The notes under the pieces are model-generated. The model was not told the origin of the DNA. It saw only the letters and a list, made by a program, of their open reading frames with translations, and did not search any database. Below are positions 1 to 64,000 of a stretch of DNA of 64,000 bases, in pieces. The DNA is from Pseudovibrio ascidiaceicola. Its GTDB lineage: Bacteria > Pseudomonadota > Alphaproteobacteria > Rhizobiales > Stappiaceae. The stretch covers positions 310,001-374,000 of the forward strand of contig NZ_FOSK01000004.1 in the NCBI RefSeq assembly GCF_900114245.1. The letters are read 5' to 3'. The translations under genes and the position numbers were made by a program. Positions within the stretch are counted from its first letter, which is position 1, and each line of letters starts with the position of its first letter.

Positions 1-162
1 ATCCAAACCTTGTTCCACCGCCATTGCGAGGGCTTCTTCGGTTGGAGTCGGGCCGAGGTTGTCACCCTCGGTGTTGATCAGCTGCACTTCGCGAACGCGA
101 ATCTCTTTATTGGTGCGCGGCCCTTCCTTAGTGGGTGGCGGTGCGCGAAACGGACGGCGAAT
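1..162 (-). CDS. infC: Translation initiation factor IF-3, N-terminal part (runs off window)
   Basis: Fifty-four codons of the IF-3 N-terminal domain are visible. They begin I/M-RRPFRAPPPTKEGPR and continue through the NKEIRVREVQLI strand typical of alphaproteobacterial IF-3; the rest lies beyond base 1. IF-3 binds the 30S subunit, keeps it apart from 50S and proofreads initiator tRNA and start codon. The start must be AUU at 160-162: going upstream in frame the codons are CAC, ACT, GAT, GGA, AGA and then TAA (178-180), with no ATG, GTG or TTG. A GAGGAG Shine-Dalgarno lies at 171-176. A rare AUU start is known in infC as the basis of autoregulation, because IF-3 discriminates against its own start codon. 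Confidence 0.93.
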   Translation of the reverse strand, partial: MRRPFRAPPPTKEGPRTNKEIRVREVQLINTEGDNLGPTPTEEALAMAVEQGLD

Positions 163-352
163 GTGAGTATCTCCTCTTTAGACTGCCGAACTTGCGAATA
201 TTTGATAACAGTTCAATGACTGGTTCCGACTGTTTCGTCAAGTCGAGAAACGCGTGGGAAGGGCATCAATTGCGCTGCTTTGCTAGAATCAGGAAAAATG
301 CCACGTAAGTCAACACTAGTTTTGTAGGTTCTGACGCGACATTTACAACCAG
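163..352. other. Intergenic leader of infC
   Basis: This gap separates the stop of the glycosyltransferase gene, which reads leftward, from infC, which also reads leftward. It should hold the infC promoter and 5' leader. Apart from the ribosome-binding site at 171-176 I see no convincing -35/-10 pair, hairpin or small gene. Confidence 0.4.
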
Positions 353-1528
353 TTAGCTTCCTGTTGGTAACAGCTCGCGGTAAACGTTTAGTGTGGCATC
401 ACACATAGCCTGCTTGGTGAAAGACCGTTCCACATGGTCATGAGCGCGTTTGGTGAGTTTTGCTCGCTCTTCAGCACTCATATCCAAGGCCTGCGCCATC
501 AGCTCGCAGAGTTCTTCTGCATCGCCATTTTCAAAATGCCAGCCGGTACGCTCTTCAGCCTTCACAACAGGTGGCACAAGAACCGTTTCCGGAACAGCAC
601 CGATGTTGGAGACAATAATCGGCACGCCAGCTGCCTGTGCTTCCACTGCGGCACGGCCAAAGGCTTCCGCCTCAATAGAGGCCACGACAGAAACATCTGC
701 GATAGCGAGGGCTGCCGGAACATCTGAGCAGTGGCCAACAATGCGCACGCGTTCTGTCAGGTCCGATTCAGCAATCTGAAGTTCCAAAGACTGGCGGTAG
801 GCCTCGCGGCCCTGATCATCGCCTGCCAGAACCACTAGCACATCGTCATAGCCGCCACGTTCAATCAGCTGGCGCGTTGCTTCAATCAGCACGCGCTGGC
901 CTTTCCACTCTGTCAGGCGAGCAAGGTTGATCACCACACGACGGCTGTCGGAGACGCCCCAGCGCGCACGTAAGTCTGTGATACGCTCGTCGCTGATGTT
1001 GTCGGGGTTGAAGGATTCCACATCCGGGCCGCGATAAATAACCGAGGTTTTGCCTTTGGTGCGCGGGTCACGCTTTTCCACCAGATCCGCTGTGAACCTG
1101 GAGTTGGCGATCACTATATCCGCGCGGGTCATGGAGGAGTTGTAGAACGCCTTGAACTTGTTCGTTTCCTTATAGATGCCGTGATAGGTGGTGACATAAG
1201 GAATGTTGAGACGGTGAGCCGCCCACAAAGCCGACCATGCAGGTGCACGGGATCTGGCATGCACCAGATCAACCCTGTTCTGCTGGCAGATACGCTCAAT
1301 CAAATAAGAGTTTCGCCACATGGTCCAAGGGTTCTTGGACTTCACTGGCAGTTCAAAGTGCACCGCCCCTGTTGCTTCCAACTCGGGGACCATGCGTCCG
1401 CCCTGCGAAATCACGAGGCTATTCCAGCCTTCGTTGACGATCGCCTCTGCGACATCCACTGTGGTGCGCTCAGCTCCGCCGGTTTGAAGGTCGGGGACAA
1501 TTTGCAAAATGGTCGGCACTTTGGACAT
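353..1528 (-). CDS. Glycosyltransferase family 4 (GT-B fold)
   Basis: A 391-residue retaining GT-B glycosyltransferase, probably transferring a nucleotide-sugar residue during lipopolysaccharide or exopolysaccharide synthesis at the inner face of the membrane. The N-terminal acceptor domain carries the TGGAER motif (residues 16-21). The C-terminal donor domain has the family's E-x7-E signature in EAFGRAAVEAQAAG (288-301), which contacts the sugar nucleotide. A longer frame extends upstream to 1618, but the conserved domain begins at the ATG at 1528 (MSKVPTILQIVP), and the extra residues would approach the divergent gene at 1660. Donor and acceptor cannot be read from the sequence. It is transcribed toward infC. 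Confidence 0.85.
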   Translation of the reverse strand: MSKVPTILQIVPDLQTGGAERTTVDVAEAIVNEGWNSLVISQGGRMVPELEATGAVHFELPVKSKNPWTMWRNSYLIERICQQNRVDLVHARSRAPAWSALWAAHRLNIPYVTTYHGIYKETNKFKAFYNSSMTRADIVIANSRFTADLVEKRDPRTKGKTSVIYRGPDVESFNPDNISDERITDLRARWGVSDSRRVVINLARLTEWKGQRVLIEATRQLIERGGYDDVLVVLAGDDQGREAYRQSLELQIAESDLTERVRIVGHCSDVPAALAIADVSVVASIEAEAFGRAAVEAQAAGVPIIVSNIGAVPETVLVPPVVKAEERTGWHFENGDAEELCELMAQALDMSAEERAKLTKRAHDHVERSFTKQAMCDATLNVYRELLPTGS

Positions 1529-1659
1529 TTCTCTATGTTTTTTGAGAGTGATCCAACTATGCTCGCCAAAATGTCCGGCGGGCAACTGTGGAGGCTCTGT
1601 AATCAGGTTTCCGAACAATTGCCGGCCAGTATAAGCCGATAAGTGTTTGGAGGTTATGA

Positions 1660-2448
1660 ATGAGTGCTGACTTACCGCAATTCATCAGCGTTGGCAAAGG
1701 AGACAGTGCACGGAAGATCGCAGTGCGACATGATGAACGCGGTGCACCGGGTGTTCTGTGGCTTTCCGGTTTCAAATCCGACATGCTGGGCACCAAAGCC
1801 GAAGTGCTTTGTGAGTGGGCTGAGAAGCAAGGCCTGACCTGCACACGTATGGATTACTCCGGTCACGGTGAATCCGGCGGTGAGTTTGTTGATGGCACCA
1901 TCTCTCTTTGGCTGGAAGAAGCCGTTGCTGTGTTCAAGCAGTTCTGTAAAGGACCGACCATTGTTGTTGGCTCGTCTATGGGCGGCTGGATGGCACTGTT
2001 GCTGGCGAAAGCATTGCATGACGCCTCTGAGACACTTGAGGGCACCCTCTCCGGCATGGTGCTGATTGCTCCTGCCCCGGATTTCACCGAGGAGCTGATG
2101 TGGAAGCATGAGTTTACTGATGAGATCAAGCAGGAGATCATGGAGAAAGGTCGCTTTGAGCGCCCATCCGAGTATGAAGACAGTCCATACATCATCACCC
2201 GCGATCTGATCGAGGATGGCAGAAAGAACCTTTTGCTTGGTGAGCCAATCATCACCAACTGCAAGACCATCATTTTGCAAGGCCAGAAAGACGATGCTGT
2301 GCCGTGGCAGCATGCGCTACGTATTGTTGAGGGCATGGCCCATGATGATGTGGTGCTGACACTTGTGAAAGACGGCGACCACCGCCTGTCTCGTCCGGAA
2401 GATCTGGACCGTATGATTGCTGCTGTAGCGGAACTGGCCCAGCGCTAA
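1660..2448 (+). CDS. Alpha/beta hydrolase (ABHD10-like serine esterase)
   Basis: A 262-residue cytosolic alpha/beta hydrolase. The nucleophile elbow is G-S-S-M-G at residues 104-108 (Ser106), the acid is likely Asp211 or Asp212 (QKDDAVPW), and the base is His241 (DGDHRLS). The overall layout, with an early YSGHGESGG segment (66-74), resembles the ABHD10/thioesterase group found in many alphaproteobacteria. The substrate is unknown. It is divergent from the glycosyltransferase, so 1529-1659 probably holds both promoters, and it converges on a LysR gene across a shared hairpin at 2460-2488. Confidence 0.8.
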   Translation: MSADLPQFISVGKGDSARKIAVRHDERGAPGVLWLSGFKSDMLGTKAEVLCEWAEKQGLTCTRMDYSGHGESGGEFVDGTISLWLEEAVAVFKQFCKGPTIVVGSSMGGWMALLLAKALHDASETLEGTLSGMVLIAPAPDFTEELMWKHEFTDEIKQEIMEKGRFERPSEYEDSPYIITRDLIEDGRKNLLLGEPIITNCKTIILQGQKDDAVPWQHALRIVEGMAHDDVVLTLVKDGDHRLSRPEDLDRMIAAVAELAQR

Positions 2449-2459
2449 TCTGACTTCGT

Positions 2460-2488
2460 GGTTAGGCTTTTATAACGGAAGCCTAACC
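2460..2488. terminator. Hairpin between convergent genes
   Basis: Perfect 10-bp inverted repeat GGTTAGGCTT / AAGCCTAACC with a 9-nt loop, placed between the hydrolase stop and the LysR stop, which it overlaps. There is no long T tract on either side, so a bidirectional terminator is likely but not certain. Confidence 0.55.
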
Positions 2489-3394
2489 GCTGCTCATCTG
2501 CCCACACAATTCCGCGATTTGCTTGCTGAACCAATCATAACGCGCTGCCAGTGTGCGATGCTTTTTTACCGTCAGGTAGAGCGGGTCACTGACGGGTTCT
2601 TTCAGCTCGAGAATTCTGATTTTCTCTTGCGCCTCGAAACTGCGAACAGCGGTTTCTGGTAAGACCGTGTACCCGAGCCCCTGTGCGACAGGCACAAGGA
2701 TCTGACTGAGCTGGTTGATGTAACCGGTTGCTCTGAGGTCAACGCCCACAGCATTTATCTCCGGAAAGTTTGGCGTGAGCAGGCGCTCCGCATAGTGTTG
2801 ACCGTCCGGGTGATCGATGAAGCCCAGCGCCTCCAGGTCTACAAAGGCCGATGGTTTTTCTTCAAAATCGGCAGGTACCACAAGGCACAGCGGTTCGTTG
2901 CCGATGTGGTGTTGCGCAAGTGAAGACTGAACAGTCTGTTGGGTGACGATGCAGAGATCTACCTCATTGCTTTGCAACAATTGCAGGCTGCGATGGTTGG
3001 GAGCCACTTCAACTTTCAGCAGCAAACCGGGATGGGAGCTCTGTTGCTTGAGAAGCTTTGGATAGAGGTAAAGCGCCATAGACCCGGAACAAGCAATGCG
3101 GATTTCACCGGTATTGGGGTCATCTTGCTGGATGGCTGCGCGCAGGTCTACCTCCTGCTTTTCTGCAGTCAGCGCAAAACCCAGTAGAAGCTCCCCTTCC
3201 CGCGTCAGCTCAAAGCCCTTGCCGATTTTCGTGATCAGAGGCGCACCTATTTGCTGCTCCAGCTTTTTCAGATGCTGGCTCACGCCTGGCTGCGTCATGC
3301 CAAGTTGATTGGCTGTCTGGGTAAAATGACCGGTTTCGGTGAGTTTAACGAAGGTCTTGAGCCACAGGGAATTCAACATGGCCTTAGCATACAT
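2483..3394 (-). CDS. LysR-family transcriptional regulator
   Basis: A 303-residue LysR-type regulator. The winged helix-turn-helix occupies roughly residues 10-65 (TQTANQLGMTQPGVSQHLKKLE) and is followed by a type 2 periplasmic-binding-like effector domain. An internal ATG five codons in (3379) is an alternative start; neither has a strong Shine-Dalgarno. It is divergent from the VOC-family enzyme at 3510, and a perfect inverted repeat (3401-3431) lies between them. By the usual LysR arrangement it probably autoregulates and controls the VOC gene and perhaps the flavodoxin-like gene at 4149. The effector is unknown. Confidence 0.85.
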   Translation of the reverse strand: MYAKAMLNSLWLKTFVKLTETGHFTQTANQLGMTQPGVSQHLKKLEQQIGAPLITKIGKGFELTREGELLLGFALTAEKQEVDLRAAIQQDDPNTGEIRIACSGSMALYLYPKLLKQQSSHPGLLLKVEVAPNHRSLQLLQSNEVDLCIVTQQTVQSSLAQHHIGNEPLCLVVPADFEEKPSAFVDLEALGFIDHPDGQHYAERLLTPNFPEINAVGVDLRATGYINQLSQILVPVAQGLGYTVLPETAVRSFEAQEKIRILELKEPVSDPLYLTVKKHRTLAARYDWFSKQIAELCGQMSSG

Positions 3395-3400
3395 AACATT

Positions 3401-3431
3401 AAATTATCATAAAACTAATAAATGATAATTT
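3401..3431. promoter_or_regulatory. Perfect inverted repeat, candidate LysR operator
   Basis: AAATTATCAT (3401-3410) and ATGATAATTT (3422-3431) form a 10-bp perfect inverted repeat with an 11-bp spacer. It sits in the AT-rich region between the divergent LysR and VOC genes. Position and T-N11-A-like symmetry fit a LysR binding site; no binding evidence is available. Confidence 0.6.
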
Positions 3432-3509
3432 TTGATTTTCTCACAGACTTGCTACATCCAACGTACCCAAGGCACTCCGCCTATAAAGTTTAGCTTAGTG
3501 AGGTCTGTA

Positions 3510-4019
3510 ATGTCCGTCCCTTATCCAAGACGCTTCTCCCATATCGGCCTTTCCGTTCCTGATGTGGAAGCCGCAGTCAAATTCTATCGTGATGTGATGG
3601 GCTGGTACATCATCATGGAACCAAGCGAGATTGTTGAAGATGACAGTCCGATTGGCGAGATGTGCAGCGATGTGTTTGGTAAAGGCTGGAAGAGCTTCAA
3701 AATCGCTCATCTTTCCACCAGTGATGGCATCGGCGTTGAGCTGTTTGAGTTTGTGCAGAATGAGACCCCGGAAAACAACTTTGAATATTGGAAGACCGGT
3801 ATCTTCCATTACTGTGTTCAGGACCCGGATGTGGAAGGTCTGGCTGCCAAGATTGAAGCAGCTGGCGGCAAACGTCGCATGAAGGAGCCACGCTATTATT
3901 ATCCGGGTGAGAAGCCATATCGCATGATCTACATGGAAGACCCGTTCGGCAACATTCTGGAAATCTACAGCCACTCCTATGAGCTGCATTATTCCAGCGG
4001 GGCCTATAAGGAATCCTAG
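3510..4019 (+). CDS. VOC-family (glyoxalase/bleomycin-resistance fold) protein
   Basis: A 169-residue vicinal-oxygen-chelate protein with paired beta-alpha-beta-beta-beta modules. It starts FSHIGLSVPDVEAAVKFYRDVMGW, with a metal-ligand His in FSHIG, and ends in EDPFGNILEIYSHSYE, which carries the last Glu ligand. Family members are lactoylglutathione lyases, dioxygenases or isomerases; the substrate here is unknown. The ATG at 3510 is chosen because a GAGG Shine-Dalgarno lies 7 nt upstream and homology begins there, although the frame is open from 3432. It is the first gene divergent from the LysR regulator. Confidence 0.85.
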   Translation: MSVPYPRRFSHIGLSVPDVEAAVKFYRDVMGWYIIMEPSEIVEDDSPIGEMCSDVFGKGWKSFKIAHLSTSDGIGVELFEFVQNETPENNFEYWKTGIFHYCVQDPDVEGLAAKIEAAGGKRRMKEPRYYYPGEKPYRMIYMEDPFGNILEIYSHSYELHYSSGAYKES

Positions 4020-4028
4020 GCAAACAGG

Positions 4029-4060
4029 GATGTGCTCGAAGAATTTTAATCGAGCACATC
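4029..4060 (+). terminator. Inverted repeat after the VOC gene
   Basis: Perfect 11-bp arms GATGTGCTCGA / TCGAGCACATC (4029-4039 and 4050-4060) with a 10-nt AT-rich loop, nine bases after the VOC stop codon. There is no T tract downstream, so it may be a processing or stability hairpin rather than a true intrinsic terminator. Confidence 0.5.
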
Positions 4061-4148
4061 TAAATCTGCCCATGTCATCTTAGAGTAGCTGAAAGGCGTT
4101 TGCCCCCAAATAGACCGGAGTTCTGACAGGCTTGAAGAGTAGCGGTCC

Positions 4149-4766
4149 ATGTCAAAAGACATTCTGGTAGCAATCGCCTTTTTTTCTGCCAACGGGCATA
4201 CCGAAGCGCTGGCGCATGCAGTTGCTCGTGGCGCAAGTGAAAACGGTGCCACGGTTACTTATGTGCCTGTCAGCGATTATGAGGACACAGACTGGGAGGC
4301 GTTGGAAGCCGCTGACGCCATCATTTTTGGAAGCCCGACCTACATGGGCGGTGTAGCCGCTCCCTTCAAATTCTTCATGGATGCGTCTGCAACCGTTTGG
4401 TACAAGCAGGGCTGGATCAACAAGATTGCCGGTGGTTTCAGCGTATCAGGTTCCATGAGTGGTGACCGACACAACGTATTCCTTCAAATGGCGACCTTTG
4501 CAGCCCAGCATGGCATGATCTGGGTAAGTCTTGGCATGCCACCGGGCAATAACTACAGCTTTGGCAGCAACGAAGATCTCAACCGCCTTGGTGTGTATTA
4601 TGGCGCGGCAGCGCAGGCCAATATGGATGAAGGACCAGAAGTGGCTCCCCCTCAATCAGACAGAGACACAGCCTTTGCCTATGGTGCCCGCATTGCAAAA
4701 GCGACACGTCGATGGGTGGAAGGTGGAGAAAATCATCCTTCTCAGGGAAAGAGCCCCTTACATTGA
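4149..4766 (+). CDS. Flavodoxin-fold NAD(P)H oxidoreductase (WrbA-like)
   Basis: A 205-residue flavodoxin-fold protein. The FMN-phosphate loop is FFSANGHTEALA (11-22) and the isoalloxazine-binding loop is GSPTYMGG (61-68), as in the WrbA/NQO family of two-electron quinone reductases. It is clearly paralogous to the protein at 8056, sharing that loop, AAQHGMIWV and EDLNRLG. It follows the VOC gene by 129 bp, so it may belong to the same LysR-governed detoxification unit, though an inverted repeat lies between them. Quinone or nitroaromatic reduction is inferred from the family. Confidence 0.85.
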   Translation: MSKDILVAIAFFSANGHTEALAHAVARGASENGATVTYVPVSDYEDTDWEALEAADAIIFGSPTYMGGVAAPFKFFMDASATVWYKQGWINKIAGGFSVSGSMSGDRHNVFLQMATFAAQHGMIWVSLGMPPGNNYSFGSNEDLNRLGVYYGAAAQANMDEGPEVAPPQSDRDTAFAYGARIAKATRRWVEGGENHPSQGKSPLH

Positions 4767-4914
4767 GAGCTTAAAACGCGTTTCATGTAAGTGACTGAAT
4801 TTCGAGCAGCTCACTCAAACGGTGATAAGCTTTTGTTTCATCGCGTATTCTCTAAGATGCTCCTTTGATGGAACTCTGAGATTACGCCGTAAACGTTGCG
4901 TTGGAGGCAACTGA

Positions 4915-5235
4915 ATGGCATGGATCTGGCTCATCATCGCTGGCCTGTTTGAAATGACCTTTGCCGTCTGCCTCAAGCTGTCTGACGGCTTTACCAAGCC
5001 TTTTTATACGATAGCCTTCATCATCACGGCCTTGCTGTCACTTTACTTCCTGACCAAAGCCATGGTGTCCATACCGCTTGGCACGGCCTATGCCGTGTGG
5101 ACAGGGATCGGCGCCTCCGGCATTGCCATCCTTGGTATCTTCCTCTTTGGAGAACCAGCCACCTTCCTCCGCCTCTTCTTCATAACCATGCTCATCGCCG
5201 CAATCGTGGGGCTGAAGTTTGTTTCGAATGGATAG
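4915..5235 (+). CDS. sugE: SMR-family exporter, SugE/Gdx (guanidinium) type
   Basis: A 106-residue four-helix small multidrug resistance protein of the inner membrane, working as an antiparallel dimer. The essential proton/substrate Glu is Glu13 (AGLFEM). The LKLSDGFT and GTAYAVWTGIGA segments match the SugE/Gdx branch, whose members export guanidinium, rather than the EmrE branch. The start is supported by GGAGG 8-9 nt upstream. I looked for a guanidine riboswitch in the 148-bp leader and saw none. Confidence 0.88.
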   Translation: MAWIWLIIAGLFEMTFAVCLKLSDGFTKPFYTIAFIITALLSLYFLTKAMVSIPLGTAYAVWTGIGASGIAILGIFLFGEPATFLRLFFITMLIAAIVGLKFVSNG

Positions 5236-5256
5236 ATCAATAAAGGGGCGAGGACT

Positions 5257-6132
5257 TTAGTTACGCTCAAAGTGAGCATCAAACATGTCAGCTAACTCTT
5301 GCGAAGCTCGGATCGAACCGGGCAATCCCTCACCAAAGCTCCCACCAACACAGAGCAGGTTGTTTTCCAAGATTGCGGTGCGTAGCGTTTCCGTTTCCAA
5401 AAGCGTGAACTTCGGCCTGTAGCACACTACTCCTTGCACCTCATGCGTCTCTTTCAAATGCCTGATACGCTGCGAATACTCTTGCAAGTCATGCAAAAGC
5501 AGAACCCTAACCTCAGGCATATCTCCGGCGCCTAAATCTGTTTTCCTTCGATACCGTAACAGTTCCATGTTTGTATGAATGCGTTCGCGGTAACCAACAT
5601 ACCTGCAATTTTTCAGGCTACTTATTCTCCTGAATTGCGGCGAACTCGCCTCTTCATTATTAGCCGCAATCAGATTGAAGCTGGCAAGATTTGGCAGTTC
5701 ACGCGGCTGCACCTCGTTCAACTCATCCAAACAAACACCCTGATCAGCAAACTGATGATAATCGGTGATATTTAGGTTTGAGAAGAACAACTCGAACTGA
5801 GCAGCAAATTCGTTGCCCGGCTCTGTCGAGTGCAGAATGTTTTTGAGCTTATCCGTTGAATGCTGTTTTCTAAACTGGAACTTATAGCTCCTTCCGAAAC
5901 CCACAGCAGAATGCCCGCGATAGAGTATTGCTGCGATTGGGCCACTGGTCATGTATGCTAGATGCTGGCTATTCTTGCAAATAAAGTGGTCTTCGAACTC
6001 CTTAGAGCTCAGCTGTTTATATCTGACTGCAACAATCTCGTATCCGCTCTCTAACAGATCAGTACTGATGGCCTCGACATATCTCTCCTGATTAGACACG
6101 TCTGGCTTAACGAGGATCATGTTGTGTTCCAT
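5257..6132 (-). CDS. NDK-like protein with a long insertion, function unknown
   Basis: A 291-residue protein. Residues 5-80 follow the nucleoside diphosphate kinase pattern: MILVKPD at 5-11, then YMTSGPIAAILYRGHSAV at 60-77. A C-terminal GLPGSIRASQEL (269-280) recalls the NDK PGTIRGDF strand. About 180 unrelated residues lie between, and I do not find the catalytic His of the NDK HGSD motif, so ordinary kinase activity is doubtful. The frame is open further upstream, but that part overlaps the SDR gene out of frame. The ATG at 6132 has a GGAGGGG Shine-Dalgarno and gives a 34-bp gap after the SDR stop. Probably co-transcribed with the SDR. Confidence 0.6.
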   Translation of the reverse strand: MEHNMILVKPDVSNQERYVEAISTDLLESGYEIVAVRYKQLSSKEFEDHFICKNSQHLAYMTSGPIAAILYRGHSAVGFGRSYKFQFRKQHSTDKLKNILHSTEPGNEFAAQFELFFSNLNITDYHQFADQGVCLDELNEVQPRELPNLASFNLIAANNEEASSPQFRRISSLKNCRYVGYRERIHTNMELLRYRRKTDLGAGDMPEVRVLLLHDLQEYSQRIRHLKETHEVQGVVCYRPKFTLLETETLRTAILENNLLCVGGSFGEGLPGSIRASQELADMFDAHFERN

Positions 6133-6166
6133 CAAGGCCCCTCCCACTAGCAAGTTGCCTAACCGC

Positions 6167-6859
6167 CTAGATTGTCGCCAGATTGTTATCCAGAGTTTCA
6201 ACAATCTCCACACGCGCCGGATCTCGCAGAATCTTTGCGAACTTATATTTGAAACTGCCACTGGAGAGTTCGACAATCTGTTGTGATACCCAGGAAGGAC
6301 ACAGCATTGTGTCTGTATCTTCATCGGCATTGGCCCAGAATGCAGTTCGGATACCTGAAGGAGCTGCGACCAGAACCTTACCAAGATCTTTGTCGCGCAC
6401 GAGCGATGCGCCCAACATTCCCAGTGCAGATTTGGTCGCACAGTATGCAGGCTCCAACTCACGAGGCGTATATTGCGAACTTGAGGTAATCAGCATAATC
6501 TTGAGAGGATGATCTGATCTCCTTTTCAGGCGTTGTATCAGCATCATAGGTGCCAGCAAGCCGACATTGACCATAGTCCCAAGTTCAGCATCAGCAAGCT
6601 CATCAATATGCCCGCGCTGAAGAAAACCTGCGGCATAGATAAGCGTGTGAACATTCTTGAAGCCATCCAGTACCCGATCAATATTTTGCGCTAACTGAAC
6701 GGGATCATCCGTTATCGAGAGGCTATGAAAGGTGGCCCCTTCAAGTTCAGGGTTTTGACGTCCAGTCAGCCCAACATTATGGCCTTCTTTTGCGTAGTGC
6801 CTTGCAAGCTCAAGACCCACGCCAGACGTACCTCCAACAATCAGAATATTCTTCTTCAC
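6167..6859 (-). CDS. Short-chain dehydrogenase/reductase
   Basis: A 230-residue classical SDR with a Rossmann fold. The dinucleotide-binding motif is GGTSGVG (9-15), the active site is Ser126-128 with Tyr139 and Lys143 (YCATK), and AAGF stands in for the usual NNAG-type strand. It reduces or oxidises an unidentified carbonyl or alcohol using NAD(P)H. It is upstream of, and probably operonic with, the NDK-like gene. The C-terminal region (EIVETLDNNLATI) is unusual for a short SDR and may form part of a dimer interface. Confidence 0.85.
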   Translation of the reverse strand: MKKNILIVGGTSGVGLELARHYAKEGHNVGLTGRQNPELEGATFHSLSITDDPVQLAQNIDRVLDGFKNVHTLIYAAGFLQRGHIDELADAELGTMVNVGLLAPMMLIQRLKRRSDHPLKIMLITSSSQYTPRELEPAYCATKSALGMLGASLVRDKDLGKVLVAAPSGIRTAFWANADEDTDTMLCPSWVSQQIVELSSGSFKYKFAKILRDPARVEIVETLDNNLATI

Positions 6860-7032
6860 GAAATGATGCTTTCTCAGGTTTGCTAGGTCGCTGACAGCTT
6901 ATATATTGAGGCAGGCAGCCTATTGGAATTTTCGCAACGATAGAGTGGCCTGTTTTTCCGTGTCAATATGAACGCCTGTCCACTTTTCGTAGGTTTCGTC
7001 AGGCCGCTACAGTTCCAGCAAGGCACCTTACC

Positions 7033-7965
7033 TCACTCACCTGCCCTATATTGCTTGGTGGTCTCTTTCATCAGATTGCGGGTCCATTTGATCATGGGGT
7101 CGTGGTGGTAGCGTTCGTGCCAGTAGAGGAAGAATTCCTGGTGGTGGTCCTTGAGGAAGTCGGGCACTGGAGAGGGAACGGTGTTGTGACCGGTGTAGAT
7201 TTGGGTGTCAAAAATGGAGGGCACCAAAAAGAGCATGTCGGATTGGCCACAGAAATGCATGGCGGCGAAGAAACTGCCGATTTTTACAGCAACGTTTCTT
7301 TTGTGGCCCAGCACTGCCAGTTTCTCATCAATTATGCTGTGCCCCGCCCCGGTGATCATGACCGAGATATGATCCTGACTGAGGTAATCCTCCAATGAGA
7401 CGGGCTTGCCTGCAAGTGGATGGTTCCTGCTCATCAAACACACATAGCTGAAGCGGCCCAGCGAAAAGCGATGAAGCTGGCTTGTTGCTGTGGTTGGGGT
7501 TTGGCCTGACAAGACGAAGTGGGCTTTTCCATTTTCCAGCGGTTCGAACTGATTACGGATGTCGCTCTTCATCTCCAGTTTCATGGCGGGTGCTTCACGC
7601 TTCATCCGTCGTAGAAGTGGAGGGCCATACAGATTCAACTCCAACTCCGGCCCAGAGAAACGAATGGTTTCTTCTGCAGTTGTGGGGTCAAACTCCGGTT
7701 TAGCGATCACATCCTTGATGGTTGCCAGAGCGGACGGGAGCAGCCTTTGGATCTCCATAGCTCTTTCCGTCAACTCATAATCTCCGGCAATGCGTACCAA
7801 CAAGGGATCTTGCAGAGCATCACGGAGACGCTGCAAGGCACGGCTCACTGCAGGCTGGCTCATGTGCAATTGTGTAGCAGCAACAGATACATGCCGCGTT
7901 TCCAGCAGCTTCTCCAAAACGACGAGGAGGTTCAGATCTACACTGCGTAAATTCACCTGACGCAT
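7033..7965 (-). CDS. LysR-family regulator (NodD/PcpR-like)
   Basis: A 310-residue LysR protein. The N-terminal RSVDLNLLVVLEKLLETRHVSVAA is typical of the NodD/PcpR branch, with the recognition helix in LHMSQPAVSRALQRLR. The effector-binding domain fills residues 95-300. It is divergent from the second flavodoxin-like gene at 8056, so it probably controls that gene, repeating the LysR/flavodoxin pairing seen 4 kb to the left. The inducer is unknown; related regulators respond to aromatic or phenolic compounds. Confidence 0.85.
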   Translation of the reverse strand: MRQVNLRSVDLNLLVVLEKLLETRHVSVAATQLHMSQPAVSRALQRLRDALQDPLLVRIAGDYELTERAMEIQRLLPSALATIKDVIAKPEFDPTTAEETIRFSGPELELNLYGPPLLRRMKREAPAMKLEMKSDIRNQFEPLENGKAHFVLSGQTPTTATSQLHRFSLGRFSYVCLMSRNHPLAGKPVSLEDYLSQDHISVMITGAGHSIIDEKLAVLGHKRNVAVKIGSFFAAMHFCGQSDMLFLVPSIFDTQIYTGHNTVPSPVPDFLKDHHQEFFLYWHERYHHDPMIKWTRNLMKETTKQYRAGE

Positions 7966-8055
7966 AATAACTATACCTTACATGCATTAGACGAATGATA
8001 CTTAGCTGAATAGACAGGGGCTGTCGATCTCACAGTGCAGGAAAAGGAAGTTGCA

Positions 8056-8646
8056 ATGAGCGTGCAGAGCAAGGTCATCGTCGTTTATCATAGTGGGTAT
8101 GGTCACACTCAGGTGCTGGCGGAAGCCGTGCTTCAGGGTGCCTTGGATGTGGGTGCGGATGCTGAACTGATGTCTGTTGCCACATTGGATGATGTGAACT
8201 GGGACAAGCTGGCCGCGGCTGATGCCCTTATCTTTGGTTCGCCGACATATATGGGCAGTGCGAGTGCACCGTTCAAAGCCTTTATGGATGCTAGTTCCAA
8301 AATTTGGATGGAGCGCGGTTGGGTGGACAAAGTCGCTGGGGCGTTTACAGTTTCCGCTTCTCGCAGCGGCGATAAACTTGGCACGCTGACACAGTTGAGT
8401 GTGTTTGCTGCGCAGCATGGCATGATTTGGGTTGGGCTGGATCTTATGCCCGGCAACAACAGCAGCAAAGGCTCTGAGGACGATCTCAACCGTTTGGGCA
8501 GCACGCTGGGTGTTATGGCACAGGCCAATGCAGATGAAGGGCCGGAGGTTGTTCCGCCAACAGCTGATAAGGATACAGCTAAAGCACTTGGTGGCAGAAT
8601 TGCGAAGGTTGCAGCCTCCCTCACCCTTGTGAGCGAAGCGGCTTAA
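8056..8646 (+). CDS. Flavodoxin-fold NAD(P)H oxidoreductase (WrbA-like), paralogue
   Basis: A 196-residue flavodoxin-fold protein. The phosphate loop is in YHSGYGHTQVLAEA (11-24) and GSPTYMGS (61-68) is the flavin loop. It shares long blocks with the 4149 gene product, including AAQHGMIWV, a PGNN-rich loop and DEGPEV, so the two are paralogues. The ATG at 8056 has GGAA 6-7 nt upstream and starts where homology starts; an upstream in-frame ATG at 8035 exists. Divergent from the NodD-like LysR gene. Confidence 0.85.
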   Translation: MSVQSKVIVVYHSGYGHTQVLAEAVLQGALDVGADAELMSVATLDDVNWDKLAAADALIFGSPTYMGSASAPFKAFMDASSKIWMERGWVDKVAGAFTVSASRSGDKLGTLTQLSVFAAQHGMIWVGLDLMPGNNSSKGSEDDLNRLGSTLGVMAQANADEGPEVVPPTADKDTAKALGGRIAKVAASLTLVSEAA

Positions 8647-8778
8647 CCCTTAATTCACTGCAATTGCAAGTGCTTGTATTTCTGCAAGTACAGGTGCCAT
8701 CTCTTCACCTCATTTTTGGACAAACTCGATACGTATAAGAGCAAATTAAAACACAAGATCACTGTATCGGGTTTGTCT

Positions 8779-9822
8779 ATGAAAAAAAGAAAACGCATTA
8801 TTCTTTCCATTGACGGTGGCGGTGCGCGCGGCCTTATTCCAATTCGTCTGCTGCGCGGCCTTGAGACCAAATTGTATGAGCGCGGCAAGACCGCTCCTCT
8901 TTGTCGATACTTTGATTTGATTTGCGGAACATCCAGCGGCGGCTTGATTGCAGCAGGACTGACGGCACCTAACCCAGACCGCGACAAGCCCGGCCAACCC
9001 GCTATGACGCCCAGCGAGCTGCAAGAGTTTTTTGAGATTGAAGCCCGCGAGCTTTACATGAACAATCGCAGGCACTGGCTGCCGCGGCGCCTCTACCATA
9101 CCTTTGGGCAGTTCAATAAAGGCATTCAGGAGCGTCCGATTGAGCAAGCCATCAAGCAGCATATTGGATGGAGCGCGCTTTCCTGCAGTATGACGGCTAT
9201 TTTGCTGACCGCATATGACCTGAAAAACCGCCGTGTTGTTTCCATGAGCAACAACACAACTGGACGGGATGACTATTACTTCTGGCAGGCTGTGCGGGCC
9301 ACAACGTCCTCCCCATCGTGGTTTGAGCCAGCCCGCGTTGAGAACCTGACGACTGGCGATGAAGAGATCATGATCGACGCTGCTGGCTTCCTGAACGATC
9401 CGGTGCTTGCAGCCTATGCAGAGGCGCGTCGTCATGGTTGGGCACCAAAAGACATTATTATTCTATCGCTTGGTTCAGGCAATCCGGTTGAAGAAAAACA
9501 CAGCTTTAACCAGGCAGTGAACTGGGGCACAAGCGGTTGGCTTTCTCCTGAAGAAGGTACCCCCCTACTCTCCAGCTACATGCATGGGCAAACGGCCTCC
9601 ACGGGTCAGTATGCTGATGTGCTGTTTAAAGACATGCCGGGGATTGAGTACATTCGCCTCAACGCTGACCTTCCACACTTTGGCAGTGACATTTACAGCG
9701 TGCGCCCGGGCGAGGTGCTTCAGCTCAATCGCATTGCAGATGACCTCCTTTCCGGCCACGGAGATGAGCTAGACAAACTGGCAGACATCATGGAAGAAAG
9801 GCAGGATGGCCCCGGCTTTTAG
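8779..9822 (+). CDS. Patatin-like phospholipase
   Basis: A 347-residue patatin-family lipid acyl hydrolase. The oxyanion loop is DGGGARG (12-18), the nucleophile elbow G-T-S-S-G (50-54, Ser52), and the dyad Asp is Asp200. It lies in DAAGFLNDP, where most patatins read DGG or DGA. The protein has no signal peptide, so it should be cytosolic or membrane-associated and act on phospholipids. The ATG at 8779 is chosen by homology; the frame is open from 8674 but those residues look non-conserved. Patatins can be CBASS effectors, but no cyclase or signalling gene is adjacent. Confidence 0.82.
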   Translation: MKKRKRIILSIDGGGARGLIPIRLLRGLETKLYERGKTAPLCRYFDLICGTSSGGLIAAGLTAPNPDRDKPGQPAMTPSELQEFFEIEARELYMNNRRHWLPRRLYHTFGQFNKGIQERPIEQAIKQHIGWSALSCSMTAILLTAYDLKNRRVVSMSNNTTGRDDYYFWQAVRATTSSPSWFEPARVENLTTGDEEIMIDAAGFLNDPVLAAYAEARRHGWAPKDIIILSLGSGNPVEEKHSFNQAVNWGTSGWLSPEEGTPLLSSYMHGQTASTGQYADVLFKDMPGIEYIRLNADLPHFGSDIYSVRPGEVLQLNRIADDLLSGHGDELDKLADIMEERQDGPGF

Positions 9823-9910
9823 GCTTCACAATCCTTCCGCCCCTGCTACAACCACTAGGATGAATAGTGAAAGTGATTCACGTTAGAGCCGTGGGTACGT
9901 CGGAGGAAAC

Positions 9911-10903
9911 ATGTTTGGGTTGAGAGGTCATCAGCGCACGATTGCCTTAATGGCTGGTGGAATTGTCGTGAACCTGCTTTCTGCTGGTGCTCATGCTGTG
10001 CCTCTTCCTGACACAAAGCCTCCTCTTTCTGCTGAGGATTACCGCGAGGCGCTGAAAAAGCAGCCCGAATTTCCAGGCGCTGCCAAGTATCACTTCGGAC
10101 ACAAGAAAACGCCTGCCAAAACAAAGCCTCTCTCCTTTGGCAGCTATGCAAGAGGCTGTGTCGCAGGAGCTGTTTCCATCCCAAAAGACGGTGAGAACTG
10201 GCAGGTCATGCGCCTGTCTCGTAACCGCAATTGGGGGCATCCTGTTCTCATTGACTTTCTAAAGCGTCTGGCTGCTGATGCGCCTGATCTGGGCTGGAAT
10301 GGCCTGCTGGTTGGCGACCTTTCTCAGCCACGTGGTGGCCCGATGCTGACGGGTCATGCTTCTCATCAGATTGGGTTGGATGCTGATATCTGGCTGCGCC
10401 AAATGCCAAACACGCGCTTCAGCGCCAAGCAGCGTGAGTCTGAGAGTGCGATTTCTATGCTGAACGGTAACTTGAGCAAACCGGGAGCAGACCGCCGCGT
10501 CAACCCGAAGCGCTGGACGGATGCTCATGCAAAGTTGATCCGCCGCGCCGCACAAGACGATGGTGTTGCACGTATCTTCGTAAATCCAACGATCAAGAAA
10601 GCGCTGTGTGAATTCGAGACTGGTGATCGCGACTGGTTGCGGAAAGTACGACCTTGGTGGGGACACCACTATCACTTCCACGTGCGTATGGCCTGCCCAG
10701 AAGGTGGCGCACAATGTAAGAACCAAGCTGTACCACCTGCTGGCGATGGCTGTGGCAAAGAGCTAACCTATTGGCTTTCTGATGCACCCTGGGTTCCTAA
10801 AAAGCCTAAGCCGGGTGAAAAACCAAAACCCCGCAAGCCCAAGCCTCCGCTCGCGGTTGCAGATCTTCCCAACAGCTGTGCGACAGTGCTGCGGACGGAG
10901 TAG
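9911..10903 (+). CDS. mepA: Penicillin-insensitive murein DD-endopeptidase MepA
   Basis: A 330-residue periplasmic LAS-family zinc peptidase that cleaves D-Ala-mDAP cross-links of peptidoglycan. The zinc ligands are in GHASHQIGLDADIW (148-161) and GHHYHFHVRM (251-260). A signal peptide ends near AGAHA (25-29), and the start has a GGAGG box at the right distance. A lysine/proline-rich tail segment (about 295-313, KKPKPGEKPKPRKPKP) follows the catalytic domain and could interact with the cell wall. Confidence 0.93.
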   Translation: MFGLRGHQRTIALMAGGIVVNLLSAGAHAVPLPDTKPPLSAEDYREALKKQPEFPGAAKYHFGHKKTPAKTKPLSFGSYARGCVAGAVSIPKDGENWQVMRLSRNRNWGHPVLIDFLKRLAADAPDLGWNGLLVGDLSQPRGGPMLTGHASHQIGLDADIWLRQMPNTRFSAKQRESESAISMLNGNLSKPGADRRVNPKRWTDAHAKLIRRAAQDDGVARIFVNPTIKKALCEFETGDRDWLRKVRPWWGHHYHFHVRMACPEGGAQCKNQAVPPAGDGCGKELTYWLSDAPWVPKKPKPGEKPKPRKPKPPLAVADLPNSCATVLRTE

Positions 10904-11225
10904 TACGGTATTCTGCTGGTGCGAGCGAGCCAATCAGTAAAGTATTCATAATCGGCACTTCATGGCATAGATGAGTTATGATCATCTATAGTTAGCCCTA
11001 TACCAAGACGGAGATAGCTTCCAGCTCATCAGAATACACTTGCAATGTTAAAATTGTAGTAAAATCAAGTAGACTCAGGTATTTGACTCTACATGCAAAC
11101 AAGCTTACTTATCAATCAGCACATGTAAGAGCTCAAATTTGCTACCTACAGATATGATGTCTGTTGTTTCAGTGTACGTGCTGATTTCAATAGCAATTTA
11201 TTGATATTCTGTAGAGGTATTCGTT
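10904..11225. other. AT-rich intergenic region
   Basis: No open frame with a ribosome-binding site, no RNA gene and no strong hairpin is visible between mepA and the gene at 11226. It presumably carries the promoter of the latter, whose Shine-Dalgarno (AGAGGT) lies just before 11226. Confidence 0.4.
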
Positions 11226-11930
11226 ATGGATGTTAGCGGCGCACGCCTATCTTTTTCATTTACCAATTTTGCTGGGAATAATGATCCTGCTCCGGTTATG
11301 ACGCAGGATGAGATCGCAATTGGTCTGCTTCAAGACATTGTTCGCTTTACGCCAGACAATGAGTTGCGTAACGCAAGCCAGGGTGCAAAGACTGCGGCTG
11401 AAAACAGCAATGATCCTGCGAAGAAAGCCATAAGCAAAATCTTTGAAGTCCTTGTTGGTCTTAATCTTGACGCAATGGACAACGTCATACAATCATATCT
11501 ATCGCAGCAAGACCGTAAGGCTAAAGCTATTCAGAAATTCTTTGATGTATCCAAAGATTGGACAGACCCGAATAGTGAAGTTGTTTTCCAAGAGGTTATG
11601 AGCGCAATCAATGCCAGCGCAAGGACCGGCGATCCCATTGCAATCGAGATAAAAAAAGCTATGCAAGACGGCACGCTCCAGATGGAAGATATGGCGGATT
11701 ATGGGTTTGAGACAAAATCTGATTACATCGTCTATCTCAATCCTGACGGAGAGTATGTCGTAGGAATGTCTTCGATTACTCACGTTGGAGAGTATGCGAG
11801 TGCTGATAGTCTGTTCGCAGATCTCACCTATGTAAATGACGAAGGTCGCTCAATTGATAAGAAAACAGGCCATAACGCCTACTACGTGCAAGTAGCCAAG
11901 AATCTAGCCTTCTACTTCACATGGCCTTAA
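11226..11930 (+). CDS. Hypothetical protein
   Basis: A 234-residue, acidic, soluble protein with no signal peptide or membrane segment that I recognise. The middle is helical and Asn/Lys/Asp-rich (about 45-150). The C-terminal 70 residues contain more beta-like sequence (SDYIVYLNPDGEYVVGMSS and HNAYYVQVAKNLAFYFTW). No family assigned. It stands alone, with an AGAGGT box before the ATG and a strong intrinsic terminator after the stop, so it is probably a monocistronic real gene. Confidence 0.65.
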   Translation: MDVSGARLSFSFTNFAGNNDPAPVMTQDEIAIGLLQDIVRFTPDNELRNASQGAKTAAENSNDPAKKAISKIFEVLVGLNLDAMDNVIQSYLSQQDRKAKAIQKFFDVSKDWTDPNSEVVFQEVMSAINASARTGDPIAIEIKKAMQDGTLQMEDMADYGFETKSDYIVYLNPDGEYVVGMSSITHVGEYASADSLFADLTYVNDEGRSIDKKTGHNAYYVQVAKNLAFYFTWP

Positions 11931-11970
11931 GATTGTTCGGCAAATATTTTCTTCAATATCCGGGGATGCA

Positions 11971-11998
11971 AGGGAGCGATATCGCTCCCTTTTTTATT
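11971..11998 (+). terminator. Intrinsic terminator
   Basis: Self-complementary AGGGAGCGATATCGCTCCCT (11971-11990) followed by six Ts and ATTTG. It ends transcription of the 11226 gene and overlaps the stop of the convergent acetyltransferase gene. The T run is only on the plus-strand side. Confidence 0.85.
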
Positions 11999-12524
11999 TG
12001 TCATGCACGTAAGCAGCTGGAGCGGCGTTGTTGTTCAGGATGAGTGTCATCAAAGTAAGATCCAGCCAGCGGCCGAATTTGAAGCCGACTTGTGGGAGCT
12101 CTCCGCTGACTTTGAAGCCGTAGCGTTCGTGTAAACGGATTGAGCCTTTGTTGTCGCTATCAATGGCACCGATTAAGACGTGGTGCTGGTCTTGCTTTGC
12201 AAGTTCAACCAGTTTTGCGAGCAGCACGGTTCCTGCCCCTTTTCCCCGAGATTGCGGTGTTACATAAACGGAGTGTTCCATGGTTTTGCTATAGCCAGAC
12301 TTCTCACGGAACGGGCCATAGCTGCCGTAACCCAGCACATCACCGTTGTCGTCTTCAGCTACAATGATCGGATATCCGCCAGCAATCCGGCTCTCAAACC
12401 AGTTCTTACGATCTTCCAAAGTCTCTAATGAATCGGTCCAAATGGCAGCTAGAGTTTTGACTGCATCATTGTGAATTCCCAGGATGGCGGGAAGATCAGG
12501 TTTGGTTGCATGACGCAGTTTCAT
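11994..12524 (-). CDS. GNAT N-acetyltransferase (phosphinothricin acetyltransferase-like)
   Basis: A 176-residue GNAT protein. The acetyl-CoA pyrophosphate loop is QSRGKGAG (91-98), and the C-terminal HERYGFKVSGELPQVGFKFGRWLD pattern is typical of the Pat/YncA group, which acetylates amino-acid analogues such as phosphinothricin or methionine sulfoximine. The ATG at 12524 is preferred, with AGGGG 6 nt upstream; an ATG at 12572 is in frame but lacks support. Its natural substrate cannot be read from the sequence. Confidence 0.85.
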   Translation of the reverse strand: MKLRHATKPDLPAILGIHNDAVKTLAAIWTDSLETLEDRKNWFESRIAGGYPIIVAEDDNGDVLGYGSYGPFREKSGYSKTMEHSVYVTPQSRGKGAGTVLLAKLVELAKQDQHHVLIGAIDSDNKGSIRLHERYGFKVSGELPQVGFKFGRWLDLTLMTLILNNNAAPAAYVHDK

Positions 12525-12958
12525 GGAAGCCCCTTTAAAGCACCGAAGCAACTCACGCTCAAATAAAGCCACGCACGCTGCCCGGGAAACCTACTTTTTT
12601 GCGTATCTTCGAGAGATACGCCTTAACTTTCTTACGAATTGTCATATTTTGCCGTGCATCTCAAGAACTTGCGGTCTCCAAATACTTGAGTTTATTGCAG
12701 GATAATCTGGTACCTTGGCTCAACATCCAAGGAATCCAAGATAGATGAAAATTGCTAATTGTGAGATTATTTTACGTAAATTTAACCATAGTTTTTGATC
12801 ATTACATCAAATTTCAATGGTTGATTTTAAGGTTAGCACTTAATTACTGCACCTACAGGTCGTCGTTACTTAACAGTGAGTAAACGCCCTACTGAACGGC
12901 AATTATCTTACTCCTTAAACATCATCCTGCTTACACTTTCATATCTGGAGTATTCGAA
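12525..12958. other. AT-rich intergenic region with an 8-bp hairpin
   Basis: A 434-bp gap between divergent genes. A perfect hairpin GCGTATCT/AGATACGC (12601-12621, 5-nt loop) lies next to a T run on its 5' side, so it does not work as an intrinsic terminator in either direction. The remainder is AT-rich and likely carries the promoter of the outer-membrane gene at 12959. No small gene seen. Confidence 0.4.
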
Positions 12959-13660
12959 GTGAAACAGGTTCTGTGTATTTCCACCCTTCTTGCAGGTGTT
13001 GGATTAATAATTGCCGGAGCATCCTCCGCACACGCTCAAGATGGTGGTATGTACATCTCGCTCAAAGGTGCAAAGGCATTTTCACTTCGCAGCACCTTTG
13101 ATCCAATCGGGGGTGCGCCAACTGATAGCTATGATTTTGACTATAAAAGCGAATGGTCAGCAAGCACTAGCCTTGGATATAGGTTGAATGAATATCTGCG
13201 TCTTGAAGGTGAACTAGGATACCTTGTCAACTCAGTCAAAAATATGAGCAGTGACACCATTCCAATCGATTACAGCTCGAGAGGAAAAATCTTTGCCAGA
13301 TATACAATGGCAAACATCCTTGCTGATTTTGCTCTTACCGATCAGCTGACCGCCTTTGCGGGAGGTGGTATCGGCATTGCAAAGCCAGATATGGATAAAA
13401 CAATCCTCTCAAATGCGCTTTTGGGTCAAACACGGCAAATCGAGATCGAAGATCAATATGTTTTTGCATGGAAACTCACTGGCGGCCTTTCTTATGAGGC
13501 ATATGAAAACACTCACCTTTTTGCAGATTATACTTACTTTCAAACAGCCGATTTTGACATCAAGCAAAAAACAACCCAAAGCGGCGTTTCAGTAGAGAAC
13601 ACATTGGAGTCAGATCTCAGCTCTCACCTCATCGGCGTTGGTCTTCGCTATGATTTTTAG
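12959..13660 (+). CDS. Outer-membrane beta-barrel protein (Omp25/OmpW-like)
   Basis: A 233-residue small outer-membrane barrel. A signal peptide ends at AHA (near residues 24-26), amphipathic beta-strands alternate through the body, and the chain ends GVGLRYDF with the terminal Phe that directs BAM-dependent insertion. The GTG start has GGAG 9 nt upstream. It shares FQTADF and the C-terminal pattern with the protein at 13901, so the two are probably paralogues about 240 bp apart. Eight strands are expected for this length; the role (structural, adhesion or small-solute pore) is unknown. Confidence 0.8.
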   Translation: MKQVLCISTLLAGVGLIIAGASSAHAQDGGMYISLKGAKAFSLRSTFDPIGGAPTDSYDFDYKSEWSASTSLGYRLNEYLRLEGELGYLVNSVKNMSSDTIPIDYSSRGKIFARYTMANILADFALTDQLTAFAGGGIGIAKPDMDKTILSNALLGQTRQIEIEDQYVFAWKLTGGLSYEAYENTHLFADYTYFQTADFDIKQKTTQSGVSVENTLESDLSSHLIGVGLRYDF

Positions 13661-13704
13661 TGGGTAACATACGTAAGTACTTCGCTAATTTTCACGATTG
13701 ACAG

Positions 13705-13730
13705 AGGCGGCAGGTTGCCGCCTTGTTTTA
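13705..13730 (+). terminator. Intrinsic terminator
   Basis: Stem AGGCGGCA/TGCCGCCT with a GGT loop followed by TTGTTTTA, 45 bp after the stop of the first barrel gene. It separates the two outer-membrane genes into distinct transcription units. Confidence 0.8.
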
Positions 13731-13900
13731 TGCATAAGGACTACTGGTAATATCATCAAATCTTACAGACACCAGACAAGTTATAGCATTGTTATTCATA
13801 CCTACATTTTACATGTTCTGTGAATTACATCATTAATTATTTGGTAAGACTTGTCTATTTGCGCGAATCTCCCTTTCAGGACTTCAGGAGATAGTGCGCA

Positions 13901-14644
13901 ATGGGAAAGCTTTCCTCTACTGTGATCATGTTAGTTTCTGCGTTATTGGCGACAGGAGCACTCTCTGCCCGTTCCTATGCTGCGGATTTGGCGGCGGCTG
14001 CGCAAGAAGCAGCTGCGGCTGCGGCTGAAAAGGCGGCGATGGGCATGTTTCCACTCAAACCTTATGCAGGTGCAAAGGCCTTTGTTTCTTATGCACCTGA
14101 CGGTGATTTTTATACACCTGGGACTGGGCGGACAAAATTTTTCGAATACAATATTGGCTGGAATGCCGCCGCTTTTGGCGGGGTAACGGCAGGGGATTTC
14201 GTTAAACTGCAGCTGGACACCGGCTACATCAGCAATAGTGTTTCCAACCTTTCCGGGGTGGACGGTGGCAGTGGAACCGTAGCCGCCGCCTATGTGATGG
14301 GCGGCGTTATTCTTTCTGCGCCCCTTTCTCCACTCACCAAAAAGGTTATTCCGTTTGCGGGAATCAGCATTGGGGCGGCGTTTCCTGTGATTGGAACCAT
14401 CAATGGCACAATCAACGGGGATGAGTTCACAATCAAAGGCAGCCAGTCGACGGTGGGGGCCTTATTGGCTCGCGGGGGTGTAACGATTGCGATTAATCCC
14501 AAACTTGGAGCAACACTGGAATATGGCTTCTTCCAAACAGCAGATTTTTCGCTGAGCACAACGGACAATATCTCCAGCTCCGGCAACGCGTCGACCGACA
14601 TGTCAGCCCACTTGTTCGGTCTTGGCTTTGAGTATCACTTTTAG
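13901..14644 (+). CDS. Outer-membrane beta-barrel protein
   Basis: A 247-residue exported barrel. The signal peptide ends near SYAAD (25-29) and is followed by an Ala-rich helix (about residues 30-47, AAAAQEAAAAAAEKAA), an unusual periplasmic segment before the barrel. The chain ends GLGFEYHF, again with the terminal Phe of BAM substrates. EYGFFQTADFSL matches the DYTYFQTADFDI strand of the 12959 gene product, supporting paralogy. The start has AGGAG 9 nt upstream. Confidence 0.78.
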   Translation: MGKLSSTVIMLVSALLATGALSARSYAADLAAAAQEAAAAAAEKAAMGMFPLKPYAGAKAFVSYAPDGDFYTPGTGRTKFFEYNIGWNAAAFGGVTAGDFVKLQLDTGYISNSVSNLSGVDGGSGTVAAAYVMGGVILSAPLSPLTKKVIPFAGISIGAAFPVIGTINGTINGDEFTIKGSQSTVGALLARGGVTIAINPKLGATLEYGFFQTADFSLSTTDNISSSGNASTDMSAHLFGLGFEYHF

Positions 14645-14773
14645 CCAGATAGCAGCGAAAATCTGAGAGAAAGCCAATAACTATTCACTTTATTGGCTGG
14701 AAAACGGCAAAAAAGCGCGTGGGCGCTTATTATGTGCTTTGCCATAGAGCAAAGCAGTGGTAATTGAGCGCCC

Positions 14774-16579
14774 ATGACGACCAAAACTTTGTCCAATATT
14801 CGCAATTTCTCGATTGTCGCGCACATCGACCACGGTAAGTCCACCCTGGCCGATCGCCTCATCCAGTCTACCGGCACTCTCACTGATCGTGAGATGACGG
14901 AGCAGGTTCTCGATTCCATGGATATCGAGAAGGAGCGCGGCATTACCATTAAGGCTCAAACCGTTCGCCTGATCTACAAGGCGGAGGACGGTGAGGAGTA
15001 CACGCTGAACCTGATCGATACCCCAGGTCACGTGGACTTTGCCTATGAAGTTTCTCGCTCCCTTGCTGCGGTGGAAGGCTCCCTGCTGGTGGTTGATGCC
15101 TCCCAAGGCGTGGAAGCGCAGACGCTTGCGAACGTCTATCAGGCAATCGACAACGACCACGATATCGTGACCGTTCTCAATAAAGTTGACCTGCCTGCTG
15201 CTGAGCCGGATCGCATCAAAGAGCAGATCGAAGACGTGATCGGCCTTGATACTTCTGACTCCGTGATGATTTCAGCGAAGACCGGACTTGGTATTCCTGA
15301 TGTTTTGGAAGCGATCGTCAAACAGCTCCCTGCTCCAAAAGGCAATCCGGATGGCCCGCTCAAAGCTATGCTGGTGGACAGCTGGTATGACACCTATCTT
15401 GGTGTGATGGTTCTTATTCGCGTGATCGACGGTGAACTGAAAAAAGGCGACACCATCAAAATGATGGGTACTGGCGCTGTGTATCCAGTTGACCGCGTTG
15501 GCGTAATGACACCAGCCTTTGTCACAACTGATCGTCTTGGACCGGGTGAAATTGGCGTTCTGACGGCTTCCATCAAAGAAGTTGCTGACACCCGCGTGGG
15601 TGACACGATCACTCATGACAAGAAGGGCTGCACGGAAGCGCTGCCGGGCTTTAAGCCTGCTCAGCCTGTTGTGTTCTGTGGCCTGTTCCCAGTTGATGCC
15701 AACGACTTTGAAGACCTGCGCTCTGCCATGGGCAAGCTGCGCCTCAATGATGCGTCTTTCTCTTACGAGATGGAAACATCGGCTGCGCTTGGTTTTGGCT
15801 TCCGTTGTGGCTTCCTTGGTCTGCTGCACCTGGAAATTATTCAGGAACGCCTGTCCCGTGAGTTCAACCTTGATCTGATCGCAACAGCACCATCTGTTGT
15901 TTATGAGATGGAGATGACAGACGGTTCTCAGTTTGAGATGCACAACCCCGCTGATATGCCGGATGTTGTGAAGATCAAAGAGATCCGTGAACCATGGATC
16001 CGCGCGAACATCATGACACCGGATGAGTATCTCGGTGCTATCTTGAAGTTGTGTCAGGATCGCCGTGGTGTGCAGGTCGACCTTTCCTACGTTGGGTCTC
16101 GTGCGATGGTCACTTATGACCTGCCGCTCAACGAAGTGGTCTTCGATTTCTACGACCGTCTGAAGTCCATCTCTAAAGGCTACGCTTCGTTTGACTACAC
16201 CATCAGCGAATATCGTGCTGGTGATTTGGCCAAGATGTCTATTCTGGTGAACGACGAGCCGGTTGATGCGCTCTCTGTGCTGGTGCACCGCTCACAGGCA
16301 GATAAACGCGGTCGTGCGATGTGTGAAGTTCTGAAAGAGCTGATCCCACGGCATATGTTCAAGATTCCTATTCAGGCAGCGCTTGGTGGCCGCGTGATTG
16401 CGCGTGAGACCCTCTCGGCTCTGCGTAAGGATGTGACCGCGAAATGTTATGGCGGTGATGCTTCCCGTAAACGCAAGCTGCTGGATAAGCAGAAGGCGGG
16501 TAAGAAGAAGATGCGCCAGTTCGGTAAGGTTGAGATCCCTCAGGAAGCGTTTATTCAAGCGCTGAAGATGGATGACTGA
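14774..16579 (+). CDS. lepA: Elongation factor 4 (LepA), ribosome-associated GTPase
   Basis: A 601-residue translational GTPase acting on the 70S ribosome, where EF4 affects back-translocation and initiation. Near the N-terminus are G1 AHIDHGKST and G2/switch I around [10 protein letters not shown], followed by G3 DTPGH and G4 NKVD. Domains II, III and V follow, then the EF4-specific C-terminal domain, ending with the basic [18 protein letters not shown] segment. Length and motifs are complete. The upstream Shine-Dalgarno is weak. A strong terminator follows. Confidence 0.97.
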
Positions 16580-16612
16580 GCACCGATTAGAGCTGCAGTG
16601 ATACTAAGATTC

Positions 16613-16646
16613 AAGACCGGCCCATATGAGGCCGGTCTTTGTTTTT
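16613..16646 (+). terminator. Intrinsic terminator of lepA
   Basis: Perfect 10-bp stem AAGACCGGCC/GGCCGGTCTT (16613-16622 and 16630-16639) with a 7-nt loop followed by TGTTTTT. Confidence 0.88.
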
Positions 16647-16677
16647 GGCAAATGCGACTATGAAAAGGTACGTAGAT

Positions 16678-17256
16678 ATGTCCCTTGAGAATGACCTGCG
16701 CAGCCGTGCAGACGATAAATGTGAGCTTTGCGGTGCGACAGAGGACCTTGCTGCAGTTGCGGTTGGTCCTGATAGCGATGGCAGTGCTGAGAAATCCATT
16801 CTGGCCTGCGGCACGTGCTCCGCACAGTTGGAGAGCGAAGCAGAGCTGGATGTGAACCATTGGCGCTGCCTGAATGAAAGCGCATGGAGCACTGAGCCAG
16901 CAGTTCAGGTGAGTGCATGGCGTCTACTGGGCCGTCTTTCTGGCGAAGCCTGGGCACGAGACTTGCTGGATACGCTGTATCTGGACGAGGAAACGCTTGA
17001 GTGGGCTCAGTCCGGTATGCCAGCGGCAGAGGACGAAGATGCCATCGTGCACAAAGACACGCACGGCGCTGTGCTTTCTGCTGGTGACACCGTGACTTTG
17101 GTTAAAGACCTCAAAGTCAAAGGTGCTGGCTTCACTGCCAAGCGCGGCACAGCGGTGCGGAACATTACTCTGGTGCAGGACAATGCAGAGCACATTGAAG
17201 GCCGTGTTAACGATCAGCGTATTGTTATTCTGACGGAATTCGTGAAGAAATCCTGA
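16678..17256 (+). CDS. phnA: PhnA/YjdM-family zinc-ribbon protein
   Basis: A 192-residue PhnA-family protein. The N-terminal half holds a zinc ribbon with CELCG and CGTCS pairs and a longer helical insertion. The C-terminal 70 residues are the conserved PhnA domain (HKDTHGAVLSAGDTVTLVKDLKVKG, ending ILTEFVKKS), an SH3-like barrel. Despite its name the family is not established in phosphonate breakdown. The ATG at 16678 is chosen by homology and an AAGG box; the frame is open from 16639, inside the lepA terminator. Confidence 0.85.
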   Translation: MSLENDLRSRADDKCELCGATEDLAAVAVGPDSDGSAEKSILACGTCSAQLESEAELDVNHWRCLNESAWSTEPAVQVSAWRLLGRLSGEAWARDLLDTLYLDEETLEWAQSGMPAAEDEDAIVHKDTHGAVLSAGDTVTLVKDLKVKGAGFTAKRGTAVRNITLVQDNAEHIEGRVNDQRIVILTEFVKKS

Positions 17257-17284
17257 GGTTTGGCACTGAAAACTTGAGACGTAG

Positions 17285-17312
17285 AAAGCGGCCTTAAGGG
17301 TCGCTTTTTTTT
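17285..17312 (+). terminator. Intrinsic terminator of phnA
   Basis: Stem AAAGCGGCC/GGGTCGCTTT (one G-T pair) with an AT-rich loop directly followed by eight Ts, 28 bp after the phnA stop. Confidence 0.82.
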
Positions 17313-17463
17313 ATGACTACTTCAACTCAGAGCTACGTCCTGCTTATCTTTCCTCTGTCCTTCATAGCTTCCAATACATGAGAGAGGAGACAGTTTGGTT
17401 GCTGATCGGGCAAATCACCTCCCCCGCTACTGACGGCATCACCATCTCCGCTAAGACCGCCGA

Positions 17464-17655
17464 TCATATCGCTCGAAGCTCCACTGTCGTCACAAACAGG
17501 CTCTGAGACAGCAGGTGCGTCGTTTTTTGTATGGCTCGCTTGCGAGAGTCGCTACGCGTTGACCTTCCCAGCACTGCGATACCCATTAATGCAGGCACGA
17601 GTATGAGAACGAACAAGATCTTAGATAAGGGCATAGAGAACGTCTCATTACTCAC
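17464..17655 (-). CDS. Possible small membrane protein
   Basis: A 63-residue frame from a GTG start (an internal ATG is at 17634). One strongly hydrophobic segment, KILFVLILVPALMGIAVLG, is followed by a basic stretch STRSDSRKRAIQK, a pattern consistent with a single-pass inner-membrane peptide with its C-terminal side in the cytosol. A GGAG lies about 11 nt before the GTG. No family recognised, and a chance frame cannot be excluded. Confidence 0.35.
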   Translation of the reverse strand: MSNETFSMPLSKILFVLILVPALMGIAVLGRSTRSDSRKRAIQKTTHLLSQSLFVTTVELRAI

Positions 17656-17729
17656 GAGTTCTTGGCTCCAAGCACTCCAAAGCAAAGCTTTATCGCAAGA
17701 TGTTACACGTTATAAATCAGAATATTAGC

Positions 17730-18389
17730 TTAGTTCTCTTCACCATTACGCTGTAGGCGAACCTGCGTGTGCAGGTGGATTTGCTCGGGGGTTAACCGCA
17801 GGAGGATTTGGCTGTCTTTCCATTGGTGCAGGGCGGCGCCGGTGTTGGAGGTTTCTATGCGGTAGTGGCGGCCTCCTTGGCGGGCGTACCAATCTATGCG
17901 GTCTTTGTTGAACCATTTGTTGGTTTTCACCGGATGCAGCATGGTGAGGTTGCCGGGGTAGTCGGCGAGGAGCAGGTCTATGGCGTTGGCAGCGCTGGTT
18001 TCTTCAGCAACGCGATGAACTTCGCAAATCTGCGGTTTTTTAATGGTGGCAAAACGTTTGCCGACGTGGGCATACTCGTTGAAGTGCGCCATGCTTTCAT
18101 TTTGTGGCAAATAATCGAACACCACGATGGCACCATCACAGATGGATGAGAAGTAGAAGGACTTGTTGGTGTATTGGAGCGTGACCCGTTGCGGTTGGTT
18201 GGCAATTTTGCGCTGAACGGTGTTGCCACTTCCTGTCAGATACTCATCACCCCGTTTCTTTTGCAGAGCAAGGCCAAGGCCGATCAGGTAGTCATCATCA
18301 AGAAAGCGCGCGGGTATGGACCTGTGCGGCCTCCTGTTTGAAGCGGCTGGCTGGCCAGAAAATACATTCCTCCCGAAGCTGGTATCCAT
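17730..18389 (-). CDS. Hypothetical protein
   Basis: A 219-residue soluble protein of no family I recognise. It has a basic N-terminus, a central beta-rich region (RVTLQYTNKSFYFSSICDGAIVVFDYLP) and a His/Arg-rich C-terminal part. A GGGGAA Shine-Dalgarno 6 nt before the ATG at 18389 supports the start. It is transcribed leftward with no close operon partner. Confidence 0.55.
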   Translation of the reverse strand: MDTSFGRNVFSGQPAASNRRPHRSIPARFLDDDYLIGLGLALQKKRGDEYLTGSGNTVQRKIANQPQRVTLQYTNKSFYFSSICDGAIVVFDYLPQNESMAHFNEYAHVGKRFATIKKPQICEVHRVAEETSAANAIDLLLADYPGNLTMLHPVKTNKWFNKDRIDWYARQGGRHYRIETSNTGAALHQWKDSQILLRLTPEQIHLHTQVRLQRNGEEN

Positions 18390-18525
18390 GTCTGTTCCCC
18401 GTCACCACAAGTGGTCAATGTTTCAAACGTGGAACAATTCCTAGGCAAAAGCAGTCCTTCAAATGCCTCAGATGGATAGTCTCAGGTCACATCTAATGGG
18501 ATGGATCTCAGGGTTTCCCTGGATC

Positions 18526-19020
18526 TCAACCGTCGTCTTCCTCTTTCTGGTTCACGAAGATTAAGCCCAGAAACGCGATGATGCTGATGTTGTAGGAGGT
18601 ATCTATGGCCCCTCTTCCGACTGGAGATTGCCATGCGAGGAACCATTCTCCCGCTCCTGTTACAAAGATGCCAAACCAGAGCAGGATGGCGATGCAAAAG
18701 CTGAAAGAGGTGATGGCTTTTGAGCGGTTGAATGAAGCGGCTGGCCTATGGATGCTAACCAGCATGCGCAGGCTACCCAGAACCAGCAGGAGAGCAATAA
18801 ACCCTTCAATGGCCAGAATAATGGTGAGGAAAGTTGGTGCCGTTTCCAATGGGAACACAGCGCGGAACTTGGGGCTGGTTGGGAAGGTGTCCACCATGGA
18901 AATGACGGTTTCGATATACGCCAGATTGGCTGGCGCATCCTGATAATTATTGAAGCAGACCAAGGCAGCAAAGCCGCCGAACGCCAAGGAGACCAGAACT
19001 TTAATCAGTCGAAGAAGCAT
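18526..19020 (-). CDS. DUF2165-family integral membrane protein
   Basis: A 164-residue inner-membrane protein with four predicted helices: around residues 3-25 (LIKVLVSLAFGGFAALVCFNNY), 63-87, 104-125 and 140-158. Residues NNYQDAPANLAYIETVISMD-like (25-45) and the WQSPVGRGAIDTSYN loop before the last helix match the DUF2165 pattern. Function unknown. Transcribed in the same direction as the hydrolase at 19131, 110 bp downstream of its stop, so co-transcription is possible. Confidence 0.75.
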   Translation of the reverse strand: MLLRLIKVLVSLAFGGFAALVCFNNYQDAPANLAYIETVISMVDTFPTSPKFRAVFPLETAPTFLTIILAIEGFIALLLVLGSLRMLVSIHRPAASFNRSKAITSFSFCIAILLWFGIFVTGAGEWFLAWQSPVGRGAIDTSYNISIIAFLGLIFVNQKEEDDG

Positions 19021-19130
19021 GGGACTACCCGCTTTTTCGCCAGTAAAGCAGATTGCCGCTAAAGCGCGGTTAGGTGCTCTCTTCAGCTCTGGTCTTTTTC
19101 ATTTGCTCTCTGTTAATGGCACGGCGTGCT

Positions 19131-20030
19131 TCAGGTGATATCGAGAATTTCAGGCCAGAGGGCTGCATTTTGTCTGGTGAAGGCTTTCAGGTGCCCCACA
19201 TCCTTAAGCTCAAAGTCGTCTGGATTGAGCGTCTGGCGCGTGATCTCCGCCTCTTTGTAGAGCGGCTCCATGCGATCAATAGAGGCTTTTGGAGCGGTGT
19301 CGTCATCAGTGAAGCCGATGATCTTGATTGGGCCCTTGTAGGGATTTGGATTCATTTGCGGCAGAACGCTGCCGATATCGCTGGTGTAGAAGGTGGGTGA
19401 TGTACACCACTTGCGCCATTGCCAGTAGACGCCAGCAGGCATATCTGCGCCAAGGCCAAGCGCCTTGCCCGGCAGGTAGCCCTTTACGCGGGTTGCAACA
19501 GGCCCAAGCAGGAACCAGAACATAATCACCATGAAGAAGTAGGGCAGATGATGGTCGCGCCAGTAGACCTGACCGCAGGCCACTGTGGTGACCTTGTCAA
19601 CCTTATCCAGATTGCGATGGAAGGGCAGCATGAAGCCGCCGAGGGAATGTCCAATCACATGGGTCTTGGGTGTGCCTGCCAACTGCAGCAACGCATCAAA
19701 GGCGGCTTGCTGATCATAAAATCCCCAATCGGCCATGGTCGCTTTGGAGTTGCGCGGATGGATCTGCTTAGAGGCACCAAAGTCGCGATAGTCATAGGTG
19801 AGGCAGAGATGGCCCTGCTCCGCAACCCAGCGGGCAAACTTGGCATAAAACAACTGCGGTACACCGGTTGCCCCGTGAATGATGACTGAGGATTTTGGAT
19901 CGCCCACAGGCCAGTAGGCTTTGCCAATCAGTGTGGCACCCTCACTGGGAATTGTGATTGTTTCCACGCGCTGCTCACTTTCAGCCATCATTTCTTCCAG
20001 TTGCTTCATAGCGGTATCTTTTCCATTCAA
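19131..20030 (-). CDS. Alpha/beta hydrolase (COG4757-like)
   Basis: A 299-residue alpha/beta hydrolase with nucleophile elbow G-H-S-L-G (127-131, Ser129), a YDYRDFG strand at 79-85, an acid in GFTDDDTAP and a likely base in VGHLKAF. A hydrophobic lid-like segment (PYFFMVIMFWFLLG) lies between the nucleophile and the acid. Substrate unknown. Two starts are possible, the ATG at 20030 or the in-frame ATG at 20009 (MKQLEEMM); neither has a decisive ribosome-binding site. Likely upstream partner of the DUF2165 gene. Confidence 0.75.
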   Translation of the reverse strand: MNGKDTAMKQLEEMMAESEQRVETITIPSEGATLIGKAYWPVGDPKSSVIIHGATGVPQLFYAKFARWVAEQGHLCLTYDYRDFGASKQIHPRNSKATMADWGFYDQQAAFDALLQLAGTPKTHVIGHSLGGFMLPFHRNLDKVDKVTTVACGQVYWRDHHLPYFFMVIMFWFLLGPVATRVKGYLPGKALGLGADMPAGVYWQWRKWCTSPTFYTSDIGSVLPQMNPNPYKGPIKIIGFTDDDTAPKASIDRMEPLYKEAEITRQTLNPDDFELKDVGHLKAFTRQNAALWPEILDIT

Positions 20031-20191
20031 GATATCCGCATAGGATCATATATTAACGTATAGGTAAAGCTGGAAGGTAAAATAAACCGCTCTCTTTTAA
20101 GAGAAGGTTTCATGAGTTCATTCGCGTAAACACCGTGGTTTCAGAGCATGTTGCGTGGCTTATCAGGCGCTTGGGTCAGGTGAAACCTGCT

Positions 20192-21097
20192 TTATTGCAG
20201 TGCTTTCGCCAGCGCCTGTTGGATTGCCATAATTGATTCCTGCACCGATTTAGGCGGTAAAGTATCGTAGCTGTGTACAGCGTAGATCGGGGTTGGTTCA
20301 GGCTCTACCAGAGTAAGGAGAGGCAGGAGCGTTCCAGCCTTCAGATCCTGTGCAATTGCAATATCTGGCAGGAGTGCAACACCCAGAGCGTTTCGGGCAA
20401 AAGCTGCAATGGCTTCTATGGTGTTGGCTTTGACGGCAGACCTGAAGCTCACATCAATACTCTCTGCCCCTACCAGAGCCGGAAGGCGATGCCGGACCAC
20501 GGCAGGTTCTCGTGTATGCGCGATGTATGGCAGAGACTGCACCCACTGCCAGTAGATTGGATCGTCAAAGGCGGGCGCATTTTCCATCACAGCTGGCGCT
20601 GCACATAGAATATCGCGCAGGGAACCAATGCGGCGGGCCTGAAGAGTGCTATCAGGCAACTGGCCGACGCTGATGGCGACATCAATCCCTTCCGTAATCA
20701 GATTCAAGCGTTTGTCTTCTGCGATCACCGAAGGTTGGAGGTTCGGGAATTTCTCCTCCACAAGAGCCAGCGCGGGCGCGATAACGGGCGTGATGAAAGC
20801 ATGTGGGGCGGTGATGGTGATTGGACCTGATGGGACCGCACCAAAGCTCTCCATTTCAGTTTCTGCCTGCCGTGAGAGTGCAAGGATCTCTTTGCAGCGC
20901 TGGTAGTACCTCTCCCCTGCTGGCGTCAAAGACAAATGGCGCGTGGTGCGGATGGCGAGTTTTACATCCAGCTGTTGTTCCAGCCGTTTCAGGTTTTGAC
21001 TGACAGCGGACTTGGCTATGTTCAACTCATCCGCTGCACGGGTGATTGAGCCAGTTTCGACAACTGTGACGAAGGAGAGCGGGAGCGTTGAGAGCAT
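20192..21097 (-). CDS. LysR-family transcriptional regulator
   Basis: A 301-residue LysR regulator with its helix-turn-helix in ITRAADELNIAKSAVSQNLKRLE (about 18-40). It belongs to the CrgA/DmlR-like type with a PSGPITITAPHAF linker into the effector domain. Divergent from the secreted SnoaL-like gene at 21205; a perfect palindrome at 21105-21122 lies between them, so it probably controls that gene and the VOC gene that follows. Confidence 0.87.
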   Translation of the reverse strand: MLSTLPLSFVTVVETGSITRAADELNIAKSAVSQNLKRLEQQLDVKLAIRTTRHLSLTPAGERYYQRCKEILALSRQAETEMESFGAVPSGPITITAPHAFITPVIAPALALVEEKFPNLQPSVIAEDKRLNLITEGIDVAISVGQLPDSTLQARRIGSLRDILCAAPAVMENAPAFDDPIYWQWVQSLPYIAHTREPAVVRHRLPALVGAESIDVSFRSAVKANTIEAIAAFARNALGVALLPDIAIAQDLKAGTLLPLLTLVEPEPTPIYAVHSYDTLPPKSVQESIMAIQQALAKALQ

Positions 21098-21104
21098 TTT
21101 GTTC

Positions 21105-21122
21105 TCACTATATGAATAGTGA
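21105..21122. promoter_or_regulatory. Palindrome between divergent genes, candidate LysR operator
   Basis: TCACTAT-ATGA-ATAGTGA, a perfect 7-bp inverted repeat with a 4-bp centre, lies just upstream of the LysR start and 83 bp before the SnoaL-like start. Many DmlR-type regulators bind ATAGTG-like half sites near their own promoter; binding here is inferred. Confidence 0.55.
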
Positions 21123-21204
21123 TTTCAGAAATAGAGTGTTTTTCAAACAATGCAAGTGCGGCAAAAGACAGTCATCAACATCGCATCTGAACGGAGATCA
21201 CGTG

Positions 21205-21663
21205 ATGACTTTCATTAAATCTATCGCTCTCGCTGCTACTGTCGCAGTTGGATTGAGCGGACAAGCCATCGCTGACGAAGCTGGAAAGCTGGCAGAAGGT
21301 GAATACAAGCTCAACACCGCAGTTGCCACAGCAAGCCGTGCCTGGCGTGATGCCTTCAACGCAGGCGATGCAGCCGGTGCCGCAGCGCTTTATGAAGACG
21401 ATGCTGTGATGGTTGTGAAGCCATTTGGCACGTTCAAAGGACGTGAAGCGATTGAGGGCTTCTGGACAGACATCATCTCCAAGGGATTTGATGATGTGGT
21501 TTACAGCAATACCGTCACCACTGTTCTGGACCAGACCTCTGCCCGCGTTGCAGCCAACTGGAAAATGAACAACGCCCATGGCGTCATCACCAATGAGCTT
21601 TGGGTTTTGCAGCCAGATGGTCGTGCTTTGCTGCGTGAGGACCACTTCGAAATCGCTCAATAA
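21205..21663 (+). CDS. Exported SnoaL/DUF4440-like protein
   Basis: A 152-residue protein with a clear Sec signal peptide (MTFIKSIALAATVAVGLSGQAIA, cleavage before DE). It is followed by an NTF2-like cone fold typical of DUF4440/SnoaL: WRDAFNAGDAAGAAALYEDDAVMVVKPFG, then GREAIEGFW. Such proteins bind or isomerise small molecules; the ligand is unknown and it should act in the periplasm. The ATG at 21205 has GGAGATCACGTG in front; an upstream ATG in the same frame overlaps the LysR promoter. Likely first gene of a LysR-controlled pair with 21706. Confidence 0.8.
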   Translation: MTFIKSIALAATVAVGLSGQAIADEAGKLAEGEYKLNTAVATASRAWRDAFNAGDAAGAAALYEDDAVMVVKPFGTFKGREAIEGFWTDIISKGFDDVVYSNTVTTVLDQTSARVAANWKMNNAHGVITNELWVLQPDGRALLREDHFEIAQ

Positions 21664-21705
21664 ACAAACGTGTTTGCCTTGTGCCCTGATGAAGGACAGT
21701 CTGTT

Positions 21706-22449
21706 ATGACAAAGCTTGATACTCTTCGTTTGCGTGTCCGTGATGTGGCCGCTCTGAAACAGTTTTATTGCGATGTTTTAGGCATGTCCGATCAGGGTGA
21801 CGGGCGGATCGGGTATTCGGCGGCAGAGGTCGCACTGCAGTTTGTTGAGGCAGACACGCCTTACGCGCCTCAGCCCTCTGATCTTTACTGGAAGATCGCA
21901 CTCTCAGTTCCCAACATCGAGCTTGCCTGCGCGCAGCTTCGGGCACATGGTGTTTATGTTACAGGACCCCAGCAGTTTCGCGATGTTGGGTACCTTGCCA
22001 AATTCACAGATCCGGAAGGGTTTGTGGTTGAGCTGATTGACCATTGGTTTGAAGGCGACCGGCCTGATCTGGAGTTTGATGAGAGCCGTTTAGGCGGTGG
22101 CGCGCATCTGAGCCTTGTGACTCTACGCACCGGCGATATTGACGCGATTGAGCCCGATATTCTCAGTTGGGGAATGACCCCGCTCTCAGTTCAGTCCGTC
22201 GAGCCTTTTGGCTTCACACTCTACTTTTACGCCTTCACGAAAGAACAGCCTCCAAACCCTGACTTCTCCGCAATTGAGAACCGGACCTGGACTTATCAGC
22301 GGCCTTATACGGTTCTGGAAATTCAGCATGTTTCTGCTTTGGAGAGGGAGAGTTTGCCCAAGGTTGGTGCTGCAGGATATGGCGGCCTGATACTTGGCTC
22401 AGCCGGAGCACCTGTTCATTCTAAGCGGCTGATGATTACGGCAGGTTGA
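21706..22449 (+). CDS. Two-module VOC-family protein
   Basis: A 247-residue protein with two glyoxalase/VOC modules. The first (LDTLRLRVRDVAALKQFYCDVLGM to FTDPEGFVVELIDHW) keeps the usual C-terminal Glu ligand region. The second (GAHLSLVTLRTGDIDAIEPDILSWG onward) resembles extradiol-dioxygenase-like repeats. The substrate is unknown. The ATG at 21706 has an AAGGAC box 9 nt upstream. It starts 42 bp after the SnoaL-like stop, indicating co-transcription. Confidence 0.78.
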   Translation: MTKLDTLRLRVRDVAALKQFYCDVLGMSDQGDGRIGYSAAEVALQFVEADTPYAPQPSDLYWKIALSVPNIELACAQLRAHGVYVTGPQQFRDVGYLAKFTDPEGFVVELIDHWFEGDRPDLEFDESRLGGGAHLSLVTLRTGDIDAIEPDILSWGMTPLSVQSVEPFGFTLYFYAFTKEQPPNPDFSAIENRTWTYQRPYTVLEIQHVSALERESLPKVGAAGYGGLILGSAGAPVHSKRLMITAG

Positions 22450-22496
22450 GGCTGCGGCATCTCCCGTCCCTACGTGCGGACTGCCTGAAAACGAAG

Positions 22497-22543
22497 AAGG
22501 CGGCAGGGCTAGAGTCCCCCTATACCCTAGCTCTAGCCGCCTT
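22497..22543 (+). terminator. Hairpin after the VOC gene
   Basis: GGCTAGAG (22507-22514) pairs with CTCTAGCC (22531-22538), and the outer AAGGC pairs with GCCTT, giving a long bulged stem. It lies between the VOC stop and the convergent 45-aa gene. T tracts are weak, so terminator function is likely but unproved. Confidence 0.55.
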
Positions 22544-22620
22544 ATCGTTGTGAGGTGGTGCCGACTTCAAACCGTCCTTTAAAGTCAGCGCCTCACACTT
22601 CGACTGGATTTCTGTCTGAG

Positions 22621-22758
22621 TTATTTCTTGCTGAGATCAGCGTCCAAACCAGCGATCATGCCATCTGCAGGTTTATTTCGCGAAGCAAACTCAGAAACCA
22701 CAACCATTCCAAGAATCGCCAAGAATACGCAAATGAATAATATCAAGCCGAAAGTCAT
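22621..22758 (-). CDS. Small single-pass membrane protein, 45 aa
   Basis: A 45-residue peptide starting MTFGLILFICVFLAILGMVV and ending DADLSKK. One transmembrane helix (about 2-22) is followed by a polar tail of 23 residues. A textbook GGAGG Shine-Dalgarno lies 5-6 nt before the ATG at 22758, which makes a chance frame unlikely. No known family recognised. It has its own upstream AT-rich region and converges on the VOC gene across a hairpin. Function unknown; such peptides often modulate larger membrane complexes. Confidence 0.7.
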   Translation of the reverse strand: MTFGLILFICVFLAILGMVVVSEFASRNKPADGMIAGLDADLSKK

Positions 22759-23101
22759 AGTGCCTCCACTTCAATGACGAATGAAGCGTAGATAGCATTT
22801 TGACCTATGTCAATATGAATTTATAATTTGACTAATGTGAAATTTACTCATGGTCAGAAGCGATATTTCTTCACCATTTCATTTCGCATCGCACAACTTA
22901 GTATAATTATTTCTTTTATTATTCTTGATCATGAATTTTCTAGACTTGACCCCATCTTTACTCAATGTTGCAGTATATATACGTATATTACCTAAGTTAA
23001 ATCGATTTAGAAGCCGATTGAAAATCCGTCACTTTTGCAGCGCAGAAACTTGGGTTAAGCTCAGGCATCAGACAATCACCCTATTTTTCGGAGGTACTCT
23101 C
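22759..23101. other. AT-rich divergent promoter region
   Basis: A 343-bp AT-rich gap between the 45-aa gene (leftward) and the DUF2267 gene (rightward). It must contain both promoters. Open frames that cross it have no ribosome-binding sites. I see no hairpin or RNA gene I can support. Confidence 0.4.
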
Positions 23102-23590
23102 ATGCCCATGCCTCAGGAATATCAACTGGCTTCCCAACAGTACGAATCTTTCCTTCTGGATGCTCTGGAATCGATGGATCTGGTGACACGCAATCGGACG
23201 TATACCTGCGTGCAAGCCACCTTGCTGGCCTTTCGACATCGCCTGACTGCGGAGCAGGTTCTGCTCTTTGCGGATACGCTGCCAGCTGTTCTACGCGCGA
23301 TCTTCACAGCTGGCTGGAGCCGGGACGACTACAAGCCTGAATTCGGAACGATGGAAGATTGGGCAGCCGATGCGATGGCTTTGCGCAGGCTTCACAACTT
23401 CTCTGATGAGGAAACACCTGCACGGGTCGCAGAGGTCCTGCGCCGCCATGTTGACCTGCCCCACTTTAAGCAGGTGTTAGGCCAGATCGGCCCTGACGCA
23501 TTGCAGTTTTGGGGATTTGGTAGCTCGGTTGATGCAGAGACAAAGAAAGCTCTGCTTGCAGACGTTCCATCGCAAACCGGAGCGTTGTAA
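23102..23590 (+). CDS. DUF2267 protein
   Basis: A 162-residue protein matching DUF2267: a helical repeat FLLDALESMDLVTRNRTYTCVQATLLAFRHRLTAEQVLLFADTLPAVLRAIFTAGW, then a second, weaker repeat (RRLHNFSDEETPARVAEVLRRHVDLPHFKQVLGQI). Function unknown; members often occur with stress-response genes. The ATG at 23102 has GGAGG 7 nt upstream and is where homology starts; the longer upstream frame is not conserved-looking. Confidence 0.78.
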   Translation: MPMPQEYQLASQQYESFLLDALESMDLVTRNRTYTCVQATLLAFRHRLTAEQVLLFADTLPAVLRAIFTAGWSRDDYKPEFGTMEDWAADAMALRRLHNFSDEETPARVAEVLRRHVDLPHFKQVLGQIGPDALQFWGFGSSVDAETKKALLADVPSQTGAL

Positions 23591-23755
23591 AATCTGTGCT
23601 TTCTTCAGGGGCCCCGTTGACTGAAGGGGCTGGCTCAGGCAGGGAGGGAAAGCTCATGCCTCCTCCCCTTATTTTCCAAGAGGCTATGCACCTCTCTCAT
23701 TGCCCGCTCATTTTAGAGTGTCGTAAGGCGGAAAGCCGCGAAGGAAGTTCCAGCC

Positions 23756-24190
23756 ATGTTTATGAAGCGTTTCGCACTGTGTTTTGCTGGTTGTGTGTTG
23801 GCCACTGCCAGCAATGCGGAAGATGCCGCTAGCCCTGCCTATGACACTGCCTCAACCACAGCGGCTCAGAATGAGGTCGTCTCGACACAGCCGCACCATG
23901 TTGCCATCGGTGATATGAGCGTCTCCTGGCAAGAGAGGCCTTCGTTTCAGGATCAAACTGGCAGCACGCTAAGTCTGGTCGCCGTGACTTTTACTGAACT
24001 TGATCCTCAGACCCGCGCCCCCATCGCGTCACCAAGCTTGTCCGTGAACGAGAGATTGAAATTAGCAAAGACAGCGATTGAGCTCTGGCCCAGCTGCTCC
24101 TATTACGGCTACGATCCTGAAATCAATGTCATTGATGGGTTTCGATGGAAGGACCATGACAACATCATCGTTGTGCTGGCTGGCTGCTAA
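23756..24190 (+). CDS. Hypothetical secreted protein
   Basis: A 144-residue protein with a Sec signal peptide (MFMKRFALCFAGCVLATASNA, cleavage before ED) and a mature part of about 120 residues. The mature chain has two Cys, one near the middle of the tail (PSCSYYGYDPE) and one as the last residue, so a disulfide is possible. The start has GGAAG 9 nt upstream. No family recognised. It converges on the Cys-rich gene at 24215 with only 24 bp between stops. Confidence 0.55.
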   Translation: MFMKRFALCFAGCVLATASNAEDAASPAYDTASTTAAQNEVVSTQPHHVAIGDMSVSWQERPSFQDQTGSTLSLVAVTFTELDPQTRAPIASPSLSVNERLKLAKTAIELWPSCSYYGYDPEINVIDGFRWKDHDNIIVVLAGC

Positions 24191-24214
24191 GCGCCAGCCT
24201 GATGCACGTGCTGC

Positions 24215-25003
24215 TTATTTAAAGACGCAGCGGTTGATGGCCGGATCCTTACCGTCCAACTTTTTCGAGAGCAATGTAGCTACTCCCAGAGGCGCACCCA
24301 CCATGAGCTCAGTTCCCGTGGAATTGACTGATTTGACCGAACAGAGCTTGTCATGGAACGACTTATCGCAGCATGTGCCATCGGTGTTGCGATCACCGGG
24401 TGCACATAACCAGGGGCCTGCCATCTGAAAGCCTGCGGATGGGCTGGGCACTGCCGGACAGGAACAGATAATCTCATCGTCCTTGACCGCTCCGATACCC
24501 GGAAAATCCTTGCCTTGCGTGCTGTTAAAGCAGAAGCCACCATCACATTGGGCAGAGTAGCCAGCAGGCTCATCTTCGGTGTTGAGGCAACTGTAGGTTG
24601 CCATCGGAGGCCCTAGCTTTTCTGTTTCAGGATCATAATCAGCTTCCATCTGGCGCGGTGTGGTATACGTGCTTACCGTGAACCCATTATCAATACCGGC
24701 CTTCAGCAGATCACAGACATCCTTTTTCTCGCCGCCCTCTTCATAATGAAACGGAAGAGAAATACTCTGCTCATTCATCACATCGCATTTGCAATAGGCC
24801 ACGGTGTCGACGGTCCAGCATTTGGCTGTGGCGCATAGGGCAAACGTGTTGGGATCATCCTGAGATACCGGGCATTCCTTGAACAAGCTTGGATCCGTGC
24901 TCGTGTCCGCACTGGTATCGGCCTGAGCTAAGCTGCTGCTGAGCATGGAGAACGTGATTACGAGCCCCAGTGTTGCTAGTTGTGAAAGGGATTTCAGCGG
25001 CAT
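24215..25003 (-). CDS. Cysteine-rich secreted protein, unknown
   Basis: A 262-residue exported protein. After the signal peptide (cleavage near SSLAQA, about residue 28) the mature part holds 16 cysteines, many paired in short CxC, CC or Cx5C spacings (CATAKC, CKC, CSC, CC). This predicts a disulfide-rich periplasmic or extracellular protein, which is unusual for a proteobacterium. There is no transmembrane segment or recognised domain. It lies downstream of the sulfatase in the same direction, but whether they are co-transcribed is unclear. Confidence 0.6.
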   Translation of the reverse strand: MPLKSLSQLATLGLVITFSMLSSSLAQADTSADTSTDPSLFKECPVSQDDPNTFALCATAKCWTVDTVAYCKCDVMNEQSISLPFHYEEGGEKKDVCDLLKAGIDNGFTVSTYTTPRQMEADYDPETEKLGPPMATYSCLNTEDEPAGYSAQCDGGFCFNSTQGKDFPGIGAVKDDEIICSCPAVPSPSAGFQMAGPWLCAPGDRNTDGTCCDKSFHDKLCSVKSVNSTGTELMVGAPLGVATLLSKKLDGKDPAINRCVFK

Positions 25004-25108
25004 TTGTTATCTCCATTTTGCGCTGAACGGTTGCCATTTTACGGGCTAACAGTCAGTCGGGCTTATCTGCTTGCTTATGACGTCATGATTGAACGGTCAG
25101 AGTGTTCG

Positions 25109-26848
25109 TCAGCGCCGTAAAGGTCCGGGGCTGGAACTGTCTTCATTGTTCAAAGTATGGGGAAGCAGACGTTTCTTAAGGCGCTGTTCAACCAGCACTT
25201 GCTCCAGTGCGTGGCGGATCTCATCGGGCAAGGCCTTGCCGGCCAATGGCGAGGTCAGGTTATGCTCTTCCAGTGGATCTTCCGTCAGATTGTAACACTC
25301 ATACTCATCCGGAATGCCACGCGGTGTGGTGATGTTGTCCGGATTACTTGCACCGAGAAGGTTAGATACCGAAGATTGCATAAAACGATGGTTTTGCTGG
25401 GTGTAAAAGCGAGGATTGTCGAAGTAGCGCGTGTACTTCCACACAATATCTCCCGTTCGCTCAGGCAGTTTGGTAACGACAGTCTCCAAATGCTTGGGCT
25501 CAATGATGCTGTCGAATGCCAGTCCGGTAATCGCATTTGTCATCTGCGAACCTTCTTCGACACTGTCATCTGTCATAAAGTAAACGGGCTCATCAGCCAT
25601 TCTCTGGCGCTCAGTTATAAACTCTGACAGATCTCGCCCCACCAGAGGGCGCGCTTCACTGTGGGATCTCGCCAGTTCTTTTCTTGTGGCCTCGGCATCA
25701 ATGTCCGCCAGACTAAGGAGTGTTGGGAGAAGGTCTACATGTGAGGTCAGCAACTCAGACTGACGCGCTTCCGGAAACAGCACGGGGTTGGAAATTATGA
25801 AAGGGACATGCACGGTTTCCTGATAGGCATTGTACCACTTCTGATGCAAACCACCGTGAGCCCCCAGCATCTCTCCATGATCAGAGAGAAAAACAACGAC
25901 CGTGTTTTCCGCAAAACTGGTGTTTTGCAGGGTCTCATAGACCCGATCGATATGCTTGTTCACTTCTGCCATCAGAAAATAATAGAGCTGCCGATAGCTG
26001 TCATCATCAGGCTGCGGCAGGTACATGCGCGGATAGGTATAAACATAATCCTTCTGGCAACGAGGCTTGCTTTCTAATGACTCTCCAGCTGTTGGTGCCG
26101 GAGCCACAAAGGGCAGTTTGCCTTCGTTCTTTAACGCTTCGAAGTTTGGGAACCAGCTCGGAATGCCCGAAAATACGATGTCGTGCGGGTTCACAAAGGA
26201 GGAGACCAGCAAAAAGGGCTGCTCCTCACCCGACTGGGCTTTTTCATCGAGATCCAATAGTAAACGACAAACCTGATCGGCAAAGCCGGGGTCGCGGACA
26301 GTGCCATCATTGGCTTGATTTGAACCATGGGGCTCCGGACCAATCCAACCGGAAAAACCGTATTTGTCCAGACATTCGGCTTCTTCATAAAGCGCTATGC
26401 GTTCAGGATACGTAGTCCCATCGACAGCATTGCTCATCAATGCTGTTTGTGTACCGGGAACATCGATGTCCTCATTGGAAATATGCCACTTTCCGCGATA
26501 CCAGGTCTGATAGCCTGCCTGACGGAAGTAGTTGCCGAGGGTTGGCACCGTATCAGGTTCCAGCCAGAACATATTCTGATCATAAGAGGATTTGCCGATC
26601 CCCGGCGTCTGGCTGACACCATGTAATGAGGGGTACTGGCCAGTATAGATGCTAGTTCGGCTGGGAGCACAGGCTGTGGTTGCGGTGTGGTGGTTGAGAA
26701 ACTCCAACCCATGGCGACGCATTTTCCCCAGCGCAACACTGTTTTGCAACCGGTACTGTCTGGCACTGTCATTTTCATAGACCGGCGGAAAGCGCTCTTC
26801 ATCCGTCGTAATAATCAAGAAGTTGAGAGGCTTACCGTTAATTTTCAT
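25109..26848 (-). CDS. Sulfatase (type I, Cys-type formylglycine)
   Basis: A 579-residue sulfatase of the alkaline-phosphatase superfamily. The formylglycine motif is C-A-P-S-R (60-64), so Cys60 would be oxidised by a formylglycine-generating enzyme. Metal sites appear in TTDEERF (14-20) and later in LSDHGEMLGAHG. No signal peptide is seen, suggesting a cytosolic enzyme such as choline- or arylsulfatase; the substrate is not determinable. The start has AAGGAC in front. No sulfatase-maturase gene is nearby. Confidence 0.87.
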   Translation of the reverse strand: MKINGKPLNFLIITTDEERFPPVYENDSARQYRLQNSVALGKMRRHGLEFLNHHTATTACAPSRTSIYTGQYPSLHGVSQTPGIGKSSYDQNMFWLEPDTVPTLGNYFRQAGYQTWYRGKWHISNEDIDVPGTQTALMSNAVDGTTYPERIALYEEAECLDKYGFSGWIGPEPHGSNQANDGTVRDPGFADQVCRLLLDLDEKAQSGEEQPFLLVSSFVNPHDIVFSGIPSWFPNFEALKNEGKLPFVAPAPTAGESLESKPRCQKDYVYTYPRMYLPQPDDDSYRQLYYFLMAEVNKHIDRVYETLQNTSFAENTVVVFLSDHGEMLGAHGGLHQKWYNAYQETVHVPFIISNPVLFPEARQSELLTSHVDLLPTLLSLADIDAEATRKELARSHSEARPLVGRDLSEFITERQRMADEPVYFMTDDSVEEGSQMTNAITGLAFDSIIEPKHLETVVTKLPERTGDIVWKYTRYFDNPRFYTQQNHRFMQSSVSNLLGASNPDNITTPRGIPDEYECYNLTEDPLEEHNLTSPLAGKALPDEIRHALEQVLVEQRLKKRLLPHTLNNEDSSSPGPLRR

Positions 26849-27186
26849 GCTGTGTCCTTATCGTTTTGTTCGTTCTGGACATCGATAACTGGAATATATG
26901 CACTTAAGTAATTCTGAGAGGACTGAGGCAGACAGGAAGCTGAAGACACTCAGAAAAGCGCGCGGGAAAGTTGTATGCCAGAAACATGAATCACAACATA
27001 AAGTTGTTCTGTGATTTCATCTTGAAATATGGGGGAGGTATTTTGATGGGGTGGGGCAGGAGAACATAGGTGGCGTTTAACTCGTTCAACTCATGCAGCA
27101 GTATATATAAAATTATCAACTTATGATTGCAAAATACATTTATTGATTTAATGTCTTCTCGTTTGATATTTCTCGAGGATTTTCAC
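26849..27186. other. Divergent intergenic region
   Basis: 338 bp between the sulfatase and the lipoprotein gene, which read away from each other. It contains purine-rich tracts such as GGGGGAGG but no open frame longer than seven codons behind them. Promoters for both genes are expected; none is clear by eye. Confidence 0.4.
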
Positions 27187-27714
27187 TTGCCTAAGCATAC
27201 TTACTCACTCGTTGCTCTTTCTGGATTATTGATTGCATTGGCAGGGTGCCAAACATCATCGAATAACTCTGTGAAAGAGGAGCCGAAGCTCGAACTGTGT
27301 TCGGCCAATAACACTACAAAGAAACTTAGTTATTCTTCCCAAGCCAATGTGCACATCTCAACCGATTCAATCAAAGCCCTCGCATCAGTGGTAAAGTTTA
27401 TCGCTAATGAAGCCTCTGCTCCAACAACAAAAGATCTCTTGGGTGATTGGACACTTGTTGATCTGAATACAAAGAAATCGTGCCCATTGGAAATGACTTC
27501 CAATCCGCAGAATAAAGCGAAGCATGCGATCAATACCAAGTCGGGCTGTGGATTGAGCAAAAGTAAAGCCGCCACATGGAATCTGGAAGGCAAAGAACTT
27601 GTACTCAAATCGCAATCAGGAGGAGAAACAGCAAGACTTGTTAAAGTCAACAAGACCTGCTGGGCAAGTTCAAGAACGGCTTCTCAAAACAAACAGTTCG
27701 TTTTGAGACGTTAA
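27187..27714 (+). CDS. Lipoprotein with AprI/Inh-type protease-inhibitor domain
   Basis: A 175-residue lipoprotein. The signal peptide ends in the lipobox LAGC, giving an acylated Cys, probably in the outer membrane facing the periplasm. The last 90 residues (DLLGDWTLVDLNTKKSCPLEM, GCGLSK, then WNLEGKELVLKSQSGGETARLVK) match the AprI/Inh fold, an eight-stranded barrel with one disulfide that inhibits serralysin-type metalloproteases. A TTG start is chosen because GAGG sits 8 nt upstream and it directly begins the signal peptide. No serralysin gene is in the window. Confidence 0.75.
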   Translation: MPKHTYSLVALSGLLIALAGCQTSSNNSVKEEPKLELCSANNTTKKLSYSSQANVHISTDSIKALASVVKFIANEASAPTTKDLLGDWTLVDLNTKKSCPLEMTSNPQNKAKHAINTKSGCGLSKSKAATWNLEGKELVLKSQSGGETARLVKVNKTCWASSRTASQNKQFVLRR

Positions 27715-27752
27715 AGAGCACTTATCTCCATTCGTTCGGAGTTGAGGAAGGC

Positions 27753-27772
27753 AAGCCCACACATGTGGGCTT
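27753..27772 (+). terminator. Hairpin after the AprI-like lipoprotein gene
   Basis: AAGCCCAC-ACAT-GTGGGCTT, a perfect 8-bp stem 38 bp after the stop. It lacks a T tract; it may protect the 3' end or act with the stronger hairpin at 27911. Confidence 0.5.
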
Positions 27773-27910
27773 GGACTGTTGCCAAACTCCACAACACGGA
27801 CAGCTTCGTTTGTTTGCTTAACCTTGGTTAGTTTTAGTCGCAAATTACGCGAACACCCCGAAACCTGCCTCCCAGCGGGTTCGAGGTGTTGGTGGGTCAG
27901 AACAGACAAA

Positions 27911-27945
27911 ACTTGCCGCAGCGGGAAGGGCTGCGGCAAGTCTTT
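27911..27945. terminator. Bidirectional intrinsic terminator
   Basis: Perfect 11-bp stem ACTTGCCGCAG/CTGCGGCAAGT (27911-27921 and 27931-27941) with a 9-nt loop. It is followed by TCTTTT on the plus strand and by TTTTGTCTG on the minus strand, so it can stop both the lipoprotein transcript and the permease transcript. A further 9-bp inverted repeat lies at 27973-28005. Confidence 0.8.
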
Positions 27946-28055
27946 TACTGACATTTGAGGGTCAGTTGGTTTGATTGCGGGAGCTTGTGGCTTGCGCCCG
28001 CAATCAGTATTGCCCCGACTGAATAGTCGTCTTTATTGCATTCTCTTCAAGCGGA

Positions 28056-29339
28056 TTAGCCGAAGATTGGCAGGTTACCAGTCAGTTCGAATGCGGTGAT
28101 GATGAACACCAGGATACCGAAACCGAATACCATTGCCTGACGGGCGTTGCCGCCTGGGACCTGGTACATGTCTGGATTCCGCTCACGACAGATGCGAACC
28201 ATTACGATTGGTGCCAGCAATGAGAAGATCACCAGAACCACACCAGCATAACCGATTGCTGCGATGAACCCGTGTGGGTACAGGATAGCAAGGATGATGG
28301 TTGGGACGAATGCGATACCTACAGTCTTTGCTTTACCGGCAACGGTAGATGTGTCGAACTTGAACAAGTCAGAGATGTAATCATACAGGCTGAGAGACAC
28401 ACCCAGGAAGGATGTTGCAACAGCCATGTTGCCAAAGATCTGCAGGATTACAGAGATGTTGGCACTGATACCAGACTTACTCAGAGCACCAATGATGTTA
28501 CCGATGTTACCGCCTTCAGCGATAATTGCAGGGAAGTCATCACGGGAGATGTTTCCGAATACTGCAAACATCCAGAGGAAGTAGAAGAAACCAGCAAGGA
28601 AAATCGCAATCAACAGCGCTTTACTTGTCCGTTTCGCATCCAGCCCCAGGTAGTTGGTTACAGTTGGAACTGTAATCTGAAGACCAAAACTCGCTACCAG
28701 GAAGGAGATGGTGTAGAACGCATATGGCATGCGATCGCCGAGTGAGATCTCTGGGAACAGGTTCGTTGTAGATGAGTTGCCGATCAATGAGCTCAAGCTG
28801 ATCATGAATGTGATGATCATGCCGCCGATGAGAACTGTGTTCACACGGTCGACTGCTCGGGTTCCCATCATCACTATCGATAATAGCACGACTGCGAAGA
28901 TCAAACTCGCAACCCCTGATGACATGTTTACGTCACCAAAAATCGACAGCGAGTACGTGATGATCGAACTACCACCTGAGATGTAGGCGTAGGTGAGAAC
29001 GTAGCACAGGAAGGCAACGGAGAGACCGTTGACCACCCGGCCCACGTTACCAATGGTGCCCTTGGCAAGGCTGTCGTAGTTGGACCCTTCAGGGAAATGA
29101 AGCGTGATTTCCATGATGTACAACGATGCGGTGTGCATGATGTAACCAACGACGATCATCAGAACCAGACAGACAGAGAACCAAACACCACTGTTTGCAA
29201 CAGGGAGCGAGAACATGCCCGCGCCGACGGCGGTGCCAGCAGCGATCACACTGGCGCCCAGGATAGTGCCCTGACTTTTTTTGGTAGGTTTCGGTTCGGC
29301 TGTCTCAGCAGCTGGAACCTGATCAGAAGCGATGGTCAT
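28056..29339 (-). CDS. Aromatic amino acid permease (HAAAP family, TutB/TyrP/Mtr-like)
   Basis: A 427-residue inner-membrane transporter with eleven likely helices. The N-terminal GTILGASVIAAGTAVGAGMFSLPVA is the hallmark of the hydroxy/aromatic amino acid permease family (Mtr, TnaB, TyrP, TutB), which imports tryptophan or tyrosine by proton symport. The ATG at 29339 has GGGAGG 6 nt upstream; the frame is open to 29504. It lies 212 bp downstream of tyrosine phenol-lyase in the same direction, as tutB follows tpl in enterobacteria, so tyrosine is the likely substrate. Confidence 0.88.
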   Translation of the reverse strand: MTIASDQVPAAETAEPKPTKKSQGTILGASVIAAGTAVGAGMFSLPVANSGVWFSVCLVLMIVVGYIMHTASLYIMEITLHFPEGSNYDSLAKGTIGNVGRVVNGLSVAFLCYVLTYAYISGGSSIITYSLSIFGDVNMSSGVASLIFAVVLLSIVMMGTRAVDRVNTVLIGGMIITFMISLSSLIGNSSTTNLFPEISLGDRMPYAFYTISFLVASFGLQITVPTVTNYLGLDAKRTSKALLIAIFLAGFFYFLWMFAVFGNISRDDFPAIIAEGGNIGNIIGALSKSGISANISVILQIFGNMAVATSFLGVSLSLYDYISDLFKFDTSTVAGKAKTVGIAFVPTIILAILYPHGFIAAIGYAGVVLVIFSLLAPIVMVRICRERNPDMYQVPGGNARQAMVFGFGILVFIITAFELTGNLPIFG

Positions 29340-29477
29340 GTTGAGCCTCCCAACTCCGGCATTTGCCGTGACCAAGTGAGAAAACACCTGCCGATTTTGT
29401 AAGTGCCCCGTGGCAGAGCTTTCCCGAAAAGCGCACATAGACTTACGATGGGTAAGATTTGTGCTTTGATAACAACA

Positions 29478-29501
29478 GAGGAGAGCACACAGGCTCTCCT
29501 C
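29478..29501 (-). terminator. Hairpin between tpl and the permease gene
   Basis: Perfect 9-bp stem GAGGAGAGC/GCTCTCCTC with a 6-nt loop, followed on the minus strand by TGTTGTTATC. It could attenuate or stabilise the tpl message, giving lower permease expression; T-richness is only moderate. Confidence 0.45.
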
Positions 29502-29551
29502 CAATGCAGTTTAGTCTTTGACTATTGCTAGTCACTTCAATGGCTTAGTTC

Positions 29552-32239
<2,688 letters not shown>

Positions 32240-32512
32240 TTAATCCAGAGACACAACATTGGTGTTGACCGGCTGCGGAAGGGCGACCCGCTCCAATAAT
32301 CCGCAGGACTTTTTCAGTGCCTCCAGGCGGTCACATAAAGCGTGGTGCAAAGTGAGCAAAGCATCCCGCTCGCAACTGTTCTTCACGCGCTCGCTGAGTA
32401 CAAGCTGTTGCATGTACGCGAGGTTCTGAAGATCAGAGACGACGATCTGGACTTCGTCAATTTCATTCTGAAGAGTGTTTGTGGCGCTGCATGCGCATGC
32501 GGAATCGACCAT
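32240..32512 (-). CDS. Small acidic protein of the duplicated RNA/90-aa module, copy 2
   Basis: A 90-residue protein, MVDSACACSATNTLQNEIDE through to PQPVNTNVVSLD. It is the same length as, and clearly homologous to, the protein at 43802: SATNT, NLAY-QQLVLSER, ERDAL-TLH-AL and PQPV are shared without gaps. The body is predicted all-helical. No family recognised. A GAGG box lies 9 nt before the ATG at 32512. An upstream in-frame extension to 32590 is not matched in the other copy. It sits directly downstream of a conserved structured RNA (32567-32753). Confidence 0.75.
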   Translation of the reverse strand: MVDSACACSATNTLQNEIDEVQIVVSDLQNLAYMQQLVLSERVKNSCERDALLTLHHALCDRLEALKKSCGLLERVALPQPVNTNVVSLD

Positions 32513-32566
32513 ATTCAAAGCCTCGTTGTTGGCTATTGAAGGGCCGCGCGACAAAGGGCTTTTGGA

Positions 32567-32753
32567 ACCCGCTGGCGAGCGGGAGGCCAAAAACCTGACA
32601 ACGACAGGCGGGTTTATTCCCCTCCGAAGAAGGTATTGTATTCACCGCCCTCCCGCTCATAACGAAGGGTTTGCGCACTTTTGGAAAAAAGGCACAAAAA
32701 ATCCGCTAGTTAACGGGAGCGGGTACCGCGTTGTTGGAGGTTTTGGGCCTCAC
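32567..32753 (-). ncRNA. Candidate structured leader RNA, copy 2
   Basis: Transcribed leftward, this segment aligns with 43559-43740. It has a 5' GTGAGG hairpin, a CCGCT/AGCGG stem followed by ATTTTTTG, and an outer stem GAGCGGGAGG/CCTCCCGCTC (32649-32658 with 32577-32586). The outer stem encloses a TTCG-capped hairpin and a CCTG/CAGG hairpin. A TTGACA box lies 28 bp upstream of the GTGAGG, close to the 29 bp in copy 1. A short frame (MSGRAVNT...) also runs through it. The conservation pattern favours RNA structure. Confidence 0.6.
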
Positions 32754-33051
32754 CCAAGAGCATGCAACCAGATGCATGCGGTGTCAATGGTCAACGTTTG
32801 CAAGCGCGCGTTGTGTGGCGGAGGGGAGACGGTGGTCGACCCGTTGCATATTGGCAACGGTTAGGTAAATCCACATAGTATTACCCTAGGGAATGAAAGA
32901 ATCGATAAAATTCGTGCTAGTGAATATTTCTAATAATATTCAGAAGCTCTGCCTCAAAATGAGCGAGGCTTCTCTAATAATGCAAAGTTGGGTTGCAATC
33001 GTGCTTAAAGCAAAAACAAAATCCTCAAGTGAGACTACTCCTCCTCTTTCA
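32754..33051. other. Divergent region between RNA module and triple-barrel gene
   Basis: Contains the leftward TTGACA box (32782-32787) of the RNA module. Further right, AT-rich sequence precedes the rightward barrel gene, whose frame is open from 32893. No other gene is supported. Confidence 0.4.
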
Positions 33052-34962
33052 ATGCTCAAAACTGCCCTTTTTCTATCGGTTGCAGGGCTCTTTACCAGCC
33101 CAGCTTTTGCTGAAGATTCAAGTTTAGACATCCAGAATGTTCGTGACTGGACTGGCCTTTATGGCGGCGTTCACACTGGTGGCTTAATCGGTCGCACCAC
33201 TCCCCTAGAGTATGGCGGCATTAACGACTATGGTGAATATACAAAAGCAGAAGCTGCCCTGCTTGCTGGCTTACAAGCTGGCTATAACCGCCAGCATGGC
33301 AACTTTGTTTATGGTGTAGAGTTTGACCTCTCCAAAACCAACTTCAACGTTTCGCAAAACTACGGTTCAGATGGAAGTAACGAGGCAACATGGAATTGGC
33401 TTGCTACGGCTAGAGCACGCGCAGGTTTAGCGGTTGGTGATGGCCTGTTTTATGCGAGTGCAGGCCTCGCATTCGTTGATGCAGACTACAACTTCGTTGA
33501 AGGTAGCTCTGAAGCTTCACACTCCGGCATTCATACTGGTCTTGCTGTTGGAGCTGGATATGAGCATGCATTTGACCAAAACTGGTCGCTACGAGCCGAT
33601 TATCTGTTTGTAGGGTTGCCAAATAAAGGCATCACTGACTTTGGTGGCGGCTATGGCACGTTTACCTCTTCCGCGCATTTTGGTCGCCTTGCTCTAAACT
33701 TTGCACCAGGGAGCAATCAGAGAGAAGCAAACTCAGATGCAGGTAGCTCTGGGACGTGGGATGGCCTTTATGTGGGTGCAAATGCTGCTGCACTTCTGGG
33801 GCGCTCTGCATCTCTTGAGTACTATGGCCACTGGGACTATAGCGAGTACACTGCCGAGAAATGGGCTGCAGCTGGTGGATTACTCGCAGGTTATAACTTC
33901 CAACACGGCAACAGCGTTCTCGGTGTGGAAGCTGATGTGAATCTACCTTCGTTTTCAACTAAACATCAGTTTAGCAATGCCAATTACATCAATTCCTCCA
34001 AGTGGAACTGGTACAGTACACTACGTGTTCGCGCGGGCCTGAACGTTGGCAATACATTGGGTTATGTCACCGGCGGTGTTGCTGCGGTCAACGCTGATTA
34101 TAAATTCGGAGAAGTTAGCGACCCCGACGACCTGACGAAGTCCAAGACGACCCACCTAGGTTTAGCGATTGGTGCTGGCGTAGAGACAGCAATTACCAAG
34201 CGCATTTCCGCAAGGCTTGAATACCTTCACATAGCGCTCCCAGAAGACTTCTCTGGTCACAAGATTAATGACGAAGCAGGCTCGTTCACTTCTTCTGCTG
34301 ACATCGCAAAAGTCTCTGTGAGTTATTCGTTGAGCGATGGCTTAAACACCAGCAAGGAAACCACCCTTCCAAAAACAATCGACTGGTCCGGGCTTTACGT
34401 GGGCGCTCTAGTTGACGGCTCGATTAAGTCTGCGACAGCCACCGAATACAGCGGCCCACATGACTATGGCGAGTACACAATCACAGATTGGGCAGCCGGT
34501 GCTGGTGGACTTATTGGCTTCAACGCACAAGCTGGCAACTTTGTGTATGGTCTGGAGGCCGATATTGCATGGTCCAGCTGGGACCAGAAGCACTTATTCG
34601 ATGACAAGAGTGAAGTTAATAGTTCCCGAATGCCTTGGCTTGCAACAGCAAGAGCACGCGCAGGCTTAGCTGCGGGGAATGGATTGTTATATGCAACCGC
34701 TGGCGTTGCAATTGCACAAACAGAACAGAACTTTGGTGACGCCCGCAATCCGGAAGCTTCCGTCAAAAAAACACACTATGGGTATGTCTTTGGTGCTGGT
34801 GTTGAGCATAACTTCTCACAGGATTGGACCGCCCGTCTTGAAGGCCTTCGTGTAGCCTTCCCAAGCATCACCGATAAGTCATTTTCTGACGATTATCCGA
34901 TAAACTTCACAAGCTCATCCACGATGGTCCGCTTTGGATTGACCAAGCGCTTCAAACTGTAA
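33052..34962 (+). CDS. Triple-repeat outer-membrane beta-barrel protein
   Basis: A 636-residue exported protein. After a signal peptide (MLKTALFLSVAGLFTSPAFA, cleavage after residue 20) come three tandem Omp25-like units of about 205 residues. Each opens with W-(T/D/S)-GLY-(G/V)G (from residues 32, 236 and 445), has D-Y-(G/S)-EYT early and ends with a FTSSA strand pair. The other barrels in this window are single units of 210-230 residues. The chain ends RFGLTKRFKL, without a terminal Phe. The ATG at 33052 is the best match to the signal peptide but lacks a clear Shine-Dalgarno; upstream in-frame starts at 32893 and 32980 are possible. Confidence 0.8.
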   Translation: MLKTALFLSVAGLFTSPAFAEDSSLDIQNVRDWTGLYGGVHTGGLIGRTTPLEYGGINDYGEYTKAEAALLAGLQAGYNRQHGNFVYGVEFDLSKTNFNVSQNYGSDGSNEATWNWLATARARAGLAVGDGLFYASAGLAFVDADYNFVEGSSEASHSGIHTGLAVGAGYEHAFDQNWSLRADYLFVGLPNKGITDFGGGYGTFTSSAHFGRLALNFAPGSNQREANSDAGSSGTWDGLYVGANAAALLGRSASLEYYGHWDYSEYTAEKWAAAGGLLAGYNFQHGNSVLGVEADVNLPSFSTKHQFSNANYINSSKWNWYSTLRVRAGLNVGNTLGYVTGGVAAVNADYKFGEVSDPDDLTKSKTTHLGLAIGAGVETAITKRISARLEYLHIALPEDFSGHKINDEAGSFTSSADIAKVSVSYSLSDGLNTSKETTLPKTIDWSGLYVGALVDGSIKSATATEYSGPHDYGEYTITDWAAGAGGLIGFNAQAGNFVYGLEADIAWSSWDQKHLFDDKSEVNSSRMPWLATARARAGLAAGNGLLYATAGVAIAQTEQNFGDARNPEASVKKTHYGYVFGAGVEHNFSQDWTARLEGLRVAFPSITDKSFSDDYPINFTSSSTMVRFGLTKRFKL

Positions 34963-34976
34963 ATCAGTGAAAAATT

Positions 34977-35011
34977 AATCCTGGCATGGCATTTTGCTTG
35001 CCGGGATTTTT
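34977..35011 (+). terminator. Intrinsic terminator
   Basis: Stem AATCCTGGCA/TGCCGGGATT (one G-T pair) with a 12-nt loop followed by TTT, 15 bp after the barrel-gene stop. Confidence 0.75.
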
Positions 35012-35070
35012 AGCCACGGGATCTGCTCGGGTGGAGTTGGTGTTGAGAGTTGTAGCCGGTTCCCTCTAGG

Positions 35071-35249
35071 CGTCTTCCCGCACTCGATGCGGGATCTAGG
35101 GCCAAGGGCACGGGCTTGCCGAACTAATTCCAGATGCAAATCCTGCTAAGTCGGATTGGTGCGCTCATTCTTTCAAGCTTATGGCCAGCACTTCAGCTGT
35201 TCTTGCGTGGCTAGTTTCAGCTGGATCCCGCAACAAGTGCGGGAAGACG
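35071..35249. repeat. Pair of inverted CCCGCA-type palindromic repeats
   Basis: CGTCTTCCCGCA (35071-35082) is exactly complementary to TGCGGGAAGACG (35238-35249), and the inner GCGGGATC (35089-35096) to GATCCCGC (35224-35231). Each end is also a small hairpin by itself. This looks like two inverted copies of a short intergenic palindrome flanking about 127 bp of unique sequence. Confidence 0.65.
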
Positions 35250-35777
35250 ACGGTGGGGAGCGCATCGGGCTGATGAACTCCAGCTAGTAAGGTAATGCGG
35301 GGATAAGTTTAGTTTTGGGTGATGCGAGTGGTACGCTGCCTGAGGCTCATAGCTCCGGCACTTATTCCCCTTCTGCGGGGTGAGATGGCGGTTTGGGTGG
35401 TACTGTTCTACCAATTTCCATAGGAACGCAGAAAAACGCAAAGGTGCGCATAGCAACGCAAAAAGACGTTTGCAGGGTTATGCCCGCTGGGGCTCTTGTG
35501 ATTGTGCTGGAATCTTCCACATGATGTGTGCGGGGCATTTTGCCAGCTTTGGTGTTTTGGGCGTGCTGGCATTTTCTTTAATACGCTGAATTTATTACAT
35601 TATTTGATATAAAAATCGCACCCTGACAGTTCTGACACGAGTCTTATCTCAGGTTTACAGGGCTGCGTTCTGGCGCCACGCTCGGCTTAGAGAACGAAGT
35701 TCTATTCCCAGTTAAGAAGAACTCGCCGTGCGTTGTCTTTACGGAACAACGCAAACCAACGCAAAAGGGGCATAGAT
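35250..35777. other. Intergenic region with AACGCAAA-rich repeat
   Basis: No gene is supported. At 35421-35462 the sequence TAGGAACGC...CATAGCAACGCAAA shares blocks, including an identical 14-mer, with a segment inside pheT (38882-38936, opposite strand). Two further AACGCAAA units occur at 35747-35767, just before the lipoprotein start. Confidence 0.5.
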
Positions 35778-36176
35778 TTGCGAATTGTGCACGTTATCCT
35801 CGCTCTGGGGCTTGGGCTGGTTGTGGCTGGCTGCGCTTCTGTTGGCAATGAGAGCCTTCGGCATTTGACGCGCGAGGGGTTGGAAAGCCAGCTGGAGAAC
35901 GGCAAGACGACCAAGGAAGATGTGCGCGTTGCATTGGGCGATCCAAACACCACTGACTTTACCGATAGCGGCAATGAGATTTGGAAATACAGGCATGTAC
36001 GGACGCAGGCGAAGGTTGAGAACTTCATTCCTGTGGTTGATTTGCTTGCCAGTGGACAGGATGTGACCACCAAGGAAGTGGCCCTGTTTTTTGACCAGGA
36101 CGGTTTGCTGAGGAACTACTCCATGATTGAGGTGGAGGACGAGGTTCGTACCGGACTTATCACCGCGAACATGTAG
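35778..36176 (+). CDS. BamE/SmpA-OmlA-like lipoprotein
   Basis: A 132-residue lipoprotein with lipobox VAGC (residues 16-19) and an SmpA/OmlA-like fold: GLESQLENGKTTKEDVRVALGDPNTTDFTDSGNEIWKYRH. That helix-helix-strand pattern is used by BamE of the outer-membrane assembly machine and by related small lipoproteins. It is probably not the housekeeping BamE itself, since the C-terminal half differs. A TTG start (35778) is chosen because AGGGGC lies 7 nt before it and the signal peptide begins there. Confidence 0.72.
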   Translation: MRIVHVILALGLGLVVAGCASVGNESLRHLTREGLESQLENGKTTKEDVRVALGDPNTTDFTDSGNEIWKYRHVRTQAKVENFIPVVDLLASGQDVTTKEVALFFDQDGLLRNYSMIEVEDEVRTGLITANM

Positions 36177-36283
36177 CATAGATTTTTGCTGGTTTGATGC
36201 GCTCGAGGCTGATGTTTCGGGCGTTTTTGGTGTTTGCTCCCCTCTCTGCTGCTGGTTATGCCCGTTTGCGGCGGGGTGGCATT

Positions 36284-36353
36284 ATGAGCATATGTTCTTT
36301 TCCTAGCTTGTCAGCGGCGGATGGGAGGCGCAATATAATGAACATATGCTCAT
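36284..36353. promoter_or_regulatory. Inverted pair of ATGAGCATATGTTC sites, candidate operator
   Basis: ATGAGCATATGTTC (36284-36297) and its exact reverse complement (36340-36353) lie 42 bp apart, upstream of the DUF134 gene. Each 14-mer is itself nearly palindromic around GCATATG. Two such sites before a putative DNA-binding protein suggest an autoregulatory operator. Confidence 0.5.
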
Positions 36354-36473
36354 TAGAGTTGGCCGCGTGCTCTCATTTCACGCCCCCTGCTCTAGGTTTA
36401 TGTTGCTGTGCGTCTCCTTGCCCAAAACTCAATGACGGCTTTTACGGGATACGCTGTGAAGGGAGTGTTTGTT

Positions 36474-36911
36474 ATGCCACGTCCAAGAAAACCACGCCGG
36501 ATTCATGGAACCGCAGGAGTGCGCTTTTTCAAGCCGCAGGGGGTTCCGCTACGCAAGCTTCAGGCGGCTGTATTATCCGAGGATGGGATGGAAGCCTTGC
36601 GTTTGGCCGATGCGGAAGGGCTGGAGCATACAGCTGCGGCGGACCTGATGGGGATTTCGCGGCCCACGTTCTCGCGGCTTGTCTCCCACGCCCGCACGGT
36701 GGTTGCGACGGCGCTGACTGAAGGGCTGGCGCTGAAGATTGAGGGCGGTGCTGTTGCGGTGAACGGCGCTTGCTCTCCAGAGGCGGAGTTGAGCGACGAG
36801 GACTGTCAGCACATGCAGCGGCGTCGGCGGCGGGGTTTCTGCGGGCGGGCGAGTGTGATCTCTGAGCCTGTGCAGCTGGATGAGGCGGATGCGCGTGAGG
36901 GAACGGACTGA
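36474..36911 (+). CDS. DUF134 family putative DNA-binding protein
   Basis: A 145-residue protein. It opens with the DUF134 signature MPRPRKPRRI, continues with GVRFFKPQGVPL, and has a sigma-70 region-4-like helix-turn-helix (MEALRLADAEGLEHTAAADLMGISRPTFSRLVSHAR). The tail is Glu/Arg-rich. The ATG at 36474 has GGGAG 9 nt upstream. Family members often accompany metal-binding NifX/MTH1175-type proteins, but none is adjacent here. It may regulate itself through the inverted sites at 36284-36353. Confidence 0.82.
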   Translation: MPRPRKPRRIHGTAGVRFFKPQGVPLRKLQAAVLSEDGMEALRLADAEGLEHTAAADLMGISRPTFSRLVSHARTVVATALTEGLALKIEGGAVAVNGACSPEAELSDEDCQHMQRRRRRGFCGRASVISEPVQLDEADAREGTD

Positions 36912-36996
36912 GCGTGTTGGCTCTGCGTTTGATTATGCCCGTTGATGCGTGAAGTTATGCCCCTGTTGGCGGGCCGATTTTGGCTAATTTTGCAAC

Positions 36997-37037
36997 AAAA
37001 AACGCGGTTTCCGGAATTTTCGGAAACCGCGTTTTTT
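36997..37037. terminator. Bidirectional intrinsic terminator after pheT
   Basis: Perfect 17-bp stem (36997-37013 with 37021-37037) with a 7-nt loop. The stem ends in six A-T pairs, so both strands have a T run. It serves the convergent DUF134 and pheT genes. Confidence 0.93.
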
Positions 37038-37065
37038 AGTGTTCGTCAGCGTTGTTCAGCGGGAG

Positions 37066-39489
37066 TTATCCGCGCAGGGTACCGCCGGTAGCCTTTTGAA
37101 CGGACGCAACAATCTTGTTTGAGACCGCCTCGATATCCTCATCGGTGAGGGTTTTCTTGGTCGGCTGCAGGGTCACATCAATCGCGAGAGAGCGATGACC
37201 TTCCGGCACGCCCTGCCCTTCGTAGATATCGAAGAGATTCACGTTTGTGATCAACGCCTTATCCGCACCTTTGGCAGCTTTCAGAAGCTTCTCAACCGGG
37301 ATAGAGCTGTCTACCAGGAACGCAAAGTCCCGTTTTACCGGCATAAGATCCGCAGCATTCAGCGCACCCTTGGATTTGGTCGCTTTCTTCTTCGGCTGAG
37401 GAACAGCGTCAATGAAGACTTCGAACGCCACGAGCGGGCCTTCAATGTCCAATGCTTCCAAGGTCTTAGGGTGGATCTCACCGAAGTACGCCAGGGTGTT
37501 TTTCGGGCCCATTTTGAGGGCACCGGAGCGGCCTGGGTGGTAGTAGGATGGGGCGTCGGTGAAGACCATCAGGTTGTTTACCTGCGCACCAATGGACTGC
37601 AGTACCGCGCCTGCATCAGCCTTCGCGTCGAAAACATCAATGTTTTCAGCGTTTCCGGACCAATGGCGACCAGAACCGGTTGGTTTGGCGGTACCACGGC
37701 GGATGCCGGCGATGACCATCTTCTGGCCTTTTTCGCTATCGTTTTCAAAGACTTGGCCGACTTCGAACAAGGCGACATCGGCATAACCGCGGTCTGCGTT
37801 GCGCTGTGCTGCGGAGAGCAGACCAGGCAGCAGGGACGGACGCATGTCGGACATGTCTGCGGAGATCGGATTTGCCAATGATAGCAGTGGGTTACCACCG
37901 CCGAAGTGCTCTGCGTGGGCTTTTGGAATGAAGGACCACAGAACAGCCTCGTCCATGCCGCGTGTTGCGAGTGCGCGGCGGGCATTAGAGCGGCGGATCT
38001 GGCTAACAGTTAGAACCTTCTGGGAGATTGGCTCCATGCGCGGCAGGGTAGCAGTTGGCACTTTGTCGATGCCGACAATGCGCATAACCTCTTCTACCAA
38101 ATCAGCTTTTCCGTGTACGTCCGGACGCCAGCTTGGAGGAGAAACCTTGACCACATCGCCGTTGCCAGCGACCCAGAAGCCCAGCAGGGAGAGGATAGCT
38201 TTGATCTCGCCGTGGGATACTTCCAGACCGGAGAGGCGTTTGACTTCGCTGAGAGGGAAGTCGATGATGCGCTCTTCCTGTGGCACTTCTCCTACAACGT
38301 GCGCGTCGGAAGCTTCGCCGCCGCCACATAGGTCCATGACCAATTTCGTAGCAACTTCAAGGCCTTCCACCATGTACGCCGGGTCCACACCGCGCTCGAA
38401 GCGGTAGCGGGCGTCGGTAGATACTCCCAGTTTACGACCGGTACGAGCGATGTTGAGGGGATCCCAGAGAGCGCTTTCGATCACCACGTTGGTGGTGTTT
38501 TCGTCGCAACCTGTTGATTCTCCGCCCATAATTCCGCCGAGGGACTCCAGACCGTTGTCGTCGGCAATGACAACCACGTTCTCATCGACAGCATAAGTTT
38601 TTCCGTCGAGGCCAACAAGTTCTTCACCTGCTTTGCCGTGACGGACGGTCAGGTCGCCGGAAACCTTATCTGCATCAAAGACATGCAGCGGGCGGCCCTG
38701 ATCGAAGGTCATGTAGTTGGTGATGTCCACGAGGGCATTAATCGGGCGCAGACCGATAGCAACCAGACGCTTCTGCATCCATTTTGGAGACGGGCCGTTT
38801 TTGATCCCACGGACCACACGGTAGCCGAATGCAGGGCAGTGTTCCGGGCTATCCCCTAGATCCAAAAGGATTTTTAGGTCGTTTGCGTTGCTATGTGCGT
38901 TGATTTGCGTTTTTTGCGGGGTTTTTAGCGTTCCTAAGCCGGAAGCAGCCAAATCACGCGCAATTCCGAACACGCTTGCACAGTCGGAGCGGTTTGGGGT
39001 CAGGCCTATTTCGATGACCGGATCGTCCAGACCAGCATATGCAACAAACGGGGTGCCGACTGGCGCGTCTTCTGGCAGGTCGATGACGCCGTCGTGTTCG
39101 TCGGATAATTCCAGCTCGCGCTCGGAGGCCATCATGCCGTGGCTTTCCACGTCGCGGATTTTACCGACGGACAATGTTACATCGAGACCGGGGATGTAAT
39201 CGCCCGGTTTTGCGAACACGCCAATCAGGCCTTTGCGGGCGTTTGGTGCGCCGCAGACAACCTGCAGGGGCTCACCTTCGCCGGTGTCCACTTTCAGCAC
39301 GCGCAGACGATCTGCATTTGGATGCTGCTCGGCTTCCAGAACGCGGGCGATTTTGAATGTGCCAAGGCGATCAGCTGGATTGGTGATTTCTTCCACTTCC
39401 AGCCCGATCAGCGTCAGGCGCTCTACAATTTCATCAAGGCTTGCATCGGTCTCAAGATGGTCCTTGAGCCAGGAAAGGGTGAATTTCAT
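37066..39489 (-). CDS. pheT: Phenylalanyl-tRNA synthetase beta subunit
   Basis: An 807-residue beta subunit of the alpha2-beta2 enzyme that charges tRNA-Phe. The N-terminal tRNA-binding (EMAP-II-like) domain includes [20 protein letters not shown]. Editing B3/B4 and B5 domains occupy the middle ([22 protein letters not shown]), and a ferredoxin-fold anticodon-binding domain is at the end ([19 protein letters not shown] to GGTLRG). Residues about 185-203 ([15 protein letters not shown]) are encoded by an AACGCAAA-rich segment that also occurs in an intergenic region. Downstream of pheS by 28 bp, so co-transcribed. Confidence 0.97.
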
Positions 39490-39517
39490 TTTATTAGCTC
39501 TTTACGTTTGGACCAAA

Positions 39518-40600
39518 TTACTTGGAAAGACCGGAAACCAGCGCTGGCATATCCAGCGGGCGGAAGCCGTAGTGCTTGAGCCAGCGGACGTCTGCATCAA
39601 AGAAGGCGCGCAGATCGTTCATGCCGTATTTCAGCATTGCCAGACGGTCGATGCCGATGCCCCATGCAAAGCCTTGGTACACATCCGGGTCCAGACCACA
39701 GTTGCGCAGAACGTTGGAGTGCACCATGCCGCAGCCGAGGATTTCCATCCAGTCGTTGCCGGTACCGATTTTCACTTCAGAGCCGGAGCGGTCGCACTTC
39801 ACGTCCACTTCCATGGATGGCTCGGTGAATGGGAAGAAGCTTGGGCGGAAGCGCAGCTCTACATCATCCACTTCGAAGAAGGCTTTGAGGAACTCTTCCA
39901 ATGTGCCCTTCAGGTGGCCGATATGCGTGGTCTTGTCGATCACGAGGCCTTCCAGCTGGTGGAACATTGGTGTGTGGGTCTGGTCGCTGTCACAACGGTA
40001 TGTGCGGCCCGGCATGATCAGGCGCAGCGGTGGCTCCTGAGATTTCATCGCGCGGATCTGCACTGGGGATGTGTGCGTGCGCAGCAACATGCGCTCGCCC
40101 TCTTCCTTCTCGTTGAAGAAGAAAGTGTCGTGCATTTCGCGGGCCGGGTGGCCTTCCGGGAAGTTGAGCGCGGTGAAGTTCAGCTCATCGGTCTCGATGT
40201 CCGGGCCTTCAGCAACGGAAAAGCCCATGTCGGCGAAGATGGCGATCAGCTCGTCCGTCACCTGAGAAATCGGGTGGATGCGGCCTTCTTCTGCCGGTGT
40301 GGTGCGCAGTGGCTGGCTCACATCAACGGTTTCAGAGGCGAGGCGCGCGTTGAGAGCTTCCTCTTTCAGCAGCTCTTTGCGGGCGGTGATGGCCTCACCA
40401 ACGCGGTTTTTAAGGCCGTTGAGTGCAGGACCCATTTCCTTGCGCTCTTCCGGGCTCATTTTGCCAAGCGTTTTCATTTTTTCAGAAACGCTGCCCTTTT
40501 TGCCAAGGGCGGCAACGCGCACGTCTTCCAGTGCGGCTTCGGAGTCAGCACCGGCAATCGCGGTGTTAATCTCGGCTTCGAGTGTTTCGAGGTCGGACAT
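39518..40600 (-). CDS. pheS: Phenylalanyl-tRNA synthetase alpha subunit
   Basis: A 360-residue catalytic alpha subunit (class II). A coiled N-terminal tRNA-contacting arm covers about residues 1-85. Motif 2 lies around [20 protein letters not shown] and motif 3 around [21 protein letters not shown], with the phenylalanine-binding region in [12 protein letters not shown]. Length and motifs are complete. First gene of the pheST operon; no leader peptide rich in Phe or T-box is recognisable in the 350 bp upstream. Confidence 0.97.
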
Positions 40601-40956
40601 AATCCCTCAAGGGTTTGGATGTGCCAGCAGCTGATTGAGACCTGAGTCCCAGCCGGGCAAATAAAATTCGTGGAGGTCTTTTAGCGAATGCTGGCAGCGC
40701 AATAAAGGGGCTGATTGAGTTTCAGCCTCTTAGATTTCCTCAATACTCCCGTTTTTCAGCGGAAACTGAGGAATTACGATGAAAACACCCGCTGGGGCTG
40801 CTCGTGGAATGGCACGCCCTGCCCCGCTGCCTAAACGCTCTTGCCTGAATGAAGACGCACAAACGGGCGAGCACAAGGGCTCTGCGGTGCGGTTTTCACT
40901 CATGCATTGGGAGCGTTTCAAGCCAAGCGCATAAATCGCCCACACGCCGGACCATC
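40601..40956. other. pheS upstream region
   Basis: GC-moderate sequence that should carry the pheST promoter (leftward). I looked for a Phe-rich leader peptide plus terminator and for a T-box and found neither. The base composition turns AT-rich near 41.05 kb, where the defence island begins. Confidence 0.4.
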
Positions 40957-41118
40957 ATGGACACGGGCGGTGATTTTTACAGCGATATGCATGCGCAACG
41001 GCATTGGGAATCCTTTGAGGATTGGTGGTGGTGTGTGGAGAGTAGCAGAGAGACCAATCCTCGACTAGTCCAATTAGATGAAAAATTATCTTTTAACAAT
41101 TACTTAAAACTGCAATAA
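40957..41118 (+). CDS. Possible small protein at the island boundary
   Basis: A 53-codon frame, MDTGGDFYSDMHAQRHWESFED then a WWWCVE run. It crosses from chromosome-like sequence into the AT-rich island, and its stop is 31 bp before thsB. The start lacks a good Shine-Dalgarno. It could be a real leader gene of the island, or a remnant left at the insertion junction. Confidence 0.25.
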   Translation: MDTGGDFYSDMHAQRHWESFEDWWWCVESSRETNPRLVQLDEKLSFNNYLKLQ

Positions 41119-41149
41119 ATTAGTCATGCAACTCTCAAAGGATTTACAA

Positions 41150-41638
41150 ATGGCATACCGCAATAAAACCTATGTAGCCTTTGATGGGGATCGAGATATG
41201 CATTATTACAATTTAATGCGTGCTTGGAGAGATAATAAAGGTTTTTCATTTAATTTCTTCGATGCGCATGATCTCAACTCAGCCAGAGATAGCAGTCTTG
41301 AGTATTCTATCAAGAATCAACTAAGTGAGAGAATGCGAAATACAAAAGTGTTCGTTCTTTTAATTGGTGAAAGTACGCAATACTTGTATAGATTTGTAAG
41401 ATGGGAAATTGAACAAGCATTAAAGCGAAATCTGCCCATCATCGCTGTAAATTTGAACAACAAAAATGGAATTGATAGAAATCGTTGCCCCGCCATCCTT
41501 CGAGATGAGTTAGCATTACACATTCCATTCAAGCAACGTGCAATAGAGGTTGCATTAGATGATTGGCCGAAACAACACGATCATTACACGCGGCGAGGTC
41601 AGGCAGGCCCTCATTACTACAATACCTTAGCAGTGTGA
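41150..41638 (+). CDS. thsB: TIR-like (MTH538 family) protein, ThsB of a type II Thoeris-like system
   Basis: A 162-residue TIR-like MTH538 protein. It starts MAYRNKTYVAFDGDRDMHYYNLMRAW and continues with FNFFDAHDLNSARD, then VFVLLIGESTQYLYRFVRWEIEQALKRNLPIIAVNL, the order of strands and helices of ThsB sensors. In Thoeris, ThsB detects phage infection and makes an ADP-ribose-derived signal from NAD+. The ATG at 41150 has AAGGAT 7 nt upstream. It is followed 9 bp later by a membrane-macro protein, the effector type paired with TIR proteins in type II Thoeris. AT-rich compared with flanking genes, suggesting transfer. Confidence 0.82.
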   Translation: MAYRNKTYVAFDGDRDMHYYNLMRAWRDNKGFSFNFFDAHDLNSARDSSLEYSIKNQLSERMRNTKVFVLLIGESTQYLYRFVRWEIEQALKRNLPIIAVNLNNKNGIDRNRCPAILRDELALHIPFKQRAIEVALDDWPKQHDHYTRRGQAGPHYYNTLAV

Positions 41639-41647
41639 GGCCGAACA

Positions 41648-42517
41648 ATGCGGCAAGAGGTAAAGTGGTACGTCTGCTCATTTTTTACGATTGTGGGCAT
41701 AATCTGGACACTTATCGAAGCGTACAGTTTCTTTAACACACCGGAAAATCGCTGGCAGGATGCATTAATCTCGTTATTAGGAATTTTTTCCATCGCAGGC
41801 GCCATAACATATCTCATAAGCTTGTATCCAAAGGCATTTCCCCCTAAGTACTCTTTTCAGATAAAAGGTACTGAGCTAAAAATAGAATTAGTCGTTGGTG
41901 ATATATTCAAATATGCTGGACCAATAATTGTAGGAACTAATATTAACTTCATCACCTCTTTGGATGTAATTGATAAAAGAAGTATACAAGGATTATATAC
42001 TAAAAAATTCTTCGAAAGAACCACCGCAATTGACGACATGATCAATGCCCAATTAGGTGTAGGCCCTCACCCTTATGGCGCTGTTGCTCGAATCAATCAC
42101 CAGAGCAAGAATGCATTCTTTTGCGCAATCGCAGAAATAAACCCACACGGGAAAGCTAAAGGCTCCATGCCGGATTTTCTTACCGCATTAGGAGCTCTTT
42201 GGGCTTACTTGAGTGAAAAGGGCAGTAATGAAATTTACAATATCCCTGTCTTAGGGACTGGTTTCACTGGGCTTAACGCCACCCGCGAAGAAGTCATTCA
42301 CGAAATAGTCCAGTCATTCCTAGCATCACTTGCGGCCTCAAGCTATTGTGAAGGTCTAAGAATAGTGCTGTACAAAGATGACGTCAAAAATCGTGAAATA
42401 GATGTGAAACGAATTGCTGCATACATTAAACATAATTGTAATTATGCCCCTCAGATCACCAATGAAACATCCGATGAGGCAGGTCGTCCAATTTCTGCTT
42501 CTCAAGTCACAGCCTAA
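41648..42517 (+). CDS. thsA: Two-TM macro-domain protein, ThsA-like effector of type II Thoeris
   Basis: A 289-residue protein. Two transmembrane helices (about 8-27 and 39-60) are joined by a short loop. A macro domain follows from about residue 70: LVVGDIFKYAGPIIVGTNINF, then ARINHQSKNAFFCAIAEIN, and VLGTGFTGLNATREE near 200-215. Macro domains bind ADP-ribose derivatives. In type II Thoeris the TM-macro protein is thought to sense the ThsB product and disrupt the membrane. GAGG precedes the ATG and the gap to thsB is only 9 bp, so they form one operon. Confidence 0.82.
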   Translation: MRQEVKWYVCSFFTIVGIIWTLIEAYSFFNTPENRWQDALISLLGIFSIAGAITYLISLYPKAFPPKYSFQIKGTELKIELVVGDIFKYAGPIIVGTNINFITSLDVIDKRSIQGLYTKKFFERTTAIDDMINAQLGVGPHPYGAVARINHQSKNAFFCAIAEINPHGKAKGSMPDFLTALGALWAYLSEKGSNEIYNIPVLGTGFTGLNATREEVIHEIVQSFLASLAASSYCEGLRIVLYKDDVKNREIDVKRIAAYIKHNCNYAPQITNETSDEAGRPISASQVTA

Positions 42518-42573
42518 TTTAACACCTTAAACCTTTCGAGTACGAGATTTACCAAGATTCCTTTAGAGACAAT

Positions 42574-43473
42574 ATGATTGAAGAAGATCCACAAATTAGC
42601 TTTGTTTGCTCTCAATGCGACGAAAGGGTAGAGGAGTTTATTTGCTCCCTTCCTGCGTTTGACTATAGCGCTGAAGTCAACTCTGAAGGGCGAGGAATTG
42701 AGCATCTCCAAGTAACATGTCCTGAGTGTAGCAAAGCTTATGAAGTTGAGATCACCAACTTCTTTGACCAGTTTGAAGCTTCAATTCCTGAAGAACCAAA
42801 TCTCTCTGTAAGCATTTCAGTTCCCGACGATCCACACGATTATGACGAACTTGACTACGATGAGTACTTAAAATCGTATGTGCCTGAAGAACCATGGAAC
42901 AGATACATTCACTCACTTGAGCTTCTCGATGAGATGTTTGTAAATGCAGGTTCACTTCATTCTTATCCCATGTTTCGAAGAATGCTACTTCTTCAACATA
43001 TTGCAATGATGGAAGCTTACTTGTGTGATCGCTTGATAACTCTGGCAGCAGATAAGGAGGTTCAAGTTAGTCTTATAACTCAATATGACAAACTTGGAGA
43101 TCAAAAATTCCCGCTTAAGAAACTAGCTAATAACAAAGATCCACTTTTCGAACATGCGGTAACATTCCTCAAAAACCAACTTTATCACGACTTAGAGGTC
43201 GTTGATAAGTTGTATACAAGCGCGTTGGGAGCAACCCCATTCGTAGACACGGACAGTAAATCATTTTTGAAGTCCGTCATGATCACTAGACATCACTGCG
43301 TTCATCGAGATGGAAAAGATAATCAAGGCAAAGTTCTTCTTAGTATTGATAACAACTACATCAATTCAATCCGCGAACACATTTTGGGCTTAGTCCAAAA
43401 CATAGAAAAAAGGTTTGCGGACAAAATATCCTCAATCTCCAGCCAAAAGTCTTCGGCACCTCAAATATCTTAG
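42574..43473 (+). CDS. Zinc-ribbon and HEPN-like domain protein, candidate RNase in the defence island
   Basis: A 299-residue protein. The N-terminal zinc ribbon has two Cys pairs, CSQC (12-15) and CPEC (49-52). An acidic linker (about 75-105) leads into an all-helical domain with RHHCVH at 239-244, an R-x4-H motif of the kind used by HEPN ribonucleases and toxins. It lies 56 bp after thsA in the same direction and shares the low GC of the island, so it may be an accessory of the Thoeris pair or an independent defence gene. No strong Shine-Dalgarno precedes the ATG. Confidence 0.65.
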   Translation: MIEEDPQISFVCSQCDERVEEFICSLPAFDYSAEVNSEGRGIEHLQVTCPECSKAYEVEITNFFDQFEASIPEEPNLSVSISVPDDPHDYDELDYDEYLKSYVPEEPWNRYIHSLELLDEMFVNAGSLHSYPMFRRMLLLQHIAMMEAYLCDRLITLAADKEVQVSLITQYDKLGDQKFPLKKLANNKDPLFEHAVTFLKNQLYHDLEVVDKLYTSALGATPFVDTDSKSFLKSVMITRHHCVHRDGKDNQGKVLLSIDNNYINSIREHILGLVQNIEKRFADKISSISSQKSSAPQIS

Positions 43474-43523
43474 CCCCAACCGTTGCAGAAATGCATGAGT
43501 GGGGGAGGTTTTGGGTTTGGGCG

Positions 43524-43529
43524 TTGACA
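43524..43529 (+). promoter_or_regulatory. Candidate -35 box of RNA module copy 1
   Basis: TTGACA located 29 bp before the conserved GTGAGG start of the leader RNA. The opposite copy has TTGACA 28 bp before its GTGAGG (32782-32787). No good -10 hexamer is evident, so this is a tentative promoter based on conserved spacing. Confidence 0.4.
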
Positions 43530-43558
43530 GGTTGTGGGGTTGTGTTTCACACTCATAT

Positions 43559-43740
43559 GTGAGGCCTAGAAACCTCACGTCAGCGGTACCCGCTCCCGTA
43601 GTCTAGCGGTTTTTTTGTGCCTATCTTATAGTGCGCAGACCCTTTGCTATGAGCGGGAGGGCGGTGAATACAACACCTCCTTCGGGAGGGAATAAGCTCG
43701 CCTGTCTGACTCAGGTTTCTAGCCTCCCGCTCGCCAGCGA
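43559..43740 (+). ncRNA. Candidate structured leader RNA, copy 1
   Basis: Four elements in order. (1) Hairpin GTGAGG/CCTCAC. (2) CCGCT (43590-43594)/AGCGG (43605-43609) followed by seven Ts, terminator-like. (3) A 10-bp outer stem GAGCGGGAGG (43651-43660)/CCTCCCGCTC (43723-43732) enclosing hairpin CCTCC-TTCG-GGAGG (43676-43689) and hairpin CCTG/CAGG. (4) A short GC hairpin. CCCGCTC at 43589-43595 is also complementary to GAGCGGG of the outer stem, so two folds exclude each other. Copy 2 keeps every helix. The 90-aa gene follows. A 32-codon frame (43649-43747) also spans it. Confidence 0.6.
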
Positions 43741-43801
43741 GCCCTAGGAAGCTTTTTTGGCGTTGCGGATCTTCAACACCCTAGTCAGTAAGGGGATTGG
43801 A

Positions 43802-44074
43802 ATGGACGATACTGCATGCGCGCCAAGCGCCACAAACACTATCGACAATGAGTTAGATAAAGTTCTCATCACTGTTTCTGATATCGAAAATCTTGCTTAT
43901 TTTCAGCAACTTGTGCTGAGTGAGCGGATGAACCAGAGCAGTGAGCGGGATGCTTTGTTCACTTTGCATTATGCCTTGCAAGACCGCATAGAAGCGTTGA
44001 GAAAGACCTGTGGGGTTCTACAGCAGGTCGTCGACCCACAACCGGTCAGTACAACATTGACGCTTCTTGAGTAA
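43802..44074 (+). CDS. Small acidic protein of the duplicated RNA/90-aa module, copy 1
   Basis: A 90-residue protein starting MDDTACAPSATNTIDNELDK, predicted helical and acidic at the N-terminus. It aligns without gaps over its whole length with the 90-aa protein at 32240-32512, with well over half the residues identical. AAGGGG lies about 7 nt before the ATG at 43802. No family recognised. The position behind a structured RNA with a built-in terminator suggests that readthrough or unfolding controls its expression. Function unknown; a phage- or element-derived regulator is one possibility. Confidence 0.75.
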   Translation: MDDTACAPSATNTIDNELDKVLITVSDIENLAYFQQLVLSERMNQSSERDALFTLHYALQDRIEALRKTCGVLQQVVDPQPVSTTLTLLE

Positions 44075-44283
44075 CGGGTTGGGCGTGGGGCGCTGAGCCC
44101 CCTGCCCTGTTCGGCTGCGTTGGGGCGCCTCATCTCGCTCTTCTACTCGATGTATGAGGTGTGCCTTTTCACTGTGCCGGTGCAAAGTGGCGTTTCGCCG
44201 TGGGCGGAGCCTCGCACCCTTTGTCTGCCGCCCTCTCGTTTGTTGTTTGCCTGCGACCGGCAATAGCAAGCGCTTGCACCCTG

Positions 44284-44318
44284 CTGGTCTGCGGTGAGTA
44301 ACGCGCTCCGCAGGCCAG
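44284..44318 (+). ncRNA. Conserved distal hairpin of module copy 1
   Basis: CTGGTCTGCGG (44284-44294) and CCGCAGGCCAG (44308-44318) form an 11-bp stem with one G-T pair, about 210 bp after the 90-aa gene. The equivalent hairpin of copy 2 is at 32083-32118. CACCCTGCTGGTCTGCGG is nearly identical in the two copies while the loop differs. Confidence 0.45.
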
Positions 44319-44333
44319 AGCTTTGTGCTGATG

Positions 44334-44504
44334 TTATGGCGTAAAAATGCAGAACAGCGTGAAGATGACTGCCATGATGGCGGCCAGCGCAATGTAATAT
44401 GGCCGGGCGCAGGCGCTGGCGTAGTTGGTGTAATAATCTTCCAACTGGTGGCGCGTTGGGTTTGGCGGGTTTCTGTCAGGTTCGCGAAGTGGGAAAATCA
44501 ACAT
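44334..44504 (-). CDS. Small tail-anchored-type membrane protein, 56 aa
   Basis: A 56-residue peptide beginning MLIFPLREPDRNPPNPTRHQ. Its first 35 residues are polar, and a single hydrophobic helix near the C-terminus (YYIALAAIMAVIFTLFCIF) ends two residues before the stop, giving a C-tail-anchored layout. The Shine-Dalgarno is weak (AGAAG). It is divergent from the LysR gene at 44597, so it may be that regulator's target. No family recognised. Confidence 0.55.
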   Translation of the reverse strand: MLIFPLREPDRNPPNPTRHQLEDYYTNYASACARPYYIALAAIMAVIFTLFCIFTP

Positions 44505-44596
44505 TCTGGCTTCTTTTCATTGAGGAGAACTAAGCCTATCTTTCCCTGTGTTCTTTCTGCCGGATAGCGGCCAAATTTCAAAAGCAGTTTTCAAAA

Positions 44597-45457
44597 ATGA
44601 AGGTTCGATTGCTGGATAATCTCAATGCATTCCTCGTGCTTGCGGCTTGCGGCACGTTGAGTGAAGCCGCACAGAGGCTGGCGTGCAGTCCAGCCACACT
44701 CAGCCGCCGGATGCAGCAGCTGGAAGAGGATGTGGGGCTGAAGCTGTTTGACCGGGTGCAGGCCGGGTATGTGCTGACCGAGGACGGGCGAGATGTGCTG
44801 GAGCAGCTGGAGCCGTTTCAGTGTGCCTATGCCGGGTTTGAGCAGTGGCTGAGCGCGAAATCCCGCAAGCCGCAGGTTCGGGTTTCTGCCGGGAGCTGGA
44901 CCATGAAGTTTCTCAGCCTGCATATTGCCGCGCTGTGCAAGCCGGAGGATGAATTTGAGGTGGTGTTCATTACCAGCGAGGACCGGCTGAACATCAAAAA
45001 ACGCGAGATCGACATTGGGCTGCGCAGTTCAGCACCTGCGGAGATTGGTTTAGCGAGCAAACGTCTGCCACCCGTGGAGTTCGCGCCCTATGTGGCGGTT
45101 GGGGCTGATGCGGCGGTGGAACAGCGGTGGGTCGGCATCGCACCGGAGTTCGCGACCACCAACTCCTCGCGCTGGCTGCTGGAGCACCATGGCAGTGAGA
45201 TGGTGATGCAAGTGAGCTCTCAACACACCTTGCTGGATATGCTGTGCGCAGGGGCTGGCGCCTCTATTCTGCCGAGTTTTCTGGGGGATACGTCGCCTCA
45301 GTTACGGCAGTGCGGCCCGGTGATTGAGGACCTGACGAAGCACCAGTGGGTGACAATGCATGATGACCGGAGGCACCTGCCCGAGGTGCGGATGATGACG
45401 GACCGGATCGTACAGGTGATAGAACAGCATCGCAGGCGGGGCGCTGGCGCGGTGTGA
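44597..45457 (+). CDS. LysR-family transcriptional regulator
   Basis: A 286-residue LysR regulator with helix-turn-helix SEAAQRLACSPATLSRRMQQLEEDVG (about 22-47) and an effector domain containing EIDIGLRSSAPAE and AGAGASILPSFLGD, typical of the small, effector-binding LysR group. Divergent from the 56-aa membrane protein. The start is inferred from homology at MKVRLLDNLNAF. Its targets are unknown. Confidence 0.82.
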   Translation: MKVRLLDNLNAFLVLAACGTLSEAAQRLACSPATLSRRMQQLEEDVGLKLFDRVQAGYVLTEDGRDVLEQLEPFQCAYAGFEQWLSAKSRKPQVRVSAGSWTMKFLSLHIAALCKPEDEFEVVFITSEDRLNIKKREIDIGLRSSAPAEIGLASKRLPPVEFAPYVAVGADAAVEQRWVGIAPEFATTNSSRWLLEHHGSEMVMQVSSQHTLLDMLCAGAGASILPSFLGDTSPQLRQCGPVIEDLTKHQWVTMHDDRRHLPEVRMMTDRIVQVIEQHRRRGAGAV

Positions 45458-45521
45458 GTGCGCTGCATACCTGCGGTCTATCTCTTCAGCCCGCAGGTGA
45501 GCTTTGTAATCGGCCGATTGC

Positions 45522-45890
45522 TTAAAGGATGGCCTTCGCGATGTGACGGGAGATCTCAACCAGCTCCTCCAGATTGTAGAACCTGAACTTCACCTTCCCA
45601 AGCCCAGATATAACGAGGTCGAGCTCAACATCTGCGTCCAGCGTGCCAGCTGTCTCGACAGAATACGCCGTCACCTTCTTATAAGGGATCGATGTGAAGT
45701 CACGCTTCTTGCCGGTAAAGCCCTGCACGTCGATTGGCATAACCCGTAAGTTTGTAAAAACAACGCCATCCCGACCAGTTGAATAAGAACCTATAACTTC
45801 CTCCCCCTCAATCAGCAGCCCTGGCACCAGCTCTGCAAAGCTGTCATCTGATGACAACGAGAATTTGCTATGGACATCAAAATCTATCAT
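45522..45890 (-). CDS. Bacterial PH-domain (bPH_1) protein
   Basis: A 122-residue single-domain protein. The pattern LIEGEEVIGSYSTGRDGVVFTNLRVMPIDVQGFTGKKRDFTSIPYKKVTAYSVE matches the bacterial pleckstrin-homology-like fold, a seven-strand barrel closed by the C-terminal helix (LEELVEISRHIAKAIL). Cytosolic, role unknown; it usually forms oligomeric rings. It lies immediately outside the left attachment site of the integrated element, so it was the left neighbour of the tRNA-Ser gene before insertion. Confidence 0.8.
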   Translation of the reverse strand: MIDFDVHSKFSLSSDDSFAELVPGLLIEGEEVIGSYSTGRDGVVFTNLRVMPIDVQGFTGKKRDFTSIPYKKVTAYSVETAGTLDADVELDLVISGLGKVKFRFYNLEELVEISRHIAKAIL

Positions 45891-46112
45891 TCAATCCTCA
45901 CTCAAAATTGCTAATGACAATTACATCAACTTAAAATTGAACTCAACATTATGTGTGAGCGCTGAGAGCATCTGAAAATGAGAAACATCAGCAGCATGAG
46001 AACTGCCTGCGATGGACTAACTCAGAGATGAGATGTGATATCGGGAAGGTTGGAAAGAAAAACGCAGAAAAACTGCCAGATAGCTTTGAGTTATTCTGAT
46101 TTCCAGGGGAAT

Positions 46113-46134
46113 TAATGGCGGAGAGACAGGGATT
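46113..46134. repeat. attL: left copy of the 22-bp attachment core
   Basis: This 22-bp sequence (TAATGGCGGAGAGACAGGGA plus two Ts) is identical to 57907-57928, which overlaps the 3' end of the tRNA-Ser gene. The flanking bases differ at once on both sides. Only the 3' fragment of the tRNA gene is present here, as expected for the displaced end after integration into a tRNA gene. Confidence 0.92.
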
Positions 46135-46260
46135 AACCTGTCGACTTGAAATCAATGCTTTAGTTTGCCCAGCCTCGGCAACACCCCCACTGAAACTATT
46201 AGACTTTTTCTCGAAACGACCAGCCCCTTTTTCTCCCTTCTCAGAGGGGAGGAAGCGGCC

Positions 46261-46437
46261 ATGAACAGCCTGCAAACACCCTCTCTGAACGTGCCGCAAG
46301 AGCTGAAATCCATCGCCCATGAAGTGCGTAGGATTGGCACCCGCCGCAGGTCAAATCCAGAGACGTTTCTGGTCGAGAAAGAGGAAGCCAGCGAACGCCT
46401 TCTGAAGCTCGCCAAAGCGCTGGAGGTGATCCAGTGA
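46261..46437 (+). CDS. Small element protein
   Basis: A 58-residue, charged, probably helical protein (MNSLQTPSLNVPQELKSIAH to KLAKALEVIQ) with a GAGGAA box 7 nt before its ATG. Its stop overlaps the GTG start of the next gene (GTGA), so the two are translationally coupled. No family recognised. First rightward gene of the integrated element. Confidence 0.65.
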   Translation: MNSLQTPSLNVPQELKSIAHEVRRIGTRRRSNPETFLVEKEEASERLLKLAKALEVIQ

Positions 46438-47237
46438 GCAACATCACCAGAATCCAAGCCAAGCCCTCTCAGGCCAGTTCTTTCGCTGTGCAGTACTCTG
46501 ACAAACAGAACTGGTGCGTTGCCATCACCAAGGACCGCAACCTCTCTGCAAATGATGTCCGCGTAGGCATCATCCTATGCGAGCACATAAACGCTAGATC
46601 CGGCAGAGCATGGCCGTCCATGGAAACACTCGCCGCAGAAGCTAACGCCAGCCCAAGAACCGCAAAACGCGCCATCAAGAAGCTCTCAATGCTTGGCTAC
46701 ATCACCATTACGCGGAAAACCGGCAGAGGTAATTCCAACGTTTACGAGCTGGTTTTGGCCTCCGTAAAAGGTGACACCACTGACACTATTTACGAAGAAA
46801 AGGGGGACACGCCTGACACCTTTTATACCCCAAAAGGTGACAAAACAGACGAGAAAGAGTGCCAAAACCCGACCGAAAAGGGTGACACCGCTGGCACGCA
46901 AAATAAAACAAATAATAAAATAAAAATAACAAAACACGCGCCCGCGCACGAGGCGCCACCGGTTGCCAAGTCGCATTTCGTCAGCGTCAACGACGCAATC
47001 TGGCCTCATGTGCAAGCGGCCTACCAGCAGCTCAAGCACGACCGACTGCATCCGCAGCAATTCCGAAAAGGCTTTGGAGGAATGGTAGACACCAAGGTCT
47101 TTGCCAAAGCATATCTTCTGCAAGCAGGCCAAGACATCACGCCCAAGCTCGCCCCATACCATCCACCAGCAACGCACCAACAGCAAACCACCCCGCCGGA
47201 AGGCTGGATCGATCCGCAGCTGGCGGGGGCAGGCTAG
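46434..47237 (+). CDS. Helix-turn-helix replication/regulatory protein with KGD repeats
   Basis: A 267-residue protein. A winged helix-turn-helix of the phage replication-initiator type covers about residues 38-110 (SANDVRVGIILCEHINARSGRAWPSMETLAAEANASPRTAKRAIKKLSMLGYI). A linker follows with four KGD-(T/K) units (at 112, 123, 134 and 149), the first three exactly 11 residues apart, then a Thr/Asn/Lys-rich stretch and a C-terminal domain. The GTG start overlaps the previous gene. By position and fold it may initiate replication of the excised element; this is inference. Confidence 0.7.
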   Translation: MSNITRIQAKPSQASSFAVQYSDKQNWCVAITKDRNLSANDVRVGIILCEHINARSGRAWPSMETLAAEANASPRTAKRAIKKLSMLGYITITRKTGRGNSNVYELVLASVKGDTTDTIYEEKGDTPDTFYTPKGDKTDEKECQNPTEKGDTAGTQNKTNNKIKITKHAPAHEAPPVAKSHFVSVNDAIWPHVQAAYQQLKHDRLHPQQFRKGFGGMVDTKVFAKAYLLQAGQDITPKLAPYHPPATHQQQTTPPEGWIDPQLAGAG

Positions 47238-47355
47238 GTTGGGTCCTTCCCACCAATGCTCAGTACGGGGGTGCAACACCCCGGGCTCTGGCTACAGATC
47301 GATTTGAAATTGCCTAAACGCAACAGCAGTTTAGAGAGGAATTTAGGCCTAAACC

Positions 47356-47895
47356 ATGCAGTCAGCGCATAGCTCGGGCGAGCAACAAATCAGCATTTTC
47401 GGGCAGGTTGCCGAGCCGGAGCAACGCACCGCCACCAAGGCCCAGTTCGCGGAAATTCTCGGCGTGTCCCGGGGCCGCATCTCTCAGCTCATCAAGGAAG
47501 GCTTGCCCACACTGGGCAACGGGCGGGTTGATATCAAGCTCGGCAAAGCCTGGTACGTTGCCAACACCAGCGCCACCAAGCGCAAGTCGCTGGCGGAGGA
47601 CGTACCCCTCACCCCAAAGGGCGAGCTGGAGCGCATCAAGGCGGAGCTGGCAAAGCTGGAGCTGGAACGGGAGCTTGGCAACATCATCGACAAGCACGCC
47701 GCCCAGAAGGTGATCTTTGAACGCGCCAGGGCGGAGCGGGATGCGTGGATGGGCTGGGCGAGCCGCGCTGCCTCCACCCTCTCCGCCGAGCTGGGCAGCG
47801 ATCCGCGAGAAACCTACGCCATCCTTGATCGCCTCGTCCGTGATCACCTCGCCGACCTTGCGCAAACACCGCTGGAGGATCTTGCCAATGTCTGA
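47356..47895 (+). CDS. terS: Terminase small subunit (Nu1-like)
   Basis: A 179-residue protein. The N-terminal winged helix-turn-helix (TATKAQFAEILGVSRGRISQLIKEGLPTLGNGRVDI) is of the lambda Nu1 type, and a long helical coiled-coil (GELERIKAELAKLELERELG) serves oligomerisation. It recognises the packaging site on the DNA and loads the large subunit. Its last 8 bp overlap the start of terL, and both are read rightward. This TerS should define which genome the element packages. Confidence 0.82.
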   Translation: MQSAHSSGEQQISIFGQVAEPEQRTATKAQFAEILGVSRGRISQLIKEGLPTLGNGRVDIKLGKAWYVANTSATKRKSLAEDVPLTPKGELERIKAELAKLELERELGNIIDKHAAQKVIFERARAERDAWMGWASRAASTLSAELGSDPRETYAILDRLVRDHLADLAQTPLEDLANV

Positions 47896-49744
47896 CCTCG
47901 CCACCACCACCGCCTCATGGGCAGACGCAATCTGGCGCGAGGCATTGGCACCGGAGCGACAGCTCACCGTCAGCCAGTGGGCCAACGCCTATCGCCAGCT
48001 GCCACCCACCAGTGCTGAGCCGGGGCGATGGAAAACCGAGCGTGTGCCGTATCTGGGCGAGATCATGGATTGCCTGTCCACCGCCTCCCAGGTGGAGCGG
48101 GTGGTGTTTATGGCGGGTGCGCAGGTGGGCAAGACGGAGGCCGGGCTCAACTGGATCGGCTATGTCATCGACCACGCGCCAGGAATGATGTTGTTGGTGA
48201 TGCCTTCGCTGGATATGCTCAAGCGCAACAGCCGCACGCGTATAGATCCGCTCATCAGCGACACGCCAGCCCTCAAGGCCAAGGTGGCTGCACCCAAAAC
48301 CCGCGAGAAAGGCAACACCATCGCCATGAAAAGCTTTGTGGGCGGTGAGCTGGTGATGACGGGAGCGAACGCCCCAACGGGTCTGCGCTCAACACCCGTG
48401 CGCTATATTTTTCTGGATGAGGTGGACGGCTATCCGGTGGATGCAGATGGTGAAGGCGATCCGGTGGAACTGGCGATCCGGCGCACGGCGACCTATGCAG
48501 GCAAGAAGAAGATTTATCTGTGTTCCACGCCAACCCTTTCCGGTGTGTCGCGCATTGAAAAGGCTTATGCGGAATCCGATCAACGCAAGTTCTTCGTGCC
48601 CTGCCCGCACTGCGGCGCTATGCAGGTGATTGCGTGGGCGCGGATCAAGTGGCCGGAGGGGGAACCGCTGAAAGCAACACTGCATTGTGAGCATTGCGGC
48701 GAGCCGATTGAGGAGCGGCACAAGCTGAAAATGCTGGCGCAAGGTCAGTGGCAGGCGACCAAGGATGGCGATGGCCGCACGGCGGGGTTTTGGTTACCCG
48801 GGCTGTATTCTCCGTTTGAGACGTGGGGCGAGATGGCAGCGGAGTTTCTCACCGTCAAAAGCGATCCGCCACGGCTGCAAACCTTCGTCAACACACGGCT
48901 GGGAGAAGCCTATGAGGACCGCGACACGGCACCGATTGAGGCGGAGCGTCTGCTGAGCCGGTGTGAGCCGTTTGGCGAGATCCTGCCGGATGAGGTGGCG
49001 CTGATCACGGCGGGCGTGGATACGCAGGATGACCGACTGGAGCTGGAGATTGTTGGCTGGGGCAAAGGGGAGGAAAGCTGGAGCCTGGACTATCAGGTGC
49101 TTTGGGGTGATCCGGCGTTTCCGGAAGTGTGGCAGCAGCTGGATGCAGTGCTGTTGAAGCGCTACCCACACGTACGAGACGTGCCCCCTCTGCCCATTTC
49201 AGCCGTGGCGATCGACAGCGGCGGGCACAGAACGCCCAATGTGATGGAGTATGTGCAACCACGCCAAAACCGCCGTGTGTGGGCGATCAAAGGGCGCGGT
49301 GGCCCGGGCATTCCCGCATGGCCCAAACGCCCGCCAAAGCTCAAGGCAGGTCAGCTGGCCCCGCTTTACATTGTGGGCGTGGACAGCCTCAAACACACGC
49401 TGATTTCACGGTTACGCATAGAAACCGCCAGTGCGGGTTACTGCCATTTTCCGGAGGGGCGAGATCTGGACTACTTCCGCGGCATCACCGCCGAAAAGCC
49501 CGTTCGGGTGTACAAGGGCGGTGTTGCCAAAATCAAATGGGTGGCCGATAGCGGGGTACGGAATGAGCCGCTGGATTGTCGGGTGTATGCCAGTGCTGCG
49601 TTGCATGGGTTGGCTGCGAGTGGTGTGAGGGCGGAGCAGGCTATTAAGGCATTACAAGAAAAGCCAAAGAATAAATCCCAAACGAATCAAAACCCCAAGA
49701 ATTATTATGGAAAGGTAATAGTAAGATCGAAATATCTTGACTAA
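47888..49744 (+). CDS. terL: Terminase large subunit (GpA family)
   Basis: A 618-residue packaging motor and nuclease. Walker A is AGAQVGKTE, Walker B YIFLDEVD with the catalytic Glu, and a coupling STPT motif follows. A CPHCG...CEHCG zinc-binding pair lies mid-protein, and the nuclease domain starts near VALITAGVDTQDDRLELEIVGWG. The family is GpA of lambda-like phages. The ATG at 47888 has GGAGG 9 nt upstream; a longer frame overlaps terS out of phase. The C-terminal 30 residues are Lys/Asn-rich and more AT-rich than the rest. Confidence 0.93.
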   Translation: MSDLATTTASWADAIWREALAPERQLTVSQWANAYRQLPPTSAEPGRWKTERVPYLGEIMDCLSTASQVERVVFMAGAQVGKTEAGLNWIGYVIDHAPGMMLLVMPSLDMLKRNSRTRIDPLISDTPALKAKVAAPKTREKGNTIAMKSFVGGELVMTGANAPTGLRSTPVRYIFLDEVDGYPVDADGEGDPVELAIRRTATYAGKKKIYLCSTPTLSGVSRIEKAYAESDQRKFFVPCPHCGAMQVIAWARIKWPEGEPLKATLHCEHCGEPIEERHKLKMLAQGQWQATKDGDGRTAGFWLPGLYSPFETWGEMAAEFLTVKSDPPRLQTFVNTRLGEAYEDRDTAPIEAERLLSRCEPFGEILPDEVALITAGVDTQDDRLELEIVGWGKGEESWSLDYQVLWGDPAFPEVWQQLDAVLLKRYPHVRDVPPLPISAVAIDSGGHRTPNVMEYVQPRQNRRVWAIKGRGGPGIPAWPKRPPKLKAGQLAPLYIVGVDSLKHTLISRLRIETASAGYCHFPEGRDLDYFRGITAEKPVRVYKGGVAKIKWVADSGVRNEPLDCRVYASAALHGLAASGVRAEQAIKALQEKPKNKSQTNQNPKNYYGKVIVRSKYLD

Positions 49745-50175
49745 CAATCGTAGTAGGTTGACACACGGCAACCCTCAAAGATTAACAGACAATTAATGGA
49801 CTGCGATTTCCACTATTTTCGGGGAAAACCTCAAAAAAAGCAACAAGTCATTGATTTAAAATAACTTTCTTCTTTTTCATCTAGTAGTATTCTCTTACAT
49901 ATATACCCTCTTTTAGGGTAGATATGGGGACATAACCGCTTACCGTTACGCCCTAATGACTTGTAATATCTGAAAATCACTTTTAGAAATATTGGTGTCG
50001 AAACGACAAAACGACCCAGAGCGGCCACTCTGAGTCGTTGTTAGTCGGGGCGAGGTTCGCACTAACCGAGAGTCATCGCGAGCCCTTAAAGGTAAACCCC
50101 ACTACATATTTGTGTAGCTGGTTTGTTGCCTGTTAGCAAGATGACTCTGTTGATATTGATCGTAAGAGGTAAATA
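49745..50175. other. AT-rich intergenic region within the element
   Basis: 431 bp between terL and a small gene. It holds a rightward TTGACA (49757-49762) without a convincing -10, and a hairpin ACGAC-CAGAG/CTCTG-GTCGT (50011-50038, one mismatch). It may separate early from late regions; no gene is supported. Confidence 0.35.
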
Positions 50176-50376
50176 ATGATCAATCACAACGGGCCAATTA
50201 AGGCAGTTCGTACACCATCTCGCAGAATTCCAATTTGTGAGATTCCAATGATCAAGAAACGCATTCATCAGGGTGAGTTCTTGAATAGGATCGCTGCGGA
50301 CTATGACGTGAATCCTGGACGGATCTCAGAGATCAAAAATGGTCAACGATACGCGGAAATTCCTCCCGCCGCCTAA
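50176..50376 (+). CDS. Small phage-type helix-turn-helix protein
   Basis: A 66-residue protein. Residues 25-60 (MIKKRIHQGEFLNRIAADYDVNPGRISEIKNGQRY) look like a compact helix-turn-helix found in small alphaphage proteins. An AGAGG box sits before the ATG. It reads toward the leftward cargo genes and is probably a regulator; the target is unknown. Confidence 0.6.
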   Translation: MINHNGPIKAVRTPSRRIPICEIPMIKKRIHQGEFLNRIAADYDVNPGRISEIKNGQRYAEIPPAA

Positions 50377-50489
50377 GGTCACTCTAGAGAGATGCAGCTT
50401 CGGTTGCATCTCTCGAATAACTCAAGTTCTCAAATGAATAATGCCGCCCATTTTTGAGCGGCATTAAAAAGAATAAGGACATAGTGAGT

Positions 50490-50699
50490 TTATGCTTCAA
50501 GCCACATCTTGGCAGACGCACTTGAACCGCTACGCTCTTCGCCATCAAACTTAAGAGACTTGAGACCCTTTTCTTTAGCGAGAGCGGCAAAGCGACCTTT
50601 TGCTTTGGTCGGCGCATTTGTCTCGCGAACAAGGACCCTTTTGACTGCTTTTGTCTTCCTCTCAAGTTTGGCTGAACTTTTATAGCAAGCCAAAGTCAT
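50490..50699 (-). CDS. Small basic protein coupled to the 202-aa gene
   Basis: A 69-residue, strongly basic protein (MTLACYKSSAKLERKTKAVK to SGSSASAKMWLEA). Its ATG lies one base after the TGA stop of the gene at 50701-51309 (TGA-G-ATG), so translation is coupled. No family recognised. It could bind nucleic acid. The two genes form a leftward pair inside an otherwise rightward element, as accessory cargo or toxin-antitoxin pairs often do. Confidence 0.55.
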   Translation of the reverse strand: MTLACYKSSAKLERKTKAVKRVLVRETNAPTKAKGRFAALAKEKGLKSLKFDGEERSGSSASAKMWLEA

Positions 50700-50700
50700 C

Positions 50701-51309
50701 TCATCTCTCCAGTTCACAGTACTCATTTTGAGCATCATAAGAGAACCCAAATTCTTGAACGTAGTACTGTATCAACTTGTCATTAGCTGGCTTTTCTAGC
50801 CTTATCTTTGACTTACCCATATAATGGGCAAATCGATCCGCGATATCAAGCAAAATCAATGTTACATATCCTTTAAGCAAATGGGTGTCGTCAGGGTTTC
50901 CTTCTGCGACATAGATTGTAACAGCGTGTTTTTTAACGCGAATAAGACAAAGCGCAGCAAGAATATCCGCTGCACCATTGTTGTAAAACAAGCTTAATAA
51001 AAACCTCTCTTTATTACCATCCGCTGATTTCCAGTACTCTTCCCAATCTAGATTCAAGTCTTTAGACGCATGCTTGCCGTAATTGTGATGCCCCAACCAA
51101 TCTTTTTTCCAAGTCTCGATACACTGGCTTGTCGTCAGTTTCGCTTTTATTTGAAATTCACTATCAACAGAGGGATAATCTTGATCACTTTGAAAGATAC
51201 CCGAAAACTCATCGACCGACTCGCTTGCAGCTTTCCTTAAGCTATTCAATTTCTTATTTTTTAATAGGTTTACTTTCCGCATCACTTGATATGTCATTTG
51301 ACGACACAT
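50701..51309 (-). CDS. Unknown protein, possible GNAT-like C-terminus
   Basis: A 202-residue soluble protein of low GC. The N-terminal 100 residues are polar and Trp/Lys-rich. The C-terminal half has strand-helix pattern LCLIRVKKHAVTIYVAEGN, a helix LKGYVTLILLDIADRFAHYMG, then IRLEKPANDKLIQYYVQEFGF, which resembles the end of an acetyltransferase fold, though no acetyl-CoA loop is evident. Upstream starts at 51309, 51297 or 51282 are possible. Coupled to the 69-aa gene. Confidence 0.5.
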   Translation of the reverse strand: MCRQMTYQVMRKVNLLKNKKLNSLRKAASESVDEFSGIFQSDQDYPSVDSEFQIKAKLTTSQCIETWKKDWLGHHNYGKHASKDLNLDWEEYWKSADGNKERFLLSLFYNNGAADILAALCLIRVKKHAVTIYVAEGNPDDTHLLKGYVTLILLDIADRFAHYMGKSKIRLEKPANDKLIQYYVQEFGFSYDAQNEYCELER

Positions 51310-51384
51310 ACCTTTGCTTAAATTATAAAGTATAACTATCTTTTCTTGTACAACTTCATGTTATCTCAACGCAACCGAATAACG

Positions 51385-51609
51385 CTATTTCCTCAATCTC
51401 ACCCCTACACCACCACCATTTTCAGGAATAAACTCCACTCCAGCTTCCTCTAGAGCGGTCTGCATAGCATTCAGATTGTTGATCCTTGGTACTCGAGCAC
51501 CACGCTCAAAGTCAGCAAGAGTTTGCGCTCCAACGTTAGCCATTGAAGCAAGTTCTTTTTGCGACATTCCTATGAGTGCTCTGGCAGCCCGACACTGTGC
51601 TGGAGTCAA
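51385..51609 (-). CDS. XRE-family repressor of the integrated element
   Basis: A 74-residue Cro/CI-type helix-turn-helix protein (TPAQCRAARALIGMSQKELA, then NVGAQTLADFERGARVP, then FIPENGGGVGVRLRK), a common compact phage repressor. A TTG start at 51609 is chosen because GGAG lies 7 nt upstream and homology begins at TPAQCRAAR; the longer frame to 51678 would cover the operator region. Divergent from the gene at 51705, with repeated TTGATA/TATCAA half sites in between, so it probably controls the switch out of the quiescent state. Confidence 0.82.
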   Translation of the reverse strand: MTPAQCRAARALIGMSQKELASMANVGAQTLADFERGARVPRINNLNAMQTALEEAGVEFIPENGGGVGVRLRK

Positions 51610-51615
51610 TACATT

Positions 51616-51692
51616 TCTCCAATATTGATATTTTATATTGACTTCGTATTGAAGTTGATAGATTTTATCAAAATACAACTTTTATATCAATC
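51616..51692. promoter_or_regulatory. Operator region of the XRE repressor
   Basis: Several copies of an ATTGATA/TATCAAT half site occur between the divergent genes. They include TTGATA (51655-51660) and TATCAA (51666-51671) as an inverted pair with 5 bp between, plus AATATTGATA at 51621-51630. Layout and AT-richness fit a repressor-operator region. Confidence 0.5.
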
Positions 51693-51704
51693 ATGGAGAA
51701 CGCG

Positions 51705-52112
51705 ATGAAAGACCTTTTTCGCGAACGGGAGAAGTGCGCCCAAAACCCGGACCGCCGCGCGGTGCTGACCGGAAGCCTCGCCAGCATTGCTGTGGTGGCA
51801 ACACCCAGCGCCAAAGCCGCCCCACACGATCCCCTCCCCGAACTGGCAGAGCGCTACAAAACCGCCTGCCAGCACTACTGCGAGCTGAAGATCCCCAAAT
51901 CCGCCAGCTTTGCCGAGGAGGACGCCCTCCTGCGCCCCTACAGCGATGCAGTGACCACCACCTACCACCACCTCATCGACACCCCGGCCCCAACCCTCAC
52001 CGGCATAATCACCAAACTCCGCCTCTTCCTCGAAGAAATGACAGTAGCCGGACACCTAGACCCCGACTACGCCCTCATCGCCTCCGCACTGAAGGATTGT
52101 GAGACACTATAA
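51705..52112 (+). CDS. Element protein with twin-arginine-like N-terminus
   Basis: A 135-residue protein. Near its start DRRAVLTGSLASIAVVATPSAKA resembles a Tat signal peptide (RR, hydrophobic run, A-x-A), followed by a helical domain of about 90 residues. A GGAGAA box 6 nt before 51705 makes this ATG better than that at 51693. It is the first gene to the right of the repressor operator. No family recognised; export of a satellite-encoded protein would be unusual, so the RR motif could be coincidental. Confidence 0.6.
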   Translation: MKDLFREREKCAQNPDRRAVLTGSLASIAVVATPSAKAAPHDPLPELAERYKTACQHYCELKIPKSASFAEEDALLRPYSDAVTTTYHHLIDTPAPTLTGIITKLRLFLEEMTVAGHLDPDYALIASALKDCETL

Positions 52113-52160
52113 AATAATTCATTGAATTATTTATTGACAGGAGATGGCGCCTGAAGCAAA

Positions 52161-52835
52161 ATGCAGTCAATGAGTTTAATGGGTGATCAAATGAGCAAGA
52201 CAGCAGAAACTCTCCGCAAGGGCCTCAGTCAGGAACAGCAAGAGACACTGGATATTCTTCTGGCTGACGACGAGCGCACTTATCTGGAGTACCTCTCAGG
52301 GTTTTCTCAGGAAGAGCTCCAGAAGTACCTGGACGGCATGCAGGTCGTTGGTCTTGCAAAACAACACGAACAGAGAGCACTCCTTCGCTTTAACGAGCGC
52401 AGACACAAACTCGCCGCTGTCGTGGAAGTGAGCAAAATCTCAAAGATCACTCTACGCAACTGGCTGACACGCGGACAGCTGAAACTAGATGCAGAAGACG
52501 GCCACACCAAAAGCGGCTGGAGAGCATTTTCCGAGCGCGATACAATTCACATTACCCTTGCAGCGCATCTGAGCCGGATGGGCGTTCCTGTCACCCATTT
52601 TGATGACATCATCACTCCAATCCTGAAATTTATTGAGGGACTGGCCACCCGCTCTCACGGCTTTGCAACTGAACCTCTCTTCCTCATCACCAATGAAAAT
52701 GGCTGGGATCTGCAGTCCTACGGCGGAGGCACCCTGCCAAAGCCTGATGAGCTGCCCTCAGTCTACATGGTCGTAAACCCCGCCAAGATTCTCAATGAAG
52801 TCATGACCGGCCTTTACGGCCCTCAGAGAGGATAA
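52161..52835 (+). CDS. MerR-like helix-turn-helix element protein
   Basis: A 224-residue protein. After a helical N-terminal part (TAETLRKGLSQEQQETLDILL) comes a MerR-type unit around residues 90-145 (SKISKITLRNWLTRGQLKLDAEDG, then FSERDTIHITLAAHLSRMGVPV), followed by a C-terminal domain of unknown type. Several ATGs (52161, 52170, 52179, 52191) are candidate starts. It ends 6 bp before the portal gene, so it is in the late operon and may be a late-gene regulator. Confidence 0.6.
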   Translation: MQSMSLMGDQMSKTAETLRKGLSQEQQETLDILLADDERTYLEYLSGFSQEELQKYLDGMQVVGLAKQHEQRALLRFNERRHKLAAVVEVSKISKITLRNWLTRGQLKLDAEDGHTKSGWRAFSERDTIHITLAAHLSRMGVPVTHFDDIITPILKFIEGLATRSHGFATEPLFLITNENGWDLQSYGGGTLPKPDELPSVYMVVNPAKILNEVMTGLYGPQRG

Positions 52836-52841
52836 GGCATT

Positions 52842-54257
52842 ATGATCCAGCCCCGCCGCCCACTTGCAAAACGCCTTCAGAACCTTGTCGCCCGGATGAT
52901 TGGGCTGGAGGCAGCTGGACGGGGGCACAGGTGGCAGGGCATCGCGGGGATCGGCAATCTTTCCGAGGCAACCGCAGCCGGATCAAAGACCATTCAAGAG
53001 CGCGGGGTTGCGCTTTCCACCAACAACCCATGGGGACACGCCGCTGTCTCCGGCCTTGTTGCCAATTACATCGGCGCTGGCATCGTCACCCGCCCCAAAT
53101 TCCCAACAGACACCATCCGCGATAAGATCCAGAAAGCCCATGAACGCTGGCTGGAGACTTGCGACTTTGAAGGTCGGCACGACTTCTACGGCCTGCAGGC
53201 CCAGTTGATGCGCGAGATTGTGGTGAAGGGTGAAAGCTTCGTCCAGCTGGTACAGACCGGAACTGACCTAAAGCTGAAGCTCATTCCCGCCGACATGGTG
53301 GACGCTACGTTGTTCCGCGAGCTGGAAGGCAAAGGCCACATTTTCGCAGGCGTCGAGTTTGATGCAGACGGCAGACGCATCGCCTACCACGTTCTGCCCC
53401 GCCGCCGTGGCACCGCTCTACTACAAAACCTTGGACACATCCGCGTCCCTGCTGAAGATATGTTGCATGTGTTTGTGCCACTGGAGCCAGGACAAGTGCG
53501 CGGCCTTTCATGGCTCTCTCCTGTCCTGCTTCGCGCTCAATCACTGGACAGCTACGAAGACGCCCAGTTGGAACGCCAACGGGTTGCGGCTTTGTTTGCT
53601 GGCTTTGTGAGAGACGTCAACGGACAAGCCAATCCATTCGATGGTGAGCAAAAGAATGGCCTTTTAGAAACAGGCATGGAGCCGGGAGCGCTACACTTCC
53701 TGCCACCGGGATCAGACATCGAATTCCCCAACCTGCCGGACGTGAAAGACTTCCCCGCCTTCATCCAGTGGCAGCTGAGAGCCATGGCCGCAGGACTTGG
53801 CATCACCTACGAGCAGCTGACAGGCGACTATTCCAACTCCAATTACTCCTCCAGCCGCGCGGCCCTGCTTGAGTTCCGCCGTAAGGTGGAGAGCATCCAG
53901 CACCTTGTTCTGGTCAAGCAGTTCCTACAGCCGATCTATGAGCGTTTTGTGGGACTGCTGGCCCTACGCGGAACGCTGGATCTAGGCGCCTATTCCGCAG
54001 AGCCGGAGGCCTTCCACGCCGCCGAGTACCTGCCACCCGCATGGCCTTGGGTCGACCCAGAAAAAGACGCCAAAGCCGCAGTTATCGAGATTGAAAACGG
54101 ACTGACCAGCCGGACCCGGGTTGTCGCGCAGCGCGGCTTCTCTGTCGAGGAAATCGACGAGGAGCGCAAACGCGACACAGACAGGGAGCGGGGTATTGGT
54201 CAACAGATGTCCGCTGGCACCAACCCCGCTCCCTCAACTGAAGGAAAAGCTGCATGA
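52842..54257 (+). CDS. Phage portal protein (lambda gpB family)
   Basis: A 471-residue portal protein, the dodecameric ring through which DNA enters the capsid. Typical segments are STNNPWGHAAVSGLVANYIGAGI near residue 60, VKGESFVQLVQ, PAEDMLHVFVPLEPGQVRGLSWL, and FIQWQLRAMAAGLGITYEQLTGDYSNSNYSSSRAALLEFRR. That last block is the hallmark of lambda-type portals. Its stop overlaps the next start by 4 bp (ATGA). Length and motifs look complete, so it is probably functional. Confidence 0.93.
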   Translation: MIQPRRPLAKRLQNLVARMIGLEAAGRGHRWQGIAGIGNLSEATAAGSKTIQERGVALSTNNPWGHAAVSGLVANYIGAGIVTRPKFPTDTIRDKIQKAHERWLETCDFEGRHDFYGLQAQLMREIVVKGESFVQLVQTGTDLKLKLIPADMVDATLFRELEGKGHIFAGVEFDADGRRIAYHVLPRRRGTALLQNLGHIRVPAEDMLHVFVPLEPGQVRGLSWLSPVLLRAQSLDSYEDAQLERQRVAALFAGFVRDVNGQANPFDGEQKNGLLETGMEPGALHFLPPGSDIEFPNLPDVKDFPAFIQWQLRAMAAGLGITYEQLTGDYSNSNYSSSRAALLEFRRKVESIQHLVLVKQFLQPIYERFVGLLALRGTLDLGAYSAEPEAFHAAEYLPPAWPWVDPEKDAKAAVIEIENGLTSRTRVVAQRGFSVEEIDEERKRDTDRERGIGQQMSAGTNPAPSTEGKAA

Positions 54258-56035
54258 ATGCCCCCGCCTTCCTCACCCGTGATCTGACTTTCAAATCCTC
54301 CAGCCTCGATGAAAAACAGCGGACCGTCGAGGCAACTGCCACCGCCTTTGGTAGCGTGGACCGTGGCGCCTTTATTGAGCGACTGGACCCGACAGCCACC
54401 ACGGCGGAGGCCTTTATCGGCCTGCCAGTTTTAGATAGCCATCGCCAGGATAGCCTGAGTGCAGTGCTTGGCACCGTGACAGCAGCACGAGCGGACAACG
54501 GCTGCATCCTCGTCACCATCAAGTTTACATCTGACAGCCGCGCCAACCCCGTGATTGCGGACATTCGCGAGGGAATGATTACAGGCGTTTCCATCGGCTA
54601 TCAGGTTGAGAAATGGGCGGACAGCAGAGATCCGGACACCGGACGCTCCATTCGCACCATCACCCAGTTCAAACCAAGAGAAGTTAGCTTTGTCAGTGTG
54701 CCAGCGGACCCGGACGCAAGGATCAGAGCGATGCCAACGGAGAACCAACCCAACTCACCAGAACCACCCAAAACACCCACGCCAGACTTGGCACAACGCA
54801 ACCAGCAGATCCGCTCTATCGCAGGGACATTGAACCTGACCACTGAGTGGACTGATAGCCAGATCGACAGCACATCCACACTGGATGAGATCCGAGCCGC
54901 CGCAATTACGGAGGCAGAGAAGCGGACAACACCGCCGATCCGGACGCAGTCGGTGCAAATTCTCGCAGATCACACCGATCCGCATACACGCGCAGAACGC
55001 ATGTCTGACGCCATGATGACGCGCATTGACCCAACCCATAAGCCAGAGGACAGCGCCCGCGATTTCATCGGAATGTCTATTCCGGAGATGGCTCGTGACT
55101 GCCTGCGCAATGCCAATGTTTCAACCACGGCCCTTTCCCAGGCAACGATTGTCTCTCGTGCGCTGCATTCCACCAGTGACTTTCCCCTCATCATGGGAAA
55201 CACCGTTGGGCGGACACTGCGCCAATCCTATGACAGTGTGCCAAGCGCTTTGAAGAAGCTGGCACGGCAAACCACCGTGAAAGACTTCCGCGCAAAGCAC
55301 CGGATTATTCTTTCTGAAGCTCCCGATCTGGAGAAGCTCAACGAGCATGGTGAATACAAACACGGCACCATGAGCGAGAGCGCTGAAAGCTTCAAGATCG
55401 ACACCTTCGGGCGAATGATCGGCATCACCCGCCAAGCGCTCATCAACGATGACCTTGGAGCCTTGAATGACCTGCCACGCAGACTAGGCATTGCAGCAGC
55501 AGACTTTGAAGCGGAGTTTTTTATCAAGCTGCTGGAGATGAATGGCGGCAAAGGGCCAAAGATGGGAGACGGTAATCCAGTTTTCCATGAAGGCCATCGC
55601 AACCTTGCACAAACCAAAGGCAAGCCGTCCATTGAGACACTCTCCGTATTGCGTCAGGCACTGCGCCACCAGGTGAGCCTGTCTGGCAAGCGTCTCAACC
55701 TCTCCCCTCGCCATCTGATTATTCCAGCCGAGCTGGAGACACTGGCACAGAAGCTCCTTGCCGAGATCACACCAAACCGCATCGACGATGTGAACCCGTT
55801 CTCTGATCTGGGAATGGTCGTGGAAGGCCGCTTTAACAATCCCGATCGCTGGTATCTGGCAACCAGCCACAGCCAGATGGACGGCTTGGAATATGCCTAT
55901 CTGGAAGGTGAGCCAGGACCACAGACCGAAACCAAAGCCGGATTTGAGATTGATGGCATCAAGATCAAAGTCCGTCTCGACTTCGGTGCCTGCTTTGGCG
56001 ACTGGCGCGGATGGCAAATGAACGAGGGCAAGTGA
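54254..56035 (+). CDS. Prohead protease-major capsid protein fusion
   Basis: A 593-residue fusion. Residues 1-160 form an HK97-type prohead protease (LPVLDSHRQDSLSAVLGTV carries the catalytic His; GMITGVSIGYQVEKW carries the Ser). A Pro/Thr-rich linker and scaffold-like helical segment span about 160-260. The rest (GMSIPEMARDCLRN to GACFGDWRGWQMNEGK) is a Mu gpT/HK97-like major capsid protein. Natural fusions of this kind are known; self-cleavage would release the capsid subunit. Coupled to the portal gene by a 4-bp overlap and to the next gene by TGATG. Confidence 0.88.
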   Translation: MNAPAFLTRDLTFKSSSLDEKQRTVEATATAFGSVDRGAFIERLDPTATTAEAFIGLPVLDSHRQDSLSAVLGTVTAARADNGCILVTIKFTSDSRANPVIADIREGMITGVSIGYQVEKWADSRDPDTGRSIRTITQFKPREVSFVSVPADPDARIRAMPTENQPNSPEPPKTPTPDLAQRNQQIRSIAGTLNLTTEWTDSQIDSTSTLDEIRAAAITEAEKRTTPPIRTQSVQILADHTDPHTRAERMSDAMMTRIDPTHKPEDSARDFIGMSIPEMARDCLRNANVSTTALSQATIVSRALHSTSDFPLIMGNTVGRTLRQSYDSVPSALKKLARQTTVKDFRAKHRIILSEAPDLEKLNEHGEYKHGTMSESAESFKIDTFGRMIGITRQALINDDLGALNDLPRRLGIAAADFEAEFFIKLLEMNGGKGPKMGDGNPVFHEGHRNLAQTKGKPSIETLSVLRQALRHQVSLSGKRLNLSPRHLIIPAELETLAQKLLAEITPNRIDDVNPFSDLGMVVEGRFNNPDRWYLATSHSQMDGLEYAYLEGEPGPQTETKAGFEIDGIKIKVRLDFGACFGDWRGWQMNEGK

Positions 56036-56247
56036 TGACTAGCCTGGAAGAGCTTATTACCCGTCGTGACAAGTTGGAAAAGACGAGAGCTAAGGGTGTC
56101 AAAACCGTTCGCTTCGGTCGCGATGAAGTCACTTATAAATCTGACAGCGAAATGGCCGTAGCGCTCGCAGACCTGAACAGGAAAATTGCAGCAAGCCAAG
56201 GTCGCACAGTTCGTCGGGTTCGTATCATTTCAAGTAAAGGCGCTTAG
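56035..56247 (+). CDS. gpW-like head-tail joining protein
   Basis: A 70-residue protein (MTSLEELITRRDKLEKTRAK, then VRFGRDEVTYKSDSEMAVALADLNRKIA) with the alpha-beta hairpin-alpha order of lambda gpW. That protein plugs the portal and makes the site for tail attachment. Its start overlaps the capsid stop (TGATG). In a tail-less element it would allow filled heads to accept a helper phage tail, which is inferred from the gene set. Confidence 0.78.
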   Translation: MTSLEELITRRDKLEKTRAKGVKTVRFGRDEVTYKSDSEMAVALADLNRKIAASQGRTVRRVRIISSKGA

Positions 56248-56262
56248 GCGCGGAGATTGCAC

Positions 56263-56595
56263 ATGAGGAATTACATTCAAGATGGCGTTGCCATCACATT
56301 GACTGCCCCACATGACGTTTCCAGTGGCGATGGTCTGCAAGTTGGCTCTCTATTTGGCGTGGTCGCGACCAATGCGGCCTCCGGAGAGGATGTTGAGACA
56401 GTCATGCAGGGAGTGTTTGAGCTTCCTAAGACTGACAGTGAACAAGTTGCACAAGGTGAGCCTCTTTATTGGGATGAAATTGAAAAGCGCCTCACAACTA
56501 CTGCAAGCGACAACCTGAAAGTTGGTGCCGCAGTGCTGGCAGCAGGCCCAGCAGAACCAAGCGTACGCGCTCGCCTCAGCGGCTACTCAGCATAG
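56263..56595 (+). CDS. DUF2190 capsid-associated protein
   Basis: A 110-residue beta-rich protein (RNYIQDGVAITLTAPHDVSSGDGLQVGSLFGVVATNAASGEDVETVMQGVFELPK) matching DUF2190, found beside portal and capsid genes and thought to decorate or complete the head. The ATG at 56263 has GGAG upstream; an ATG two codons earlier is in frame. In the late operon. Confidence 0.8.
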   Translation: MRNYIQDGVAITLTAPHDVSSGDGLQVGSLFGVVATNAASGEDVETVMQGVFELPKTDSEQVAQGEPLYWDEIEKRLTTTASDNLKVGAAVLAAGPAEPSVRARLSGYSA

Positions 56596-56603
56596 GAGCA
56601 AGC

Positions 56604-56792
56604 ATGGCACGTCAAACAGTTCCATTTAAACAAGCAGATGTTGTGAGAGCTTATAAAGCCGCCGAGAAAGTTGGCATTGCCCCAGAACAGCTGCGCGTCA
56701 CGATCCGTCCAGAAACTCAAGAGATTATCATGGAGCCTCTCAAGCAAGAGGCAAATGACAATAGACCAAATCCTTGGGATGACCTTCTATGA
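56604..56792 (+). CDS. Small conserved element protein
   Basis: A 62-residue protein (VRAYKAAEKVGIAPEQLRVTIRPETQEIIM, ending NPWDDLL), a pattern seen in small phage proteins located before integrase genes. Its stop overlaps the integrase start by 4 bp (ATGA). AGGAG lies in front of the ATG. Possibly an excision or regulatory factor; no direct evidence. Confidence 0.6.
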   Translation: MARQTVPFKQADVVRAYKAAEKVGIAPEQLRVTIRPETQEIIMEPLKQEANDNRPNPWDDLL

Positions 56793-57835
56793 GACGAAAC
56801 CGAAGCGGGTTGCCCCAATATTGTAGCTGGAACAAAGACAGGCACGGCACCCGCCGTGTCCGTTTCCGCAAATCTGGGTTCTCTACTTATCTGACTGGCA
56901 CACCCTACGGCGATGATTTCATGCGCCAGTATTACGGCGCTTTGGAAGGTGTGAAGACACAATGCACTAACATCGCCGCAGAACGCACCAAGCCAGGAAG
57001 CTTTGATGCGCTCTGCGTTGCTTACTATCGCGCTCCTGAGTTTCTCGGCTTGCGAGATAGCACCAAGGTTACTTATCGCGGTGTTATCGAAAAGCTCAGA
57101 GAAAGGATCGGCAAACTTCCAATTCGCCGTATGGAACGCAGGCACATCAAGAAGCTGCTCGGGGAAATGGAAGATAGGCCACAGGCTGCAAATCGAGTTC
57201 TATCTCTTCTGAAGATCCTGCTCGACGTTGCTATGGATCTGGGAATGATCGCCAATAATCCAGCGCGGGGCGTGAAAGGCTTCAAGAAAAAGACAGACGG
57301 CTTTCACAGCTGGACTGAGGAAGAGATCGAACAGTTCATACAAAAGCACCCAGAAGGCACCAAGGCACATCTTGCGCTCACTCTGCTTCTCTACACAGCA
57401 CAACGGCGCTCAGACGTCGTAAGCATGGGCTGGCAGCATATTTCGGGAAATAATTTGAGGGTCACTCAGCAGAAAACAGGAACAACGCTGATGATCCCGC
57501 TGCATGGCATCCTCCAGCAAGCACTTTCACAAACCCCAAAGACGAATATGACTTTCCTCGTTACCGAGTTCGGAAAGCCATTCACAGTGGCAGGCTTTGG
57601 GAATTGGTTCAGAGACAGGGTGAAAGAAGCAGAGTTATCTAACTGCTCTCCCCATGGCTTGCGCAAGGCAGCTGCACGAAGACTGGCAGAAGCAGGATGT
57701 TCGGCAGATGTGATTAAAGCTCTGACAGGACACCAAAGCCTGAAGGAGCTGACAATCTATACAGCGGCAGCTGATCAACAGCGCTTAGCAACACAGGCAA
57801 TTGGAAGCCTGAAAGCACAAGACGAGAACAGATAA
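56789..57835 (+). CDS. int: Tyrosine recombinase (integrase)
   Basis: A 348-residue site-specific recombinase. The core-binding helical domain occupies about 70-165 and the catalytic domain 170-345, with Arg206 (TAQRRSDV), Lys229, His289 and Arg292 (HGLRKAA), His315 (GHQS) and nucleophile Tyr324 (IYTAA). All catalytic residues are present. It lies 75 bp from the 3' end of tRNA-Ser, whose terminal 19 bases fall within the 22-bp crossover core, and is responsible for insertion at that tRNA. Unusually, it is the last gene of the late operon, coupled to the preceding gene. Confidence 0.93.
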   Translation: MRRNRSGLPQYCSWNKDRHGTRRVRFRKSGFSTYLTGTPYGDDFMRQYYGALEGVKTQCTNIAAERTKPGSFDALCVAYYRAPEFLGLRDSTKVTYRGVIEKLRERIGKLPIRRMERRHIKKLLGEMEDRPQAANRVLSLLKILLDVAMDLGMIANNPARGVKGFKKKTDGFHSWTEEEIEQFIQKHPEGTKAHLALTLLLYTAQRRSDVVSMGWQHISGNNLRVTQQKTGTTLMIPLHGILQQALSQTPKTNMTFLVTEFGKPFTVAGFGNWFRDRVKEAELSNCSPHGLRKAAARRLAEAGCSADVIKALTGHQSLKELTIYTAAADQQRLATQAIGSLKAQDENR

Positions 57836-57906
57836 TTGTCCAACCAACTCAAATGAGCTGGACAAAGTGTCTACTAAGCAACTGAGATGTAAGGGAAAAG
57901 AAATGG

Positions 57907-57928
57907 TAATGGCGGAGAGACAGGGATT
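57907..57928. repeat. attR: right copy of the 22-bp attachment core
   Basis: Identical to 46113-46134. It covers the encoded CCA and the 3' acceptor and T-arm strand of the tRNA-Ser gene, so the tRNA remained intact after integration. Confidence 0.92.
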
Positions 57929-57999
57929 CGAACCCTGGAGACGGTTCCCCGCCTACACACTTTCCAGGCGTGCGCCTTCGACCACTCGGCCACCTCTCC
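57910..57999 (-). tRNA. tRNA-Ser (anticodon GGA)
   Basis: A 90-nt class II tRNA including an encoded CCA (57910-57912). The acceptor stem is GGAGAGG/TCTCTCC, the anticodon loop CTGGAAA with anticodon GGA at 57963-57965, the long variable arm is typical of serine tRNAs, and the T loop is GGTTCGAATCC. Its 3' end is the integration site of the neighbouring element. Confidence 0.95.
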
Positions 58000-58309
58000 G
58001 CATTCCGCTCACCGAGTGTTCCCGGCGGCGTGAGAGGGGGTATATGCAAAACTATTGGGGGGCGCAAGAGGTCTTTTCGATTTTTTTGCCATGTATCCCC
58101 ACTCTGTGGAACCAGAATGAAAACAAAGGCATTTTTCTGCCTGTCTGCACGTATTCAATCACAATCCATTACGCAGTTTTGACTGGAATTTAAGAGCGTC
58201 TGGCATGCTTGTTCTGATAGGTTGCACCTTAGATTGCATGAGGTACTGTGGATACACGCAGGCTCATTGCGAGTTTAAAAGATAGCTGACAGAAAAAGGA
58301 AGCAGACAC
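58000..58309. other. Intergenic region beyond tRNA-Ser
   Basis: 310 bp between the tRNA (leftward) and the membrane protein at 58310. The part nearest 58000 should contain the tRNA promoter. No gene, strong hairpin or second attachment sequence is visible. Confidence 0.35.
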
Positions 58310-58627
58310 GTGGTTGGATTTTTACTGCGTTTTATAGGTGTGTGGTTTGTCGCCATAGCGCTGGTCTCATTTGTCGTGGATGCCACTAAAAGCATTGCGA
58401 CCTCCAGCTGGACCTCTTCACCACTGGGACTGATCTGGTTTGATCTGTCACCAGAAACGCTCAATGCATCCCAGGCGGCCATCCAGCGGTACGTGAGCCC
58501 TCTTCTCTGGGATCCGATTATTCAAAGCCTGTTGCTGATGCCGCCGTGGGTTATATTCGGACCTCTCGGCTTAATTATGCTATGGTATGGCGACAAGCGG
58601 CGTCGCATCAGCACAACCCTGCTGTGA
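58310..58627 (+). CDS. Small inner-membrane protein
   Basis: A 105-residue protein with two transmembrane helices: residues 2-24 (VGFLLRFIGVWFVAIALVSFVV) and about 75-96 (SLLLMPPWVIFGPLGLIMLWYG). Between them is a loop of about 50 residues (SSPLGLIWFDLSPETLNASQAAIQRYVSP), presumably periplasmic, and the C-terminus is basic. A GTG start is supported by AGGAAG 7 nt upstream. It precedes msrA by 26 bp and is probably co-transcribed. Family not recognised with certainty. Confidence 0.7.
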   Translation: MVGFLLRFIGVWFVAIALVSFVVDATKSIATSSWTSSPLGLIWFDLSPETLNASQAAIQRYVSPLLWDPIIQSLLLMPPWVIFGPLGLIMLWYGDKRRRISTTLL

Positions 58628-58653
58628 TGCAGAGTTCTTACAGGTAAGTGAAT

Positions 58654-59328
58654 ATGTCGTTTCTCAGAATGCTCTCAAACAAGTTTAAAATGCCGGATAC
58701 AGGCACAGCGCTGCCAGGCCGGGATACACCAATCATGACTCCCGGAAAGCACTTCGTGAATGGTCATGATCTGAATGGGCCTTATCCTGAAGGGATGAAA
58801 GAGCTCTATGTGGGCATGGGATGTTACTGGGGTGCGGAGCGCGCCTTCTGGGAACTGCCGGGTGTGTATGTAACAGCTGTTGGCTTTGCAGGTGGTGCAA
58901 CAAAGAATCCGACCTACCACGAAACGTGTACTGGTCAGACCGGTCACACCGAAATTGTAAAAGTGGTCTACAATCCAGAAGAAATTTCTCTGGAACAACT
59001 TTTGAAGGTATTTTGGGAGCGTCACGACCCAACGCAAGGAATGCGGCAGGGCAACGATGTGGGGACACAGTATAGATCTGCGCTTTATTTGACGAGTGAG
59101 GCAGATATTGAGGCGGCTAAAGAAACAGCCAAGTCTTATCAGGATGCCCTTAAGGAAATCGGCAAAAACGCAGGGATTACCACGGAAATCGGTCCTCTCG
59201 ACGTATTCTATTACGCTGAAGAATATCACCAACAATATTTGGCAAAGAATCCAGATGGATACTGTGGCCTTTCGGGCACAGGTGCGACCTGCCCATTGCC
59301 GGTTTCGCCCCAATCCCCTAAGCAATAG
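58654..59328 (+). CDS. msrA: Peptide methionine sulfoxide reductase MsrA
   Basis: A 224-residue MsrA that reduces methionine-S-sulfoxide in proteins. The catalytic Cys57 is in [16 protein letters not shown], where GCFWG is usual. [19 protein letters not shown] is the second family block, and the tail [13 protein letters not shown] carries resolving cysteines. The N-terminus has about 45 extra residues relative to the core, as in E. coli MsrA. The start is at 58654 behind an AGGTAA box; an upstream in-frame GTG at 58648 also exists. Confidence 0.95.
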
Positions 59329-59536
59329 GTGATCAAAAATAATTTATGGATAATTGCAACCTGCTAATAATCAGGGACCAAATCGGCGGTTTTTATTGAT
59401 TTTGCAGGTTGCATGGTTTCGAAATACTTATTATTTTCAATTTTATTAAACTTGCATTTGTTAAATTGCAGTTTTAGGATTAACTCTAATGACGCTAAGT
59501 CAGAATCGTCAGGATAGTATTTTAGAGATTTAATTT

Positions 59537-60016
59537 ATGATGAGAACCAATCATATTGCAGACCAACTTTCCGCAGTAAGTACAGCACTTGAAGATGCGA
59601 GTGTTGATGCTTACGGAGATCTTTCAACAAGTGCCGTCGCGGCTCTTCTTATTATGCGACGCTCTCCGGCCATCTCCATCGGTACAGTTGCGAAAGAAGT
59701 TCGTTTAAGCCATTCCGCAACCGTGCGCCTGATTGATCGTCTTGAGAAAGACTGGTTGGTCCGACGTCTGCGCCGCAGAGGCCGGGAAGTTATGGTCGAA
59801 CTGACCGTTCGCGGTAAGCGTAAAGCCGTTGAAGTGGCTGAAGCACGCCGAAAAGCAGCTCATGCGCTGCTCGGTGACATCGATGAGAGCCAATTGGACA
59901 ACCTCTCCTCTCTCCTTAAGTTCATCCTGAATGACGTGGAAAGCTCTGCTTGCACACGCTTCTGCTATGATGATCCGATGGAAGATGAACAGGTTGAAGA
60001 GAACGAACCGGCCTAA
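59537..60016 (+). CDS. MarR-family transcriptional regulator
   Basis: A 159-residue MarR protein. The winged helix includes SIGTVAKEVRLSHSATVRLIDRLEKDWLVRRLRRRGREVMVELTVRGK (about 46-95), and the C-terminal dimerisation helix is followed by CTRFCYDDPMEDEQVEENEPA, an acidic tail with two cysteines four residues apart. Those cysteines might sense oxidants. Neighbouring genes offer no obvious target, so it may act mainly on itself. Confidence 0.85.
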   Translation: MMRTNHIADQLSAVSTALEDASVDAYGDLSTSAVAALLIMRRSPAISIGTVAKEVRLSHSATVRLIDRLEKDWLVRRLRRRGREVMVELTVRGKRKAVEVAEARRKAAHALLGDIDESQLDNLSSLLKFILNDVESSACTRFCYDDPMEDEQVEENEPA

Positions 60017-60065
60017 GGCTTAATTTTTCTGGTTTAGTTTTTTTATTGATTTGAGTTTATTTTCC

Positions 60066-60109
60066 AAGCAAGAACACCGGAGTGAACGCTTCGGTGTTCT
60101 TTGCTTTTT
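60066..60109 (+). terminator. Intrinsic terminator of the MarR gene
   Basis: Long stem AAGCAAGAACACCG/CGGTGTTCTTTGCTT with one bulged base and an 11- to 12-nt loop, ending in TTTTT, about 50 bp after the stop. Confidence 0.8.
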
Positions 60110-60432
60110 ACACTTCCCTCACGTCCCATTAAGCTTCTCTTAAGCATAAATCTTATACAAATTACAACTAAGATTTGAATGGAGTAATTTACGCAATTTA
60201 ATCTTGAGGGCGATCTCTTTTTGAGGCGATTACTGTGCGATTTCGCTCTTTCGTGCGTGTTACTTCTTTCATTCAACCAAGCGGTTTGCTGCTGCAATTG
60301 TGCTGGCTAGCTGCTTGAGGTTGTGCGCATTCCTCTTTGTTATCAGAGAGTTATAATTCCAGAATGCGTTTAATAATTGGGTGGATGTATTTGGGTGTGT
60401 CATGCACCAATACTATTAAGGGAAGACCTGAA
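60110..60432. other. Upstream region of the chemoreceptor gene
   Basis: 323 bp after the MarR terminator. AT-rich, with an in-frame extension of the chemoreceptor frame (to 60337) that lacks a ribosome-binding site and looks non-coding. No other feature supported. Confidence 0.35.
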
Positions 60433-61905
60433 ATGAGTGCTGCAGTCGGATTTGAAGAAGAGGTAGGCCAATCTGACATGGGTTCAACCAGTTGGCCAAT
60501 TACCTTGGGTTGGGTTCTTGCCCTCCTGAGCTTTGGTATGAGCTGGGCTGGTGACACCGGTACAATGAGCATTCTTTCAGGATCAGCTTTCCTTCTTGCC
60601 GCCATCCCAACCGCATTGTGGCTGAAAGACAAGGAATCCGGTGCAGCAGCTCTGGCTTCCGGCATTTGCCTTGCTATTCTAGCCGCCGTTGCCAGCTCTG
60701 CTGCTACTCTTGGTGGATATGCAGAAGGCTGGCAGATGGATTTCAACATTCTGTTCTTTGCCCCATTGGTTGTTTTAGGTTCCTCTCGCAATGGCGGTGC
60801 GCTTGGCAGTTTCCTCGCAATTTCCGCAGTTTATCTTCTTGGCAGTCTATTCGTTTTGCCTGACTTCCTCGTGAGTGATCAGAGCACGATGTCTGGCAAT
60901 CTCATCATTCTGGTTCTTCTCACCGGTGTTACGATGGCTTTCCTGAGCGGTCAGGGCGATGCTGAAGGTTCCAACTCAACAGACAGCACTGTTTCTTCTC
61001 AAGATGCAGCAGTTGCAGCTGAAGTTGCAGAAAACGAACAGAAGATTGCAGAGCAATCAGAACGCATCGTATTCTTTGAAAAGCACATTTCCGGGCTCCG
61101 CGACGTGGTGGACGGCCAACTTAAGAGCCTTTCTCAAAACACGCACAGCATTGTGTCTGCTTCCAAAGGTTTGGAGAACGCCACTCATAAATGCTCTGGT
61201 CATACGACCGAGGTTGTTTCCTCCTCTGATTCAGCATCCGGCAACGTTCAGACAGTTTCGGCTGCCTCTGAAGAGCTTTCCTCCTCTATCTCCGAGATCG
61301 CACGACAGATTGCGCAAGCCAACGAAATGGTTGAAGCTGCAACTCGCGGTGCGCAGGAGACCAATGATACCATTGGCAGCCTCGCAGAAGCTGCAAGCCG
61401 CATTGGTGAAGTTGTAACGCTCATTCAGGCGATTGCGGAGCAGACCAATCTGCTGGCCCTTAACGCCACCATTGAAGCTGCCCGCGCAGGTGAAGCAGGT
61501 AAAGGCTTTGCGGTTGTAGCAGCGGAAGTGAAAGAGCTGGCCAACCAGACCTCCAAAGCGACTGAAGAGATTGCTTCTCAGGTCTCTGCAATTCAGGGCA
61601 GAACCCGCGAAGCAGTGGAAGCAATCGGCTCTATCTCTCTGACCATGGATGACGTGAACGCCCATACTGGTGCAATTGCTGAGGCAATAACCCAGCAGGG
61701 TGATGCGACCAATGAGATCTCAGCTAATATCGCAGCTGCGGCTGACGGCACCATGGCCGTTTCCCAGAGCATTGCCAGCCTGAGTGAAGCCATGAACGAG
61801 GCGACAGGCTCCGTGTTCGAAGTGACAGAGAAAGCCAGTAAGGTTGATGGTGATCTCAATGAAGTTCACGATACGCTGGAGCGCTTCTTCCACGACGTTG
61901 CTTAA
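60433..61905 (+). CDS. Methyl-accepting chemotaxis protein without a periplasmic sensor
   Basis: A 490-residue chemoreceptor. The first 175 residues hold about six hydrophobic helices with only short loops and no HAMP or periplasmic ligand domain. A cytosolic helical segment is followed by the MCP signalling hairpin, whose tip is [43 protein letters not shown], the CheA/CheW contact. It should sense a membrane or internal signal such as energy state. GGAAG precedes the ATG at 60433. A terminator follows. Confidence 0.87.
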
Positions 61906-61927
61906 TCTGCACTACAAATTTTGATGA

Positions 61928-61955
61928 GGCGGGTCACCTTGGTGGCCCGTTTTGC
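61928..61955 (+). terminator. Intrinsic terminator of the chemoreceptor gene
   Basis: Stem CGGGTCACC/GGTGGCCCG (61930-61938 and 61941-61949, one G-T pair) with a tight 2-nt centre followed by TTTTG. Confidence 0.72.
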
Positions 61956-62149
61956 GTTTGTGCAAAGTTTCTGCTTTTCTGAAATTACGGCCTTGAGGGG
62001 CGTTTTTCAGAGTTTCATGCCGTTATTGATCACAATTTACGCAAAATTACTCAACAAACGGACTTGGAGACAATTTTATGATTGCCTTGGTCTGACGGGC
62101 TGGTATTGAGCATTCTTAATAAGGGTAACCCAAATAAGAATGGACAGGT

Positions 62150-63955
62150 ATGGCGCAGTTTGCGTTTGGAACAGTACTTTTTGTCGACAGGCTTAGTCAT
62201 GAGCCTGCGCGTCTCTTCCAAGCCCCAAAGCGCGTGCTGACCTGCCAAACTCTTTCTGAGGTCCCTCAGTTTCTTCAGCAACTGGAACAAGAGCGCAAAG
62301 CGGGTCACTATCTGGCTGGCTTCTTCTCCTATGAATTTGGTTTTGCGTTTGAAGAGAAGCTGAAGCAGCGCTTCAAGGGCACGGGCAATGTGCCTCTTGC
62401 CTGGTTTGGAGTTTACGATGCGCCTCAGCTTTTGACCCGAGATGAAGAAGCGCAATGGCTGGTTGAGGCTGCTGGCAATGAAGCCGCCCCTTCCATTCAC
62501 ATCAACCAGTTTGACATGAGCAAAGGCGACTATGAGAGTGCCTTTGCGAAAACACAGCAGCATCTTGCGCAAGGTGACATCTACCAGATCAACCTGACCA
62601 TGCGGGCAGACCTTGAGCAAACTGGAAGTGCGGCAGCTCTGTTTGACAATCTGCTGTTCCAGCAACCGGTTGGGTATGCGGCACTGCTGCATCTGGGCGA
62701 TCAGAAAGTTCTTTCAATTTCTCCAGAATTGTTTTTGGATCGCAAGGGCAAGCAACTGACGACACGCCCGATGAAGGGCACGGCGCAACGCGGCCGTACG
62801 AGCGAAGAAGATGCGCGTGTTCAGGACTGGCTGCAAAGTGATGTGAAGTCGCGCGCCGAGAACACTATGATCCTTGATCTGATGCGCAATGACCTCTCCC
62901 GTATCACCAAAGCAGGCAGCGTTTGTGTTCCCTCTCACTGTGAGGTTGAGCAGTACCGCAGCCTGTTCCAGATGACCTCTACCACCACTGGTGAGCTGGT
63001 GGATGGCGCTGAACTGCCCGAGATTATCGAGGAACTGTTTCCGTGTGGCTCCATCACCGGAGCGCCGAAGCTTTGGGCCATGGAGATCATTGATGAGCTG
63101 GAGAAGAGCCCGCGCGGGATCTACACCGGCTCTATTGGCATGATCGAACCCAATGGCGACTTCACGTTCAATGTGGCAATCCGTACTCTGGTGATTGACG
63201 AGGATGGCACAGCAGAAATGGGGACTGGCTCAGGTGTTGTATTCGATTCCGGAGCGTCACCAGAATATGATGAGTGCCTGCTGAAACTGAACTTTCTGAA
63301 GGCCTCAGAAGAGCGCTTCACCCTATTTGAAACCATGGGCTGGACGCCTGACGAAGGCTACACGTTGCTGGAACGTCATTTGCAACGGATGGCCGACAGT
63401 GCATCTTACTTCGGCTTCAACTGGAATCTGGATCAGGCATTGAGCGTGCTTTCAGACCATGCAGCAGTGTTTGATCGCGATATGCGGGTGCGGCTTGATC
63501 TCTATGAAGATGGGCAGTTCATGCTGACTGCGCAGGAAATGCCAGCAGCAAGCGGTGATGACTGGCGGATCTGCCTTGCAGACGAGCGCGTCCATTCACA
63601 GGATCGGTTCCTGTTCCACAAAACCAGCCAGCGTCGTTTCTATGATCAGACGCGCACAGATTATGCTGCTCGATATGGATGCTCTGAGGTCATTTTTCTC
63701 AATGAAGCTGGGTATCTGACCGAAGGCAGCTTTACCAATCTGTTTATCCGCAAGGACGGCAAGTTGCTCACCCCTGCTCTTACGCATGGGTTATTGCCGG
63801 GTGTTTTCCGCGCTGGTTTGCTGGAGCATGGATATGCAGAGGAAGCGGATCTGACAGTCCATGATTTGCAGTCAGCAGATGCTGTTTATATTGGTAACTC
63901 CCTGCGGGGATTGATGAATGCCAGCCTCATTTCTCTTGATGCTGACGTAAGTTAG
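62150..63955 (+). CDS. pabB: Fused aminodeoxychorismate synthase component I and aminodeoxychorismate lyase
   Basis: A 601-residue PabB-PabC fusion for the p-aminobenzoate branch of folate synthesis. Residues 1-390 are the chorismate-binding domain: P-M-K-G-T at 207-211 with the catalytic Lys209, then LMRNDLSRITKAGSVCVP and FPCGSITGAPK. Residues about 395-601 are a PLP fold-type IV lyase (TLFETMGWTPDEGYTLLERHLQRM), with the PLP lysine likely in LFHKTSQRRFYDQ. The glutaminase PabA is not in this window. Start just after AGGT; the rest of the window beyond it holds no gene. Confidence 0.92.
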   Translation: MAQFAFGTVLFVDRLSHEPARLFQAPKRVLTCQTLSEVPQFLQQLEQERKAGHYLAGFFSYEFGFAFEEKLKQRFKGTGNVPLAWFGVYDAPQLLTRDEEAQWLVEAAGNEAAPSIHINQFDMSKGDYESAFAKTQQHLAQGDIYQINLTMRADLEQTGSAAALFDNLLFQQPVGYAALLHLGDQKVLSISPELFLDRKGKQLTTRPMKGTAQRGRTSEEDARVQDWLQSDVKSRAENTMILDLMRNDLSRITKAGSVCVPSHCEVEQYRSLFQMTSTTTGELVDGAELPEIIEELFPCGSITGAPKLWAMEIIDELEKSPRGIYTGSIGMIEPNGDFTFNVAIRTLVIDEDGTAEMGTGSGVVFDSGASPEYDECLLKLNFLKASEERFTLFETMGWTPDEGYTLLERHLQRMADSASYFGFNWNLDQALSVLSDHAAVFDRDMRVRLDLYEDGQFMLTAQEMPAASGDDWRICLADERVHSQDRFLFHKTSQRRFYDQTRTDYAARYGCSEVIFLNEAGYLTEGSFTNLFIRKDGKLLTPALTHGLLPGVFRAGLLEHGYAEEADLTVHDLQSADAVYIGNSLRGLMNASLISLDADVS

Positions 63956-64000
63956 GCTTGCTTGGCTCGGGATGGACAATAGCATTCCGCAGCATCTTCA

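Follow-up and report, generated by a model that had tools for sequence, protein, structure and literature searches.

The window analyzed here, a stretch of 64,000 nucleotides within contig NZ_FOSK01000004.1 of the 5.85-Mb genome of the marine bacterium Pseudovibrio ascidiaceicola, carries two copies of a compact module on opposite strands, one at 43.5–44.3 kb (plus strand) and one at 32.8–32.1 kb (minus strand). The plus-strand copy begins with a promoter-like stretch at 43524–43553, recognized by its sequence, in which a TTGACA box (43524–43529) precedes a −10 region at about 43547–43553. The −10 box is poor in sequence, and transcription may start near 43559–43560, at a GTGAGG motif 29 bp from the TTGACA box. 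A TTGACA about 30 nt 5′ of the next element, the seqA-like site a1, recurs in other copies of the module. Site a1 (43566–43575) comprises 10 nt complementary to a single-stranded segment of the downstream RNA, a′ (43713–43722), and is followed by site b1 (43579–43583), which is complementary over 5 nt only to the loop of this RNA (b′, 43705–43711). Site b1 overlaps the anti-terminator arm of an attenuator (43582–43616) that consists of AGCGG (43582–43586), CCGCT (43590–43594), AGCGG (43605–43609), and a run of seven T residues (43610–43616). A branched, antisense-type RNA with a TTCG-capped arm, which resembles sRNA-Xcc1, occupies 43652–43739. Downstream of it lie the seqC-like site a2 (43744–43750), complementary to the last 7 nt of a′ with one G-U pair, and a stretch (43783–43795) in which site b2 (43783–43788), complementary to the loop, abuts a Shine–Dalgarno-like AAGGGG. 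An ORF for a 90-aa protein of an orphan family, helical in appearance when judged by eye, extends from 43802 to 44074, and an 11-bp hairpin, CTGGTCTGCGG...CCGCAGGCCAG, forms the module-specific 3′ end at 44284–44318.

In the minus-strand copy, the promoter-like box, a1/b1, and the attenuator lie at 32695–32787, with TTGACA at 32787–32782 (28 bp from GTGAGG) and one mismatch between a1 and a′. The branched RNA with its TTCG-capped arm follows at 32658–32569 (contig positions 342569–342658), the 90-aa ORF, equal in length to the first, at 32240–32512, and the distal hairpin, located by a pattern scan of the genome, at 32083–32118 (contig positions 342083–342118). The initial annotation of this DNA had described just such a pair of modules, with a TTGACA box 28–29 bp before GTGAGG, a terminator-like hairpin, a TTCG-capped branched RNA, 90-aa proteins of identical length, and an 11-bp hairpin at the distal end. 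This description holds for both copies, and all of these parts could be located at the sequence level, the terminator-like element being a GC hairpin with a T-run in the leader.

When the whole window was scanned by cmscan with Rfam gathering cut-offs, only a tRNA was returned. At relaxed thresholds, the RNA at 43652–43739 matched sRNA-Xcc1 (RF02221) over the full model length with 48.4 bits (E 7.6e-8), and the minus-strand RNA matched with 52.1 bits. The gathering cut-off of this family is 53 bits, and 8 of the 20 copies in the genome lie above it. The window RNA is likely a member of RF02221, and because of this match, an outcome that the initial annotation had itself named as making the RNA a described one, it is not undescribed, as that annotation had considered possible. 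The models for C4 (RF01695), c4-a1b1, and isrK gave no match to the leader or the RNA at E up to 10, so the RNA is not placed in the Rfam C4 family.

The RNA is about 77–90 nt long. A long closing stem carries two arms, a single strand leads into the 3′ half of that stem, and the loop and the 3′ strand are left unpaired as the two recognition segments. Across 40 diverse RNAs, both sides change in all 17 consensus pairs, the proportion of paired cells is 88.4% versus 67.5% after shuffling, and pair covariation reaches 0.603 versus 0.218 for shuffled controls (0 of 500 shuffles), with slid partners giving 0.17 or less. Taken singly, the window RNA shows no folding advantage over its shuffles (z −1.0), and therefore the structure claim rests on covariation. 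With the window RNA as BLAST query, 10 plasmid records were returned, and phage records were absent up to an E of 1; gammaproteobacterial query RNAs did match phage records.

Although the module was originally said to occur twice, which is true of the window, it occurs about 20 times in the genome: the RF02221 model identifies 20 RNA copies at E up to 0.01. A protein search placed the small-protein family at 18 sites, 17 of which adjoin one of the 20 RNAs, the eighteenth (C41, E 2.8e-4) being weak and lacking a neighboring RNA. A DNA search found the module or its parts at 20 places, including the query itself and one hairpin-only match. The distal hairpin recurs at eight separate positions across the genome, always where a module ends downstream; these are the ends of eight of the nine modules of subfamily 1, and the ninth has a variant. 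The encoded proteins fall into two subfamilies that share a common core in an alignment of 24 sequences, and both are under purifying selection, with median dN/dS values of 0.22 (72 of 78 pairs) and 0.18 (54 of 55 pairs). Because the genome holds 20 such RNAs, the RNA pairs covary, the ORF is under purifying selection, and the hairpin sits at module ends, we conclude that the module is more than a chance arrangement.

The initial annotation did not recognize the protein family, and this held: no convincing family was found in Pfam, NCBIfam, PHROGs, or PDB sequences, and the phage and plasmid records searched gave no match. Members were found in other Pseudovibrio genomes and, among the matches listed, in two viral contigs (L159 and L214), and in none of 384 other alphaproteobacterial genomes. 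A weak match to FANCI_S4 (18.5 bits, cut-off 25.3) was taken as chance, and hhalign gave no support for kinship with small xanthomonad proteins or with a 72-aa Azospirillum protein. The RNA is more widespread. At E up to 1e-4, RF02221-like RNAs were found in 11 of 16 Pseudovibrio genomes, of which that of P. ascidiaceicola has the most (20), and in none of 9 genomes from other genera of the family or 16 other genomes of the order. They occur in 37 of 385 genomes representing a spread of Alphaproteobacteria. Two other small alphaproteobacterial genomes (G094 and G291) contain 10 each, and so multiplication of the RNA is not confined to Pseudovibrio.

The middle arm of the leader attenuator, CCGCT, can pair with either the first AGCGG, forming an anti-terminator, or the last AGCGG, forming the terminator. 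In a simple scan, this three-arm arrangement was present in 15 of the 20 copies of the genome (0.1 expected) and in 35 of 45 genus copies, those 20 included. Outside the genus it is rarer, occurring in 4 of 30 further loci and, among the matches listed, in 23 of the 98 viral loci and 26 of the 67 pattern loci. A rough block shuffle gave an expectation of 0.3 or fewer per set. Minimum-energy folding of the window leader by itself did not yield the terminator.

The loop and 3′ strand segments of the RNA vary between copies, and they vary jointly with the target sites. We compared the complementarity of each RNA to its own flanks with that to the flanks of other loci, testing the loop or the 3′ strand against the upstream or the downstream flank. 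These four tests were applied to each of two locus sets, one of 43 distinct genus loci (of 45) and one of 30 further loci (29 belonging to other genera, plus L097 of the genus), and in all eight tests 0 of 2000 permutations reached the own-flank value. A motif search extended the comparison to at least 120 viral and at least 110 genome stretches. Among the matches listed, there were 206 RNA sites in 200 loci, of which 195 lay at a sufficient distance from an end and 165 were distinct. With loop and 3′ strand taken together, 0 of 1000 permutations reached the observed complementarity, upstream and downstream each, for the 98 viral and the 67 genome sites among the matches listed; the latter include Pseudovibrio and probably some chance motif matches.

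Covariation between target and RNA was measured in 40 genus leaders. For a1 with a′ it was 0.318 versus 0.124 after shuffling (0 of 500), with 91.5% of cells paired, and for a2 with a′ it was 0.418 versus 0.162 (0 of 500). Two of the five measures fail against shuffles for both pairings, namely pairs changed on both sides (69 and 68 of 500 shuffles for a1 and a2, respectively) and pair types (259 and 307 of 500), and the outermost pair is open in most rows. The upstream pair a1/b1 is complementary to the RNA in genus, viral, other, and Xanthomonadaceae loci, and the downstream pair a2/b2 at the ribosome-binding site is found in the genus and, as a group, in the viral loci among the matches listed. 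In the Xanthomonadaceae, a1 (6–8 nt) and b1 (7–11 nt) are present in all nine loci; a2/b2 is absent from all nine, whose downstream regions offer only 4–7-nt matches outside the recognition parts. Within the P. ascidiaceicola genome, the 20 combinations of a′ and loop are all distinct. We do not claim selection for distinctness because duplicates are as frequent as expected from random combination of a′ and loop (4 observed versus 3.86 expected by shuffling in seven genomes, where 88 of 92 RNAs were parsed and 4 were missed by the pattern).

The order of these elements is one known from phages. In the record of phage P1, the annotated series a1, b1, c4, a2, b2, icd follows this order with comparable spacing; the full layout there is a1 b1–C4–a2 b2–icd–ant, whereas the window has neither icd nor ant. 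With C4 of P1 and P7 (RF01695, and c4-a1b1, RF03163), the module shares the order a1–b1–terminator–RNA–a2–b2–gene, the long closing stem with its two arms, the single strand that leads into the 3′ half of that stem, the pairing of the loop with the target at the ribosome-binding site and of the single strand with the other target, and, in its viral relatives, antirepressor-type genes. Unlike P1 and P7, it has an orphan 90-aa protein and 20 RNA copies in one genome. The RF02221 model gave no match to the C4 RNA of P1 at E up to 10. When 60 of 240 module leaders were scored against the P1 stretch before C4, however, the mean local score was 19.38 versus 14.60 after shuffling (the highest of 200 shuffles being 17.85), a sequence similarity that suggests common descent of the attenuator.

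The immunity region of satellite phage P4 lies near alpha, and two Pseudovibrio copies likewise adjoin a primase-like gene. By description, the module can also be set beside the P4 scheme of seqA, a CI RNA with seqB, and seqC, with termination (PMC4825925, in excerpt). In the IsrK/STnc1160 region of Gifsy-1, a leader sRNA and a downstream RNA are processed from a read-through transcript (same source, in excerpt), and this region resembles the module in having both RNAs, although the isrK model does not match the window leader. The impression recorded at the outset, that the layout recalls P4 CI and P1 C4, is thus strongly supported by target-site order, RNA topology, and the leader attenuator and is backed further by the antirepressor-type genes downstream in viral relatives.

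The family to which the window RNA is assigned by covariance model has been described differently. In Xanthomonas, sRNA-Xcc1 was presented as a trans-acting sRNA, its founding member being a discrete 88-nt RNA by Northern analysis and RACE, and targets among host genes were proposed from target prediction (PMC2996969, in excerpt). Transcripts of all seven homologs were reported in Xylella (PMC12189769, in excerpt), and Xanthomonas cassettes carry the RNA upstream of symE, a toxin homolog, for which the authors suggest a mechanism different from that of symR (PMC12444791, in excerpt). The parts of this literature that were consulted do not mention flanking target sites. A text search of the literature, covering sources in part, returned nothing that joins sRNA-Xcc1 with an antirepressor or C4; such a link could be in print.

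In viral contigs, the gene that follows the RNA is usually of an antirepressor type. Among the matches listed, 17 of 20 viral loci and 16 of 18 named genome loci scanned with Rfam gave RF02221 above its cut-off, and none gave C4. An ORF of 60 aa or more lies close 3′ of the RNA in 74 of the 98 viral sites among the matches listed. The 72 that were scanned (one duplicate start and one ORF being left out) contain Bro-N (19), P22_AR_C (14), Phage_pRha (12), AntA (10), P22_AR_N (9), KilA-N (9), and ORF6N (5) domains. When 30 of these 72 ORFs were sampled at even spacing, 25 were found to carry exactly one of six N-terminal antirepressor-type domains and none to carry two; the other 5 have no antirepressor domain and no family, and one of them, in L214, is the small protein of Pseudovibrio. 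Phage Aaphi23 has a stretch resembling one viral leader and RNA that stops immediately before ant, and Vibrio phage VPBES has an annotated sRNA-Xcc1 followed by an 80-aa ORF and then a DNA-binding protein. Two Pseudovibrio copies (L088 and L089) precede KilA-N and Rha/ANT proteins. Downstream of the window copies there is the 90-aa ORF only and no antirepressor gene. The Pseudovibrio 90-aa protein is probably a leftover or domesticated regulator of a phage or satellite.

Two plasmids may be noted here. On Azospirillum plasmid NZ_CP039641.1 (36715–40500), the RNA is followed in a row by a 72-aa ORF and by genes for a Bro-N and a Toprim protein, an arrangement that resembles a P1 operon with a P4-like gene. 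In Xanthomonas plasmid NZ_CP021010.1, two IS5-family copies flank an sRNA-Xcc1-like piece, with symE on either side.

The modules of subfamily 1, both window copies included, are bare units of about 520–790 bp with surroundings that are otherwise unshared. The window module beside a LysR gene occurs at the same place in three other genomes, the similarity starting at 43475–43479, and a fourth related genome keeps only a leader fragment there. An exact empty site at the LysR side was not found, the relatives being too diverged. Some copies of the module are partial, having the RNA without a full leader or ORF or a truncated ORF (L051, L056, and L058) or a frameshifted ORF (L040).

Four features of the C4/CI class are present, namely a two-segment RNA, a1/b1, a2/b2, and a leader terminator with a competing arm, and mechanistic membership in this class is supported as far as these four tested features go. 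The module is thus most probably a C4/CI-type antisense autoregulator, a self-silencing switch, attached here to an orphan 90-aa protein, and the original interpretation as a whole is partly supported. In the mechanism that we propose, one promoter would drive transcription of the leader (a1, b1, and the terminator with its anti-terminator arm), the branched RNA of about 88 nt, a2/b2, and the small gene. The branched RNA would be cut out of this transcript and would use its 3′ strand and its loop to pair in trans with the a1/b1 and a2/b2 sites on newly made transcripts. Such pairing would favor the leader terminator and would cover the ribosome-binding site, blocking translation of the next gene. 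The small gene would therefore stay off as long as the RNA persists, but copies whose code differs would escape, giving specificity within the cell.

Every pairing partner lies within one transcript, and the covariation of a1 and a2 with a′ fits pairing in cis as well as in trans. A purely cis-acting attenuator, in which the RNA folds back on its own a1/b1 or a2/b2 and senses some condition, would account for both observations, but we judge it rather improbable. The layout is that of P1, whose C4 is annotated as an antisense RNA and whose target sites are separate from it, and, as noted above from excerpts, the founding sRNA-Xcc1 is a discrete RNA (PMC2996969) and all seven Xylella homologs are reported to be transcribed (PMC12189769). 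Least probable of all is the role proposed for sRNA-Xcc1, that of a trans-acting sRNA for many unrelated host genes, because the variable unpaired parts match the flanks of the RNA itself, locus by locus, and a general regulator would not need such matches. Control by HrpG/HrpX, which Chen reportedly described for sRNA-Xcc1 in 2011, would suit this role. The published target predictions also speak for it (PMC2996969, in excerpt).

The small protein might instead be toxic and the antisense RNA its antitoxin. This toxin–antitoxin-like reading is compatible with a C4/CI-type switch, and we hold it to be possible, if tentative. It agrees with the position of the RNA upstream of symE in Xanthomonas cassettes (PMC12444791, in excerpt), with the symE genes near the RNA on plasmid NZ_CP021010.1, with the cell-division inhibitor Icd at this place in P1, and with purifying selection on the 90-aa protein; however, the protein matches no toxin family, and several copies have lost the ORF or the leader. 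Those losses (the partial copies L051, L056, and L058 and the frameshift in L040), together with the related genome that retains a leader only at the place of the window copy, are also what decaying remnants of phage satellites without present function would leave. We consider such decay unlikely in view of a dN/dS of about 0.2, the retained complementarity, and the conservation of the window copy at the same place in three other genomes.

With the C4/CI-type switch, a widespread Rfam family that has so far been treated as a trans-acting, virulence-linked sRNA gains a proposed mechanism that can be tested directly, and antisense regulation of this type would extend to phages, to plasmids, and to chromosomes across many Proteobacteria. 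These private codes are candidate orthogonal RNA switches, and 20 switches in one genome invite the question whether related elements within a cell are heteroimmune to one another. It is conceivable, if improbable, that the about 20 C4-like RNAs of Pseudovibrio, each with a two-part code of its own, act in trans on incoming phages or satellites bearing the same leader code. Part of that idea, and just as doubtful, is that they form an RNA-based immunity library made from captured phage switches, some of them beside defense genes.

The ORFs around the modules were compared with PADLOC models. There were 137 context ORFs, of which 15 were left out (9 overlapping modules, 5 others, and 1 swapped for a real gene on the opposite strand), and the control set comprised 123 of 190 control ORFs. 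PADLOC gave 99 families for 123 context ORFs versus 27 for 123 control ORFs, where many models match one ORF; among the 25 families listed for context ORFs are Thoeris, a type IV restriction enzyme, and AbiTii. Because many PADLOC models match one ORF and 25 families are listed, we do not claim an enrichment of defense genes around the modules. HTH_36 was found in 4 of the 123 module-context ORFs.

The modules of subfamily 2 often lie inside longer repeated segments. Around them, L422 and L424 each have a 709-aa primase-like ORF, accompanied in L422 by a GmrSD nuclease and in L424 by a weak GIY-YIG match; L423 has an integrase and an HTH_36 protein. For the 709-aa ORF, Pfam gave only DUF6371, below its cut-off, and "primase-like" is a reading of its sequence. 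The islands L422, L423, and L424 may be satellite-like. In the window, the region immediately to the left of the module boundary (about 43475) holds a Thoeris pair, with a ThsB TIR protein at 41126–41638 and a ThsA macro protein at 41648–42517. A 299-aa ORF without a confident family accompanies the pair, the whole region spanning 41126–43473, and the Thoeris genes fall outside the stretch that is matched in the three other genomes.
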